NCBI GenBank assembly: GCA_944324235.1
Contig: CALUVN010000006.1
Span: forward strand, 1 to 53,565
DNA length: 53,565 nucleotides
Reading direction: 5' to 3'
Origin: Candidatus Gastranaerophilales bacterium
GTDB taxonomy: Bacteria > Cyanobacteriota > Vampirovibrionia > Gastranaerophilales > Gastranaerophilaceae
The notes under the pieces are model-generated. The model was given only the letters and a program-made list of their open reading frames with translations, made no database searches and was not told the DNA's origin. Positions 1 through 53,565 of the stretch are shown piece by piece. Each line of letters starts with the position of its first letter. Position 1 is the first letter of the stretch. A program made the position numbers and the translations under genes.

Positions 1-1
1 C

Positions 2-1708
2 GGAGGGGCTTTATACAACGGATTGAATGCAAATGTAACAATTAAAAATTCAATACTGGAAGATAACCGTACAACCTCTGCCAACGGAAAAGGCGGCGCA
101 ATCTATAATTCAGGAACATTAACAGTTGAAAACAGCACTCTTCAAAATAACAAAGAAGAAAACGGCGGGTTAAACGATATTTATAATAATAACGCTGTCG
201 TAGAACTGGCAGGAAACGGAACAAACAACATTTTGAGCGGAATTGCAGGAACAGGAACGGTTTCAAAAACAGGGAGCGGCGTTTTGAACCTCGGCGGAGT
301 CAACAAAGATTTCACCGGAGATTTTAATCTCAATGGCGGCACATTAAACCTTCTTGCAAACAGCAGTTATTTTTCTGCACAAAATACGTCTTTTGCGAAT
401 AATCCAAATTTTAATATGCAAAATAATGAAATTAACACCGTGAATTTTGGCAATTTAACTTTAAACGGAATCACAAATATTCAGGCTGATTTAGATTTCA
501 ACACCCGTACAATGGACAGAATAAACGCATCTAGTGTAAACGGCAGCGGCTCTTTATTTGTAAACAATCTTGCAATGAAAGGTGCGCCTGAAGGTGAAAG
601 TTTTTCAATACCATTTGCAGACAGTGTGATTAAAAATTATGTAGATTATAATGCAGCAACAATACATACACCTATTTACAATTATCGTGCAAGTTATAAT
701 TCCGCAAGCGGAGATTTCGATTTCACACGGGGAAGTTTGTCTCCTGCAGTATTTGCCCCTGCAGTTGCAGCGCAGATAGCAGGTTATCTTACCCAGCTTG
801 AAACTTACAAAAACATTTTTGCAAACCTTGATATGGTAATGATTACCCCGCCTGATACAAGGGGAGGCTTTGCCATTCAAAATAAAACAGCAGCCGGCGG
901 ACCGTTTGCTTTTTCACCGTTTACGATGCCTGAACAAAACAACGGCATCTGGTTTAAGCCGTATACAACTTTCGAAAATGTTCCGCTCAAAAACGGCCCG
1001 AAAGTTTCAAATGTAAGTTACGGTGCTTTAATAGGAGGTGAGAGCGGGCTTAAAAAACTCCCTCATAACTGGTACGCACTTTATGGAGGTTACGCGTCTT
1101 ACAACGGTTCTCACCAGACTTACAGCGGAAACAGCATTTACAATAACGGCGGTTTAATCGGAGCTGATGCAGTGTTTTATAAAGGAAAATTTTTCTCCGC
1201 CTGGACTGCTAATATAGGCGCAAATGTTGCGGAGGCTAACACTATAGACAGCCGTGACGAATTCACAATGCTGAACACAGGAATAGCCGAGAAAACAGGG
1301 TATAACTTTGAAACGCTTGACCGAAGATTAATAATCCAGCCAAGCCTAATTATGTCATATTCGTTTATAAACACTTTCAACTACACAACAAAATCAACTG
1401 ATGTCCACATGAACTCAGATCCGCTTCACGCAATTCATATCGAACCTCAGATTAAATTTATCGGCAACTTCAAAAACTACCTGCAGCCGTATCTGAGTGT
1501 TTCTATGGTATGGAATATAATTGATGACACAAAATTTCAGGCAAACGATGTCTACCTGCCTGAATTATCAATCAAACCGTTTGTCCAGTACGGCGCAGGT
1601 GTGCAAAAACGCTGGGGCGACAGAGTAACAGGTTTTCTGGAAGGAATGATTAGAAACGGCGGCAGAAACGGTATTGCTCTGATGTTCGGTCTTAGAATAA
1701 GCATTTAA
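2..1708 (+). CDS. Autotransporter, C-terminal part (5' end outside window)
   Basis: The reading frame is open to the left edge (it reads GGALYNGLNANV from base 2), so this is the 3' part of a longer gene. The first 100 residues carry GGAxYN-type units (GGAIYNSGTLTVENS), typical of Pmp-like right-handed beta-helix surface proteins, followed by a passenger-like stretch of Asn- and Gly-rich strands. From about residue 310 (NNGIWFKPYTTFENV) to the end, alternating aromatic and glycine strands look like a 12-strand autotransporter beta-barrel that would sit in the outer membrane and display the passenger. The last residues are GLRISI; the family usually ends in an aromatic residue, so the terminal Ile is slightly unusual. 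A TTG at base 23 lies mid-repeat and is not a credible start. The passenger's function (adhesion or other) cannot be told. Confidence 0.8.
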   Translation, partial: GGALYNGLNANVTIKNSILEDNRTTSANGKGGAIYNSGTLTVENSTLQNNKEENGGLNDIYNNNAVVELAGNGTNNILSGIAGTGTVSKTGSGVLNLGGVNKDFTGDFNLNGGTLNLLANSSYFSAQNTSFANNPNFNMQNNEINTVNFGNLTLNGITNIQADLDFNTRTMDRINASSVNGSGSLFVNNLAMKGAPEGESFSIPFADSVIKNYVDYNAATIHTPIYNYRASYNSASGDFDFTRGSLSPAVFAPAVAAQIAGYLTQLETYKNIFANLDMVMITPPDTRGGFAIQNKTAAGGPFAFSPFTMPEQNNGIWFKPYTTFENVPLKNGPKVSNVSYGALIGGESGLKKLPHNWYALYGGYASYNGSHQTYSGNSIYNNGGLIGADAVFYKGKFFSAWTANIGANVAEANTIDSRDEFTMLNTGIAEKTGYNFETLDRRLIIQPSLIMSYSFINTFNYTTKSTDVHMNSDPLHAIHIEPQIKFIGNFKNYLQPYLSVSMVWNIIDDTKFQANDVYLPELSIKPFVQYGAGVQKRWGDRVTGFLEGMIRNGGRNGIALMFGLRISI

Positions 1709-1774
1709 TGCCCCTTTGTTTATTTTTCTGATAAAATAAATATTATTAAAAATTTTTATCGGGGAGTTAAAAAG

Positions 1775-4690
1775 ATGTTTTTCTATGCAGACTTACATAT
1801 TCATTCAAAGTATTCACGCGCAACAAGCAAAAGCTGCAACCTTGAAGAGTTAGCGCAGTGGGCACAGAAAAAAGGGCTGAGCGTAATTTCAACTGGAGAT
1901 TTTACGCATCCTGCGTGGTTTGCGGAAATAAACGAAAAACTTATACCTGCAGGAAACGGTGTTTTCAGACTCAAACCCGAAATCGAAAAACAAGTCTTAA
2001 AAGACGGCGGAAAACCTGTCTACTTTATACTTTCCGTTGAAATCTCCACAATTTACAAAAAAGGAGACAAAACAAGAAAAGTTCACCACGTATGTTTTGT
2101 CCCTGATATGAAGGCGGCAGGAAACTTCCGTAACAAATTAGGTGCAATAGGTAATATAAATTCCGACGGACGTCCTATTCTGGGGCTTGATTCTGAAAAC
2201 CTTCTGGAAACAGTGCTTGAATCAGGTGACGGCTCTTATATAATCCCAGCTCATATCTGGACTCCGTGGTTTTCGGTTCTCGGCTCAAAATCAGGTTTTG
2301 ATTCAATAGAAGAATGCTACGGAAGCCTTGCAGATAAAATTTTTGCGGTAGAAACAGGGCTTTCTTCTGACCCTGAAATGAACTGGAAAGTATCTAAACT
2401 GGATAAATTCCGTCTGGTTTCAAATTCCGATGCCCACTCTCCTTCCAAACTTGCACGCGAAGCAACTGTCTTTGACACAGACCCTGACTATTTCAGCATT
2501 ATGAACGCCCTCAAAACAGGCAAAGGTTACGCAGGCACAGTGGAATTTTTTCCGGAAGAAGGCAAATACCACGAAGACGGTCACAGAAAATGTAATGTCT
2601 GCCTTACACCGGAAGAAACAAAACAGCTCGGAGGGATTTGTCCTGTATGCGGAAAACCTCTGACAATAGGAGTTTCCTACAGAGTTCATGAACTCTCTGA
2701 CCGCCCGTTTAACTCAAACTTCAAACCGTCGACAGGCGGGAATGTTTACAGCCTTGTGCCGCTGCAGGAGATAATTTCCGAAATAATGCAGGTTGGAACA
2801 TCAAGCAAATCCGTTGTGACTGAATATGAAAGACTTATTCATAAACTGGGGCCGGAACTTGCAATATTACAGGATATTCCTGTTGAAGAAATTACAAAAG
2901 AATCAACGCTTTTAGGGGAAGGTATCTCCCGCCTGAGAGCAGGAAAAGTAATAAAACAAGCTGGCTACGACGGAGAATACGGGGTTATCAGACTGTTTGA
3001 AGACGGTGAACTCAACAAAAAGAAAACAACTGTTAATCTGAAACTTAACATAGATATTCCGCCTGCAAAAGAAGAGAATAAAAGCACAAAAACATGGAAT
3101 ATCCCGCAAGCTGTACACGAAATTGTGAAAGAAGAAACAAACAGGAAAAAAGGGCTTGATGAATATCAAAAAGCTGCCGTTGAAAATCCCAACAGCCAAA
3201 TACTCATAATAGCAGGCCCGGGGTCTGGCAAAACTACCGTTCTTACAAGACGGATTGCGCATTTGATAAATAACAATAACGTTTCGCCAAATAATTGCCT
3301 TGCCATTACCTTCACCCGCCGCGCTGCAGAAGAAATGCGGGAAAGATTATCCGCTCTTATTCCTCAAAAATCAGAGTTGATTAATATTCACACTTTCCAC
3401 TCGCTCTGTTTTTCAATCCTCAAAGAAAACCACGAAAAAGCTGCTCTGGACAAAAACTTTTCTGTTATCAGCGAACAGGAAAAATCTCTGTATAAAGAAA
3501 ATGAATTACCTGAAAACACTATCAGCTTTGATGATTTGATTACTCTTACCGTAAAACTTTTTGAGGAAAATCCGGAAATCGCAAAATCTTATCAGGAACG
3601 TTATAAATATCTCTCGGTCGATGAATATCAGGATATTGACGAAAATCAGTATAAATTAATACGGCTTTTAGCACCTGATAATGCAAATATTTGTGCAATC
3701 GGAGACCCTAATCAGGCTATCTACGGTTTTCGCGGAGGTAATTCAAAATTCTTCAATAATTTTAAAGAAGATTATAAAAATGTAGAAATTATCAACCTGA
3801 AAAATAATTACCGCTCGACAGAAAGTATCGTAAATGCTTCTAACCAGATGATTGACTGTTATAACACAGTTTCACAATACGTAAAAGGACATGAAAAAAT
3901 TACAATCCACACAGCTCCGACAGACAAAGCTGAAGCAGAATTTATCGTAAGTTCAATTGAAAATCTAATCGGCGGCCACAGCTTTTTCTCAATAGATTCA
4001 TCACGTAGTGAAGGCGAAACTGAGGATTATTCTTTTTCTGATTTTGCGGTGCTTTACAGAACCTCCTCACAGTTAAAGACAATTACGGAAGCTTTGCAGC
4101 GCTCGGGTATGCCGTTTGTAAAACTATCTGATGACATGCTATGTGATAAAAAATCAGTCCGAACCGTTCTAAAAAATCTTACATCCGATATTCCTGTCCT
4201 TGAACAGCTAAACAATCTGCCGGAAGAAATTTCGTCACAGATAGAAGATTATGCGATGAAATACCTGAAAAATCTTGCTGAAAAACATCCGCAAAAGAAT
4301 GACTTCATTCACGAGGTTTCCCTGATAAGAGAATCAGACACGCTGGATAAACGCGCTGACAGAATTGCTCTGATGACCCTTCACGCATCAAAAGGGCTGG
4401 AGTTCAGATGCGTTTTTGTAACAGGTCTTGAAAACGGCATACTGCCGCTTTACCGCGCGGAAACTAAAGAAGATATTGAAGAAGAAAGACGGCTTTTATA
4501 TGTCGGAATGACAAGAGCAAAACAACGACTATTCCTGAGCCGCGCAGAAAAAAGGTTTGTATGGGGAGAACAAAAATATCTTGAAATTTCACCGTTTCTC
4601 GCAAAAATAGAAAACGACCTTTTGACCCTTTCAAAATTTGAAAGAGAACGTCAGGAAAAAGAACGTTCAAGCCAGCTCAGTCTTTTCTAA
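1775..4690 (+). CDS. Endonuclease Q (PHP-type) fused to UvrD-family SF1 helicase, with C-terminal clamp-binding peptide
   Basis: A 971-residue fusion. Residues 1-400 match the EndoQ/TIGR00375 family: PHP metal ligands D6-H8-H10, a GDFTHP block near 42, SNSDAHSP near 217, the FFPEEGKYHEDGHRKC block, and a zinc knuckle C273/C276/C289/C292. EndoQ enzymes nick DNA 5' of deaminated bases and abasic sites. Residues 460-940 are a UvrD/PcrA-type helicase with Walker A GPGSGKT (481-487), DEYQD (616-620), GDPNQAIYGFRGG, LHASKGLEF near 870 and LLYVGMTRAKQRL. The helicase half is short, so 1B/2B-like insertions are probably reduced. The last five residues, QLSLF, match the bacterial beta-clamp-binding consensus QL[SD]LF. 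GGGGAG lies upstream of the ATG at a suitable distance. The gene converges with the endonuclease IV-like gene (2 bp gap), and dnaN lies just beyond. Inferred role: clamp-linked repair of deaminated or abasic DNA. Family assignment is firm; substrate is inferred. Confidence 0.9.
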   Translation: MFFYADLHIHSKYSRATSKSCNLEELAQWAQKKGLSVISTGDFTHPAWFAEINEKLIPAGNGVFRLKPEIEKQVLKDGGKPVYFILSVEISTIYKKGDKTRKVHHVCFVPDMKAAGNFRNKLGAIGNINSDGRPILGLDSENLLETVLESGDGSYIIPAHIWTPWFSVLGSKSGFDSIEECYGSLADKIFAVETGLSSDPEMNWKVSKLDKFRLVSNSDAHSPSKLAREATVFDTDPDYFSIMNALKTGKGYAGTVEFFPEEGKYHEDGHRKCNVCLTPEETKQLGGICPVCGKPLTIGVSYRVHELSDRPFNSNFKPSTGGNVYSLVPLQEIISEIMQVGTSSKSVVTEYERLIHKLGPELAILQDIPVEEITKESTLLGEGISRLRAGKVIKQAGYDGEYGVIRLFEDGELNKKKTTVNLKLNIDIPPAKEENKSTKTWNIPQAVHEIVKEETNRKKGLDEYQKAAVENPNSQILIIAGPGSGKTTVLTRRIAHLINNNNVSPNNCLAITFTRRAAEEMRERLSALIPQKSELINIHTFHSLCFSILKENHEKAALDKNFSVISEQEKSLYKENELPENTISFDDLITLTVKLFEENPEIAKSYQERYKYLSVDEYQDIDENQYKLIRLLAPDNANICAIGDPNQAIYGFRGGNSKFFNNFKEDYKNVEIINLKNNYRSTESIVNASNQMIDCYNTVSQYVKGHEKITIHTAPTDKAEAEFIVSSIENLIGGHSFFSIDSSRSEGETEDYSFSDFAVLYRTSSQLKTITEALQRSGMPFVKLSDDMLCDKKSVRTVLKNLTSDIPVLEQLNNLPEEISSQIEDYAMKYLKNLAEKHPQKNDFIHEVSLIRESDTLDKRADRIALMTLHASKGLEFRCVFVTGLENGILPLYRAETKEDIEEERRLLYVGMTRAKQRLFLSRAEKRFVWGEQKYLEISPFLAKIENDLLTLSKFERERQEKERSSQLSLF

Positions 4691-4692
4691 AT

Positions 4693-5541
4693 CTATTTTA
4701 AAGACATGTAATAATCTTTTAAAAGCTTGGCGTCTGTTTCAATATTCGGACTTTCACAGGTCAAAACACCTTTTACGCCAAAAGTTTTCATAGCTTTCAA
4801 CAAATCCTTGTAATTCATATCGGATTCATCAAGGTTAAGGTGATAGCGTTCTCCTTTTGCCGTATATTCAATACCTGCAAGGTGTCCGTGAAAATTATGC
4901 AAAGCTCTGTCGCCAAGCTCAGCACCAAGTTTTTCCAGAGTTCTGCAGAACTCATCGTAAGTGTTCTCAAGACCGCCTGTTCTTGCATGTAAATGTGAAA
5001 AATCTATACACGGTAAAACCTGATTAAACTCTTTCGACAATCGGATAATTTCATCCAAATCACCCCACTGTGTGCCTTTGCCGGTTGTTTCAGGCCTTAT
5101 CCAGACTTTTATATCCTCTTTTTCCACAACCTCTATGATTTTCTCTGTCTGCTTTTTAACTTTTTCAAAAACAACTTCCTTATCAAGTCCCATATAAAAA
5201 GCAGCGTGATAAGTTATGCTGAAAGCACCTGTATCTTTTGCTGCCAGCGCGGTTTCTATAATCCTCTGGACACTTGCATCAACTTTGTCTTCTTCTTTAG
5301 AATTCAGATTTATATAAAAAGGTCCGTGAGCCGTAAGATAAAAGTTATTTGCTTTAACAGCATCAGACACAAGCTTTCTTGTTTCGTCGCTCATTCTGAC
5401 ACCGTGGACAAACTCCAGCTCCATTCCGTCCAAATCCATCTCTTTCAGAATTTCAAAAGCACGTTTATAACTGCCTTTACCGGTAGCTAAAGGCATACCG
5501 GCTGTCAGAAAATTCAATCTGTCAAAGTTTTTATCCATCAA
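4693..5541 (-). CDS. Endonuclease IV-like TIM-barrel protein (Nfo/xylose isomerase-like fold)
   Basis: The 282 residues show the metal-site pattern of AP-endonuclease-2/Nfo TIM barrels: TAHGPF (His near 70), ITYHAAF (His near 110), IRPETTGK (Glu near 145), CIDFSHLHAR (Asp and His near 180), NFHGH (near 215) and TCESPN (Glu near 260). The layout resembles archaeal-type deoxyribonuclease IV more than E. coli Nfo; the DxH pair of classical Nfo is not clearly visible. It would cleave 5' of abasic sites, but sugar epimerases share this fold. It begins 12 bp after dnaN on the same strand, so the two are probably co-transcribed, and it converges with the EndoQ-helicase gene. The M-M-D start could be at either Met. 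The setting between a sliding clamp and a repair nuclease-helicase favours a DNA repair role. Confidence 0.72.
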   Translation of the reverse strand: MMDKNFDRLNFLTAGMPLATGKGSYKRAFEILKEMDLDGMELEFVHGVRMSDETRKLVSDAVKANNFYLTAHGPFYINLNSKEEDKVDASVQRIIETALAAKDTGAFSITYHAAFYMGLDKEVVFEKVKKQTEKIIEVVEKEDIKVWIRPETTGKGTQWGDLDEIIRLSKEFNQVLPCIDFSHLHARTGGLENTYDEFCRTLEKLGAELGDRALHNFHGHLAGIEYTAKGERYHLNLDESDMNYKDLLKAMKTFGVKGVLTCESPNIETDAKLLKDYYMSLK

Positions 5542-5553
5542 TATATTTTAACC

Positions 5554-6675
5554 TTATCTGATTTGAACCGGCATAATCAGGCAGATAAAATCGTCTTCGC
5601 TGTTCGGTTTAAACACTGTTGCCGACAGACTTGTATTCAAACCTACTTTTACTTCATCACTTTCTATATTTTTCAAAACGTCAAGAATAAATTTATAATT
5701 AAAAGCGATAGTGATAGGTTCTGCCGTGTAATCTATATCGATATGTTCTTCTGATTTACCTGCATCAGGAGTATCTGCAGCAAGTGACAGAACATTATCG
5801 GCAAAGTCAAATTTAACGATATTTGTCTTTTCGTTAACCATAATCGCAACTCTTTCGAGAGCGGAGATGAATTTTGAAACATTAACAAGAGCTTCTTTCG
5901 GACTTTCGTTTGGTATTAACTGGTTGTATTTAGGGAATTGACCTTCCAGAAGTCTTGAGATTGTTGTTGTTTTTTCTGTTTTGAAAATAATTTTAGATTT
6001 TTCAATATAAATTCTGACAGATTCATCTTCTATGAAAGCTGCCATTTTAATAAATTCGTTAAGAGTTTTTGACGGAATAATCAACTGGTGAGCACAGCCG
6101 TCTTTGTTTACAATTTTTTCTCTGACGCGAGCAAGTCTGTTACCGTCGGTTGAAGCTATTTCCAGAATATCATCATGAATATCGCAGACAATACCTGACA
6201 ATAAATTACTTGTTTCGTAGCCTGCTGCAGCAAAACCAGCCTGTTTTACGGCTTTAGTCAAAGGTTTTACGGCTATTTCAAAACTGTTTTCTTCGTGAAG
6301 TTCAACGTTTGCTATTTCAGGTGGAAATTCGGATGCTGCGATACCGATTATATCAAATGAAGAATTTTGAGCTTTGATATTAACGACGGTTTCGCCTTCC
6401 TGCATTGAAAAAGTTATTAATTCATTACCTGTTTTGGAAACAATTTCGTTCAGAGTTTTTGAAGGAAGAGTAATTTTGCCCTGTTCTTCTATCTGGGCGA
6501 AAACTATTGCGGTTACTGTATAATCCAAATCTGTTGCGATAAGTTTTATAGCGGAATTTTCCATAGTTTCTATATAAATATTCAAAAGAACCGGCTGCAA
6601 TGCTTTCATGCTTGTTGCACGTTCTACAATTTTAATCCCGTTATACAAATCCTCTTTTTTAACAACAAATTTCAT
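5554..6675 (-). CDS. dnaN: DNA polymerase III beta subunit (sliding clamp)
   Basis: A 373-residue protein of normal clamp length. It starts MKFVVKKEDLYNGIKIVERATS and ends CLIMPVQIR, the usual DnaN C-terminus (P-[MV]-R-like). Three repeated clamp domains can be followed, with LPSKTLNEIV and IPSKTLNEFIK as the equivalent helices of domains 1 and 2. The protein forms the dimeric ring that tethers polymerase III and carries repair partners through their QL[SD]LF-type peptides. The minus strand has AGGGAG close before the ATG and a TATAAT further upstream. No dnaA is adjacent; instead the gene lies about 1.2 kb from a probable oriC and is transcribed away from it, so it runs with the replication fork. 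Confidence 0.96.
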   Translation of the reverse strand: MKFVVKKEDLYNGIKIVERATSMKALQPVLLNIYIETMENSAIKLIATDLDYTVTAIVFAQIEEQGKITLPSKTLNEIVSKTGNELITFSMQEGETVVNIKAQNSSFDIIGIAASEFPPEIANVELHEENSFEIAVKPLTKAVKQAGFAAAGYETSNLLSGIVCDIHDDILEIASTDGNRLARVREKIVNKDGCAHQLIIPSKTLNEFIKMAAFIEDESVRIYIEKSKIIFKTEKTTTISRLLEGQFPKYNQLIPNESPKEALVNVSKFISALERVAIMVNEKTNIVKFDFADNVLSLAADTPDAGKSEEHIDIDYTAEPITIAFNYKFILDVLKNIESDEVKVGLNTSLSATVFKPNSEDDFICLIMPVQIR

Positions 6676-6701
6676 ACCTTACTCCCTTTCATTTTACTTG
6701 A

Positions 6702-6707
6702 ATTATA
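6702..6707 (-). promoter_or_regulatory. -10 element of dnaN promoter
   Basis: The minus strand reads TATAAT here, 26 nt before the dnaN ATG, giving a predicted leader of about 20 nt that includes AGGGAG. No clear -35 is visible. Confidence 0.45.
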
Positions 6708-6825
6708 GTATAAAAAAACTTTGAGCAGTATAAATCTTGATGAAACTGTTACAAATCTGAATATCTGGATATGAAAGATTTGAAGTGAAGAGTAAAGGGT
6801 GAATAGTCCGTTACTGTACTGAAAA

Positions 6826-6933
6826 ACATAAAGAAAAATCATTTTTGGAACACGCTTCCGCTCTGCTCACGCTATCATCCTCAAATAATTTTTCTTTCGA
6901 CTCTAATGATGCGATCATTTCGTTATCCCTCCC
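6826..6933. repeat. Direct repeat A, copy 1 (about 108 bp)
   Basis: Nearly identical to 7028-7136. It runs from ACATAAAGAAAAATCATTTT through GGAACACGCTTCCGC to CGTTATCCCTCCC. It contains short inverted repeats (GGAACACGCTTCC; ATGATGCGATCAT) and has no credible coding frame. Confidence 0.85.
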
Positions 6934-6939
6934 CCTTGA

Positions 6940-6961
6940 GGGGAGGGAATCAGGGAGGGGG
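6940..6961 (+). other. Potential G-quadruplex motif
   Basis: The plus strand has G-runs of 4, 3, 3 and 5 separated by loops of 1, 5 and 1 nt, which fits the G3+N1-7 pattern. It lies at the junction after repeat A copy 1, between dnaN and the probable origin. A related C-rich stretch at 7476-7500 could form the same structure on the other strand. Confidence 0.45.
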
Positions 6962-7027
6962 CAAACAAATGAGTGACCAGTGAAAAGTGATTAGGGAATG
7001 GTCTGTTACGCTGCGCAAAGATTAACT

Positions 7028-7136
7028 ACATAAAGAAAAATCATTTTCGGAACACGCTTCCGCTCTGCTCACGCTATTGTCCTCCAAATAATTTTTCTTT
7101 CGACTCTAATGATGCGATCATTTCGTTATCCCTCCC
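7028..7136. repeat. Direct repeat A, copy 2
   Basis: Second copy of the 6826-6933 repeat with only a few differences. The reading frame crossing it on the minus strand (7074-7259) has no ribosome binding site and consists of repeat sequence. Confidence 0.85.
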
Positions 7137-7243
7137 CAAATCGGGAGAGGGATAAAGTCTGTCATCCTGAACTAGTTTCAGGATCTTAACTTTTTGCAAA
7201 TCATACCTCACCCCTTCCCCCTGTCTTGTATTTGCTCCACGCT

Positions 7244-7808
7244 CACGGAGACTCGACAAAAAGCCTGCGGCTTAGTAGTCTCGTTCCGTTCGCTATCCGG
7301 ACTTACTTCGTGTCGTCCGTCCGCAAATCCGCCTCCTACTTAGGAGAGGGTATTCAAGTTTATCCAAAAGCCGCCTTGTAAAAGATGTTTAAAGTTTTTT
7401 TGAATATCTAATACAGGCGACTGCTTCAATATTGAAGAGTAGTATTGATGCAAACTTATGTTTACCCCCTCACCTTAGCCCCCTCCCTCAATCCCTCCCC
7501 TCAAGGGGGAGGGAAGTGTTGTTAAGCGCTTACGGTTTATACAAAAGCCGCCTTGTAAAAGATGTTTAAAGTTTTTTGAATATCTAATACAGGCGACTTC
7601 TCAGTCTGTGGAAATAGTATTGATGCAAACGTAACGTTTGCCCCCTCACAGAGGTCAATCTGACGGGGAGAGGGAACTACGAACTACGGTTTATACAAAA
7701 GCCGACGGCTAAAAGTCTTTGAAAGTTTTTTTTTGAGTATCTTTGTGCGTAGCACTGTAAAGGACTATTTACTCTTCACCATTCACCATTCACCATTCAC
7801 CATTCACT
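7244..7808 (+). repeat. Composite dispersed repeat, copy 1
   Basis: A modular non-coding element. Order: a 90-bp module starting CACGGAGACTCGAC; a CCTACTTAGGAG palindrome; two direct copies of a unit with AAAAGCCGCCTTGTAAAAG and TTGATGCAAAC (about 7366-7475 and 7542-7650); a shorter third unit (about 7685-7745); and TTCACCA heptamers. The same modules in the same order occur inverted at 53201-53565. The terminal 87-bp module differs at about one position. No transposase, terminal target duplication or tRNA is evident, so it is better described as a dispersed intergenic repeat than an insertion sequence. Confidence 0.8.
7775..7807 (+). repeat. Tandem heptamer TTCACCA, 4.7 units
   Basis: Four exact TTCACCA units plus TTCAC, followed by TTTTCAC variants. 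Degenerate relatives (GTGAATGGTGAAC) end the inverted copy at 53201-53220, and others occur near 6781 and 6970, so the heptamers mark one edge of the repeat family. Confidence 0.85.
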
Positions 7809-7854
7809 TTTCACTTTTCACTCATCGTTCGTTTGCCAAATATAATGTTTGCAG

Positions 7855-8101
7855 TTTTCTACAGCTTTTTATTTATTAATTAATATATAAATAATAATAT
7901 ATATAAATATAATAGTAATAATAAGCTCCTATTATTTGTAGAAAACTATTGGAAAGTTTGACCGGCGGCGGGTTTTCATTGTAGAAAATTCTGTAGAAAA
8001 CTTTTGACATCTTTTGTAGAAAACTCTTTTATTTTATAAATAATAAAAAATACTGTAGAAAACCTTAAAGTTTTCTACAGTATTCTACAAAGTTTTCTAC
8101 A
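7855..8101. other. oriC: Probable chromosomal replication origin (oriC): DnaA-box cluster with AT-rich unwinding region
   Basis: Exact 9-mers TTTTCTACA lie at 7855-7863 (+), 7937-7945 (-), 7980-7988 (-), 7992-8000 (-), 8015-8023 (-), 8054-8062 (-), 8071-8079 (+) and 8093-8101 (+). A one-mismatch copy, TATTCTACA, is at 8081-8089 (+). All exact copies but one are preceded by G (GTTTTCTACA). The 9-mer differs by one base from TTTTCCACA, the box form reported for cyanobacteria, and fits the DnaA consensus apart from T at position 6. An almost purely A/T tract (7864-7936) could be the duplex-unwinding element. On the minus strand, next to the 7937 box, ATT/ACT triplets resemble DnaA-trios. Position upstream of dnaN agrees with cyanobacterial origins. 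The origin call is inference; the box cluster is directly visible. Confidence 0.8.
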
Positions 8102-8107
8102 ATAATT

Positions 8108-9331
8108 TTAGAAAGATGCTACTGATTTACCTGCAGCCATTTCTTCTAAAATTTCAACGGCTTTTTTCAACTGAACATCGTCTTTGTTTTTAACGTTTTC
8201 TTCTGTCAGTTCAACAACAACATCAGGAGTTATTCCTTTTTTGTTAATGTCAGTGCCGTTTGGTGTCAGGTATTTTTGTATTGTAATATTAATACCCGCG
8301 TCATACGGAAGTTTGTTAACCTCCTGTACAAGACCTTTACCGAAAGATTGCTCTCCGACAATTACTGCTCTGCCGTTATCTTTCATAGCTCCAGAGAAAA
8401 TTTCGCTGGCTGATGCCGAACCTTTGTTTATTAATACTACAAGAGGTTTGTTTGTCATTACGCCGCGATTTGCTTTCTGGGTTTCTTTGTATCCGTCACG
8501 GTCTACAGTGCTGACGATAACTTTTCCGTCCAAAAACATGTCAGATATATATATTGCATTTGTCAAAAGTCCGCCAGGATTTGAACGAAGGTCTACGATG
8601 AATCCTTTTTTATTCTTGTTTGCGTTAAGAATTTGTGCAAATTCGTTTGCAGCATTTCTGCTGATGAATGAACTTAATCTTATGTATGCAATATCGTCAG
8701 GAATTTTTGTTTCTGCAGGTACTTTTTGTGATATGGATTTAATTTCAATCTCTGCACGTGTGATAGTGTAAAGTTTATTAGGCGTTACGTCTTTACGTTT
8801 AATCAGGAGTTTAACCTGAGTACCTTCTTTACCTCTGATTTTATCTGCAGCTTTGTCAACGGTGATACCTTTTGTACTAACGCCGTCGATTTCAAGAATT
8901 TCATCATCTGCAAGAAGTCCAGCTTTTTCTGCCGGAGTATCTTCTATCGGCGCAATTACCATTAACTTTCCGTCTTTTACTCCGATTTGAATACCGATAC
9001 CTTTCAGTGAACCTTTTATTGAACTTGTTTCTTCTGCAAATTCTTTAGGGTCAAGGAATTTTGTATAAGGATCATTCAAACTTGCTATCATTGTGTTAAT
9101 AGCAACGTAAGCATCTTCGTTTGTCTGTATTTTGCTGTCATATTTGTGTCTCCATTTAGACCAGTCCTGAGAGTTGTTGGTCTGGTCTACAAATTTTGAA
9201 TTAACCAGACGCCATACATTGTCATACAAATCTACAGGTGAATATGCAAATACGTTATTTTTTACTATCCAGCCGAATACAAGTACGAATGCACCCATTA
9301 AAATTGCGCTTTTTTTCATAATGTTTCTCAT
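8108..9331 (-). CDS. ctpA: C-terminal processing protease, S41 family with PDZ domain
   Basis: A 407-residue envelope protease. Residues 6-28 form a signal peptide or anchor, a PDZ domain covers about 105-190 (GIGIQIGVKDGKLMV...PAEKAG), and the S41 catalytic domain follows. The Ser-Lys dyad is visible: Ser307 in GSASASE and Lys332 in QSFGKG, 25 residues apart as in cyanobacterial CtpA. DLRSNPGG is the family core strand. It acts outside the inner membrane, trimming or degrading proteins from their C-termini. The minus-strand leader carries GGAGGG about 11 nt before the first ATG; a second in-frame ATG at codon 5 is possible. Its stop lies only a few bases from the last DnaA-like box, and its direction opposes the fork expected from the origin. 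Confidence 0.93.
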   Translation of the reverse strand: MRNIMKKSAILMGAFVLVFGWIVKNNVFAYSPVDLYDNVWRLVNSKFVDQTNNSQDWSKWRHKYDSKIQTNEDAYVAINTMIASLNDPYTKFLDPKEFAEETSSIKGSLKGIGIQIGVKDGKLMVIAPIEDTPAEKAGLLADDEILEIDGVSTKGITVDKAADKIRGKEGTQVKLLIKRKDVTPNKLYTITRAEIEIKSISQKVPAETKIPDDIAYIRLSSFISRNAANEFAQILNANKNKKGFIVDLRSNPGGLLTNAIYISDMFLDGKVIVSTVDRDGYKETQKANRGVMTNKPLVVLINKGSASASEIFSGAMKDNGRAVIVGEQSFGKGLVQEVNKLPYDAGINITIQKYLTPNGTDINKKGITPDVVVELTEENVKNKDDVQLKKAVEILEEMAAGKSVASF

Positions 9332-9497
9332 TCTTTAATTTTCCCTCCACACTCCGCTAATCATTACTTTTTTTATAAAGATGTATTTTCATAAAAAAAG
9401 TTTCCTGACATTTAGAGGAGTAATTATGTTTTCATAATACCATAAAAACAGTGTTAAGGGAATAGCGGGTTAAAAACAGGCGTTTCGGCCGTTAATA

Positions 9498-10553
9498 TTA
9501 TTTATTAAAATTATGCATCATTTCTTCAAGATTATCGCCGCCGAATTTTGTAAGCAGTTCGTCCGCGAGAATCCATGCAACTCTGCTTTCTGCAACCACG
9601 GCACAGGCTTCCACAGCACAGGTGTCAGAGCGTTCAAAATGAGCCTCTGCAGGGGTCATATCTTTAATATCTATTGATTTTAACGGTTTTCTGAGTGTCG
9701 GAATAGGTTTCATTACAGCTTTTACAATGATATTTTCGCCGTTTGACATTCCGCCTTCAATTCCGCCTGCATTGTTTGTTCTGTGTTTTACGCTGCCGTT
9801 TTCAATGTAAATTTCGTCGTGGTACTGGCTGCCTTTTATACCTAGCGGGTTTGTGCCGATTTCTACAACTTTAACTGCAGGAATACTCATTACTGCCTGC
9901 GCAATTCTTCCGTCAAGTTTTCTGTCCCATTGTACAAATGACCCGAGTCCTACAGGAATATTTTCATATACAATTTCAAATTTTCCTCCGAGTGTGTCGC
10001 CTGTGTTTTTTGCGTTATCTATTTCTCGGTGAAAATCTTCTTCCACAAGACCTTTGCCTATCTGGATTATGTATGAATGTCCGTGGATATTGAATTCTTT
10101 CAATATTAATTTAGCAACAGCGCCGACAGCAACTTCAATAGCTGTTTTTCTTGCGCTGGAGCGTTCAAGAACATTGCGGAGGTCTTTGAGGTTGTATTTT
10201 ATGCTCCCTGCATAATCAGCATGTCCCGGACGGACGGTTGTGAATGATTTTTCATCAGTTTCGTCCGATGGGTCTGTGCTCATAATTTTTTTCCAGTTTT
10301 CGAAGTCTTTATTTTTAATCACAAGGCATACAGGAGCGCCTGTTGTTTTACCAAATCTAACGCCCGATGTTATTTCAACGGTGTCTGTTTCTATTTTCAT
10401 TCTGCCGCCTCTGCCGTAACCCTGCTGGCGGCGTTTAAGTTCTTCGTTTATAAATTTTTCGTCAATATTTATTCCTGACGGGAGTCCTTCTATTATTGCG
10501 GTGAGACATTTCCCGTGACTTTCTCCCGATGTTAAAAATCTGAGTTTATTCAT
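9498..10553 (-). CDS. aroC: Chorismate synthase
   Basis: A 351-residue enzyme converting EPSP to chorismate, the last shikimate-pathway step, using reduced FMN. Signatures: MNKLRFLTSGESHG at the N-terminus, GYGRGGRM near 46, RPGHADYAGS near 108 and the FMN/phosphate-binding RSSARKTA near 131. Length is normal. It starts 15 bp after the stop of the secreted NTF2-like gene and shares its strand, so the two may be co-transcribed, though no functional link is obvious. The Shine-Dalgarno sequence is weak (purine-rich AAGAAG). Confidence 0.96.
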   Translation of the reverse strand: MNKLRFLTSGESHGKCLTAIIEGLPSGINIDEKFINEELKRRQQGYGRGGRMKIETDTVEITSGVRFGKTTGAPVCLVIKNKDFENWKKIMSTDPSDETDEKSFTTVRPGHADYAGSIKYNLKDLRNVLERSSARKTAIEVAVGAVAKLILKEFNIHGHSYIIQIGKGLVEEDFHREIDNAKNTGDTLGGKFEIVYENIPVGLGSFVQWDRKLDGRIAQAVMSIPAVKVVEIGTNPLGIKGSQYHDEIYIENGSVKHRTNNAGGIEGGMSNGENIIVKAVMKPIPTLRKPLKSIDIKDMTPAEAHFERSDTCAVEACAVVAESRVAWILADELLTKFGGDNLEEMMHNFNK

Positions 10554-10568
10554 TTTATTTTTCTTCTT

Positions 10569-11045
10569 TTATTTTGCGTATTTCAAAAGTGCCTGAACTT
10601 TAGTCTGCATCATCTCTTCTGTTATTAACCAGTTTCCGTCAGGTTGTTTGTTAACTATCATATAGGTTTTAAGCCAGTAAGTTTCGCCTGAAGGTTGTCT
10701 TTCCGAGCTTATTTTATATCCGGAACCTGCTTTGGATACAGTTACTTTTCTGTAAGTGTTTTTATATTTTCTGAGTTTTGCTGTTGTTTGTCCCAGTTTC
10801 ATCTGTGTTATATAGGTTGATGTATCTGTGTTTAAGTCAACCAGTGTACCGTCAGGTTTAATAACCTGTCTGATAATTTTTGCATCAGGTGAATACATTT
10901 TTGTTATTGCAGGGCTGTATGAATTTGCTGCTTCTACATATCTGTTAAAGAAATTCAATGCCTCATTTGCTTCGTCTGCAAAAGCTTTTAAACCTACAGA
11001 GATGAACATTGTGAAAAGAAATAATATTGATAAAACTTTTTTCAT
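10569..11045 (-). CDS. Secreted NTF2-like protein
   Basis: 158 residues starting at the ATG at 11045, which has AAGGAG about 6 nt upstream. A longer frame starting at 11063 would translate that ribosome binding site and is rejected. Residues 1-23 are a clear Sec signal peptide (MKKVLSILFLFTMFISVG...AFA). The mature part has the pattern of an NTF2/SnoaL-like fold: an N-terminal helix pair, YSPDAKI, a basic mid-strand region, and GNWLITEEMMQTK on the last strands. Such domains bind small ligands or act as extracytoplasmic modules. No catalytic residues are identifiable and no specific function is proposed. Confidence 0.7.
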   Translation of the reverse strand: MKKVLSILFLFTMFISVGLKAFADEANEALNFFNRYVEAANSYSPAITKMYSPDAKIIRQVIKPDGTLVDLNTDTSTYITQMKLGQTTAKLRKYKNTYRKVTVSKAGSGYKISSERQPSGETYWLKTYMIVNKQPDGNWLITEEMMQTKVQALLKYAK

Positions 11046-11140
11046 TTTTTCTCCTTTATACAAAAATTAAAACGACATTGATGTTATTTTTGTTCATTTT
11101 AATCCATTATATCATAAAAAATAATGACCTCTATGTATTG

Positions 11141-11515
11141 CTACTTTTCTATGATTTCAATTTCATTTCCGTCAGGGTCTTTAATGAAAGCAATTTTAGA
11201 ACCGGCTTCTCTCATATAAAACGGTTCGTACAAATATTCGTATCCGTGAGCGTGAAGTTTTTTTGTGAATTCGTCCATTGAGTCAACTTCAAAAGCAAAA
11301 TGTCCGAAAGCGTTTCCGTTTTCATAACCGTTTTCAGGCGTGTCAAAGTTTGCAGTGAGTTCAATTTGTGTTTGTCCGTCTTCATCGCTTAAAAAATACA
11401 AAGCGGCATCTTCAAGCATAATTGTTCTTACCATATTCATATCAAGAAGTTTTGTATAGAAATCTAAAGACTTTTCCAAATCTTTAACTCTAATCATTAC
11501 GTGTAAAAATCTCAT
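11141..11515 (-). CDS. gloA: Glyoxalase I-family protein (lactoylglutathione lyase-like)
   Basis: 124 residues with two beta-alpha-beta-beta-beta modules of the VOC superfamily. Likely metal ligands are His5 (FLHVMIRV), Glu near 53 (QIELT), His near 72 (FGHFAFEV) and Glu near 120 (NEIEIIE), the order found in GloA. Glyoxalase I isomerises the methylglyoxal-thiol adduct; the thiol used by this organism is unknown. GGAGAA precedes the ATG at normal distance. It is divergent from the response regulator gene at 11641. Confidence 0.82.
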   Translation of the reverse strand: MRFLHVMIRVKDLEKSLDFYTKLLDMNMVRTIMLEDAALYFLSDEDGQTQIELTANFDTPENGYENGNAFGHFAFEVDSMDEFTKKLHAHGYEYLYEPFYMREAGSKIAFIKDPDGNEIEIIEK

Positions 11516-11583
11516 AATATTCTCCTGTTTTTTTTAAGATTATACCATAAATTATAGGGTACTATAAAAATCTTTATAAAAAG

Positions 11584-11612
11584 TTGAAAAACTCCTGCAA
11601 ATCAGATAAAAT
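11584..11612 (+). promoter_or_regulatory. Sigma70-type promoter of the two-component operon
   Basis: -35 TTGAAA (11584-11589), 17-bp spacer, -10 TAAAAT (11607-11612). The predicted start near 11619 gives a short leader containing GAGGGG before the ATG at 11641. Confidence 0.55.
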
Positions 11613-11640
11613 AAATAAATAAAAAAAGAGGGGTTGCATT

Positions 11641-12354
11641 ATGAGCGGAGTCCAAAAACGTATTTTAATAGTAGATGACGATGACGAAATCAGAGAACTT
11701 TTGGAATTTGACGTAGCACAGAGCGGTTATTTTGTAGATACGGCAAAGGACGGAATGGAAGGTCTTCATAAAGCTTTGAATAATACTTATGATTTGATTT
11801 TGCTGGATGTAATGATGCCTAAGATGAACGGGTTTGACGTTTGCAAAAATATTCGTCAGGCAAAACTTGCAATTCCTATTCTTATGCTGACGGCAAAAGG
11901 AACGATTGATGATAAGACGGAAGGTTTTGACTGCGGCGCGGATGATTATCTTGTTAAGCCGTTTGATATTCAGGAAGTTCTTTTGCGCATACGTGTGCTT
12001 TTAAGACGAAATCAGGTTGAGGATAAAACTTCTCTTTCCGATGAAATATTGAAAGCAGGAGATATTGAAATTTTTCCGGAAACTCTTGAATGTGTTATTG
12101 TTAATAAAAGAGTTAAACTAACCCCGACGGAATTTGAAATTCTTTATTGTCTGATGCAGCATTTTAACAACCCTGTTACTCTTGCAACACTTTTAGATGA
12201 GGTATGGGGTTATGACAGTAATGAAGATGTAAGGATGTTGAGAGTGCATGTAGGCGGACTCAGAAATAAAATAGAACCGAATACTAAAGAACCTAAATAT
12301 CTTCATACTGTAACAAATGTAGGTTATAAACTCACTCCTTTTGCGGAAGAATAA
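11641..12354 (+). CDS. OmpR-family response regulator
   Basis: 237 residues. The receiver domain covers 5-120, with acidic pocket DDDDE near 12-16, phosphoacceptor Asp56 in LLDVMMPK, TAKG near 88 and KPFD near 109. A C-terminal OmpR/PhoB winged helix (about 140-234) contains LTPTEFEILYCLM and a VHVGGLRNKIEP recognition helix. It is the first gene of a compact run with the sensor kinase 15 bp downstream, so the two are a cognate pair. Targets and signal cannot be read from the sequence. Confidence 0.95.
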   Translation: MSGVQKRILIVDDDDEIRELLEFDVAQSGYFVDTAKDGMEGLHKALNNTYDLILLDVMMPKMNGFDVCKNIRQAKLAIPILMLTAKGTIDDKTEGFDCGADDYLVKPFDIQEVLLRIRVLLRRNQVEDKTSLSDEILKAGDIEIFPETLECVIVNKRVKLTPTEFEILYCLMQHFNNPVTLATLLDEVWGYDSNEDVRMLRVHVGGLRNKIEPNTKEPKYLHTVTNVGYKLTPFAEE

Positions 12355-12369
12355 AGAAAAGCAGGTTAA

Positions 12370-14091
12370 GTGGCAGGATTTTTTAAATTTAAACGTCTTA
12401 AAATTGTTGAACAAATCGGTATAGTTTTATTTTTTGCCGTTTTAATTCCTATGACAATAAGCGGGTTTATCATAAATAATATTAACCAGCAGACAGTCCG
12501 CGCACAGCTTAGAGAATCAGCTGTTTTGATTGCAAATATGGTATCGGATGAAATAGATTTTTTTTCTGATTCCGTGTCAAAACTTCTTGAGCAGGTTGCA
12601 TCAACTTTGAAATATTTTCCGACGCGTGATGCCAAGATTAAGTATTTAAATAAAATTATAAAAGAGCTTGATTATTGCGAAAATTTGGAAATAGTAAAAT
12701 ATCAGGCAGAGCTGGACGCAATTCATGAACGCAATAAAAAGAACAAAAAAGCAACAATTTATATACAGCTTGAAAACGGAGATTTTCTGGTTGCAACATA
12801 CACAATAGAAGCTTTGAGCGATGTATTATTTCGTTCATTGAAAGATGATAAACGCCAGATATATGTTCTTATGGAAGACGGACGGCTTATTGCATCACAC
12901 AATTACACCGATAAAGTTTTCAGCGAAACAATGAGCTTGCTGCCTAAATATTCGGTTATGGACACCCCTGTAATATTCGGGGATATAAAGAATCAGCCGA
13001 TTGTATATGTAAAAAAAGCAGACCCGAAAATTACCATTATAGTTAATACTACCGAAAAAATTACCCGCCGCGCAATTACGGATAACAGAGCAAAAATTAT
13101 CCTTTCTGTTTTGATGGCAACTTTAGCCATAATGTTTGTGACGGCACTTTATACGTATTATCTGTATATCAACATAAGACAGTTATTTAAAGGAATTATC
13201 GCAATTTCCAAAGGTAATTACGAGCGCCAGATAAGACTTTTGACAACGGTATTTACTCCCCACGAAATTGTGTTCCTTGCGTTTGAATTCAACCGGATGG
13301 CAAGCGAAATTCATAAGTCTTACCTGCAGTTGAAGAAAAATAACAAAGAGCTGAAACAGTTGAATGAATTTCGTTCAAATCTTATAGATACGGTAAGCCA
13401 CGAACTTCGTACACCTCTGACAAGCATTCAGGGATATACAACCCGCCTGCTCCGTCAGGATATAAAAATTGACGAAGAAACCCGCCAGAAGTCTTTACGA
13501 ATAATAAAGACACAGTCTGAAAGGTTAAAACGCATGATAGAAGATTTGCTTACAATTCCGGATATTGACGGAATGCGTCTGCGCACTGTTACTGAACCTG
13601 TATGGCTGCCCGAGGTTCTGGAATCTGCCAACAACCTTTTGAAAAATAAAGAAGATAAAGAAATAGAAATTAATATCACAGAAGATTTTCCGTTTATTTC
13701 AGGGGACAAAGGAAGGCTTGAACAGGTATTTGTTAACCTTCTGGAGAATGCAGTCAAATATGCATCTTTGGATACCAAGATAGTTGTGGAGACATCTTAT
13801 GACGACAAAAAAGCATATATTCAGGTAAAAAATGACTGCCCTGTTATCCCGAAACATAAGCTGAACAAACTTTTTGAAAAATTTATAAGGCTTGATGATA
13901 ATACAACCCGTACAACCAGAGGCACAGGGTTGGGATTGTTTATTGTTAAAGGACTTGTAGAGGCAATGAACGGCAAAATAAAACTTTCTTCGACAAAAGA
14001 ATGCGGATTTTGCGTGAGTCTGGAATTTAACCTAACAAGTGTGGAAGAGATTGAAAATGATGATGGAAAAAGCAATAGAACTGGCAAATAA
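12370..14091 (+). CDS. Membrane sensor histidine kinase
   Basis: 573 residues starting at a GTG (MAGFFKFKRLK) with GCAGGT upstream. One membrane helix lies near 16-34 and a second near 235-262, enclosing an extracytoplasmic sensor region of about 200 residues. Then come a HAMP-like linker (IAISKGNYERQI), HisKA with His344 in VSHELRTPL, and HATPase motifs NLLENAVKYA, a D-box region and GTGLGLFIVK. It would autophosphorylate and pass the phosphate to the preceding regulator. The last 35 nt overlap tadA, which suggests translational coupling. Confidence 0.93.
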   Translation: MAGFFKFKRLKIVEQIGIVLFFAVLIPMTISGFIINNINQQTVRAQLRESAVLIANMVSDEIDFFSDSVSKLLEQVASTLKYFPTRDAKIKYLNKIIKELDYCENLEIVKYQAELDAIHERNKKNKKATIYIQLENGDFLVATYTIEALSDVLFRSLKDDKRQIYVLMEDGRLIASHNYTDKVFSETMSLLPKYSVMDTPVIFGDIKNQPIVYVKKADPKITIIVNTTEKITRRAITDNRAKIILSVLMATLAIMFVTALYTYYLYINIRQLFKGIIAISKGNYERQIRLLTTVFTPHEIVFLAFEFNRMASEIHKSYLQLKKNNKELKQLNEFRSNLIDTVSHELRTPLTSIQGYTTRLLRQDIKIDEETRQKSLRIIKTQSERLKRMIEDLLTIPDIDGMRLRTVTEPVWLPEVLESANNLLKNKEDKEIEINITEDFPFISGDKGRLEQVFVNLLENAVKYASLDTKIVVETSYDDKKAYIQVKNDCPVIPKHKLNKLFEKFIRLDDNTTRTTRGTGLGLFIVKGLVEAMNGKIKLSSTKECGFCVSLEFNLTSVEEIENDDGKSNRTGK

Positions 14092-14479
14092 CGTAGAAGG
14101 AGAAATTCCTGTTGCAGCCGTCATCGTAAAAGACGGGACAGTTATTTCTTCAGCCGTAAATTGCAAGGAAAAAGACGCGGACGTAACGGCTCATGCAGAA
14201 ATACTTGCACTGCGCGCAGCTGAACAAAAACTGGGAAATTGGCGTCTGGATGATTGTGAAATGTATGTAACACTGGAGCCGTGTCCTATGTGTGCGTGGG
14301 CTTTAATTCAGGCACGATTGAGGGCGGTTTATTTCGGGTCTTATGATTTACAATACGGCGCGCTTGGTTCTAAAATCGACCTCAGGAAACTGTGTAATTC
14401 AAAATTAAAAGTATACGGTGGAATTATGGAAGAAAAATGTGATATAATACTAAAGAACTTTTTTCAGGAGCTTAGATGA
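14057..14479 (+). CDS. tadA: tRNA-specific adenosine deaminase
   Basis: A 140-residue zinc deaminase with the catalytic HAE motif (TAHAEILALR), PCPMC (TLEPCPMCAWAL) supplying the two Cys zinc ligands, and GNWRLDDCEMYVT before it. TadA converts A34 to inosine in tRNA-Arg(ACG). The start is one of three consecutive ATGs (14057, 14060, 14063), with GGAAGAGA upstream; a GTG at 14039 is less likely. It overlaps the kinase end and its stop overlaps the next gene's ATG by 4 nt (ATGA), so it is translated as part of this cluster. Confidence 0.9.
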   Translation: MMMEKAIELANNVEGEIPVAAVIVKDGTVISSAVNCKEKDADVTAHAEILALRAAEQKLGNWRLDDCEMYVTLEPCPMCAWALIQARLRAVYFGSYDLQYGALGSKIDLRKLCNSKLKVYGGIMEEKCDIILKNFFQELR

Positions 14480-15213
14480 TAACAAAAGACAGAATAGAAG
14501 AGCTTGTAAAAAAATATGAAACACCGGAATTTATCTGGGCAGATCCTGTCAGCCTGCCGCACAGGTTTAAGGATAAGAAGGATATAGAAATTGCAGGTTT
14601 TATATCATCTCTTGTCGCGTACGGAAGCCGAAAGGTTTTTATTAAAAAACTTGATGAATTATTTAATATAGCGCACAATGAGCCGTATAATTTTATCGTT
14701 AATTTTGAGCCGCAAATAATAGGGGATTTTAATTATAGATTTGGAAAGCCTGAAGATTTTCAAGCAATTTTTTCCGTAATGAAAGAACTTTATACAAAAG
14801 ACGGCGGTCTTGAAGAACTTTTCAAATATGGATATAAAAACGGAAAAATGTTTCAAACAGTGAGTGATTATTTTTATTCCCGTGCAGGGAAAAAAGCCGG
14901 TCAGGGGTTTTATTTTATGATACCTGACCCGTCAAAGGGCGGAGCAATGAAACGTATGTGTATGTTTTTGCGCTGGATGGTGAGAAAGCCTCCTGTGGAT
15001 TTCGGCATCTGGGATTTTATGCCTCAGTCGGAACTTTTAATTCCGCTGGATGTTCACGTTGCAAGAATTTCCAGAGAGATGGGGCTTTTGACGCGGAGTT
15101 CAAATGATTTTAAAGCAGTATTGGAATTAACGGAAAATTTGAAAAAACTTGATGCAAAAGATCCTGTTAAGTATGATTTTGCTATGTTTGGTTATGGAGT
15201 TTCGGAAAATTAA
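14476..15213 (+). CDS. TIGR02757 family protein (DUF2400)
   Basis: 245 residues beginning within the tadA stop (ATGA overlap). It resembles the TIGR02757 family: an N-terminal FIWADPVSLPHRF block, IAGFISSLVAYGSRK, KRMCMFLRWMVR near 155-170, and LIPLDVHVARISREMGL near 190-205. The last block resembles part of the HhH-GPD/EndoIII fold. Members are widespread, often near DNA or RNA maintenance genes, and have no settled function. The downstream gene follows 14 bp later. Confidence 0.8.
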   Translation: MITKDRIEELVKKYETPEFIWADPVSLPHRFKDKKDIEIAGFISSLVAYGSRKVFIKKLDELFNIAHNEPYNFIVNFEPQIIGDFNYRFGKPEDFQAIFSVMKELYTKDGGLEELFKYGYKNGKMFQTVSDYFYSRAGKKAGQGFYFMIPDPSKGGAMKRMCMFLRWMVRKPPVDFGIWDFMPQSELLIPLDVHVARISREMGLLTRSSNDFKAVLELTENLKKLDAKDPVKYDFAMFGYGVSEN

Positions 15214-15227
15214 TAAAGGTGGTATAT

Positions 15228-15836
15228 ATGGATAGAAAAGCAAAAATAATTGTTGGATTAATTATATGTATAACGTTAGTTGCATGGATTTGGATAACAT
15301 ATTTTATTGAACAAACCACCTGGAAACCTACTAACGACTATATTAATGAGTTATCAAAGTATAATTATGAGATAGCAAAAGTAAATTCAGAAAGTTTTTA
15401 TGAAACAAATCTAGAATTATATAAGAAAGCATATTATGACAGGGCAAATTTTTTCTATAAAAATACGCGATGTCAAAATGCCATAAACGATTACAGTGTC
15501 GCATTGAAAGATTGTGACTGGGATGTTTATGACGGAGTATGCAGCAGTTCTCCGGGATTGATTCGTCGCGGAAACTGTTATTTTAAAGATTTTAAATTCG
15601 GTTTGTTTGTAAAAGATTACACAAAATTTATAATGCTGCATATAATAAGGACAATAGCTTTATGTTGCACAGTAATAGTGGCATTTTGTAAGAAATTTTT
15701 ATTGATAGTTGCTCCGGTATTTTTAGTATTGATAACATTTTGCTATGTTCGATATAAGAATAAATATAATCCATGGGTAAAAAAGGATTCCGCACCTGAT
15801 GAAGGTAATGATTCCGCTGATAATCCCGAAAAATAG
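15228..15836 (+). CDS. Membrane protein with TPR-like segment, unrecognised
   Basis: 202 residues from the ATG at 15228 (AAAGGTGG upstream). A GTG at 15219 would overlap that site. One membrane helix is near 8-27; a soluble section near 65-92 (YDRANFFYKNTRCQNAINDYSVALKD) resembles a single TPR unit; two hydrophobic segments lie near 135-175. The tail is acidic and Pro/Asp-rich. Cysteines cluster in and around the TPR-like segment (TRCQN, KDCDW, GVCSS, GNCYF). No family is recognised. It sits between TIGR02757 and a sugar gene, with a 36-bp gap to the latter. Confidence 0.6.
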   Translation: MDRKAKIIVGLIICITLVAWIWITYFIEQTTWKPTNDYINELSKYNYEIAKVNSESFYETNLELYKKAYYDRANFFYKNTRCQNAINDYSVALKDCDWDVYDGVCSSSPGLIRRGNCYFKDFKFGLFVKDYTKFIMLHIIRTIALCCTVIVAFCKKFLLIVAPVFLVLITFCYVRYKNKYNPWVKKDSAPDEGNDSADNPEK

Positions 15837-15872
15837 AAGACGGCAAATTTAAAGGACCAGTTAAACAAAGAA

Positions 15873-17852
15873 ATGTTCAAAATAGGAAGAGCAATAAAGT
15901 CTTATATAAGAACCAATTCCGGTATAGCGGAAAGGAATGCTTTTATTGATAAGGTGTTCCGGCTTTTGTGGGAAACTTTATCATTATTTAATAAAAAAAC
16001 AATGAAGTTATATATGACACTTCTTGTCAAACCTGATATAATCAATAATTCCGGCGGTGAATTTGTGAAAAGACTTTGCCTGTTTGCAGGTTTTGATAAA
16101 AATAATATTATCCACGATTACGTAATTTATTACATAAAAAAACTTTCTGAATTTGCGGAAATTCATTATATTGCAGATTGTAATATGCCGGAGGCTGAAC
16201 TGGCAAAACTTACGCCCTATGTTAAATCCGCAAGAGCGTACAGGCATGATAAATATGATTTTGGTTCATGGCAGGAGCTTATACAGATATTGGGCTGGGA
16301 GTATCTGGAACAGTTTGATGAGATTATTTTTGCCAATGATTCGTGCTTTGCTCCTGTTTTCCCTTTCAAGGCAATGTTTGAAAAAATGGAAAAACAGAAT
16401 CTTGATTTCTGGGGTAATACATTAAACAGTGATATTCATAGACACATTCAGAGTTATTTTCTTGTTTTTAGCAATAAAGTTATTCGGGATAATATTTTTA
16501 GAACTTTTATCGAGAATATCAGACACGAAGATGAAAGAACAAATGTTATCATAAAATACGAAATTAGACTTACAGGTTTATTAGAAAATCATGGATATAA
16601 ATACGGAGTTTTTGTCGGCAACGATGTTCTTGCAATCCACGAATATCAGCCTTATTACAAATTATTCCTGCAAAAATCCCCGTTTTTTAAGATTAAATGG
16701 TTTACGCACATCTGGGTACAGTTCAGGGCATCGTATGCAGCATTAATCCTGTTAAAATTGTGCGGGTATCCTGTTGAATACATTGTTGATTATATACACA
16801 AAACATACGGCAGCATTTATTTATTAAAAAATTTTGTAAAATGCATTAGAAATGTATTCTGGCGTGAACCTAAAAGAAAGTTTCGCGAAAAATTTTTCAA
16901 AAAATTCGACAATACTGTTTTAATAACAGGCGGGGCGGGATTTATCGGTTCATCACTTGCGGACGCTCTGCTGAAGGATGGATGTAAAGTCGTAGTGGTT
17001 GATAATTTTGATGATTTTTATCCGCGGGACTTGAAGCGTGATAATATCAAAAAAAATCTTAAAAACAAACGCTATAAATTATACGAAACTGATATCAAAA
17101 ACCATGAAGATATAGAGAAAATTTTTGAGGAAAATAAAATAGATATAGTCTATCATCTGGCAGCAAAAGTTAATGACAGAAAATCTTTTGAAAATCCCGA
17201 TGCATATTTTGAAACAAACGTAGCAGGTACGGAAAATATTCTCAAATGCTGTGTAAAACATAAAGTGCAAAAATTTATAGCGGCCTCCTCAAGTTCTGTT
17301 TACGGAGTTGCAGCAGCTGAGAAGTTTCGGGAGGATATGGCTGACTTAAAGCCGATTTCTCCATACGCGGAATCCAAACTGCAAATGGAAAAACTAATAC
17401 AGGAATATGCAGAGAAATACGGACTTAAAAGTCTTGTAATCAGACCGTTTACAGTATACGGCCCGCGTCAGCGTCCTGATTTGGCAATTTGTAAATTTGT
17501 CAGAAAAATTAATGCAGGCGAGCCCATAGATGTTTACGGAGACGGAACAAGCTCACGCGATTATACTTACATTGATGATATGGTATTAGGTCTTATAAAG
17601 TCTTTTATGATTGATACAGGCTTGTTTAATATAATAAATATCGGGAGTTCCGAACCTGTTACACTGCAATGTTTGATTAACATAATTGAGCAATGCCTGA
17701 ATAAAAAAGCTGAAATAAACAGACTTCCAAATCAAAAAGGCGATGTTCCGCGTACAGACGCTGATATTCAAAAAGCAATAAAGCTTATAAAATACAAACC
17801 GAAAACCAGTTTCAAACAGGGAATAGAAAAATTTATAGAATATATGTTATAA
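15873..17852 (+). CDS. Fusion: RgpF-like (rhamnan synthesis F) glycosyltransferase + NAD-dependent sugar epimerase
   Basis: 659 residues in two parts. About 60-320 match the rhamnan synthesis protein F family, with KRLCLFAGFDKNN, YDFGSWQELIQ, FDEIIFANDSCFAP and a C-terminal HEYQP block. About 347-659 is an extended SDR epimerase/dehydratase: dinucleotide-binding TGGAGFIGSSLADAL, SSSSVYG, the catalytic YAESK (Tyr and Lys) and RPFTVYGPRQRPD, resembling UDP-glucuronate/galactose 4-epimerases. The two activities are normally separate polypeptides in surface polysaccharide clusters. Here they would couple nucleotide-sugar supply to transfer. The frame is continuous across the junction (about 16905-16925). 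The Shine-Dalgarno sequence is poorly placed (AAAGGA about 16 nt before ATG). Confidence 0.85.
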   Translation: MFKIGRAIKSYIRTNSGIAERNAFIDKVFRLLWETLSLFNKKTMKLYMTLLVKPDIINNSGGEFVKRLCLFAGFDKNNIIHDYVIYYIKKLSEFAEIHYIADCNMPEAELAKLTPYVKSARAYRHDKYDFGSWQELIQILGWEYLEQFDEIIFANDSCFAPVFPFKAMFEKMEKQNLDFWGNTLNSDIHRHIQSYFLVFSNKVIRDNIFRTFIENIRHEDERTNVIIKYEIRLTGLLENHGYKYGVFVGNDVLAIHEYQPYYKLFLQKSPFFKIKWFTHIWVQFRASYAALILLKLCGYPVEYIVDYIHKTYGSIYLLKNFVKCIRNVFWREPKRKFREKFFKKFDNTVLITGGAGFIGSSLADALLKDGCKVVVVDNFDDFYPRDLKRDNIKKNLKNKRYKLYETDIKNHEDIEKIFEENKIDIVYHLAAKVNDRKSFENPDAYFETNVAGTENILKCCVKHKVQKFIAASSSSVYGVAAAEKFREDMADLKPISPYAESKLQMEKLIQEYAEKYGLKSLVIRPFTVYGPRQRPDLAICKFVRKINAGEPIDVYGDGTSSRDYTYIDDMVLGLIKSFMIDTGLFNIINIGSSEPVTLQCLINIIEQCLNKKAEINRLPNQKGDVPRTDADIQKAIKLIKYKPKTSFKQGIEKFIEYML

Positions 17853-17853
17853 T
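17848..17853 (+). promoter_or_regulatory. -10 element placing TrmB-like transcript start on the ATG
   Basis: TATAAT with exactly 6 nt before the ATG at 17860, so the expected +1 is the A of the start codon. It overlaps the stop codon of the preceding gene. No Shine-Dalgarno sequence and no good -35 are visible. Confidence 0.4.
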
Positions 17854-17859
17854 CATTTT

Positions 17860-18678
17860 ATGAGTGAACTGGTGGAAAAACTTAAAGAACTGGGGTTAAA
17901 CAGCTACGAGGCAAAAGTTTATCTTGCCCTTTTAAAAAAATATCCCGCAACGGGTTATGAAGTTGCAAAACTTGCCGATATTCCGCAATCGAGGGCATAC
18001 GATACGCTAAAAGCGCTTGAAGTTGACGGTATCGCAATATCTTCGGGTACGAAACCGGAAACTTACACCCCGATAAAGCCGAAAGAGTTAACAAAACGAT
18101 TCAAGCGTAAAATTTCTTCCACTCTGGATTTTCTCGAAAAGAAACTTCCTAATGTTAAAAGCGACCACACTGAGCCTATCCTGACAGTCAACGGCAATCT
18201 TCCGATTATGGATAAGATTATAGAAGTGATAAATAATGCCGAAAAAGAAATCTATATGGAAGTTTGGGCAAAAGATTTCAAATATCTGGAAAACGCCTTG
18301 ATGAATGCTTACAACCGCGGTCTGGATATAAAAATTGTCGGTTATGATATGATTCAAACCGTTATCGGCACGGTATTCCAGCATGCTGGCTGGAAGGAAA
18401 TCGAATACAGCGTCGGCGGCAGAATGATTTTTATTGCAGCAGACAATGTTGAAGGGCTTTTCGGCAAGACAGAAAGCTCTAAACACGAAGACGCACAGGT
18501 TATATGGACAAAAAACGAAGACATTGTTTTTCTGATAAAAGAATTTATCGTCCACGATATGTATTTGATTGATATTCAAACAAAATTCCCTGAACAGCTT
18601 AAATACTTCTACGGCGCAGGTTTAAAACGCTTGAAAGACAAAGTTATGAGCAATACCTCAAAATATAAAATTCACTAA
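17860..18678 (+). CDS. TrmB-family transcriptional regulator
   Basis: 272 residues. The N-terminal winged helix (about 5-70) reads LGLNSYEAKVYLALLKKYPATGYEVAKLADIPQSRAYDTLKAL, the TrmB signature. A coiled linker (about 75-95) and a C-terminal region with PLD-like or sugar-binding strands (about 105-240) follow. TrmB proteins are best known from archaea as sugar-responsive regulators but occur in many bacteria. It follows the sugar epimerase fusion by 7 bp but appears to have its own promoter. The ligand is unknown. Confidence 0.85.
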   Translation: MSELVEKLKELGLNSYEAKVYLALLKKYPATGYEVAKLADIPQSRAYDTLKALEVDGIAISSGTKPETYTPIKPKELTKRFKRKISSTLDFLEKKLPNVKSDHTEPILTVNGNLPIMDKIIEVINNAEKEIYMEVWAKDFKYLENALMNAYNRGLDIKIVGYDMIQTVIGTVFQHAGWKEIEYSVGGRMIFIAADNVEGLFGKTESSKHEDAQVIWTKNEDIVFLIKEFIVHDMYLIDIQTKFPEQLKYFYGAGLKRLKDKVMSNTSKYKIH

Positions 18679-18708
18679 AAATGAGGGAGTTGCTTTTAAA
18701 TTTAAATT

Positions 18709-19161
18709 TTATTCATACTGTTTGCATTGAGCCTGAAGCTGGTTAACTTTAGCTTCGCGCATAGCAATAAGCTGATTCAAATCCTGTGCATGGGTTTGCA
18801 GACGGGCTTTCTTTTGCGGGTCTTGAGTTTGTTCAATTTCTTTTGTAACATTCACTGCTAATTTGTTCAACTCGACCAGAGCGGCGCATTCAGCCACCAA
18901 ATCCGAAGTTAATTGAACGGCAATTCTGCTTGTATCAACCTGCGGAATCTGAGGGGCTTGCATTGCCTGCTGCGGCTGTTGGACAGGAGCGGCTTGCTGA
19001 GTTTGAGGATAAACGTATTGCTGCGGATATGCAGGAGTCGGCACGGTTTGATAATTAACCTGCGGATAATATGCAGGCTGCTGCGTATACACCGGCTGCT
19101 GATATGTTTGAGCCTGAGTTTGGGTTGTATTTTGAACAGGATAATTCGGTACGTTCATCAT
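18709..19161 (-). CDS. Pro/Gln/Tyr-rich protein with C-terminal coiled coil
   Basis: 150 residues. About 1-75 is low complexity, dominated by Q, P, Y, T and V (QPVYTQQPAYYPQ), and probably disordered. About 80-150 is predicted helical/coiled coil (LVELNKLAVNVTKEIEQ, RLQTHAQDLNQLIAMREAKV) with one Cys pair (CAAL, QCKQYE). There is no signal peptide. AGGAGTG lies 8 nt before the first of two ATGs. A TTTTCTACA 9-mer lies upstream at 19177-19185. Not recognised; a scaffold or phase-separating protein is only a guess. Confidence 0.65.
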   Translation of the reverse strand: MMNVPNYPVQNTTQTQAQTYQQPVYTQQPAYYPQVNYQTVPTPAYPQQYVYPQTQQAAPVQQPQQAMQAPQIPQVDTSRIAVQLTSDLVAECAALVELNKLAVNVTKEIEQTQDPQKKARLQTHAQDLNQLIAMREAKVNQLQAQCKQYE

Positions 19162-19240
19162 AAATTTGCACTCCTATTTTCTACACTTATACTTTTATAA
19201 CTCCAAAATATTTTCAAAATTGCTTTTTTGTCGGAAATTG

Positions 19241-19269
19241 TTGCAAAATGTTAAGCTGTGAACTATAAT
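19241..19269 (+). promoter_or_regulatory. Sigma70 promoter of the iron alcohol dehydrogenase
   Basis: -35 TTGCAA (19241-19246), 17-bp spacer, -10 TATAAT (19264-19269). The expected start near 19276 leaves a 27-nt leader with AAAGGAGAG before the ATG at 19303. It also rules out an upstream GTG (19258). Confidence 0.7.
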
Positions 19270-19302
19270 CATGTTGTAAGAGTTAAGAAAGGAGAGTTTA
19301 TT

Positions 19303-20511
19303 ATGTGGGAAAAAGACAATAACATCCATGATGTAAAAGAGATACGAACCCGCGCTTCTGTATTCTTTGGTGTAGGCGCAATTAAAAAGATAGACGATAT
19401 TGCCCGCGATTTAAAAACAAAAGGAATTGATAAAGTAATCGTAATGTCAGGAAGAAATGCATATAAAGCAACAGGGGCATGGGATTACGTAGAAAAGGCG
19501 TTAAAAGATAACGGAATCGGTTACGTAAATTATGATCAGGTAACACCGAACCCTACAACACATCACGTAAATGATGCTGCAAAAATCGCAAAAGATTTCG
19601 GAGCAAAAGCTGTAATTGCAATCGGCGGAGGTTCTCCGACAGATGCAGGCAAATCAGTAGCAATTCTTCTTGAATATCCTGATAAAACAGCCAACGACAT
19701 TTACGAATTCACATTCACACCGGAAAAAGCAGCACCGATTGTTTCAATCAACCTGACACACGGCACAGGTACGGAAACAAACAGATTTGCTGTTGTAACT
19801 GTTCCTGAAAAGAATTTCAAACCTGCAATAGCTTATGATTGCATCTATCCGATGTATGCTATTGATGACCCGCAATTGATGACAAAATTGTCGCCGAAAC
19901 AAACAAGATACGTTTCAATAGATGCGGTTAACCACGTAGTAGAAGCAGCAACATCCGCTGTTCTTTCACCGTACAGTGTTACACTTGCAAGAGAAGTTAT
20001 CAGAGACGTTGCAACATATCTGCCTAAAGCAATAGCAAATCCTGATGATTTGGAAGCAAGATATTATCTGGCTTATGCAGCAATGATGGGCGGTGTATGT
20101 TTTGATAACGGCTTATTGCACTACACACACGCGCTTGAACACCCGTTGAGTGCAGTAAAACCTGAATTATCACACGGTTTGGGTCTTGCTATTCTGCTTC
20201 CTGCGGTAATCAAAACTATTTACAAAGATAAACCGCACATTCTGGCAGATATCCTTTCACCGATAGTTCCGGACCTGAAAGGCGACCCGTCAGAAGCTGA
20301 AAAAGCTGCCAGAGGCGTTCAAGCATGGCTTGCATCAGTAGATGTGACCGAAAAGCTTACGGATGAAGGCTTTACTGATGCTGATGTAGAAAAACTTGTT
20401 GATCTGGTTTATACAACACCATCATTGAGCGGCTTGCTTGATATTGCACCGAGCGGAAACGGCAGAGATGTTGTAGAAGCAATTTACAGAGATTCACTGA
20501 GACCTTTGTAA
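19303..20511 (+). CDS. Iron-containing (class III) alcohol dehydrogenase
   Basis: 402 residues from the ATG at 19303, chosen from the promoter and AAAGGAG positions. NAD(P) binding: AIGGGSPTDAGK near 120-131. Metal ligands: D and H in SIDAVNHVVEA, then H in HALEHPLSAVKPELSHGLG (three His available). Class III Fe-ADHs interconvert alcohols and aldehydes, typically reducing acetaldehyde or butyraldehyde to regenerate NAD(P)+ in fermentation. That fits a fermentative organism, though the exact substrate is not evident. Strong promoter and terminator elements make it a single-gene unit. Confidence 0.92.
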   Translation: MWEKDNNIHDVKEIRTRASVFFGVGAIKKIDDIARDLKTKGIDKVIVMSGRNAYKATGAWDYVEKALKDNGIGYVNYDQVTPNPTTHHVNDAAKIAKDFGAKAVIAIGGGSPTDAGKSVAILLEYPDKTANDIYEFTFTPEKAAPIVSINLTHGTGTETNRFAVVTVPEKNFKPAIAYDCIYPMYAIDDPQLMTKLSPKQTRYVSIDAVNHVVEAATSAVLSPYSVTLAREVIRDVATYLPKAIANPDDLEARYYLAYAAMMGGVCFDNGLLHYTHALEHPLSAVKPELSHGLGLAILLPAVIKTIYKDKPHILADILSPIVPDLKGDPSEAEKAARGVQAWLASVDVTEKLTDEGFTDADVEKLVDLVYTTPSLSGLLDIAPSGNGRDVVEAIYRDSLRPL

Positions 20512-20535
20512 TTTTTACCGCGTAAATTTAATACG

Positions 20536-20569
20536 AAAAAAGCCTCCGACATATACGGGGGCTTTTTTT
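20536..20569 (+). terminator. Rho-independent terminator after Fe-ADH
   Basis: Stem GCCTCCG/CGGGGGC (one G-T pair), extended by A/T pairs, with a 7-nt loop and a run of seven T. It lies 25 bp after the stop. Confidence 0.88.
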
Positions 20570-20718
20570 ACAGAGATATTTTTAACAGGTTATATTTTTT
20601 ACTTCAATTTTTCCGTCTTTAATAAATTTTTACACGGCAGTTTTTTCTGCAGGTTGAGTTTTATCAAGTTTTTTTGCTTTGAAAATAATTTTGTCATAAT
20701 GTAAAGAAAATTTCACGT

Positions 20719-20724
20719 TATAAT
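20719..20724 (+). promoter_or_regulatory. -10 element of U32 gene, leaderless geometry
   Basis: TATAAT with exactly 6 nt before the ATG at 20731, so the expected +1 is the start codon. No Shine-Dalgarno sequence at usable distance. A TTGTCA at 20691 is 22 bp away, too far for a standard -35. Confidence 0.45.
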
Positions 20725-20730
20725 GGAAAT

Positions 20731-22479
20731 ATGAGACATACAGAACTTTTAGCACCGGCAAAAGACAAGCAGACAGCAATAACAGCAATAAAAAGCGGGG
20801 CAGATGCCGTTTATATCGGAGCGGTAAATTTCGGAGCGCGTCAGGCTGCGGGGAATTCTCTTGACGATATAAAAGAGGTGGTGGATTTTGCCCATAAATT
20901 CTATGTAAAAGTTCATGTGACAATAAATACGATTTTAACGGATGAAGAGCTTTTACAGGCAAAAGAACTTATCAAAAAGCTTTATGAAATCGGTGTTGAT
21001 GCAATAATCGTTCAAGACACAGGAATTATAGAACTGGCGATACGCGGAGAATTGCCGCCGATTCCAATACACGCGAGCACCCAGTGTGATAACAGAACCC
21101 TCCAAAAGGCAAAATTTTTTGATGAAACCGGTGTTTCAAGAGTTATCCTTGCCCGTGAGCTTTCGCTTGAAGAAATAAAAACAATCTGTGATTCCGTAGA
21201 TTGTGAGATAGAAACGTTTATACACGGTGCATTGTGTGTTTCATACAGCGGTCAGTGCTATTTGAGCCAATCAATCGGCGGACGTTCTGCAAATCGCGGT
21301 GAATGCGCCCAGCCTTGCCGCAAAAAATATACCCTTATTGATGAAGACGGGAATATAATCGCAAAAGATAAACACTTATTGAGTCTGAAAGATTTTAATG
21401 CCTCAAAATATTTGACAAATCTCGTTGATGCAGGTGTTAAGTCTTTTAAAATCGAAGGCCGCCTGAAAGATGAAAATTATGTAAAAAATGTTGTTGCCTT
21501 CTACCGTCAGGAACTTGATAAAATATCTGAAAAAACATCGTCAGGAACAGTTTTTACGGATTTCATCCCTGATGTTAAAAAGAGTTTTAACCGCGGTTTC
21601 ACAACGTATTTCTTAAACGGGCGCGAAAATTGTTTCAACTTTGAAAGCCCGAAATCTCGCGGTGAAAAACTCGGCAAAGTTACGAAAATCGGACAGGGCT
21701 GGTTTGAACTGGAGCGTCAGGTTGATTTATCACCTCAGGACGGGCTTTGTTTTCAGGATAAAGGCTGCCTTGTGAACAAGGTTGAGGGGCGTAAAATTTA
21801 CCCGAATAAAATGGACGGAATTACTGCAGGAACGGTGATTTACAGGAATTTTGACGCGAAATTCGACAAGCAGTTGAACAATTCCAAAATCAAACGCCGT
21901 ATAAGGGTGGAATTTGAACTAAACAACGGCATACTGAAAGCAGTCGATGAAGATAATAATTCCGTCAGCATAAACGTAACCGGCGAAAAAGCCGAAAATC
22001 CGGATAAAATGCGGGAAACATTCATTGCCCAGTTACAAAAGACCGGAGAAAGCGACTTTTTCGTGAGCGGGGTTCGAATCCCATCACCCGCCCCATTTTT
22101 ACCTGTGTCAAAAATAAATGCTCTTCGCCGTGAAATTCTGGAAAAACTTATGGCTGAGAGACTACGCAATTACAAACGCGAAATTCAAAAACCTTTAAAA
22201 CATGTTAAATATCCGCTTGCTGCGGTAGATTACCATGCGAATATCCATAATAAAACAGCGGAAAGTTTTTATGAAAACTGCGGATGTATTGTGGATTCTT
22301 TATCTTATGAGAGTTGTCCTGTCCGCGGTGCCGAACTTATGCGGACAAAACACTGTCTGAAATTTGCTTTTAATATGTGCAAATCTCCTAAAAAACTCTA
22401 TTTAATTGATGAAAAAGGCAAAAAATACCGCCTTGAATTTGACTGCAAAAATTGTAATATGATTGTGAAGAATGCTTGA
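20731..22479 (+). CDS. U32 family peptidase/RNA hydroxylase (RlhA/TrhP-like)
   Basis: 582 residues. The N-terminal TIM barrel reads ELLAPAKDKQTAITAIKSGADAVYIG. The U32 signature region (about 165-200) reads ETFIHGALCVSYSGQCYLS...GGRSANRGECAQPCR, with three or four conserved Cys that bind an Fe-S cluster in the family. A DUF3656-like region and a Cys-rich tail (CGC, CPV, KHC, MCK, CKNC) follow. In E. coli, U32 members RlhA and TrhP hydroxylate 23S rRNA C2501 and tRNA U34; older annotation calls them collagenases. The internal domain favours RlhA-like, but 582 residues is shorter than E. coli RlhA (about 650). The start codon is set by the -10 element. Confidence 0.88.
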   Translation: MRHTELLAPAKDKQTAITAIKSGADAVYIGAVNFGARQAAGNSLDDIKEVVDFAHKFYVKVHVTINTILTDEELLQAKELIKKLYEIGVDAIIVQDTGIIELAIRGELPPIPIHASTQCDNRTLQKAKFFDETGVSRVILARELSLEEIKTICDSVDCEIETFIHGALCVSYSGQCYLSQSIGGRSANRGECAQPCRKKYTLIDEDGNIIAKDKHLLSLKDFNASKYLTNLVDAGVKSFKIEGRLKDENYVKNVVAFYRQELDKISEKTSSGTVFTDFIPDVKKSFNRGFTTYFLNGRENCFNFESPKSRGEKLGKVTKIGQGWFELERQVDLSPQDGLCFQDKGCLVNKVEGRKIYPNKMDGITAGTVIYRNFDAKFDKQLNNSKIKRRIRVEFELNNGILKAVDEDNNSVSINVTGEKAENPDKMRETFIAQLQKTGESDFFVSGVRIPSPAPFLPVSKINALRREILEKLMAERLRNYKREIQKPLKHVKYPLAAVDYHANIHNKTAESFYENCGCIVDSLSYESCPVRGAELMRTKHCLKFAFNMCKSPKKLYLIDEKGKKYRLEFDCKNCNMIVKNA

Positions 22480-22497
22480 AGATAAACAGTAATTTTT

Positions 22498-22905
22498 TTA
22501 TTTAAAAATACCTGTTATCCCGTTCCAGACCCATTTAGCGGCATTGGCAATACCGTTTCCTATCCATTTCAGGCCATTCCATATTCCGTTGCCGACCCAT
22601 TTAAGTCCGTTCCAAATTCCTTTTCCGATGACACCAATCCCTTTAAAAACGGCCGGAAGAGCCATTCCGACACCCATTCCTAATCCAATTCCAGCTCCTA
22701 AAGCCCACGGATTAGGCCCGCAGCATCCGCCGAACATTACAGGCGGAGGACAAAATCCTCCTATCAGCATCGGCGGTCTGCAAAATCCGCCGAATATCGG
22801 ACCCATCGGCATTGGTCTTACAGGTATGCATGGTCTGCAGAACCCGCCAAATCTCGGTCCTATATTGTAGTTATTAAAGCTGTTGAATATTCCGACGTAA
22901 CTCAT
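22498..22905 (-). CDS. Small Gly/Pro/Cys-rich protein with two internal repeat types, unrecognised
   Basis: 135 residues. The N-terminal half repeats a GGFCxP motif (FGGFCRPC, FGGFCRPP, IGGFCPPP, FGGCCGP). A hydrophobic Gly/Ala stretch follows (GAGIGLGMGVGMALPA). The C-terminal third has about three copies of an 11-residue unit, GNGIWNGLKWV, with aligned Trp and Gly. No signal peptide and only a weak ribosome binding site. The regular repeats argue for a real protein despite low complexity. Possible roles (surface or self-assembling protein, membrane-active peptide) are speculation. Readings on the opposite strand are shadows. Confidence 0.65.
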   Translation of the reverse strand: MSYVGIFNSFNNYNIGPRFGGFCRPCIPVRPMPMGPIFGGFCRPPMLIGGFCPPPVMFGGCCGPNPWALGAGIGLGMGVGMALPAVFKGIGVIGKGIWNGLKWVGNGIWNGLKWIGNGIANAAKWVWNGITGIFK

Positions 22906-23008
22906 ACTCTAAATATCCCGATTTGTTTCCCCATGTATATAAAGGAAATTTATTCTTTAAAATTGCCATGATTTGACAAAATTCATTAATAAAATGTTAC
23001 AATCGGAA

Positions 23009-24823
23009 TTATTTGACAACTTCGCCCTGCATTTTATGAAGCTGTTTTGGAGATGTGTCGTAATAAATATAAAATTTCTTATCCGGCAATGGTTTGAAAT
23101 CAGTGCCGAAAACTTCATTTGAGAATTTTCTGAAGAAGTTTACAAGGCTGTGTGTGTCCTGATAATATTGAGTGTCCATATCAGGGTTGTAATAAGCCAG
23201 AAAAGTATTAAAATGACCTTTTAAAAACCATCTGTCACGTTTTAATTCTTGCATGTGGCTTTTTTCATCTGCAGTGTAGAAAGTTGTGCGGATTCCATGG
23301 TCGCCGAATATAATTATTACCGGTTTTTTATCTTCTGTTGTATTCAGCAGTCTGTTAACCAGCTCTAGAGTTTTCACGTTAGCGTATTTTAGGAATTCCA
23401 GATAGCTTTTTGTATTAATTTTAAATTTGAAATCAGAAACATATATTTCGTCACGTTCTGTGAGTTTTTGGCCGTTTTCGTCATAGATATAAGGCCAGTG
23501 AGGCATCAGAAAATGTGCAAAGAATAATTTTTTATTGCGTTTTTCGTTTAAAACTATATTCATATATTCAAGTGCATTTTCAATCGGATTTGTATCATTA
23601 AAAATATAAAAGGCCGGTTCAAAGAGTGTATTTGTGAAAAACAGCGATAGTGTTGTTTGTCCGACATAAAAATCCGAATTATAGACGTGTTCAATGATTT
23701 TATTATTTATATAAAGTTCAAGCGGCCAGGAGTTCAGGTAATAAGTGTTGTATCCAAGCTGTTCCGCCATTTTAAAGATAGCGGCTTCGCTTATGGCATC
23801 TGACGGAGTGTTAAAAGTTAGCGGGTCAATGTAATCGAAATTCAAAACGGATGAAATACTTGCAAGTGTTTTGTTGTAATTGCTGTTTATGTTGTCAAAT
23901 ACCATAAAATGGTTTTGTTTTAGGGTATTTATAAATGCAGAATTGTCATAACCCAGATATTTTAAGGTATCTGCCCCTGCATACATATCAAGAAGAATGA
24001 TATAGATATCCCGTTCTGGATTTTTGGTGAGTTTGAATTCCTGCTGAGCGTGCGAGCGGTTAAAGAAGGCAAAATCAGTTTTGCTCAATATTTTTCCTGC
24101 GCCGTTAACTACGCATAAAATAATTAACGCGGCTGTGAACGGTTTAAGAAACGGAATAAATTTTTTGGAATTTATCGAGACTACGCATATCATAAACATT
24201 AGAACTATGCCGATTATTTTATAAATATTAAAGGACGGATAGTTGTTTATAAAAATTTTTATATGGTACAGGACAAGCATTAGAAATATTGCAATTATTG
24301 CGGAATCTGAATTGTTTTTTGTTATAAGTTTCATCAGTCCGAAAATTATAAAATACAAACAAAGACATGCAATTATTACAGATGCTGCAAGCAGAAAAGG
24401 AATATCCATGATGTTGTTTGTGTAGAGATAGAATATTTTGTAAATGGAGGCCAGACCTAAAAGGCATAACACCGGAAAAGAAATATCATTGTCTTCTTTA
24501 TTTTCTTTGCGGTTTTTAGATACTATCAGAATAAATATTACAGCAAGAAGCGCAAGTGAAAGTATTTGAAGTGATTTAATAACTGTTATGTGTTTTCTTA
24601 TGTCCAGAGTTATAAAGTTTTCACCACTGTCTTTAACCTGTTTTTTAATATTCAGCATTATCGGAGGAACACATTCTGTATTGAATTGTGTGCAGGTTTC
24701 TTTTAATTCTGATATAGGAACATTCACATTATGCTTTGAAAAAATTCTGTCCTGTACGAAATTGAATACAAATATTAAAAATAAACTCAATAAGGCTATG
24801 ATAAATAGATTTTTCTTGTTCAT
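23009..24823 (-). CDS. Membrane sulfatase/alkaline phosphatase-fold enzyme (LTA synthase-like)
   Basis: 604 residues. An N-terminal helix (6-24) and several membrane helices to about 255 are followed by an extracytoplasmic alkaline-phosphatase-superfamily domain (about 270-590). Metal-site motifs: DIYIILLDMYAG (Asp), a nucleophile candidate Thr/Ser in NYNKTLASISS, HFLMPHWPY, and IIIFGDHGIR (Asp-His pair). Relatives transfer phospho-alcohols or sulfate groups on envelope polymers. Its ATG overlaps the methyltransferase stop by 4 nt, so it is the last gene of a three-gene cassette. The substrate is unknown. Confidence 0.82.
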   Translation of the reverse strand: MNKKNLFIIALLSLFLIFVFNFVQDRIFSKHNVNVPISELKETCTQFNTECVPPIMLNIKKQVKDSGENFITLDIRKHITVIKSLQILSLALLAVIFILIVSKNRKENKEDNDISFPVLCLLGLASIYKIFYLYTNNIMDIPFLLAASVIIACLCLYFIIFGLMKLITKNNSDSAIIAIFLMLVLYHIKIFINNYPSFNIYKIIGIVLMFMICVVSINSKKFIPFLKPFTAALIILCVVNGAGKILSKTDFAFFNRSHAQQEFKLTKNPERDIYIILLDMYAGADTLKYLGYDNSAFINTLKQNHFMVFDNINSNYNKTLASISSVLNFDYIDPLTFNTPSDAISEAAIFKMAEQLGYNTYYLNSWPLELYINNKIIEHVYNSDFYVGQTTLSLFFTNTLFEPAFYIFNDTNPIENALEYMNIVLNEKRNKKLFFAHFLMPHWPYIYDENGQKLTERDEIYVSDFKFKINTKSYLEFLKYANVKTLELVNRLLNTTEDKKPVIIIFGDHGIRTTFYTADEKSHMQELKRDRWFLKGHFNTFLAYYNPDMDTQYYQDTHSLVNFFRKFSNEVFGTDFKPLPDKKFYIYYDTSPKQLHKMQGEVVK

Positions 24824-26184
24824 TTTTTCTCCATTAAATAGAGGGTGCGTGCGGTATCTGATATTTTTTCTTTTTTGATGAAATTATAATGTTTTCCGAA
24901 AACAGATTCAAAATTTTCCTGAGTATAATCATCAAATACATCTTTACGGTTAAGCAGCATTTTTTGGACTTTGGAATCCTGTTTGTCTACGAATTCAATA
25001 ATCATATACCTGCTTATTGAGCTGAAATACTCCGCCATATTTTCAAATGGGATGTTGCACGTAAATCTCAGGTGGTGAATAAGAGCTAGTGCAAGGATTA
25101 AATCGACATTGGAAGCTCTTTGGGAGAGACTTTTGCGTTCTTTATTTGCCCAGCCGAGAGACGGCGACGGATTGGAAAGGTCTGACACAAGCGGGAAGAT
25201 ATTTGTTTCTTTATCATGTTTTATTTTCAAATAATTTTTCTCAATAGCCATTTTATCAATATCAAAAGCAATTACTTTTGAACCGTTGTCTGAAAAAATT
25301 CTTGAGAAAATCCCTGTGTTGCTCCCGAAATCCCACACAATTTCCGGATTAATGATATTTCGAAAATTGTCTATTATTTTCTTTTTCTCTTCAAAACTTT
25401 TTTCTGTATAGTTTGTAAAACTGTAATAATCTCCCCATTCAGTTTCATATTTTGGCAGGTTTATGCTTTCAACCGTACTTTGAAGATTTTTGATAATATT
25501 TTGCAGCTGCATTTTGGAGATTTTGATATTGGTAACTTTTTTGGAGTTGTCGGAATATTTGTTTTGCATACGGCAGTGGAGATGAATATGGGTAAACAGA
25601 TTCAGGTTGAATTTTGTCTTGAAAGGCAGAAGTTTGGAAGTCAGTTCAAGCGGAATACCGTTTATGTTCATCAGAAAAAGTCCGTTTAAATTCAAGTCAG
25701 TGTACGCCATAAGCGCAAGCGGTGCGATAAAGTTTTCACAAAACTGCCTGTACGCCACCCATGCAGAACCTTCTTCGTAATTTTCAAATGAGGATGTATC
25801 TATCAACAGCGGTTTGTTATTCAGAAACTGGATATTGAAACAGTTTGCATCCTTTAATGACATATCAAATTCCAGAGCAGTCTGCTGAATTTTTAATGTA
25901 GCAAGCGCGGCATCTTTCAGCTGCGAAAAACACCACTCCCAAGGATATGATACAAATACCTGTTCAGGTTTTATGACAATACAATCTTCTCCTCTCCGGA
26001 TTTCTTCGTGTTTGACTAGAAGGTGTGCGGCGGTTAAGTTTTCGTACAATCCCGATTGCATTAGTTTTTCATATTCGGGTCTGTATCTTTCATAAATTTT
26101 TCTTATGTAAACTCCGTTTTCTACAAATACACCAGCATCAGGATCTTTGAAAGAAGATTCCTCTTTAATATTACTGTTTGTCAT
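24820..26184 (-). CDS. SAM-dependent methyltransferase with N-terminal accessory domain
   Basis: 454 residues. The C-terminal half (about 265-450) is a class I methyltransferase: motif I VWDFGSNTGIFS, AFDIDK at the end of strand 2, and an LALALIHHL motif IV region. The N-terminal half has the character of envelope/nodulation-type methyltransferase partners (LLVKHEEI, EQVFVSYPWEWCFSQLKDAALATL). It starts 14 nt inside the small YLDPGTG gene (GGGAAAC upstream) and overlaps the sulfatase gene by 4 nt. It probably methylates a surface glycan or lipid precursor; the acceptor is unknown. Confidence 0.8.
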   Translation of the reverse strand: MTNSNIKEESSFKDPDAGVFVENGVYIRKIYERYRPEYEKLMQSGLYENLTAAHLLVKHEEIRRGEDCIVIKPEQVFVSYPWEWCFSQLKDAALATLKIQQTALEFDMSLKDANCFNIQFLNNKPLLIDTSSFENYEEGSAWVAYRQFCENFIAPLALMAYTDLNLNGLFLMNINGIPLELTSKLLPFKTKFNLNLFTHIHLHCRMQNKYSDNSKKVTNIKISKMQLQNIIKNLQSTVESINLPKYETEWGDYYSFTNYTEKSFEEKKKIIDNFRNIINPEIVWDFGSNTGIFSRIFSDNGSKVIAFDIDKMAIEKNYLKIKHDKETNIFPLVSDLSNPSPSLGWANKERKSLSQRASNVDLILALALIHHLRFTCNIPFENMAEYFSSISRYMIIEFVDKQDSKVQKMLLNRKDVFDDYTQENFESVFGKHYNFIKKEKISDTARTLYLMEKK

Positions 26185-26377
26185 TGTTTCCCTTTTTAAA
26201 AAGTCCGATAACTTTGTCTTTCCATATATTAAAAGTACATCCTACCCCTACACAGCCTGCAATAAGCATCTGCAAAATCATACTGCCCGTTCCGGGGTCA
26301 AGATACGCGAATGCATACTGCGGCACTATTGCATTTATTAATACAATAATTCCCAGAAAATATAAATTCTTTTTCAA
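26171..26377 (-). CDS. Small secreted/membrane YLDPGTG protein
   Basis: 68 residues from a TTG at 26377 with GGAGGGGAG just upstream; longer readings would translate the ribosome binding site. A signal-like segment (MKKNLYFLGIIVLINAIVPQYAFA) is followed by AYLDPGTGSMILQMLIAGCVGVG, a second hydrophobic helix, then a basic tail (WKDKVIGLFKKGN). This YLDPG[TS]GS family recurs at the head of envelope cassettes with a methyltransferase and a sulfatase-like gene, as here. Function unknown; it may be a membrane-anchored cofactor of the two enzymes. Confidence 0.75.
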   Translation of the reverse strand: MKKNLYFLGIIVLINAIVPQYAFAYLDPGTGSMILQMLIAGCVGVGCTFNIWKDKVIGLFKKGNNDKQ

Positions 26378-26434
26378 AATCTCCCCTCCATATACAACAA
26401 TATTAAACCATAAAAAATTAAATATAAAAAACAA

Positions 26435-26463
26435 TTTACAAAAACGCGGAAAGAATATAAAAT
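26435..26463 (+). promoter_or_regulatory. Sigma70 promoter of the flavoprotein gene
   Basis: -35 TTTACA (26435-26440), 17-bp spacer, -10 TAAAAT (26458-26463). The expected start near 26470 supports translation from the ATG at 26488 rather than the TTG at 26467. Confidence 0.55.
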
Positions 26464-26487
26464 TATTTGTATAAAGGAGAGTTTGAG

Positions 26488-27111
26488 ATGAAAGTTTTGA
26501 TGATTAACGGAAGCTGCAAAAAGAACGGATGCACATTTACCGCATTAAGCGAGATAGCAAAAGTTTTAAATGAAGATAATATTGAAACCGAAATAATCCA
26601 AACGGGAAATACTCCGATTAGAGACTGCATAGGTTGCGGAGCATGCAGAAAAACAGATGAAGGTTGTGTTTTTAAAGACGATATGGTGAATGAAATTATT
26701 GAAAAAGCCAAAACGTCAGACGGATTTATCTTTGGCACACCTGTTTATTATGCTCATCCGAGCGGCAGAATTCTTTCGCTTCTGGATAGAGTATTTTACG
26801 CAGGCGGTGCAAATTTTGCCTACAAACCTGCTGCCGCAATTGCCTCTGCAAGACGTGCAGGAACAACTGCTTCAGTTGACGTGATTAATAAATACTTTAC
26901 GATTTGCAATATGCCTGTTGTATCTTCAAACTACTGGAATATGGTTCACGGTAATTCTCCTGACGAAGTAAGACAGGATTTGGAAGGCTTGCAGATTATG
27001 AGAACTCTGGGATATAATATGGCATGGATGCTCAAATGTATTGAGGCCGGAAAAAATGCAGGTATTACTCCTAAAAAAGAAGATAAAGTCTGGACTAATT
27101 TTATAAGATAA
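26488..27111 (+). CDS. Flavodoxin-fold NAD(P)H-dependent FMN reductase (WrbA/multimeric flavodoxin family)
   Basis: 207 residues, ATG 10 nt after AAGGAG. Flavodoxin-like fold: MKVLMINGSCKKNGCTFTAL for the FMN phosphate loop, a CIGCGACRKTDEGC cluster near 49-62, and GTPVYYAHPSGRILSLLDR near 85-103. The four-Cys cluster is characteristic of iron-sulfur-flavoprotein-like members and could hold an Fe-S centre. It probably moves electrons to a small substrate or protects from oxygen. It is followed after 4 bp by a YkgJ gene and may form an operon with it. Confidence 0.85.
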   Translation: MKVLMINGSCKKNGCTFTALSEIAKVLNEDNIETEIIQTGNTPIRDCIGCGACRKTDEGCVFKDDMVNEIIEKAKTSDGFIFGTPVYYAHPSGRILSLLDRVFYAGGANFAYKPAAAIASARRAGTTASVDVINKYFTICNMPVVSSNYWNMVHGNSPDEVRQDLEGLQIMRTLGYNMAWMLKCIEAGKNAGITPKKEDKVWTNFIR

Positions 27112-27115
27112 ATTT

Positions 27116-27697
27116 ATGCTGAACAATTATAAACTTTATTTAGATTTTTTAAACGGAAAACTTCAAAAATTTTTTGAAGCACAGTCACCGTACATTGCCT
27201 GTAAAAGAGGGTGTGCAAAGTGCTGTCAAAACGGAGAATATCCGTTTTCGCAAGTAGAATTTGAATACATAATGAAGGGGTTCAGTATTCTCCCTGCGGA
27301 AAAAAGACAGGTTATTCTGAACAGGATTGCGGAAACTAAACTTGCCAAAAAGAATTTCACGGGTGAAAAATTTTTATATGAGTGTCCGTTTCTTGTAAAC
27401 AACGAGTGCGCGGTTTATGATCATCGCGGAATAATCTGCCGCTCTTTCGGGTTGATTTATACTGTAGAGGGGGAAGATAAGCCGAAAGTTCCGTTTTGTG
27501 TGTATCAAGGACTGAATTATTCCAATGTTTTTGACCCCGAAACCGGCATGATTCCGACCGAAAAATATAAATCCCTCAATATTCCTCAGGAACCGCTGGC
27601 ATACAATGTCGGTTACGAATTTTTGACAAACGAAGATTTCGGTAAACTTTATAAATTCAGATTTGGTGAAAAAAAGCCGCTCATTGATTGGTTTTAA
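27116..27697 (+). CDS. YkgJ-family cysteine cluster protein
   Basis: 193 residues with CKRGCAKCCQ near 30-38 (CxxxCxxCC), CPF near 83, CAVYDHRGIICRSFG near 90-105 and FC near 119. This is the YkgJ/UPF0153 pattern, thought to bind iron-sulfur or zinc. The function of the family is not settled. Only 4 bp separate it from the flavoprotein, so redox cooperation is possible. It precedes tRNA-Thr but has no transcriptional link to it, since the tRNA has its own -10. Confidence 0.85.
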   Translation: MLNNYKLYLDFLNGKLQKFFEAQSPYIACKRGCAKCCQNGEYPFSQVEFEYIMKGFSILPAEKRQVILNRIAETKLAKKNFTGEKFLYECPFLVNNECAVYDHRGIICRSFGLIYTVEGEDKPKVPFCVYQGLNYSNVFDPETGMIPTEKYKSLNIPQEPLAYNVGYEFLTNEDFGKLYKFRFGEKKPLIDWF

Positions 27698-27735
27698 GAA
27701 ATTATAAAAAGTGAACATTTTCAAAAAAACTTTGC

Positions 27736-27741
27736 TATAAT
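27736..27741 (+). promoter_or_regulatory. -10 element of tRNA-Thr
   Basis: TATAAT ending 10 bp before the mature tRNA 5' end, so initiation falls 3-4 nt upstream of the gene. A poor -35 candidate (TGAACA) lies 18 bp upstream. Confidence 0.55.
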
Positions 27742-27751
27742 ATAACAGTAA

Positions 27752-27824
27752 GCCGATATAGCTCAGATGGTAGAGCAGCTCATTCGTAATGAGCAGGTCA
27801 AGGGTTCGAGCCCCTTTATCGGCT
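27752..27824 (+). tRNA. tRNA-Thr (anticodon CGT)
   Basis: 73 nt fold as a cloverleaf: acceptor GCCGATA/TATCGGC, D stem GCTC/GAGC, anticodon stem GCTCA/TGAGC with loop TTCGTAA (CGT), T stem AAGGG/CCCTT with TTCGAGC loop, discriminator T. The 3' CCA is not encoded. Confidence 0.95.
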
Positions 27825-27905
27825 TTCTCGCTGAAAATTTTAATTGTAAAATTAAATAAACAGTGCTAAAATCAGTGCATACACAGATTGGAGAGAATTA
27901 AAACA

Positions 27906-28934
27906 ATGGAAACAAAAACGAATATCGACTGGGCAAACTTAGGTTTTGGTTATATAAAAACGGATTACAGATTTGTCACAAATTACAGAGACGGTCACTG
28001 GGATAACGGAGAATTATCTACGGAAGCAACCGTTACATTGGATGAAAGTGCCGGAGTTTTACAGTATGCACAAACATGTTTTGAGGGATTGAAAGCTTAC
28101 CGGACAGTTGACGGGCATGTTGTATGTTTCCGTCCTGACCTGAACGCTAAAAGAATGGCTGATTCATGCCGCAGACTGGAAATGCCTGTTTATCCGGAAG
28201 AAAAATTCGTCGAAGCCGTTGAAAAAGTTGTTAAGGCTAATATTGATTTTGTTCCGCCGTACGGTACAGGTGCAACTTTATATTTGAGACCGTATATGTT
28301 CGGCACAAACAACGTAATAGGGGTAAAACCTGCTGAAGAATATCAGTTCAGAATTTTTGCAACACCTGTCGGCCCTTATTTTAAAGGCGGTGCTAAACCT
28401 ATCACAGTCAGAATTTCAGACTTTGACAGAGCTGCCCCTCACGGTACAGGTCATATTAAAGCAGGATTGAATTATGCAATGAGCCTTCATGCTATTGTTG
28501 ATGCGCACAATAAAGGGTTCAATGAAAATATCTACCTTGATTCCGCTACAAGAACAAAAATTGAAGAAACAGGCGGCGCTAATATTATTTTCGTAACTAA
28601 AGATAATAAAGTTGTAACGCCTAAATCAAATACAATTCTCCCGTCTATTACCCGCCGTTCTTTGATGTATGTTGCAGAACACTACTTAGGATTAAAAGCG
28701 GAAGAAAGAGAAATCCGTCTTGAGGAAGTTAAAGACTTTAAAGAATGTGCACTCTGCGGTACGGCTGCAGTGCTTTCTCCTGTCGGTAAAATCGTTGACC
28801 ACGGTAAAGAAATTCTTATCCCGTCAGGTATGAACGAAATGGGCGAAATTACCAAAAAACTTTACGACACTTTGACCGGTATTCAAATGGGCAGAATTGA
28901 AGCTCCTGAAGGCTGGCTGAGAATTATTAAGTAA
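27906..28934 (+). CDS. ilvE: Branched-chain amino acid aminotransferase
   Basis: 342 residues from the ATG at 27906 (GGAGAG upstream). Fold-type IV PLP enzyme of the larger BCAT class: LQYAQTCFEGLKAY, RPDLNAKRMADSCRR, LYLRPYMFGTN, PLP-lysine in GHIKAGLNYA, and ETGGANIIFV. It transfers amino groups between 2-oxoglutarate and Val/Leu/Ile keto acids, the last step of their synthesis. It is a single gene here. A long-stem inverted repeat follows, shared with the convergent holB. Confidence 0.94.
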   Translation: METKTNIDWANLGFGYIKTDYRFVTNYRDGHWDNGELSTEATVTLDESAGVLQYAQTCFEGLKAYRTVDGHVVCFRPDLNAKRMADSCRRLEMPVYPEEKFVEAVEKVVKANIDFVPPYGTGATLYLRPYMFGTNNVIGVKPAEEYQFRIFATPVGPYFKGGAKPITVRISDFDRAAPHGTGHIKAGLNYAMSLHAIVDAHNKGFNENIYLDSATRTKIEETGGANIIFVTKDNKVVTPKSNTILPSITRRSLMYVAEHYLGLKAEEREIRLEEVKDFKECALCGTAAVLSPVGKIVDHGKEILIPSGMNEMGEITKKLYDTLTGIQMGRIEAPEGWLRIIK

Positions 28935-28954
28935 TAAAAAACAACAATTATAAT

Positions 28955-29026
28955 AAAGAAGAAATGTTTTGATTACTGTTATGCGATTGCAATAAAAACG
29001 CAGAGTTTGAAAAATGTTTCTTCTTT
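28955..29026. terminator. Possible bidirectional terminator between ilvE and holB
   Basis: AAAGAAGAAA (28955-28964) pairs with TTTCTTCTTT (29017-29026), followed by a T-rich run. The loop is long (about 50 nt) and the stem AT-rich, so this is a weak call supported mainly by its position between convergent genes. Confidence 0.4.
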
Positions 29027-29053
29027 TTTTATAAATTTTTTGATAAAATTTTT

Positions 29054-29917
29054 TCAGCCATTCAAAACCAGTTCAAACGCAAGGTTTTCAATTACGTTTT
29101 GGGCATTCATATTCAGTTGAAGCTGTTTTTTTGCTGTTTCTGCCGCGTTAAAGTCGTGCAGAAGTTTTGTGTTTAGCCCGTTGGATTTAATCAATGCACC
29201 TATGTAATTTTGTACCTGAGTCAGAACAGTAAGCGGCTCGTTTTCGCCTGTGAGGGCATAGAGTTTGTCGTTCAAATCCAGAACCCCGTCGCGTTCAAGC
29301 GACGGATAACCTTCCATTGCCTCCCGCACAATTTCAAAAGAATTATCTTCAGCTTTCATTGACGGAACAAAAAATGACTGCGCCCGCGAAACTACCGTTG
29401 TAATCATATCGGTTTTGTCTTTTGTTAAAAAGAAGAATGTTGTCGCAGACGGCGGTTCTTCAAAAGTTTTCAGCAGGGCGTTAGCTGCATCTTCCTGAAA
29501 ATTTATTCCGTTCAGCCCCTGAATGTTTCCGTCGGCATCCTTGTCGCAGAATATGTAAACCCTGTGGTATTCAGATGTTACAAGCAGGTCATTTTTAATT
29601 TTTCTTGCCTGCGTAATTGAAATTACCGTTTTGGAGGTATCGTCTGCTGGTTTGTTGTCAACTTTTGAAACTGTAAGCACTGCAGGGTGGTTATTTTCTC
29701 TAATCCAGCGGCAGTTCAGACAGTCGCATTCAGGAGTATGCGTGCCTTTGCAGTTAAGCATCCGCGCAATTTCCAGCGCCAGATTGTACTGGGCTTCCAA
29801 ATCCGAGCCGTAAAATAAAATGCAGTGAGCAATATTTTTATCGGAACTGTTGATTCCGTTTTCAAAATATTTTGTCAGAAAAGGATAAGTTTCTCTTATA
29901 CTATTTGAGTATGGCAT
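29054..29917 (-). CDS. holB: DNA polymerase III delta' subunit
   Basis: 287 residues from the ATG at 29917 (GAGGTGG just upstream). It is clamp-loader-like: AHCILFYGSDLEAQYNLA in place of a Walker A, consistent with ATPase-inactive delta'; a zinc-binding cluster CKGTHTPECDCLNC near 55-68; ANALLKTFEEPPSATTFFFLT (sensor/SRC region, lacking the exact SRC); and a C-terminal helical collar domain. Together with delta and tau it loads the DnaN ring. Its start overlaps the end of holA by 17 nt, giving a coupled holA-holB pair. Confidence 0.87.
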   Translation of the reverse strand: MPYSNSIRETYPFLTKYFENGINSSDKNIAHCILFYGSDLEAQYNLALEIARMLNCKGTHTPECDCLNCRWIRENNHPAVLTVSKVDNKPADDTSKTVISITQARKIKNDLLVTSEYHRVYIFCDKDADGNIQGLNGINFQEDAANALLKTFEEPPSATTFFFLTKDKTDMITTVVSRAQSFFVPSMKAEDNSFEIVREAMEGYPSLERDGVLDLNDKLYALTGENEPLTVLTQVQNYIGALIKSNGLNTKLLHDFNAAETAKKQLQLNMNAQNVIENLAFELVLNG

Positions 29918-30857
29918 TTTCCACCTCTTCTTCAATATCAAGCGCCTGTCCCGATTTAATTCTGTATTCGGCATCCGTCAGATTTTGTTTGAGAGCGACG
30001 AGATTTTTCAGCGAAGTATTTTTAAGTTTTTGGAGCGTTTTTTGTACGACAAATTCGTGCTGGCCTGTGAGGCGCGAAAGCTCGTAGTTTGAAAGTTTCC
30101 CTGACTTTGCTTTCAATATAATCCAGCGTCTCAGCATGGTTTGAAGAGTTGCCAGAATTTCAAGCGGATGTTTTTTGTCGAGGAGTTTATGAAATTCCAT
30201 TAGCGCCCTGTCTTTTTCATTTTGCATAAGCAAATCCGAAAATGCAAACAAATCTTCATTCGAAATACAAATTTCTTTCACCATGGCAGCCGTAATATTT
30301 TCTGACGGGTAAGCCAGAAGTTTAAGTTTGTCCAATTCTGTATCAAGCTGCCGCAGGTTGTTGCCGACCTGAATAATCAAATCCTTAACAGCGTCGGCAT
30401 CAGGTTTAATCCCTTTTGATTTTGCCTGTTTTTTCACCCAATCTTCAAGCTCTGCCGTTTTATATGTCGGGATTGTCGGGAATTCTTTAGCATTGAATTT
30501 TGACAGCAGCTTAAAGAATTTTTTGCGGCTGTCCAGTTTTTTACCTTCGTTTCTCGGAAGGCATGCAAGAAAAACTATATCAAGATTTTCGTTATTATTT
30601 TCAAGTGCGGCTGTTATTTCTTTTATTTCTTTATCTTCAAAAGTTTTGGAAAAGTAATCAAGACAGTTTATAACAATTAGCATTTTTCCAAACATCATGG
30701 GCTGGGTTCGCAAAATCGCGATAAGGTCTGCAAACTTTGGATTGTCGCAGGTCTTAAAACTCATTTCAAGAAAATTTTTGTCGAGACTTTTCTTTAAATT
30801 TTCGATTTCTTTTTCTATGTTAAAATCTTCTTCGCCATAAAAAAAATATACTGCCAT
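29901..30857 (-). CDS. holA: DNA polymerase III delta subunit
   Basis: 318 residues. The start is the ATG at 30857 (MAVYFFYGEEDFNIEKEIE), the normal HolA N-terminus; upstream in-frame sequence is non-coding and carries the promoter. An N-terminal pseudo-ATPase domain contains RTQPMMFGKML near 51-61, which corresponds to the clamp-opening QxMxLF-type element of delta. The collar domain lies at about 200-318 (LLDKKHPLEILATLQTMLRRW). It opens the beta ring during loading. No Shine-Dalgarno sequence lies before the ATG; a TATAAT exactly 6 nt upstream suggests a leaderless mRNA from the shared palindromic promoter. Confidence 0.9.
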   Translation of the reverse strand: MAVYFFYGEEDFNIEKEIENLKKSLDKNFLEMSFKTCDNPKFADLIAILRTQPMMFGKMLIVINCLDYFSKTFEDKEIKEITAALENNNENLDIVFLACLPRNEGKKLDSRKKFFKLLSKFNAKEFPTIPTYKTAELEDWVKKQAKSKGIKPDADAVKDLIIQVGNNLRQLDTELDKLKLLAYPSENITAAMVKEICISNEDLFAFSDLLMQNEKDRALMEFHKLLDKKHPLEILATLQTMLRRWIILKAKSGKLSNYELSRLTGQHEFVVQKTLQKLKNTSLKNLVALKQNLTDAEYRIKSGQALDIEEEVENAILK

Positions 30858-30882
30858 AATTTTATTATATAATAAAATTATG
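30855..30882. promoter_or_regulatory. Perfect 28-bp palindromic divergent promoter containing both start codons
   Basis: The half-site CATAATTTTATTAT (30855-30868) is followed by its exact reverse complement (30869-30882). It begins with the reverse complement of the holA ATG and ends with the kinase ATG. Each strand carries TATAAT (plus 30868-30873; minus 30869-30864) exactly 6 nt from its start codon, so both transcripts would begin at or beside the ATG. The two -10 elements overlap by 2 bp and can hardly be used at once. Confidence 0.7.
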
Positions 30883-32541
30883 AGGAAGTTTGATTTTTTC
30901 AGCCAGTTTAGGGATGCTGTAATTGTTACCGATAACAAATATAACGTTGTGTATAAAAACCATTCGTTCGACAGGGTTTTTAAGAATTTTACGGATATAA
31001 AAAAGTTCTCCCACAATTCGAATTTTGATATCTGCCCGCTGAGCAACGACGGTATTGAAAATTATACACCTATTTTTAACGCGATAAATTCCAAAGAAGA
31101 TTTCTTCTCGCGGATTTCTTATCAGATAACCCCATCTGAAATAAAATATTTTGACCTTACTGCAATTAAAAGAAGCAAATACACAATAATGATTTTTTCT
31201 GACGTAACAGAGCAGGTGCAAAACGAAGCTTTAAATAAGCGTCTTAAAACACTTACCAGCGGGGTAGAAGCTTTGAATGCGGAAAATGAAGAACTGAGGA
31301 AAATTAAACAAAACGCACAATCGCAGGCTATCCGTATTGCCCTCATAAACAAAGTTTCCAATATTATCAGAGAATCCATAGACATTTCTTCAATTCTTGA
31401 ATCTACACTGTCCGAACTTTCCATGATGTTCGGGACATATAACGCCTACTATGCTTCAAGCTGCGAGGACGGATTTAAAATAGAAGAATCCTTTGGCGAT
31501 ACAGTCCGCGCAAAGTGCGGGCAAATTGTAAAATTTGACGAAGTTGCGACCAAAACTATTGCAGGACGCGAGATTTCGGTTAGCAACTGTCTTATGGAAT
31601 ATGCAGGTGCGAAACCTCTTAAACAACCTGTTATGAGAATTATCGTCCCTGTTCATAATATGCAAAACGTAACGGGCATCATAGTTTTGCTTACCCGTCA
31701 GATAAGAGAACTTCCTGATGAAATCGAAATTCTGGAAGCTGTTTCCTCCCAGCTTGGCAGCGCAATTATTCGTGCGGAACTCTACCAGAAAAATATCAGA
31801 ACGGTTAATGAACTCCAAAAAACCCTGAAAGAATTGAAAGAAACCCAAATCCAGCTGATTAATTCCGAAAAAATGGCCTCCCTCGGCCAGCTTGTTGCAG
31901 GCGTCGCCCATGAAATTAATACACCTGTCGCCTCTATAAAATCAAATAACGGAATCATGGCAAAGTTTATTCCGAAGATTACAGACCCCGAAATCGCTGA
32001 CATACTCAAAGAAATCAACGAAATTGACGCGGACGCTATCCAGCGGATAAGCAATATTGTCGTCTCACTGAAAAAATTTGTCCGCCTTGATGAAGCTGAA
32101 CTTCAGGAAGCTGATATTAATAAAGAACTCGATTTGACCCTGAATTTGATAAGACATGAAACCAAGAACAGAATAGACGTAGTCAAACTTTACGGGGATA
32201 TCCCGATGATAAAATGCTACCCTAACATGCTCAATCAGGTTTTTACAAATATTCTCGTAAATGCCTGCCAGGCGATTGAAGGTAACGGGAAAATAACAAT
32301 CAGTACGGATTTTCAGGATAATAAATTAATCGTAAAAATTAAAGATACAGGGCGCGGAATTCCTGAAGATGCCCTCCACAAGATATTTACCGCCGGTTAT
32401 ACTACAAAAGGTGTAGGCGTAGGCACAGGACTCGGTCTTGCAATTTGTACAAAAATAATAGAAAAGCACAAGGGCGAAATTAAGGTAAACAGTGAGGTTG
32501 GCGTCGGCAGCGAGTTTATTATTACTATCTGTAGTGAGTAG
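30880..32541 (+). CDS. Soluble sensor histidine kinase with PAS and GAF domains
   Basis: 553 residues without membrane segments. A PAS-like domain covers about 5-115 (DAVIVTDNKYNVVYKN ... YTIMIFSDVTEQV), followed by a coiled coil (about 120-150), a GAF-like domain (about 155-305), HisKA with His344 in VAHEINTPVASI, and HATPase with N-box NILVNACQAI, DTGRGIP and GTGLGLAI. The HisKA/HATPase type resembles NtrB-like kinases. No response regulator is adjacent, so it is an orphan whose partner is elsewhere. It diverges from holA across a palindromic promoter and has no Shine-Dalgarno sequence. A cytosolic signal (redox or ligand at the GAF) is inferred. Confidence 0.88.
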   Translation: MRKFDFFSQFRDAVIVTDNKYNVVYKNHSFDRVFKNFTDIKKFSHNSNFDICPLSNDGIENYTPIFNAINSKEDFFSRISYQITPSEIKYFDLTAIKRSKYTIMIFSDVTEQVQNEALNKRLKTLTSGVEALNAENEELRKIKQNAQSQAIRIALINKVSNIIRESIDISSILESTLSELSMMFGTYNAYYASSCEDGFKIEESFGDTVRAKCGQIVKFDEVATKTIAGREISVSNCLMEYAGAKPLKQPVMRIIVPVHNMQNVTGIIVLLTRQIRELPDEIEILEAVSSQLGSAIIRAELYQKNIRTVNELQKTLKELKETQIQLINSEKMASLGQLVAGVAHEINTPVASIKSNNGIMAKFIPKITDPEIADILKEINEIDADAIQRISNIVVSLKKFVRLDEAELQEADINKELDLTLNLIRHETKNRIDVVKLYGDIPMIKCYPNMLNQVFTNILVNACQAIEGNGKITISTDFQDNKLIVKIKDTGRGIPEDALHKIFTAGYTTKGVGVGTGLGLAICTKIIEKHKGEIKVNSEVGVGSEFIITICSE

Positions 32542-32855
32542 TATTTGTAAACAAATGTTATGAAATCCGTCTTGATATATTTGAATTTTAGCTAATGTTA
32601 AAAAAACATTCATACTGCTTTTATAAATAATACATATAATGCAAGCAAAGATTAGAAAAATATGTTAATATAATAGTATAAAGTGTTTGTGTTACCCTTA
32701 ATAAAATTCTGATTAGCAAGCACTAAATTCCCTAATCAAAAAACAGTTTGTTTACAAAAATTAATAAAAGTAGGTAAAAAAGGCAATATCATTCTCCAAA
32801 AATTTTTTATAAAGAAGTGAAGGTAGAATGATAATGTAGTGTCGGAGGAATGTAG
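32542..32855. other. 314-bp gene-free stretch upstream of the HEAT-repeat gene
   Basis: Very AT-rich. A TATAAT-like element near 32670 would give a leader of about 170 nt. An inverted repeat, TGATTAG (32710-32716) and CTAATCA (32732-32738), could fold in that leader. The proximal end carries GGAGGA before the ATG. No recognised riboswitch or coding frame. Confidence 0.4.
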
Positions 32856-33716
32856 ATGACAATTAGTGTTAACAGCAAGAAAAAGCAAGTAAAGAAAACT
32901 TTTGACGAATTATTAATGGATTTACGTACAAGCAATTCCGAAAAAGTTAGATATAACGCTGCAAGAATTCTTGGTGAAATGGGCGATTCCAAAGCCGTTG
33001 AACCTCTTATTGATGTATTAAAACATGATAAAAACGGCTCCGTAAGATTATATGCAGCCCGCGCTCTCGGCGAACTCGGCGATTCTAAAGCAACAACTCA
33101 CTTAATTGAATCATTACGTGAAGACAGAAATGTGGACGTAAGAGTTCGTGCAGCACGTGCACTCGGACGTTTGGGCGGTGCAATCGTTGTTGAGCCTCTT
33201 GTTGAAGCTTTAAACGATGAAAACCCGCAAGTATGCATTACTGCAACCGATGCTTTGATTGAAATCGGTGATGTTGCAACAGATGCTTTGATTGCATCTT
33301 TAGACCACGAAAAAGTTAACGTAAGATGCGATGCTACAAGAGCACTCGGCGAAATCGGCAACAAAAAAGCAGTTGATAAAGTTATCAATATGCTTTATGA
33401 CGAATGGGTTAACGTAAGAATTTACGCAGTAACTTCTCTTGGCAAACTTAACGATACAAAAGCAGTTCCTGCATTGATTGACGTTATGAAAAACCGTTCT
33501 GAAAATGAACTTGTAAGAGCCGGTGCAGCAGCAGCATTAGGCGTTTTGAGAGACCAAAGAGCATTGCTTCCGTTGAGAGAATTGATTATGGAAGCTGAAG
33601 AGCTCGGCGAACTCGAAGATACTGCATTGAAATCATTCAAGAAAATTATGGCAGCTAACTGGCAGGCTATTCCAGGTGCAACTGCCCAAAAGAAACCAGT
33701 TACCGCAACTTTCTAG
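32856..33716 (+). CDS. HEAT-repeat protein (PBS-lyase-like repeats)
   Basis: 286 residues with about eight tandem units of about 31 residues. The core reads VRYNAARILGEMGDSKAVEPLIDVL, VRLYAARALGELGDSKAT, VRVRAARALGRLGG and so on, the short HEAT/PBS-lyase type seen in phycobilin lyases CpcE/CpcF and in many scaffold proteins. There are no catalytic residues, so a protein-binding scaffold is most likely. Nothing else in the window concerns phycobilins, so a bilin lyase role is not proposed. A good GGAGGA site and a strong terminator suggest a single, well-expressed gene. Confidence 0.88.
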   Translation: MTISVNSKKKQVKKTFDELLMDLRTSNSEKVRYNAARILGEMGDSKAVEPLIDVLKHDKNGSVRLYAARALGELGDSKATTHLIESLREDRNVDVRVRAARALGRLGGAIVVEPLVEALNDENPQVCITATDALIEIGDVATDALIASLDHEKVNVRCDATRALGEIGNKKAVDKVINMLYDEWVNVRIYAVTSLGKLNDTKAVPALIDVMKNRSENELVRAGAAAALGVLRDQRALLPLRELIMEAEELGELEDTALKSFKKIMAANWQAIPGATAQKKPVTATF

Positions 33717-33754
33717 AAAGTTGTTCACAATAGCAATCCCGAAATTGTTATAAT

Positions 33755-33786
33755 AAAAAGCCTTCGTTAAATAACGGGGGCTTTTT
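33755..33786 (+). terminator. Rho-independent terminator after HEAT-repeat gene
   Basis: A 15-bp stem (A5-GCC-TT-CGTTA paired with TAACGGGGGC-T5, two G-T pairs) with a 2-nt loop, ending in T5. It is nearly symmetric and also closes the convergent glycosyltransferase gene. Confidence 0.85.
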
Positions 33787-34753
33787 AGTGTTTGAAGATT
33801 TTTTTCAGGCGGCGGAAGGCAAAGTAAAATTTGAGCGGTTTTTTATAAAATCTGCGCCGCAGTCTTTTATATTTAGGGTTATCTTTAAGCGTGTTGTCGA
33901 TTTGTTCAAAAAGTTCATTCACAAGCGGCTGAATTTCATCGATGTCGGAAATTTCTGCTCTGTCAATCGTGATTTTTATATAGCTCATAATTCTGAGAGC
34001 GAGGTTGTACAGAATTCCGCTGTCCGTAATATTATATTTTTCAATAATATTTTGCATATCTTTCACGCACCGGTAAGGAACTTTCAGTGCCTTGTTGAGG
34101 GTGGAACTGGAGTTCTCGCGGCAGTTGCGGTAATGGTAAAATGCTTTGTCCGTATAGAGAATTTTTTCGGCTTTGTAAAGCGATTCAAGCTGAAAAGGGT
34201 TGTCGACCCACGATGTACCGGCTTTTTCTATAAAAAATATTTCGTTTTCCATCAGAAAATTTCGGCTGTATAAACAAGACCAGATTGACGGGTGTGAAGA
34301 TATTAAAACGGGAAATTCTTTCAGGGTAAAAGTTCTGTCCTGCGGAATTTTCAGGTCATTAAAACAAACCGCCGAGCGAATTTCGTCAAAATAAATGTAA
34401 GCTGATTTAATAATATCCGCTTTATAGGAGTTAATTTTTTCATAAAGTACAGCCAGCATATCTTCATCAATAAAATCGTCGCTTTCGACGATTGAAATAT
34501 ATTTTCCGCAAGCTTTTTTAATCCCTGTATTTACGGCTTTTCCGTAGCCCTGATTTTGTTCAAAACGGATGACTTTTATACGCGTATCATTTTTTTGATA
34601 ATCCTCAATTATTTTGCGTTCGGCATCTGCCGCGCCGTTATCTATCAAAATAATTTCAATGTCTTTTAAGCTTTGTCTGACAATACTGTCAAGACATTGC
34701 CGCAGATATTTTTCAACATTATAGACGGGTACAATTACGGAAACCTCAGGCAT
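33785..34753 (-). CDS. Family 2 glycosyltransferase
   Basis: 322 residues from the ATG at 34753 (GGAG 8 nt upstream). GT-A fold: SVIVPVYNVEKYLRQCLDS, IEIILIDNGAAD (the usual DDGS is here DNGA), EQNQGYGKAVNTGI, IVESDDF (DxD metal site), and a basic C-terminus (RLRRRFYKKPLKFYFAFRRLKKIF) likely to touch the membrane. It adds sugars to a surface polymer or lipid. It overlaps the preceding glycosyltransferase by 8 nt, so the two are coupled. Acceptor unknown. Confidence 0.88.
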   Translation of the reverse strand: MPEVSVIVPVYNVEKYLRQCLDSIVRQSLKDIEIILIDNGAADAERKIIEDYQKNDTRIKVIRFEQNQGYGKAVNTGIKKACGKYISIVESDDFIDEDMLAVLYEKINSYKADIIKSAYIYFDEIRSAVCFNDLKIPQDRTFTLKEFPVLISSHPSIWSCLYSRNFLMENEIFFIEKAGTSWVDNPFQLESLYKAEKILYTDKAFYHYRNCRENSSSTLNKALKVPYRCVKDMQNIIEKYNITDSGILYNLALRIMSYIKITIDRAEISDIDEIQPLVNELFEQIDNTLKDNPKYKRLRRRFYKKPLKFYFAFRRLKKIFKH

Positions 34754-35717
34754 TATGCAATTCTCCGTCAATTATTTCTTTTGCGTCAGGATACATTTTC
34801 ATAAACATATTAGCTGCATCCTCTCCTGAAACACCTTGTGCCGAATTCGGGCCGTTAACCTGATACAAACCGACCTGCTGGGAATTTTCTATCAGATAAA
34901 ATTTTAATTTATAACCGTTTCTGCAAGGGACAAATCTTGTTTTGTTTCTGACGGCATTTATCCAGAACCACGCATCGTCGTTTGTGGGAATGATTGTCAT
35001 AAATTTTTCTTTGTTCATAACATCTTTATGCAGTGCATGCGGAGGGTATAAAACTCCGCCGAAACCTATAAACGGATTTAAATACGACGGACGATAAGAA
35101 CTGTCATAGATATAGCTTCTTCGTTTCAGTTTGAAGGATTTATCTTTTTGCGGAACTAATCTGTTTGCGCGTGCTCCGATTATGCAATCAGGATATTTTT
35201 TGTGTTCTTCAAGCAGATTTTTCACTAAATCTTTGTCATAATAGTAGTCGTCATCAACGGTTATGATAATATCATCAGGATACTCTGCAAGCGCCGGAAT
35301 AAGTTTTTTGTAAGATTTTATATTATCGCACCATTTAATGGTAAGCCCGAAAGTTTGCAGGTTGGTGAGATTTTCGGGAAGCTTTTTGTCCGGAAAATCC
35401 TCTGTCGCCAGCCATAAAACTACTTCATCAGGTTTGACTGTCTGCTCCAGAAGTGTTGAAATTGTTTTGTACACGCTATTTATTCTCGGCGGAAAAGTTG
35501 TAAGTGATACTATAATTTTCGGATTGCGTTTATCTGTTGTTATTCCTTTTTCCGTGACTTCCGTAAATTTTATTTCAGGCGAAAACTTTTTGCAGAATTT
35601 TATCCCGAAAATTCTTATCACATAATGGTCGTCGATTTCGTAAACAGAAAATAACATTGATAAAAAACTCTTAACATTTTGATAAAATTCAATTAATCGT
35701 AATTGATGATTATTCAA
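34746..35717 (-). CDS. GT-A type glycosyltransferase-like protein
   Basis: 323 residues starting at a TTG with AGGGAG 7 nt upstream. IIVSLTTFPPRINSVYKTISTLLEQTVKPDEVVLWLA begins the nucleotide-sugar domain; IIITVDDDYYYDKDLV holds the DxD; NDDAWFWINAV and PNSAQGVSG lie near the acceptor side. This arrangement recurs in capsule and LPS glycosyltransferases. No membrane helix is evident. It heads a two-gene envelope unit with the next glycosyltransferase. Confidence 0.82.
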   Translation of the reverse strand: MNNHQLRLIEFYQNVKSFLSMLFSVYEIDDHYVIRIFGIKFCKKFSPEIKFTEVTEKGITTDKRNPKIIVSLTTFPPRINSVYKTISTLLEQTVKPDEVVLWLATEDFPDKKLPENLTNLQTFGLTIKWCDNIKSYKKLIPALAEYPDDIIITVDDDYYYDKDLVKNLLEEHKKYPDCIIGARANRLVPQKDKSFKLKRRSYIYDSSYRPSYLNPFIGFGGVLYPPHALHKDVMNKEKFMTIIPTNDDAWFWINAVRNKTRFVPCRNGYKLKFYLIENSQQVGLYQVNGPNSAQGVSGEDAANMFMKMYPDAKEIIDGELHNA

Positions 35718-35797
35718 AATTTAACTCCCTTATTAGCCTGTATTTATATATTATCCGAAAAATCAAAAAAATAATATATATAATGTATGAATTTATA

Positions 35798-35826
35798 TTG
35801 ACAATACTGACGTAATTTTTTACGAT
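35798..35826 (+). promoter_or_regulatory. Sigma70 promoter of the RND efflux operon
   Basis: Perfect -35 TTGACA (35798-35803), 17-bp spacer, -10 TACGAT (35821-35826). The expected start is near 35833. Confidence 0.6.
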
Positions 35827-35829
35827 AGT

Positions 35830-35838
35830 TGTAGAAAA
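35830..35838 (-). promoter_or_regulatory. DnaA-box-like 9-mer at the efflux operon start site
   Basis: TTTTCTACA on the minus strand, identical to the oriC boxes, sits over the predicted transcription start. A similar single copy lies at 19177-19185. Regulation by DnaA is a hypothesis; single 9-mers occur by chance in AT-rich DNA. Confidence 0.35.
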
Positions 35839-35867
35839 ATATACACCTTAAATTTGGGGAGAGAAGT

Positions 35868-37016
35868 ATGAAATACAGTTTATCTAGGAAACAATGGGGT
35901 ATTCTGATTTTACTGGTAATCATTGTACCTATTATATACAATAAAACATCAGGATTTATATCCGGTATGATTCAGCAGCAGATGATGAAAATGCCAAAAG
36001 AAGTGGAAGTTGATAATCCGCATCTTGAAAGTGTTAACGTTTCAGCCGAAGCAACAGGAAGAGTTGAGGCTAAATATTCTGTTGACCTTGTTGCACGTGT
36101 TCCCGGATTTTTGCTGAAGAAATACTTTAAAGAAGGTGATTTTGTTAAAGAAGGTCAGGTTCTGTTCCAGATTGACCCGAGAGAATATCAGATTGAAGTT
36201 AACAACTCGGCGGCTAATGTAAACCAGTACAGCGCTTTGCTAAAAAATGCACAGCAGGAACTCGACAGAGCAAATGCCCTGATTAAAGAAGATTTAATCA
36301 GCCGTTCCGATGTTGACCTGAGTCTTGCTTCAAGAAACCAGAATAAAGCACTTCTTGACGCGGCAAAACAACAACTTGAACTTGCCAAAGTTAACCTGAG
36401 TTATACGACTATTAAATCCCCGATTGACGGAAGAATAGGTAAAGTTAATATTACGGAAGGCAACTACGTAACGGCAACTTCGGGTTCGCTTGTTAATATA
36501 TCAAGTACAGACCCTGTCTATGTTACTTTCAGCCTTAAAGATAACGATTTTGTAAATCTTTTACGCTCCAGCAATCAGCTGCGTGATGTTGAGGTTAAAG
36601 TTCAGTTTGACGACGGCGGCTGGTATCCTTACAGCGGAAAGATTAACTTTGTTGATAATAAGGTTGACAAAGATTCCGGTACAATAACTATCCGCGCAAC
36701 TTTTGAAAACCCTAAAGGCTGGCTTGTTCCGGGTACTTATATGAAAGTTAAACTTACCGCGCCGAAAATAATTCAATATCTGACAGTTCCTCAAGCCTGT
36801 ACAAAAGGCGACCCGATGAGCGGTTATTACGTTTGGACTGTGGAAGATAACAAAGCTGTCAGAAAAAATATTAAAGTTTCTGACGATATTAACAATAACT
36901 GGGTAGTCGACAGCGGTTTGAACCTTTCTGACGTTGTTGTTGTTTCGGGTATCCAAAACATCAACTCGGAAGGTCAAAAACTTAAAATTGTCGACAAATC
37001 AAAAGAAGAAAAATAA
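35868..37016 (+). CDS. RND efflux periplasmic adaptor (HlyD/AcrA family)
   Basis: 382 residues, GGGGAGAG before the ATG. A membrane anchor lies at 9-29, a barrel-sandwich/lipoyl half-motif at ARVPGFLLKKYFKEGDFVKEGQVLFQIDP, an alpha-hairpin at about 100-170 (EVNNSAANVNQYSALLKNAQQEL...), the second lipoyl half at TTIKSPIDGRIGK, then beta-barrel and membrane-proximal domains. It joins the inner-membrane pump to the TolC channel. First gene of a tight three-gene operon (18 bp to the pump). Confidence 0.93.
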   Translation: MKYSLSRKQWGILILLVIIVPIIYNKTSGFISGMIQQQMMKMPKEVEVDNPHLESVNVSAEATGRVEAKYSVDLVARVPGFLLKKYFKEGDFVKEGQVLFQIDPREYQIEVNNSAANVNQYSALLKNAQQELDRANALIKEDLISRSDVDLSLASRNQNKALLDAAKQQLELAKVNLSYTTIKSPIDGRIGKVNITEGNYVTATSGSLVNISSTDPVYVTFSLKDNDFVNLLRSSNQLRDVEVKVQFDDGGWYPYSGKINFVDNKVDKDSGTITIRATFENPKGWLVPGTYMKVKLTAPKIIQYLTVPQACTKGDPMSGYYVWTVEDNKAVRKNIKVSDDINNNWVVDSGLNLSDVVVVSGIQNINSEGQKLKIVDKSKEEK

Positions 37017-37034
37017 TAAACGGGAAATTTTAAT

Positions 37035-40000
37035 ATGAAACAAATATTTGACAGAGAAAAACTGTATTTCTTTATAAGAAAACCGAGATTTGCTCTTGTA
37101 ATTTCAATCTGTATAGTCATTCTCGGTTTAATCTCATTGATGAGTTTGAAACAGGAGAGTTATCCTGATGTAACACCTCCTCAGGTAAGGGTATCAGCTT
37201 CCTATCAGGGTGCAAGTGCCGAGGTTATAGAATCATCCGTTGCAACAATTCTGGAAAACAAACTCAACGGTGTTGAAAATATGACCTATATGACTTCCAC
37301 ATCATACGATGGAAGTTATACACTGACTTTGTATTTCAAGGTCGGAACAGACAAAAACATTAACCTGATGAATGTTCAAAACTTAATTCAGCGTGTTCAA
37401 TCCCAACTGCCTGAAGAAGTTCAAAGGACAGGTGTTACTGCAATCAGCCGTTCTTCCGGTTCAGGTGCGGTAATTCTTACTTTATATCCGGAATCAGGTG
37501 ACTGGACACAATTGGATTTGACAAACTATGGTTCTATATATATTAAAGACGAACTCAAACGTGTCGAAGGTGTTGCTGATGTAATGGTATTCGGGGGCGG
37601 CAATTACTCAATGAGAATATGGCTTGACCCGCAAAAAATGGCAGGACTTAACATTTCAACAACTGAGGTTAAAAATGCCATAACCAGCCAGAATACTCAG
37701 GTAGCTGCAGGTGCGCTCGGTCAGCTTCCTACAGATGAAAAAAGAGCACTCCAGCTTACCCTCAAAACTCCGGGACGTCTTTCCGATGTAAAAGAATTTG
37801 AAAATATAATTATCCGTTCAAATATGGACGGCTCAAATGTAAGAATTAAAGATATCGCAAGAGTAGAACTCGGTGCGGAATCTTATTCAAACCTCGGTCT
37901 TGTAAACGGCAAACCTTCTGCGGTTGTTGTTATTTCACAGCTGCCTGATGCCAACGTTATTAATATGTCAAAAGCGATTAAGGCAAAGGTAAACGAGTTA
38001 AATTCCAGATTAACTAACGGTATCAAAATTCTATACGTTAAAGATGACGCTGATTTTATTCACGAATCTATGGTGGAGGTTGAATTTACAATTCTTTTAA
38101 CAGCGTTAATCGTTGTAATAATTATATTCCTGTTTCTCGGAGACGGTATGGCAACGCTTGTTCCGTGTGTCACGATTCCTGTATCGCTTGTCGGAACATT
38201 CTTTGTCCTGAAGGCTCTGGATATGTCCATAAATCTTCTGTCATTGTTTGCACTTGTATTAGCCGTTGCGGTTGTAGTTGACGACGCTATCGTTGTTATC
38301 GAGAACGTTAAGCGGCACATTGATGAGGGCAAATCTGCAGTTATGGCAACCCAGCTTACTATGGAAGAGGTAGGGTTTGCACTTGTTGCTATGGCTCTGG
38401 TATTAATGGCGGTATTTGTACCGATTACGTTTATGGGCGGTATGACAGGTGTTATGTATAAACAGTTTGCGGTTTGTATTGCGGTGTCCATTGCACTTTC
38501 AGCAGTTTGTGCGCTGACGCTTTCGCCTGCAATGTGCTCGCATTTCCTCGGACAGGAAAAGAAACCGCACGATGTATATAAATTCCCGTTCCTCAAAACT
38601 TTAGACCACATCAAAGAAAGAATTGAAACAAGAACAGATGTTCTGGTGCGTAAATTTAATGAAATGTTTGCTAAAGTGGAAGATTTCTATATGGAATATG
38701 TTGTAAAATTCGTGTACAACAAAAAACTTGTAGCAATATTCTATGCAGCGATACTTTTACTCACTCTTGTATCATTTAAAACGATATCAACAGGATTTAT
38801 TCCTGATGAAGATCAGGGTGTTCTGCTTGCAACAATAACACTTCCTGACGGTGCATCACTTCAAAGAACGGAACAGGTTTCAAGAAAATTTGTTGATCAG
38901 ATTAAGGATATTCCGGGGATTAATAAAGAAAAATTAACAGTGTTCGGCGGAGACGGTGCGGTGAACCAGTCAACCGTAATTATTCAGTTGTACGAACATA
39001 AAGAAAGAAAAATGAATCCGGTAAAATGGATTACAAGAAAAATAAAAGGGCAGGAAACGGATTTATCTCACGTTGCTGTTCTGAATAAAGTCAGAGCGAT
39101 TGCTGCAAATACAAAAGAAGCGTCAATTATGGCATTTTCACCGCCTGCAATTACCGGTATGAGTATGATGGGCGGGTTCGAATTCCAGATGCTATCTCAG
39201 GGGGAATACACTTCGCAGGATATGGAAAAATGGGCAAATACACTCATAGCAGCAGCCAATCAAGATCCATCCCTGTCTAACGTTAACACCTCATTTCAGG
39301 CAAACGTTCCGCAATATATTGTAGACATTGACTTTGAAAAAGCGCTTGCACAGAATATTGACCTGCAGGAACTCTATTCAACACTGTCTTCTATGCTCGG
39401 TACGTATTACGTAAACGATTTTAACAAATATGACAGGGTATTTAAGGTTCAAATGCAGGCAGAAAGCGATTTTCGTAACAAAGCTTCCGACCTTTCCGGA
39501 ATATATGTTAAAAATAAAAACGGTGTAATGGTTCCGATACTTTCGGTGGTTAAATTAAGACAAACCGTTGGTACAGCGGCAATTTCAAGATATAACCAGT
39601 ACAAATCAGTACAAATTCAAGGTCAGCAGGGCGCAGGAAAGAGTTCCGGTGACGCTATGAATGCGATGGAAGCGCTTGCCAAAAAGGTTCTGCCGTCCGA
39701 TATGACGTTTGACTGGTCCGGTACTTCCGCTCAGGAACGTGAAGCGTCAGGTCAAACCGCACTTATTATCAGTATGGCATTGATATTTGTATATTTATTC
39801 CTTGTTGCATTGTACGAAAGTTATACAATCCCGCTTGCCGTACTGTTGATTTCGCCTATTGCGGCATTGGGAGCGTTGATATTCCAGATGATGATTAACC
39901 AGTCATTTGATATCTATTCTCAGGTTGGTATGATTACTCTTATCGGTCTTGCAGCAAAACAATCCATTCTGATTGTCGAGTTTGCAAAAGAAGAACACGA

Positions 40001-40295
40001 AAAACACGGTCTTCCTGTAAAAGAAGCTGCAATTAAAGCTGCAAAACTGAGATTTAGAGCAATTATGATGACTGAACTTGCATTTATCATCGGGGTTATG
40101 CCGATGTTATTTGCTCAGGGTGCGGGTGCAAATTCAAGAATCTCTGTAGGTTCAACAGTATTCGGCGGTATGATAGCAGCCTGCACACTCGGTGCTGTTC
40201 TCACTCCTGCTTTTTATGTAATAGTTCAGGAGTTTGTTGATATGTTCCCGAAAAAAGAAATAACTGATAAAGATTTGGAGATTACGGTAAAATGA
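37035..40295 (+). CDS. RND multidrug efflux pump (AcrB/HAE1 type)
   Basis: 1086 residues, 12 membrane helices with two large periplasmic loops (about 40-340 and 565-885). Proton-relay acids are D416-D417 in [17 protein letters not shown]. The N-terminus ([24 protein letters not shown]) and the [26 protein letters not shown] block open the two halves. Drug/proton antiport is expected. The length is somewhat greater than AcrB (1049). Its stop overlaps the ATG of the TolC gene by 4 nt (ATGA). Confidence 0.95.
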
Positions 40296-41809
40296 AAAAG
40301 GTTTTAAATTTACTTTTAATATGCTCTGTTGTTGCATTTTCATCTGTTGTTGCAAATGCTGAGGATGCTAAGCAGCAGGTTGATATAGCCAAAAAGCCGG
40401 AAGAGATTCATATCGTAAAACCTGAAAAAGAAAAAAAGGTTAATAAAAAACGCGAACGCAAGAAAAATGCAGATAATGCCAAAACTAAGAAAGAATCTTC
40501 AAAAGAAGCTGAAGGTATGTATGAAACAAAATTCCCTGTGATTAACAGCCAGATAGAATATACTGATATGAACGGGGAAGTTACTCTTGCTGACTGTATA
40601 AGGCTTGCTATAACCCATCACCCTGCAATTATGTCCGCAATAAGCAATGCAGATATTTATAAATCACGGGTAGGACAGGCGTGGTCTAATTATTTTCCTA
40701 CAATTAGCGCAGGAGTAAACTATTCAAGGAATGATATGTTTATGACAATGGCCGGCTCTTACGCCAGAATGATGGCACAGAAATATAATATGTTTTACGT
40801 GCCGACAATTTCCGCGAATTTATTGCTGTTTGATTTTGGAAAAACCAAAGCTATGGCCGATTCTGCCAAAAGAAACTACGAAGCTTCAAGATATGACGCG
40901 GAAACAAGTATTGAAAGCGTAATATATAATGTAAAAGTTGCTTATTACAACCTTGTATTTGCGGAAATTCAGCAGACGGTTTATGAAGATACCGTAAAAG
41001 ACTTTGAATTACAACTGAAACAGGCGCGTGCCCAATATGAAATAGGTAAAAAGGCAAAAATCGACGTAACAACTGCAGAATATAACATGGGTAACGCCAA
41101 GGTTAACCTGATTAAAGCCAAAAATACAAAAGAACTTGCAGCCGCACAGCTTGCAAATGCTGTCGGTATTCCTGAACTGGAAAATGTTATATTGAAAGAT
41201 AAGTTAAATACAAAAAAATACGACGTTAATTTTGACGATTTACTTAATACCGCAGAAGAATCACGTCCGGCATTACTGTCTGCCAAAAAACTTATGGATG
41301 CGGCAGAATTGAATGTCAGGAGTGCCAAAAGAGCATTTACACCTGATTTGAGTGCGTTTGGTTCTTATAACTACGGCGGACGCCAGATTGACAGTGACTA
41401 TGGTTATCAATTCGGGGTTCAGCTGAACTACAACGCCTTTAACATTATGCTGTTGAAGAAACAGGTGGATGAAGCAACTGCGACTTACAAAAAGTATGTT
41501 GCCGATTATGAACAGCAGAAACAAAACGTTTATCTGGAAGTTAAAAGCGCTTATATAAGTCTGTTGAACTCACATGACAGCCTTGATGTTGCAAAGTTAG
41601 CGCTCCAGCAGGCAAAAGAACGTCAATATCAGGCATTTAGAAGATATCAGGTAGGTTTGGGCGATGCTATCGAATTTAAGGATGCGGAAAACTCGTATCT
41701 GAATGCACAGCTTGATTACTACTCAAACCTTCTTAACTACAACGTAAACGCAGCAGAACTTGAACGGGTAATCGGTGCACCTATCAAAGAATCTGAAATT
41801 GATTTATAA
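40292..41809 (+). CDS. TolC-family outer-membrane channel
   Basis: 505 residues with a signal peptide (about 1-23), then an unusual Lys/Glu-rich stretch (about 25-75: [15 protein letters not shown]) before the typical channel core. Core helices appear as two repeats: [19 protein letters not shown] ... and [19 protein letters not shown] ..., with NAVGIPEL and ERVIGAPI ending each helical hairpin. It forms a trimeric outer-membrane tunnel with the adaptor and pump upstream. The charged extension is not usual for the family. Its end overlaps the convergent gene at 41804 by 6 bp. Confidence 0.9.
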
Positions 41810-42856
41810 CGAGTGTAAAGTATCAAGGTCTGATTTGATTTTTTCAATAAGAGCGCCGATACTTATATCTTCGATTAGAGCTTCTTTTGTATAAAGCATA
41901 GAGTACAGTTGATAGTCTATGCTTTTTATCGTGCCGTTAAACAGGTTTTTGAATTTACTTTCCTGTAATTTTTCAGAATATTTTTTTCGTAAATCCGAGT
42001 TTTTGCCCTCATCTGTTTCTTTGAAGATATACGCGCAGAATCTGTATTCATAGCCGCATATAGAAATTCCGATATCTTCTACCAGTCTGTCATTTGCATG
42101 AAGCCACAGCTGCAGTTCCGGAAGTTCTCTTTCATTATCTGTTCCTGTTATGACACGAATATCTTCTTTGTATGGTGTGTCTTGCAGAATTTTAGTTACA
42201 AGATTTGCGGCAGAGGCTTTTTGGAACATAACATCCAAATCAAGCTCAAGCAGTTTTTCTCTGTTTTCACCGTAAAAATTCCAGAAGGCACTGCAATTTT
42301 CTTCAAGAGTATACTTAAAAGAATTTTTCATACTAATTAACAGCTCAAGGCATTCTATATATTCTGACAGAAAACGGTCTGTAATACTTTGTGCTTTAAA
42401 CCTGTTCAAGAGTTCTTCATAAGTAAGGTAGGCGGTTTGTATATTATAACTTTTTTTGTAATCATAGTCGTCTTCTACTGACCAGTTTGTATTATGGAAA
42501 TTCAAGTCGGGGTATGTTATGACAAGAATCTTTTTGGGAGCTAAATTCTTTTTATCTGCATCTTGCCAGATAGATTCAATCTGCGGTTTATCTATGATGG
42601 ATTTTAATCGGTTTTCAATAATATAAAGTCCGTCGTCAAACTTAAGAGAGAGAGTCAAACCGTTTTGTCCGCGCAGAATTTTAGGTTTAGGGAGATTTGG
42701 CAAATTTTCATCAAAGAGCCCTGAATAGTTTTTCCATCTTTCATCGTCGTCGAGCAGCCAGCCCCAGAAGTTTGAGTGAAAAAGTTCCTGTGACGTTAAT
42801 GATAGCCTGAAAACTCTGTTTTTTGACAATTTATCCAATATTTCCTGCAGATTCAT
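41804..42856 (-). CDS. PD-(D/E)XK-like nuclease superfamily protein, possibly degenerate
   Basis: 350 residues, AGGAGG at normal distance from the ATG. LTSQELFHSNFWGWLLDDDE near 20-40 and DGLYIIENRLKSI near 75-87 follow the layout of PDDEXK_4-type proteins (SNLLAWLLD...IENKI). The usual catalytic E-N-K is E-N-R here, with a Lys three residues on. The remainder has no known motif. Relatives are found in defence or accessory contexts, but most are uncharacterised. No methyltransferase or toxin-antitoxin partner is adjacent. Confidence 0.6.
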   Translation of the reverse strand: MNLQEILDKLSKNRVFRLSLTSQELFHSNFWGWLLDDDERWKNYSGLFDENLPNLPKPKILRGQNGLTLSLKFDDGLYIIENRLKSIIDKPQIESIWQDADKKNLAPKKILVITYPDLNFHNTNWSVEDDYDYKKSYNIQTAYLTYEELLNRFKAQSITDRFLSEYIECLELLISMKNSFKYTLEENCSAFWNFYGENREKLLELDLDVMFQKASAANLVTKILQDTPYKEDIRVITGTDNERELPELQLWLHANDRLVEDIGISICGYEYRFCAYIFKETDEGKNSDLRKKYSEKLQESKFKNLFNGTIKSIDYQLYSMLYTKEALIEDISIGALIEKIKSDLDTLHSL

Positions 42857-42940
42857 ATAACTCCCTCCTTTTTTAATATTATCTCATAACGACTTTTAAT
42901 ATGAAAATTTTTATTATATCTTTATATTAAGAGGTATGAA

Positions 42941-44488
42941 ATGGAAGAAAAAACGCAAAAGTTATACAACCCCTATATTGTTGCGTTATCGGTATTATTG
43001 CCTGCCTTTTTAGCACTGGCAGCGTCTTCTGCTACAAACGTGAGCCAGCCGCATATCGCTGGATTTTACGGAGCAACTCAATATGAGGCAAATACTGTTA
43101 TCACGTGCTACATTATCTCCGGCGGGCTTATGCTGCCTGTTACGGGATATTTAGTAAGACTTATCGGCAAAAAACTCTTGATGTTTTACAGTATCTGGGT
43201 ATTTTGTATCGGCTGCCTTTTATGTTTACTTGCACCAAACCTGCAGGCCTTAATTGCGGCAAGAGTTGTGCAGGGGGTAGGAAGCGGTGCAATACTTCCG
43301 TTATGTCAGGCAATATTGCTTGATGTATTTCCGGAGAACCGGCGCGGGGTGGCAATGAGTTTGTTCGGGGTTGCGGCGATGTTTTCTCCGCTGGCTGGAC
43401 CTTTTATGGGCGGGTATCTGACGGATAACCTTTCATGGCAGTGGGTATTTATTATTAATATTCCGCTTTGTATGCTGGCATTTTTAATGGTTAAAATTTT
43501 TGTTCCGTCTGACAAACCTGAAAAACAAAAATACAGAAAAAAATTTGATATCATCGGATATTTGTCTATAGTTATAGCAATGGCATGTATGCAGATAGTT
43601 CTGGACAGAGGGCAGCAGTACAACTGGTTTGATACTGCATGGATTTGCTGGTTGACCGGAATATGCATATTTTCATTTGTGTTTTTCTATGTTTGGGAAT
43701 TGGAATATAAATATCCTGTTATTGATATTCGGGTATTTAAGGACAGAAACTTTTTATTCGGAACTATAGTCAGCTCTTTTATAAACGTAATGCTGTATTC
43801 AACACTTTTGCTGGTGCCGATGTTTGTTCAGAGTCTGCTCGGGTATAGCCCGTCAAAATCAGGGCTTGCAATGTTTCCAAGAGCCGTAATCTGTTTAATC
43901 GGGTTGCTGGTTGTCGGTGAACTTTCAAAATATATTAAACCGAAAATTCTGGCAATTGCAGGTTTGTTAATTATGGGCGGGTCAATTTTGATGCTTACCC
44001 AATTAAACACAACATCGTCGATAGAGAGTGTAATTTTACCGAACATTTTGTTATGTATAGGTGTTCCTACAGCGTTTGTACCAATTACGGCGATGTCTTT
44101 TATGACATTACCGCCCTCCAAGAATGCAGATGCCGCATCTTTGCATGCATTGTTCAAAAATATAATAACGGCTATAGCGACAGCGATGTCTGCGACATTT
44201 ATTTCACGTGTATCTCAGGTGCATCAGACATATCTTGTCGGAAATCTTTCATATCACAATCCTATGTTTATGGTTAAGTTGAATGCGTTGCAGCATAAGT
44301 TTTTAATTCATTATTCGGAATTTACGGCAGCGCGAAAGGCAAACGGTATGTTGTATCGTGAACTTTTGCAGCAAGCAAAATTAGCATCTTTTTATGACGT
44401 GTTTGCACTGCTTGCGTTGATGTGTGTGTTGATTATTCCTGTTTTATTCCTTTTAAAAGCCAAAAAGTCCAAAAAAACGACTGCTTAA
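42941..44488 (+). CDS. MFS drug efflux transporter, DHA2 (EmrB/QacA-like)
   Basis: 515 residues with about 14 membrane helices. YNPYIVALSVLLPAFLALAASSATNVSQPHIAG is helix 1; GYLVRLIGKKLLM is motif A; ARVVQGVGSGAILPL is motif B; SPLAGPFMGGYLTDNLSWQWVFIINIP is motif C. DHA2 members export drugs, bile salts or organic acids with proton antiport. AAGAGG lies 6 nt before the ATG. No periplasmic adaptor is adjacent, though the TolC gene is 1.1 kb upstream on the same strand. Confidence 0.92.
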   Translation: MEEKTQKLYNPYIVALSVLLPAFLALAASSATNVSQPHIAGFYGATQYEANTVITCYIISGGLMLPVTGYLVRLIGKKLLMFYSIWVFCIGCLLCLLAPNLQALIAARVVQGVGSGAILPLCQAILLDVFPENRRGVAMSLFGVAAMFSPLAGPFMGGYLTDNLSWQWVFIINIPLCMLAFLMVKIFVPSDKPEKQKYRKKFDIIGYLSIVIAMACMQIVLDRGQQYNWFDTAWICWLTGICIFSFVFFYVWELEYKYPVIDIRVFKDRNFLFGTIVSSFINVMLYSTLLLVPMFVQSLLGYSPSKSGLAMFPRAVICLIGLLVVGELSKYIKPKILAIAGLLIMGGSILMLTQLNTTSSIESVILPNILLCIGVPTAFVPITAMSFMTLPPSKNADAASLHALFKNIITAIATAMSATFISRVSQVHQTYLVGNLSYHNPMFMVKLNALQHKFLIHYSEFTAARKANGMLYRELLQQAKLASFYDVFALLALMCVLIIPVLFLLKAKKSKKTTA

Positions 44489-44506
44489 ACCGGAGAGCTT
44501 GTAAAG

Positions 44507-44977
44507 ATGCGGATAAATTCAGACGGGCAATATGCAGATTTTAAAGGCAGGGTGTATTATTCAAACCTGACAGCAAGACAATATGCTCCTCAATGCAGGC
44601 AGATTATACATCAATTAAAACATCACACTGCCAATAAATCTTTAGACCATTTTTTGTCACTTAATTTTTATAATGAAGGGCAGGCTTTATTTTTCAGAAT
44701 TGTTACAAGGTACAAACATCCGCATAAAGTTAACGGAGTTGATGCGCACGAGTATGAAATCGGTTACGTAGGGCGGAATTTTGAAACCGCAAAAGAATAT
44801 ATGCTTGATAATATTCCGAATATCAGAGCCTGGAAATATAAAATAGATTCAACTTCTCACCATGAAGTAAACACCGAAAATATGCAAACTGCTTTAGCTC
44901 CCAAAAAATCAAAATATAATAAATTTTGGGAAAGAATAAGAGATTTTTTCTCTCCAAATAAAAAGTTTATTCCATAA
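44507..44977 (+). CDS. Unrecognised 156-residue protein
   Basis: GGAGAG lies 9 nt before the ATG, 18 bp after the MFS stop. The N-terminus, MRINSDGQYADFKGRVYY, is followed by a soluble alpha/beta region (NFYNEGQALFFRIVTRYKHPHKV, HEYEIGYVGRNFETAKEYM) and a basic aromatic tail (NKFWERIRDFFSPNKKF). There is no signal peptide or helix for membrane insertion. Its stop overlaps the convergent 486-residue gene by 11 bp. Function unknown. Confidence 0.55.
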   Translation: MRINSDGQYADFKGRVYYSNLTARQYAPQCRQIIHQLKHHTANKSLDHFLSLNFYNEGQALFFRIVTRYKHPHKVNGVDAHEYEIGYVGRNFETAKEYMLDNIPNIRAWKYKIDSTSHHEVNTENMQTALAPKKSKYNKFWERIRDFFSPNKKFIP

Positions 44978-46427
44978 ATACGCTGTCCATTGCATCAGAA
45001 AGGATTTTATCCGATACCTCTATATTCCGGTTTGCAAGTTCTCTGTTCTGATGGAGCGCCTCTGTAAAACGCATCTTTCTTTCATCTGTCCAAAAACGTT
45101 TGAAGAATGCATTTTTATAATGTTCTTCAATGCTTTCAATTGATTTTTTCATTTCTTCAATATTAAACTGTGCCTTGAACTCTTTAAATCTATCGCTTTG
45201 CAGTAGATATTTGTCCATATCCAAATCTTTTGAAGCTTTGTAAAGCCGTTTAAGGAGCATTATTTTAGTTTTATCCATATTTGGAGTTTCTAAATATTTT
45301 TCAATAGGATTAGGTTTGTTTCCTGTTGTTTTGCCGTTCTTAAACAATCCGACCAGATAAGCGTCGATAAGTTTTTCTGTCGGATAAAATGTTGTTTCAG
45401 GAAACATTGTTTTTTGCCATACAGGTTTTATAAGACTCCAGTCTTTTTTATAGGCTGTTTCGTTGCCTAAATCTCTTCTTAGCTGACTGGTTCTCCATGT
45501 TCTGGTCATGATTGCGGAATTGATTTCATGAGTATCAAGATTTGATAATGCTTTATATTCTTGAGCATTACGTTCGCTTGATTTTATAAATGCTCTGAAA
45601 GCTTTGTCGAGTTCGCCGAAAGGCCAATTGTATTTAAGCTTCTGGGCATTTATTTCTTTTCCGTCTGTTGTTTTTATGTTGATTACGGTATAACCTTTGC
45701 CGTTAATGAAATGTTCTTTGAACATTTCGATAAATGCGGCTTCTCTGTTTTCTGTGTGTATAAGTCTGTAACGGAGAGGCATTTTTTGGTTAAATGCTCT
45801 GTAGCCATCTTGAAGAGAACTTGTGCTTATATATTTCCCATCAATAATTTCATTGGCAACTTTATCTTGTATTGCTTTAAATTCAGGGTAGATTTCCCAG
45901 CTTTCAACCTGTCTTGAGATATTTTCTTTGAAATATTCGTCAAGTAACAGTTGTTTTTCTTCTTTTGTTTTTAATTTTGCAACTTCTTCGCAAATTTCTT
46001 TTGATACAATATTTTTTATTTTAGTCTCAATTTCTTCTTCCAAATTAAGATTTGGAGGATTGATTTCAGGATAAAGTTTTCTGACGTCGTCAAGAGTTTT
46101 GCAGTCATTCAGTCCGGAATAGTGTTCCGCAATTGTTTTTTGTAAAGAAAAATCGTTGTTATCGGTCTGTTTTTCCAGTTTTACTAAAAGTTCCTCAGGC
46201 ACGTAGCCTTTATAAGACGCCAGTTTTTTCTTGAAATTTTCTGTAAATTCGGAAAAACTTTCAAATAATTTTTTTGTGCTGACTCCGTGGTAAGCCTGCA
46301 GCAGTTCGCCGCTGGCTTCCGCAAGATGTGCAGGGGCTTCGGATATCGTTTCCGTCCCGTTGATTTCCTTTGCTGCTTTCTGACCTATCCCGATAATGCT
46401 GTCCGCTATTTGAATTGGTTTTATCAT
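44967..46427 (-). CDS. Unrecognised 486-residue helical protein
   Basis: A long, mostly helical, Lys/Glu-rich protein without signal peptide or membrane segment. Notable blocks: HYSGLNDCKTLDDVRKLYPEINPP near 105-128, IHTENREAAFIEMFKEHFINGKGY near 218-241, a Trp/Arg segment (IMTRTWRTSQLRRDLGNE), and a C-terminal helical bundle. Cysteines are very few. I recognise no catalytic motif. The length, single-copy setting and dense packing against the neighbouring gene favour a real gene, probably lineage-specific. Confidence 0.6.
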   Translation of the reverse strand: MIKPIQIADSIIGIGQKAAKEINGTETISEAPAHLAEASGELLQAYHGVSTKKLFESFSEFTENFKKKLASYKGYVPEELLVKLEKQTDNNDFSLQKTIAEHYSGLNDCKTLDDVRKLYPEINPPNLNLEEEIETKIKNIVSKEICEEVAKLKTKEEKQLLLDEYFKENISRQVESWEIYPEFKAIQDKVANEIIDGKYISTSSLQDGYRAFNQKMPLRYRLIHTENREAAFIEMFKEHFINGKGYTVINIKTTDGKEINAQKLKYNWPFGELDKAFRAFIKSSERNAQEYKALSNLDTHEINSAIMTRTWRTSQLRRDLGNETAYKKDWSLIKPVWQKTMFPETTFYPTEKLIDAYLVGLFKNGKTTGNKPNPIEKYLETPNMDKTKIMLLKRLYKASKDLDMDKYLLQSDRFKEFKAQFNIEEMKKSIESIEEHYKNAFFKRFWTDERKMRFTEALHQNRELANRNIEVSDKILSDAMDSVFME

Positions 46428-46568
46428 ACATTTATAAAGTATTTGTTTAAATTTTTATTGCTTTATTATTAAGTTTTTTTAATTTTGTCAGGGGAAAGCG
46501 GCTGCGGATTATCGTGAAACCATTGCGGTATGGGGGGCTTATTTTTATAAAGTTTTTGTTTAGTGTGT

Positions 46569-46574
46569 TATAAT
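46569..46574 (+). promoter_or_regulatory. -10 element just upstream of the DUF1848 start
   Basis: TATAAT 9 nt before the ATG at 46584, with no Shine-Dalgarno sequence between, so any leader would be 0-3 nt. It also rules out the in-frame GTG at 46563, which lies upstream of the -10. Confidence 0.4.
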
Positions 46575-46583
46575 TATTGGATT

Positions 46584-47519
46584 ATGATACTAAACACAGG
46601 TTCAAGAACCGATACTGTCCAATATTATACGGAATGGCTTTTGAAGCGATTTGATGAGGGGTTTGTTTATTCCAGAAATCCGCTTTTCCCGAATAAAGTA
46701 ATCCGTTATGAGTTAAATCCTGAAGTTGTTGACTGTGTTATATTCTGTTCAAAAAATTACGCACCGATTTTGCCATATATCAGACGAATTACAGATAAAT
46801 TCAACACATATTTCCACTATACAATAACTGCATACGGACGTGATATTGAGCCAAATGTTCCGTCGATTGATGAGAGCATTAAAACCTTGATAAAATTGTC
46901 GGAAATAGTGGGCAGCCAAAGAATAGCGTGGCGTTATGACCCGATACTTTTGACAGAAAAATATACTTTGCAGCGGCATATTGATACTTTTGATTATATG
47001 GCAAAAAATATTGCGCCGCATATAGACAGATGTATTTTCAGTTTTGTTGAGATGTATAAAAAGTTAAAAGTTAATATGCCTGAAATTATATTACTGACAG
47101 AGGGAGATAAACAGGAAATAGCAAAAAATATCGGAGCGATTGCCCAAAAATATAATATGATAATTCAAACCTGTGCAACGGAGGGGAATTATGAGCAATA
47201 CGGCATATTAAAATCAGGATGTTTGACATCAGAGATTTTAGGACGTGCCAACAATATAAAGTTTAAGAAAGTTAAGCACACCGGCAACCGGAAAGGCTGC
47301 GGTTGCATGGATTCCCGAAACATAGGGGATTACGACACCTGCCCTAACGGCTGTAAGTACTGTTATGCAAACCAAACGCCGCATATAGCAAAAATAAATT
47401 ATGCAAAGCATAACCCGAATTCTCCATTAATTCTTGGTGATTTGCAAAAAACAGATGAAATTACGGATGGCTGCGTGAAATCTTTATTAATTAAGTGTGA
47501 GCAAAAAACGCTATTTTAA
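46584..47519 (+). CDS. DUF1848 family Cys-motif protein
   Basis: 311 residues from the ATG at 46584. A TIM-barrel-like body: MILNTGSRTDT, TEWLLKRFDEGFVYSRNPLFP, VDCVIFCSKNYAPIL, FHYTITAYG, then a C-terminal Cys cluster (KGCGCMDSRNIGDYDTCPNGCKYCYAN near 250-276). This is the DUF1848 pattern, which resembles a radical-SAM-like or metal-binding Cys set placed at the C-terminus. No function is established for the family. A hairpin-rich non-coding stretch follows. Confidence 0.82.
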   Translation: MILNTGSRTDTVQYYTEWLLKRFDEGFVYSRNPLFPNKVIRYELNPEVVDCVIFCSKNYAPILPYIRRITDKFNTYFHYTITAYGRDIEPNVPSIDESIKTLIKLSEIVGSQRIAWRYDPILLTEKYTLQRHIDTFDYMAKNIAPHIDRCIFSFVEMYKKLKVNMPEIILLTEGDKQEIAKNIGAIAQKYNMIIQTCATEGNYEQYGILKSGCLTSEILGRANNIKFKKVKHTGNRKGCGCMDSRNIGDYDTCPNGCKYCYANQTPHIAKINYAKHNPNSPLILGDLQKTDEITDGCVKSLLIKCEQKTLF

Positions 47520-47714
47520 TTTTTATATGGGGGGATTCCTCTTGTATTTGCGGACGGTCTTGCTCGTTCGCGTTTAACGGCAATTCCGTGTTTTGTTTAC
47601 AGGGCTTACAGCCCTTGCAACAAAAGCACTCCAGCCTCAGCTCACTCGCGCAACTCCTTTGAAATGTACGAAAGTACATTGGGAGCTTCTCATCAAACTT
47701 TACTCTCAGAAAAT
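47520..47714. other. Structured non-coding stretch with hairpins
   Basis: AGGGCT-TAC-AGCCCT (47601-47615) is a perfect 6-bp hairpin. AATGTAC-GAAA-GTACATT (47663-47680) is a 7-bp hairpin with a GNRA tetraloop, extended by CTCC/GGAG outside. A weak minus-strand frame crosses it and the tRNA, but it is not credible as a gene. Could be a processed RNA or a dispersed repeat. Confidence 0.4.
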
Positions 47715-47748
47715 AAAAAACCGAATAACTAATGTCATTCGGTTTTTT
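47715..47748 (-). terminator. Terminator after tRNA-Ala
   Basis: Stem AAAAAACCGAAT/ATTCGGTTTTTT with a 10-nt loop, ending 5 bp from the tRNA 3' end. The minus-strand T-run follows the stem. The symmetry allows use in either direction. Confidence 0.8.
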
Positions 47749-47752
47749 ATTT

Positions 47753-47825
47753 TGGAGGTTAGGAGATTCGAACTCCTGACCCCCTGCGTGCAAAGCAGGT
47801 GCTCTACCAGCTGAGCTAAACCCCC
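47753..47825 (-). tRNA. tRNA-Ala (anticodon TGC)
   Basis: 73 nt on the minus strand: acceptor GGGGGTT/AACCTCC, D stem GCTC/GAGC, anticodon stem CCTGC/GCAGG with loop TTTGCAC (TGC), T stem AGGAG/CTCCT with TTCGAAT loop, discriminator A. CCA is not encoded. It stands alone, outside any rRNA operon. Confidence 0.95.
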
Positions 47826-47916
47826 ACATTGTGGCGTCTATTTATTTGTCACAATATTTATTCTACATGCTGATTTTTTTTTGTAAACCCCTTTTTCTTA
47901 ATTTATTCCAATTTTG

Positions 47917-48273
47917 TCACCATTTAATTGGTAAAAGATTAAATATCTCTGTCAAACGCTCTTTGTTATTTTCGTACCAGTACCCAATCAGGGCCTCAAA
48001 TGCCGTTGCCTGACGGTATTCTGTTTGGATTTGCCTTCTTCCCACAGGTATCGGTAAATTCCGCCCGCGTCGTGCCAGCTCTTTCTCTTCTTCGGTTAAG
48101 TATTTATCCAAAAAATGCAGCAATTCAGCCTGATAGCCCGCTTTTACCTTTTCTGTTGTTATTGCATGCAGCTTTTTCGCATTTTCTGTTAATCGTACCG
48201 TTTGTTCCCGTATAAACAGTTCCCATACGGCGTCGCCAAGATATGCGTAATTTTTCAGGTTCATTTCTTCCAT
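47917..48273 (-). CDS. mrnC: Mini-ribonuclease III
   Basis: 118 residues (115 from the second ATG at 48264, which has GGAAG close upstream). It is a stand-alone RNase III catalytic domain without dsRNA-binding domain: NLKNYAYLGDAVWELFIRE carries the LGDAVxE signature, and RRGRN and ATAFEALIGYWY (E-x-LIG) complete the active site. Mini-III matures 23S rRNA ends in Bacillus and occurs in cyanobacteria and plastids. This supports the proposed lineage. Confidence 0.92.
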   Translation of the reverse strand: MEEMNLKNYAYLGDAVWELFIREQTVRLTENAKKLHAITTEKVKAGYQAELLHFLDKYLTEEEKELARRGRNLPIPVGRRQIQTEYRQATAFEALIGYWYENNKERLTEIFNLLPIKW

Positions 48274-48353
48274 ACGTATATATTACTATAAAAATATTAT
48301 TTGAATTTTCATCCATATTATGCCAAAATCAGATAATAAAGGAGAGTTTTTTT

Positions 48354-48917
48354 ATGAATAAAAATTTTATTATAACTGCAGGACTTGCACTGATTATGCT
48401 AATTGCAGCACCTGTTCAGGCTTCCTGTCCAATAAATCAGGATTCCGCATCAACAACGCAGTCCTGTAATCTCTTATACAAAGACAAATGTGTTCTGTAT
48501 AACGCTCTTAATCTAACCTGCGAACAGGCAAAGTGTAAAGAAGAACTTGAGCAGAAAAAAACTCAGGAAATGAGTCAGGTGCTTCCTGCTTACTATAAAG
48601 CTAAAGAATGCCTGAAAACGCTTGAAACTAATAAAGCCCCAAAACGCGAAATTAAAAAACAAACGCGTGTGGTTAAAAAACTCGAAAAGAAAATTGATAA
48701 AATAGAAGAATGCTACGAAAAAGAATTCAAAAAACATCTCACAAGTCTGCAAAAAAGCAAATACCACGAAATTGAACGACTCCAAAAACGTGAGATTGAA
48801 AAGTGCAATAAATGTGAATGCCGCAAACTGCCTGAAGGGATGAGACCTTTCGCCCCTGGCTACGGCACTGTACAAAATTGCCAGTGCGGGAAGAAAAATT
48901 GTAATTGTAATAAGTAA
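48354..48917 (+). CDS. Secreted Cys/Lys-rich coiled-coil protein
   Basis: 187 residues from the ATG at 48354 (AAAGGAGAG upstream). Signal peptide about 1-23 (LALIMLIAAPVQASC), where a Cys right after the cleavage region raises the possibility of a lipoprotein (QASC resembles a weak lipobox). The mature protein has long helices with regular Lys/Glu and many Cys (LTCEQAKCKEELEQ, ECYEKEF, KCNKCECRK), ending in NCQCGKKNCNCNK, a metal-binding-like tail. Function unknown; a periplasmic metal or redox scaffold is a guess. Confidence 0.7.
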   Translation: MNKNFIITAGLALIMLIAAPVQASCPINQDSASTTQSCNLLYKDKCVLYNALNLTCEQAKCKEELEQKKTQEMSQVLPAYYKAKECLKTLETNKAPKREIKKQTRVVKKLEKKIDKIEECYEKEFKKHLTSLQKSKYHEIERLQKREIEKCNKCECRKLPEGMRPFAPGYGTVQNCQCGKKNCNCNK

Positions 48918-48963
48918 TTTCTTCTATAAATTAAATATACGATGATTTTTTTCTTCATACCAT

Positions 48964-48969
48964 TATAAT
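48964..48969 (+). promoter_or_regulatory. -10 element 7 nt before the ATG at 48977
   Basis: TATAAT followed by AAAAGGT and the ATG; expected +1 falls on or next to the A of the start codon. The AAGG is too close to act as a Shine-Dalgarno sequence. Confidence 0.35.
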
Positions 48970-48976
48970 AAAAGGT

Positions 48977-49606
48977 ATGAAGAAATTTTTTCTTACATTA
49001 ATCATAGTTACACTATGCGCAAATACCGCATTTGCCGACAAAAAGCCGAATACCTACGAAGGTATGGGCTATGTCGGTACTCTGCCGGATGTAACTAAAA
49101 GTTTTACTACGGCTGAACCTAAAGATGCTCTGCCAACTTTTGAACAAATTAAAAATTTCCACTCGTCTAATGCTATAAAACCTGCTCCGACAGATGATCC
49201 GGCTTTTGTTAATATCATTTTGAAAACTGATAAATCTTCACCTTATATAAACGATTTGAGAGAATTCGTCCCTATGCTCGAAAGTATTCTCGAATCTATT
49301 GAAACAAAAGAAAGCGTCCAGAGATTTGCCGCAAGAGTTTACTATTTGAATACTCATGCAGACTATTTCAGAGATAAATATACAAATCTGCCAGAAGAAA
49401 ATTACGTTTCGTTTAAAAAGGTTATGGAAATTTCGCTCCACGCTAAAACGATTTCACAACTGCGTACCGAAGCCTACAGGTACACTCCTTATCTTGCATA
49501 TCAGGCTGCCGGACATATTTATAACGGTACTCATATTGATGATCAGCTCAGTTATCTTCAGATGGAAATTGAGAGCGCGCTTGCAGTCATAAAGGAGGCT
49601 AATTAA
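48977..49606 (+). CDS. Secreted protein of unknown function
   Basis: 209 residues with a clean signal peptide (MKKFFLTLIIVTLCANTAFA, about 1-20). The mature part is soluble: GMGYVGTLPDVTKSF, a central helical region (LREFVPMLESILESIETKESVQRFAARVYYLNTHADYF), and a C-terminal helical hairpin. No Cys after cleavage. It follows the Cys-rich secreted gene after 59 bp on the same strand but appears to have its own -10. No family recognised. Confidence 0.65.
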   Translation: MKKFFLTLIIVTLCANTAFADKKPNTYEGMGYVGTLPDVTKSFTTAEPKDALPTFEQIKNFHSSNAIKPAPTDDPAFVNIILKTDKSSPYINDLREFVPMLESILESIETKESVQRFAARVYYLNTHADYFRDKYTNLPEENYVSFKKVMEISLHAKTISQLRTEAYRYTPYLAYQAAGHIYNGTHIDDQLSYLQMEIESALAVIKEAN

Positions 49607-49655
49607 GCGGCTTAATAGCCAATTCCTATAGTGTGATTTGTCAGGTTATATCATT

Positions 49656-49689
49656 ACAAAAACCGGCAAAGATTTTAACTCTGCCGGCT
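49656..49689 (-). terminator. Terminator of the 89-residue gene
   Basis: On the minus strand, CCGGCAGAG pairs with CTTTGCCGG (one bulge), followed by TTTTTG. It lies 30 bp after the stop at 49719. Confidence 0.75.
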
Positions 49690-49718
49690 CACAATATCCG
49701 CCAAATCAGGTCTCCGTT

Positions 49719-49988
49719 CTAGCGTGCCGTAAATCCCTCTCTGTGGAATTTTACGAGTTTTGCCAGATGCCATTGTCGTGCTTTTATCTCTTCAATGGAA
49801 TTTTCTATGTCTTCCAATTCCGCAAGCAGCGTAGGCAAATCTTTCCTGTGCCGCTGATATATAATGGAATCAGGAATTTCGGTTTTAGCTTCTTCCGGCT
49901 CTTCATCAGGGAAATGAGGTTCTACATCATCTATGCCCCAGCTTGGAAGAAAACAATTTTTATTAAATAAATATTTTTCTTCGTTCAT
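49719..49988 (-). CDS. Small acidic hypothetical protein
   Basis: 89 residues, GAGAGGAT about 7 nt before the ATG. Acidic middle (DDVEPHFPDEEPEEAKTEIPD) and a C-terminal helix/coiled coil (LPTLLAELEDIENSIEEIKARQWHLAKLVKFHREG). No known family. Its ribosome binding site and terminator make it a better gene than the overlapping opposite-strand frame (49638-49970). Confidence 0.55.
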   Translation of the reverse strand: MNEEKYLFNKNCFLPSWGIDDVEPHFPDEEPEEAKTEIPDSIIYQRHRKDLPTLLAELEDIENSIEEIKARQWHLAKLVKFHREGFTAR

Positions 49989-50014
49989 TACACATATCCT
50001 CTCTTTTTATCTGC

Positions 50015-50224
50015 CTAATCTTTTTGCGAAATAAATGATTGGAATAAATCTACTAAATCAAAATTTCCGTATTTAAATGCATAAGGTTTGTTCGCATACT
50101 CACCTTCTGTAATGTTATTCAGCTCTTGCATTTGTTTATAATCAAGTGAATTAAAGTCAAAACTGGTCATCTCAGCATAATCTACCATCATATCTTCAAT
50201 GTCCATGATTTTTTTGTCTTCCAT
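50015..50224 (-). CDS. Small acidic hypothetical protein
   Basis: 69 residues with AAGGAGTG 8 nt before the ATG. Rich in Asp, Met and aromatic residues (DIEDMMVDYAEMTSFDFNSLDYKQMQEL ... FDLVDLFQSF). No known family. It lies 26 bp upstream of the 89-residue gene on the same strand, so the pair is probably one transcript. Confidence 0.5.
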   Translation of the reverse strand: MEDKKIMDIEDMMVDYAEMTSFDFNSLDYKQMQELNNITEGEYANKPYAFKYGNFDLVDLFQSFISQKD

Positions 50225-50353
50225 TGTTACACACTCCTTTTTGTTAAACTGCTGACACTTTTTTTATCGGCGTGTTTCAGTGGAAACTTTAAATTTTTTC
50301 CTGCTTTTGTTACATATTTTTACATTCAGTTTAAATATCCTCTGTTTAGATGT

Positions 50354-50381
50354 TTGACTTTTCCATAATAATCATTAAGAT
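50354..50381 (+). promoter_or_regulatory. Promoter of the EF-hand gene
   Basis: -35 TTGACT (50354-50359), 16-bp spacer, -10 TAAGAT (50376-50381). A leader of about 25 nt carries AGGAGG before the ATG at 50413. Confidence 0.45.
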
Positions 50382-50412
50382 ATAAACATCGTAGAAAACA
50401 GGAGGTCTAATC

Positions 50413-50964
50413 ATGGCCAATTTAAACGGATCATCTCTTTTTACAAGTTTTTATTCCGGATTAACAAATACATTTTCATATCTTTCGCAGCTTTCACCTG
50501 ACGGTGTTACGCTGGAAAGTATTAATGAAGCGCGCGGTGATTCAAAAAACAACTTATATCTGAATCCGACATTTGCATCCTATCTTCAAACTAACTTTAC
50601 AGGTATAGACAAAGATGAGGATGGTGTTATCAGTCCGGACGAAATGACTAATCTTACCAATCAGATGTCAACCAAAGGGTTATCCAGACAGGATTTATCC
50701 CAGTTAATGATGTCAGGAATGTCATCGGATTCTTTGAATATGGTTCTGGAGAACTTTGATTCAATAGACACAAATCACGACGGTTATGTTACTCAGGCTG
50801 AAATTTCCGCGTTCCAGCTGGATACTTCCCGTCAGGAAATGGTTGATAAATTTAACCACCAGATGGCAACAAACATGTCTACTTTCTACGGGGATGAATC
50901 TTCTTCCTCAGGTACGGATACTTACAGCATGTTGAGCTATAAATACAAGAATATTAACAGTTAA
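50413..50964 (+). CDS. EF-hand calcium-binding protein
   Basis: 183 residues with two canonical EF-hand loops: DKDEDGVISPDE (about 66-77) and DTNHDGYVTQAE (about 119-130). Ligand positions 1, 3, 5 and 12 are all Asp/Asn/Glu with Gly at 6 and a hydrophobic residue at 8, so calcium binding is very likely. The N-terminus is Ser/Thr/Phe-rich without a standard signal peptide; the C-terminus is Ser/Tyr-rich. The ribosome binding site AGGAGG is strong. Role unknown (calcium sensor or buffer). Confidence 0.85.
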   Translation: MANLNGSSLFTSFYSGLTNTFSYLSQLSPDGVTLESINEARGDSKNNLYLNPTFASYLQTNFTGIDKDEDGVISPDEMTNLTNQMSTKGLSRQDLSQLMMSGMSSDSLNMVLENFDSIDTNHDGYVTQAEISAFQLDTSRQEMVDKFNHQMATNMSTFYGDESSSSGTDTYSMLSYKYKNINS

Positions 50965-51006
50965 TATCATATATAAAACTTAGTAACATTTAAAAAGGGA
51001 AATTTG

Positions 51007-51034
51007 ACGGCTTATTTTTTACAAAATAAGCCGT
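51007..51034. terminator. Perfect 12-bp hairpin between EF-hand gene and ffh
   Basis: ACGGCTTATTTT pairs with AAAATAAGCCGT across a TTAC loop, between convergent genes. T-rich but interrupted tails on both sides make it a plausible bidirectional terminator. Confidence 0.6.
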
Positions 51035-51062
51035 TGCATTTTAGTTTTATCTTATTTAATTA

Positions 51063-52487
51063 TTATTTAAATTTACGCATCATGGACATAGCTTTTTTCA
51101 TTGTTTTGTGGTCGGGTTTGATTCCGCCTAAGCCTTTTCCAAATCCTGCAAGCGGGTTTCCTCCGGCTTTTGCAAGATTTCCGAACAATCCTTTCATGTC
51201 GTGCATGCCTTTCATCATCATGCGCATTTGTTCAAATTGTTTAACGAAAGTATTGATTTCGGAAAGTTCCATGCCGCATCCTTTAGCAATTCTTTTTTTG
51301 CGGCTGGAGTTTAAAAGATTAGGATTAGCGCGTTCTTCAGGCGTCATACTTTGAATAAACACTTCAATGCGTTTGAATTGTTTTTCTCCCTCGTGAGAAA
51401 TTTTGTCACGGTCGTCCTTTCCGATATTAAGCCCCGGAATCATGCCGAGAAGATTACCCATAGAGCCGAACATTTGCATTTGTTTTTGCATTTTCAAAAA
51501 GTCATTGAAAGAAAATTCGGCTTTTGCCATTTTTTCTTCAAGTTCTTTAGCCTGTTGTTCGTCAAATACTTCCTGTGCACGTTCAACGAGCGAGACGATA
51601 TCGCCCATGCCGAGAATTCTGGTTGCCATACGTTCCGGATAGAAGTTTTCCAGTGCGTTTAATTTTTCCCCTGTACCTGTGAGTTTGATAGGTTTTCCGG
51701 TGCAGTGGACAATACTTAATGCAGCACCACCTCTGGAATCGCCGTCAAGTTTTGTCAAAACAAGTCCTGTAAGCCCGATTTGCGCATCAAAATTTTCTGC
51801 GACATTAACTGCCTCCTGACCTGTCATTGCGTCTACTACAAGAAGTTTTTCCTGCGGATGGAAAACTCTGTCTATAATAAGCAGTTCCGCCATCATCTCG
51901 GTATCAATCTGCAAACGGCCTGCCGTATCAAGAATTATTGTATTAAAACCTTTTTCGTTGGCGTAGTTTATTGCATTTTGAACGATATTTTGGACATCTT
52001 TGCAGTCAGGGATTGTAAAAACTTCAACTCCTATTTCCTTACCAAGTGTTTGCAGCTGCGTAATTGCAGCAGGTCTGTAAACGTCACAGGCAACAAGCAG
52101 CGGGTTTCGTTTTTCGTTTTTCAATTTTACTGCAAGTTTTGCGCTGGATGTTGTTTTACCTGAACCTTGAAGCCCTAGCATCATGATAATATTAGGATGC
52201 CCGTCAAAATTGAGCGGAGTCAATTCTTTTCCGAGAAGTTCCACAAGTTCGTCATGGACTATTTTCACAAGCTGCTGGGATGGGTTTACCCCCTGGAGAA
52301 CATTTTCACCTTCGGCTTTGTCTTTTATTGATGATATAAACGCCTTAACTACCCGCAGATTAACGTCTGCTTCCAGCAATGCGCGGCGAATTTCCCGCAG
52401 TGCATCCTGCATATTTTCCTGCGTAAGTTCGGTATTTCCTGTTTTTTTTATTATACTCCTGAGTTTGTCGCTCAAACTGTCAAACAT
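51063..52487 (-). CDS. ffh: Signal recognition particle protein (SRP54)
   Basis: 474 residues. The N domain is at about 1-85; the G domain has GLQGSGKTTSSAKLA (P-loop), DTAGRLQIDTEMMAEL, TKLDGDSRGGAALS and GTGEKLNALENF. The Met-rich M domain (about 300-474) reads FLKMQKQMQMFGSMGNLLGMIPGLNI, the SRP-RNA-binding ERANPNLLNSSRKKRIAKGCG, and a MMRKFK end. It binds signal sequences and 4.5S RNA and docks with FtsY. Length is normal. AAAAAGGGAA precedes the ATG. No 4.5S RNA was recognised nearby. Confidence 0.96.
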   Translation of the reverse strand: MFDSLSDKLRSIIKKTGNTELTQENMQDALREIRRALLEADVNLRVVKAFISSIKDKAEGENVLQGVNPSQQLVKIVHDELVELLGKELTPLNFDGHPNIIMMLGLQGSGKTTSSAKLAVKLKNEKRNPLLVACDVYRPAAITQLQTLGKEIGVEVFTIPDCKDVQNIVQNAINYANEKGFNTIILDTAGRLQIDTEMMAELLIIDRVFHPQEKLLVVDAMTGQEAVNVAENFDAQIGLTGLVLTKLDGDSRGGAALSIVHCTGKPIKLTGTGEKLNALENFYPERMATRILGMGDIVSLVERAQEVFDEQQAKELEEKMAKAEFSFNDFLKMQKQMQMFGSMGNLLGMIPGLNIGKDDRDKISHEGEKQFKRIEVFIQSMTPEERANPNLLNSSRKKRIAKGCGMELSEINTFVKQFEQMRMMMKGMHDMKGLFGNLAKAGGNPLAGFGKGLGGIKPDHKTMKKAMSMMRKFK

Positions 52488-52533
52488 ATTTATATTCCCT
52501 TTTTAAACCGCTATATTTTAGATTTTAGCATAA

Positions 52534-52568
52534 AAAAAACAGAAGTCTTTGTTGAACTTCTGTTTTTT
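52534..52568 (-). terminator. Terminator after the 117-residue gene
   Basis: A 13-bp stem AAAAAACAGAAGT/ACTTCTGTTTTTT with a 9-nt loop, about 40 bp after the stop at 52609 and just before ffh. On the minus strand a T-run closes the hairpin. Confidence 0.8.
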
Positions 52569-52608
52569 ATCTGATTTTTATATAATTTTTATTGTTTTGG
52601 ATGTTTTA

Positions 52609-52962
52609 TTAACTTACTTTTTTGTCGTCATCATCTTCAAGAAAGTTCACTTCTTCATCGTCGTCTTTTACTTTGAAATCAAGCATTCTGCGATACATTT
52701 CATCTTCCTTTTTATCTTTCAGGTGAATTCTGTAACTTATTATCGGCAGACTGATAGGAGCAAAGAATACAATAACTGCACCTTTGAGTTTTCCCCAGAA
52801 ACTTAAATCATCGCCGTCACCTTCGCAGTTTGGCATCGGAAACGGGTCGCCGCCGTAATCTTCTCCAAATCCGAAAGGTACATGCTTAGGTTCTGCTTTT
52901 TGTTTTGTTGTTTTAATGTTGTGAGTGTTTGTTGTGTAATTAGAGATTGGAGATACGTTCAT
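52609..52962 (-). CDS. Small acidic protein with one hydrophobic segment, unrecognised
   Basis: 117 residues. A polar Asn/Thr/Lys-rich N-terminus (MNVSPISNYTTNTHNIKTTKQK), PFGFGEDYGGDPFPMPN, one hydrophobic stretch (LKGAVIVFFAPISLPIISY, about 60-78), and a very acidic tail (DDDEEVNFLEDDDDKK). AAAGGAC is upstream of the ATG, and a minus-strand TATAAT lies at 53001-52996. No family recognised. Probably its own transcript, given the terminator before ffh. Confidence 0.55.
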   Translation of the reverse strand: MNVSPISNYTTNTHNIKTTKQKAEPKHVPFGFGEDYGGDPFPMPNCEGDGDDLSFWGKLKGAVIVFFAPISLPIISYRIHLKDKKEDEMYRRMLDFKVKDDDEEVNFLEDDDDKKVS

Positions 52963-53089
52963 AATATTTGTCCTTTTTGTTGCTTGTTTGCATGCATTAT
53001 AAACCTAAAAAGGGGAAAATGTGTTACTTTAGTAGTAATTTTTTACATTATTTAACAAATTTAAAACATCGTTAAAACGTATGATTTCA

Positions 53090-53191
53090 TTTTAAAGGCG
53101 CTCTGCTAATATAAAACCATACTCCTTAGAGACTAAGATACACATATCCCTAATCAACAGCTATGCACCTCAAAGTACATAGCTTTTTTTT
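53090..53191 (+). ncRNA. Candidate small RNA ending in a strong terminator
   Basis: The gene-free 602-bp right end (52963-53565) begins with promoter-like AT-rich sequence. At 53159-53191 it has AGCTATG, a 12-nt loop, CATAGCT and T8, a good plus-strand terminator with no coding frame upstream. A TGCTAATAT (53104-53112) could be an extended -10. The beginning of the RNA is a guess; no known RNA family matches by eye. Confidence 0.35.
53159..53191 (+). terminator. Orphan Rho-independent terminator
   Basis: Stem AGCTATG/CATAGCT, 12-nt loop, T-run of eight. No plus-strand gene precedes it within 2 kb. Confidence 0.75.
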
Positions 53192-53200
53192 ATTAATTGC

Positions 53201-53565
53201 GTGAATTGTGAATGGTGAACAGTGAATAGTCCGTTACAGTGCTGCGCACAATGAGACTCAAAAAAACTTTCAAAGACTTTTAGCAGTCGGCTTTTGTTTA
53301 AACCGAATTCCCTCTCCTAAGTAGGAGAGGGTAGGGTGAGGGGGCAAACATAAGTTTGCATCAATACTACTCTTCAATATTGAAGCAGTCGCCTTTATTA
53401 AGTATTCAAGAAATTTTGAAAAACTTTGAAATGCCGGCTTTTGTTTAAACCGAATTCCCCTCTCCTAAGTAGGAGGGCGGATTTGCGTACGGACGACACG
53501 AAGTAAGTCCGGATAGCGAACGGAACGAGACTACTAAGCCGCAGGCTTTTTGTCGAGTCTCCGTG
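53201..53565 (-). repeat. Composite dispersed repeat, copy 2 (inverted, cut by the window end)
   Basis: Reverse complement of the 7244-7808 element with the same module order: heptamer edge at 53201-53220, AAAAGTC/AAAGCCG unit, TTGATGCAAAC unit with TACTCTTCAATATTGAAG, CCTACTTAGGAG palindromes, and the CACGGAGACTCGAC module at the extreme end. The terminal 87 bp match 7244-7333 with about one change. Internal spacers are shorter and partly different, so the element evolves by module gain and loss. Confidence 0.8.

Follow-up and report, generated by a model that had tools for sequence, protein, structure and literature searches.

The region at positions 7855-8101 of the analyzed stretch of DNA (53,565 nucleotides, hereafter the window) is almost certainly the chromosomal replication origin (oriC) of this Gastranaerophilales bacterium. 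The data as a whole are best explained, with good confidence, by an oriC whose DnaA box is a derived, class-wide form that arose together with a replacement of Asp433 in DnaA (E. coli numbering is used for this residue throughout). In the simplest account, an ordinary DnaA-dependent origin underwent a single joint change of box and initiator close to the root of the class. The anatomy of the locus, its conservation, the GC-skew minimum of a relative, and the coincidence of residue and box letter were established by computation; from these we infer that DnaA binds the boxes and that the residue determines the letter.

The cluster consists of eight exact copies of the 9-mer TTTTCTACA and one variant, TATTCTACA, exactly as a sequence-only reading of the locus had claimed. 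The exact boxes are located at 7855-7863 (+), 7937-7945 (−), 7980-7988 (−), 7992-8000 (−), 8015-8023 (−), 8054-8062 (−), 8071-8079 (+), and 8093-8101 (+), and the variant at 8081-8089 (+). The first of these lies on the far, dnaN-proximal side of an A/T tract and was found in the same place in two congeners (G002 and G003). The boxes at 8054-8062 and 8071-8079 are the two arms of a conserved divergent pair (17-bp offset); divergent pairs 16-20 bp apart were detected in many genomes of the class and in cyanobacterial clusters. All nine boxes carry T at position 6, and none displays the C found there in the canonical TTWTNCACA box. DnaA-box-like 9-mers are clustered in an intergenic region, as expected of an oriC.

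Within the window, TTTTCTACA occurred 12 times (1.2 expected), a number reached in none of 100 shuffles. In simulations of the local kilobase (300 order-1 runs), no 9-mer exceeded three copies per 250 bp, compared with the eight observed. Across all 1.94 Mb of the genome (80 contigs), 80 copies were counted, 40 per strand, against 44 per strand for the reversed pattern, taken as a control. Because its copy number is no higher than that of the control, the word as such shows no enrichment, and what is unusual is only the way it clusters here. The genome-wide search for further TTTTCTACA clusters, which the earlier reading had proposed as a check, returned 7855-8101 as the sole cluster, with none around dnaA. 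Words matching TTWTNCACA numbered 322 in the same genome, and no cluster of them was detected among the places listed (approximately 100 of the 322).

A nearly pure A/T tract and triplets resembling DnaA-trios beside the 7937-7945 box had also been pointed out, and both were recovered. The tract is a 49-bp run of A and T only (7866-7914), the longest in the window and, lying adjacent to the boxes, a probable DNA unwinding element. The trios number five (5′-TAATAGTAATAATAA-3′ at 7910-7924, + strand, i.e. 3′-[G/A]AT-5′ repeats). Outward from the 7937-7945 box, a 12-bp spacer (7925-7936) is followed by the five trios (TTATTATTACTATTA) and then by the A/T-only run. The published rule for the basal unwinding system calls for a box, at least three trios, and between them a spacer whose length peaks at 10-13 bp (PMC8287927). 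The locus displays this arrangement (three or more trios, 0-16 bp away from a box), although the box is the class variant and not TTWTNCACA; the box at 7937-7945 is the putative loading box. As a mechanism, domain IV of DnaA would bind the TTTTCTACA boxes, and a DnaA filament would grow from the 7937-7945 box over the 12-bp spacer onto the trio strand at 7910-7924 and melt the neighboring A/T tract.

Among named relatives with a trio-anchored box, this box was TTTTCTACA in 63 of 66 cases, and the spacer measured 12 bp, likewise in 63 of 66. Fully matching trio-anchored boxes in other classes of the phylum read TTTTCCACA or TTATCCACA. Since the anchor search scored seven box letters, with positions 5 and 6 excluded, the letters found at these two positions are unbiased by the method. 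Relatives also keep the cluster near dnaN: in 67 of the 73 named loci that could be tested (i.e. those with enough upstream sequence, mostly Gastranaerophilales), five or more TTWTNNACA boxes lay in a 400-bp stretch just upstream of the gene, and the cluster usually started approximately 350 bp from it. In genomes of this order, clusters of TTTTCTACA or a near variant lay 0.1-0.5 kb upstream of dnaN. Unbiased 9-mer discovery upstream of dnaN in same-order relatives most often returned TTTTCTACA, with TTTTGAACA or other variants in several genera; TTTTCCACA was returned in no same-order relative, and the boxes at the locus described here are not the TTTTCCACA boxes of cyanobacterial-type origins either.

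Further box types comprise (i) TTWTCAACA/TTTTGAACA in family f9; (ii) TTWTCTACA in family f8; and (iii) perhaps TTWCTTACA in family f12. Other classes of the phylum retain TTWTCCACA boxes. For the families in which a cluster was found, the sequences leave very little doubt that the box with T or A at position 6 is class-wide, and it would derive from an ancestral TTWTCCACA by a change of C to T or A at that position. In families f11 and f14, no recognizable cluster was detected near dnaN, and motif discovery there gave no box.

In f11 genomes (L354, L356-L359), Gly433-Asn434 replaces Asp-His in DnaA, and no box cluster was recognized near dnaN. The f12 genomes (L181, L184, L185, L190-L193) have Thr433, and their trio-side box resembles TTWCTTACA, with position 4 altered too. 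One genome of the class, G058 (90% complete), gave a match neither for DnaA nor for DnaN; as dnaA and dnaN are neighbors in its family, this possibly reflects an assembly gap. Another genome encodes a second, divergent DnaN-like protein (G013:C3:35045-36130) in addition to the regular one.

DnaA is present in the genome of the window (contig C11), where its helix-turn-helix domain was recognized (PF08299) and modeled with good confidence. In E. coli, the box is read at its 3′ side (TnCACA) by the helix comprising residues 434-451 and at its 5′ side by Arg399 (PMC5742627), with base-specific contacts made by residues 432-435 and 438-439 (PMC5043019). The equivalent of Asp433 in this genome is Lys422, at the start of the recognition helix. 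Outside the class, Asp occupied position 433 in all 32 proteins from the phylum; within the class, none of 96 proteins had it, the residue there being Lys (68), Thr (14), Gly (5), Arg (4), Gln (3), or Asn (2). The motif at this site is mostly KKH in the family of the window (f1), with a turn one residue shorter, and mostly GGRKH in families f2-f7 of the same order. When the 435 alignable DnaA positions were ranked between groups set by residue 433, which are identical to class membership, position 433 was the best discriminator, with no overlap between groups; Arg399 and His434 were essentially unchanged. The second-best discriminator, position 199, lies outside domain IV and is Phe, Ala, or Tyr elsewhere, but Lys or Arg in the class.

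The box letter followed the same division. Position 6 was C in 76 of 80 boxes (95%) from 13 genomes with Asp433, compared with 12 of 351 (3%) from 49 genomes without it. The sequence-only reading had anticipated either a DnaA of shifted specificity or a lineage-specific box; both ideas gain support, in that the box is class-wide and coincides with the loss of Asp433. On the DnaA tree (a quick method with most of domain IV left out; support 89), one change sufficed for each trait, residue 433 and box letter. The class being one clade in which each trait changed once, the match of residue and letter amounts to one event, an unreplicated correlation, and many further changes fell on the same branch.

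On the sequence comparison, we nevertheless favor, with some reserve, a causal tie of box position 6 to residue 433. The position-6 change would have accompanied the replacement of Asp433 (by Lys422 here). Chemically, Asp may act as a hydrogen-bond acceptor for an amino group such as that of C, and Lys or Arg as a donor to a group such as O4 of T. In the contacts published so far, Asp433 faces box position 7, which adjoins the changed letter (PMC8235120), so the route from residue to letter may be indirect. It seems fairly likely that the code changed at the base of the class, through loss of Asp433 and a C-to-T/A change at position 6, and subsequently diversified into a natural series of co-evolved pairs. 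With similar likelihood, the diversified set would include Lys, Arg, Thr, Gln, Gly, and Asn on the protein side and CT, GA, AT, CA, and TTWCTTACA-like (f12) boxes on the DNA side. The additional variety of residues at 433 and of box types suggests that evolution of the pair continues. Boxes differ between the two genomes with Asn433: L130 (G029) has a trio-proximal TTTTGCACA (C6) and L100 (G005) has TTATAAACA (A6). As these two disagree, no simple one-residue code is established. Residue 423 was considered in relation to the box subtype (CT versus GA), GA being rare with Glu423 and more common with Pro423; with only four to six independent pairs, the sign test was uninformative, and we make no claim on this residue.

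The same observations could be read differently: the locus would be oriC, but the box letter would have drifted in AT-rich genomes, DnaA tolerating both letters and the Asp433 change being incidental. We consider this unlikely, yet worth weighing. The change from C to T or A is of the kind that drift in AT-rich genomes would produce, the several boxes of an origin are mixed, and both changes happened once, on one branch. However, the shift affected position 6 alone, and the second C of the box (position 8) was retained in the trio-anchored boxes. Moreover, C6 is as rare as stated above although the genome is rich in TTWTNCACA words. We retain the concerted change of box and initiator as the better reading.

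Concerning gene context, the earlier statement that the cluster lies upstream of dnaN, with dnaA elsewhere, was confirmed. The gene at 5554-6675 (−) is dnaN, encoding the DNA polymerase III beta clamp (TIGR00663 over cut-off; 94-96% identical to its closest named relatives), a conserved neighbor of the origin, which places the cluster approximately 1.2-1.4 kb upstream of it. The position is thus dnaN-adjacent, as in cyanobacterial-type origins, though about 1.2 kb off in the window. The extra DNA between cluster and gene consists at least partly of a high-copy interspersed repeat. Three copies of this repeat of approximately 110-119 bp lie between oriC and dnaN (7359-7473, 7536-7654, and 7690-7731); its roughly 50 matches in the genome show 75-100% identity and often lie in tandem and at contig ends. 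On its other side, the cluster directly follows the 3′ end of an S41 protease gene of Ctp type (8108-9331, −), which is not a conserved neighbor across relatives. In three genomes (G004, G010, and G027), the box cluster and dnaN are approximately 5 kb apart, which shows the cluster to be separable from this gene and not part of its promoter.

Two other genes of the window have unusual domain compositions. An apparent fusion protein of 971 aa is encoded at 1775-4690 (+), with residues 5-405 matching TIGR00375 and residues ~460-925 a UvrD/PcrA-type helicase. A single protein encoded at 15873-17852 (+) combines RgpF (rhamnan synthesis) and NAD-dependent epimerase domains.

As the genome is split into 80 contigs, GC skew was computed for the window only, where it reached its local minimum at about 10-11 kb, offset by 2-3 kb from the cluster. 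A more complete profile was obtained for G046, a genome of the same order with an 852-kb contig (47% sampled). Here, cumulative skew dropped steadily to 235 kb and rose after its minimum, which on the fine scale fell into the bin at 262-263 kb; the start of dnaN lies at 263,115, with the boxes just upstream. In G106, of the same family, skew was weaker and changed sign near the cluster at 314 kb, with a slightly lower dip at 464-484 kb.

Two explanations that deny the locus the role of origin are both very improbable. Sites such as E. coli datA and DARS also bear box clusters, and the skew of this genome, spread over 80 contigs, is not computable, so the cluster might be a DnaA titration or control site with the true origin elsewhere; however, no second TTTTCTACA cluster exists in the genome, around dnaA or anywhere else, trios and an A/T unwinding tract are present, and the skew minimum of G046 falls at the homologous cluster. 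An intergenic site beside dnaN with 9-mers repeated on both strands could also consist of operators for a regulator of dnaN or of the protease gene, but the distance from dnaN in some relatives, the lack of a conserved protease neighbor, trios at a fixed 12-bp spacing, the skew minimum, and an architecture matching cyanobacterial origins all argue against this.

To our knowledge, DnaA-box recognition is treated as nearly universal, with TTWTNCACA read by Asp433-His434 of DnaA. While the origin described here is ordinary in kind, the class-wide altered pair of box and DnaA appears to be undescribed. In the open-access literature, we found nothing relevant linking Gastranaerophilales to oriC; judged by title and abstract, no report there linked Vampirovibrionia to DnaA boxes or treated TTTTCTACA alongside DnaA as a matter of replication origins. 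If the proposed reading is true, a class that lost Asp433 and altered the matching box would illustrate how a protein-DNA code on which cells depend is recoded across many sites simultaneously. The residue-to-base prediction is directly testable, for example by comparing TTATCTACA and TTATCCACA with E. coli DnaA Asp433Lys. In practice, origin finders relying on canonical boxes may overlook or wrongly score these common gut bacteria, which are uncultured, non-photosynthetic relatives of cyanobacteria.

The locus shares features with several known systems. Cyanobacterial origins with TTTTCCACA boxes (Synechococcus, Anabaena, Cyanothece; PMC4674748) are likewise dnaN-adjacent, often with dnaA elsewhere, and have 9-mers clustered on both strands; their divergent pair approximately 18-19 bp apart and their box approximately 13 bp from CTA/TTA trios resemble the layout found here. 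They differ in box position 6 (C versus T/A here) and in DnaA residue 433 (Asp versus Lys). With the basal unwinding system of Bacillus subtilis and most bacteria (PMC8287927), the locus shares a box, a spacer of about 10-13 bp, trios, and an A/T-rich region, but the local box is not TTWTNCACA. A lineage-specific change of DnaA-box preference is also known from Epsilonproteobacteria (PMC5043019); in that group, the box always has T at position 5 and the 433-434 dyad is kept, whereas here position 6 changed and Asp433 was lost. Finally, the oriC of Thermotoga maritima also combines a divergent box, the 12-mer AAACCTACCACC, with divergent DnaA contact residues (PMC7561715), although that box differs from the one in the window in both length and sequence.
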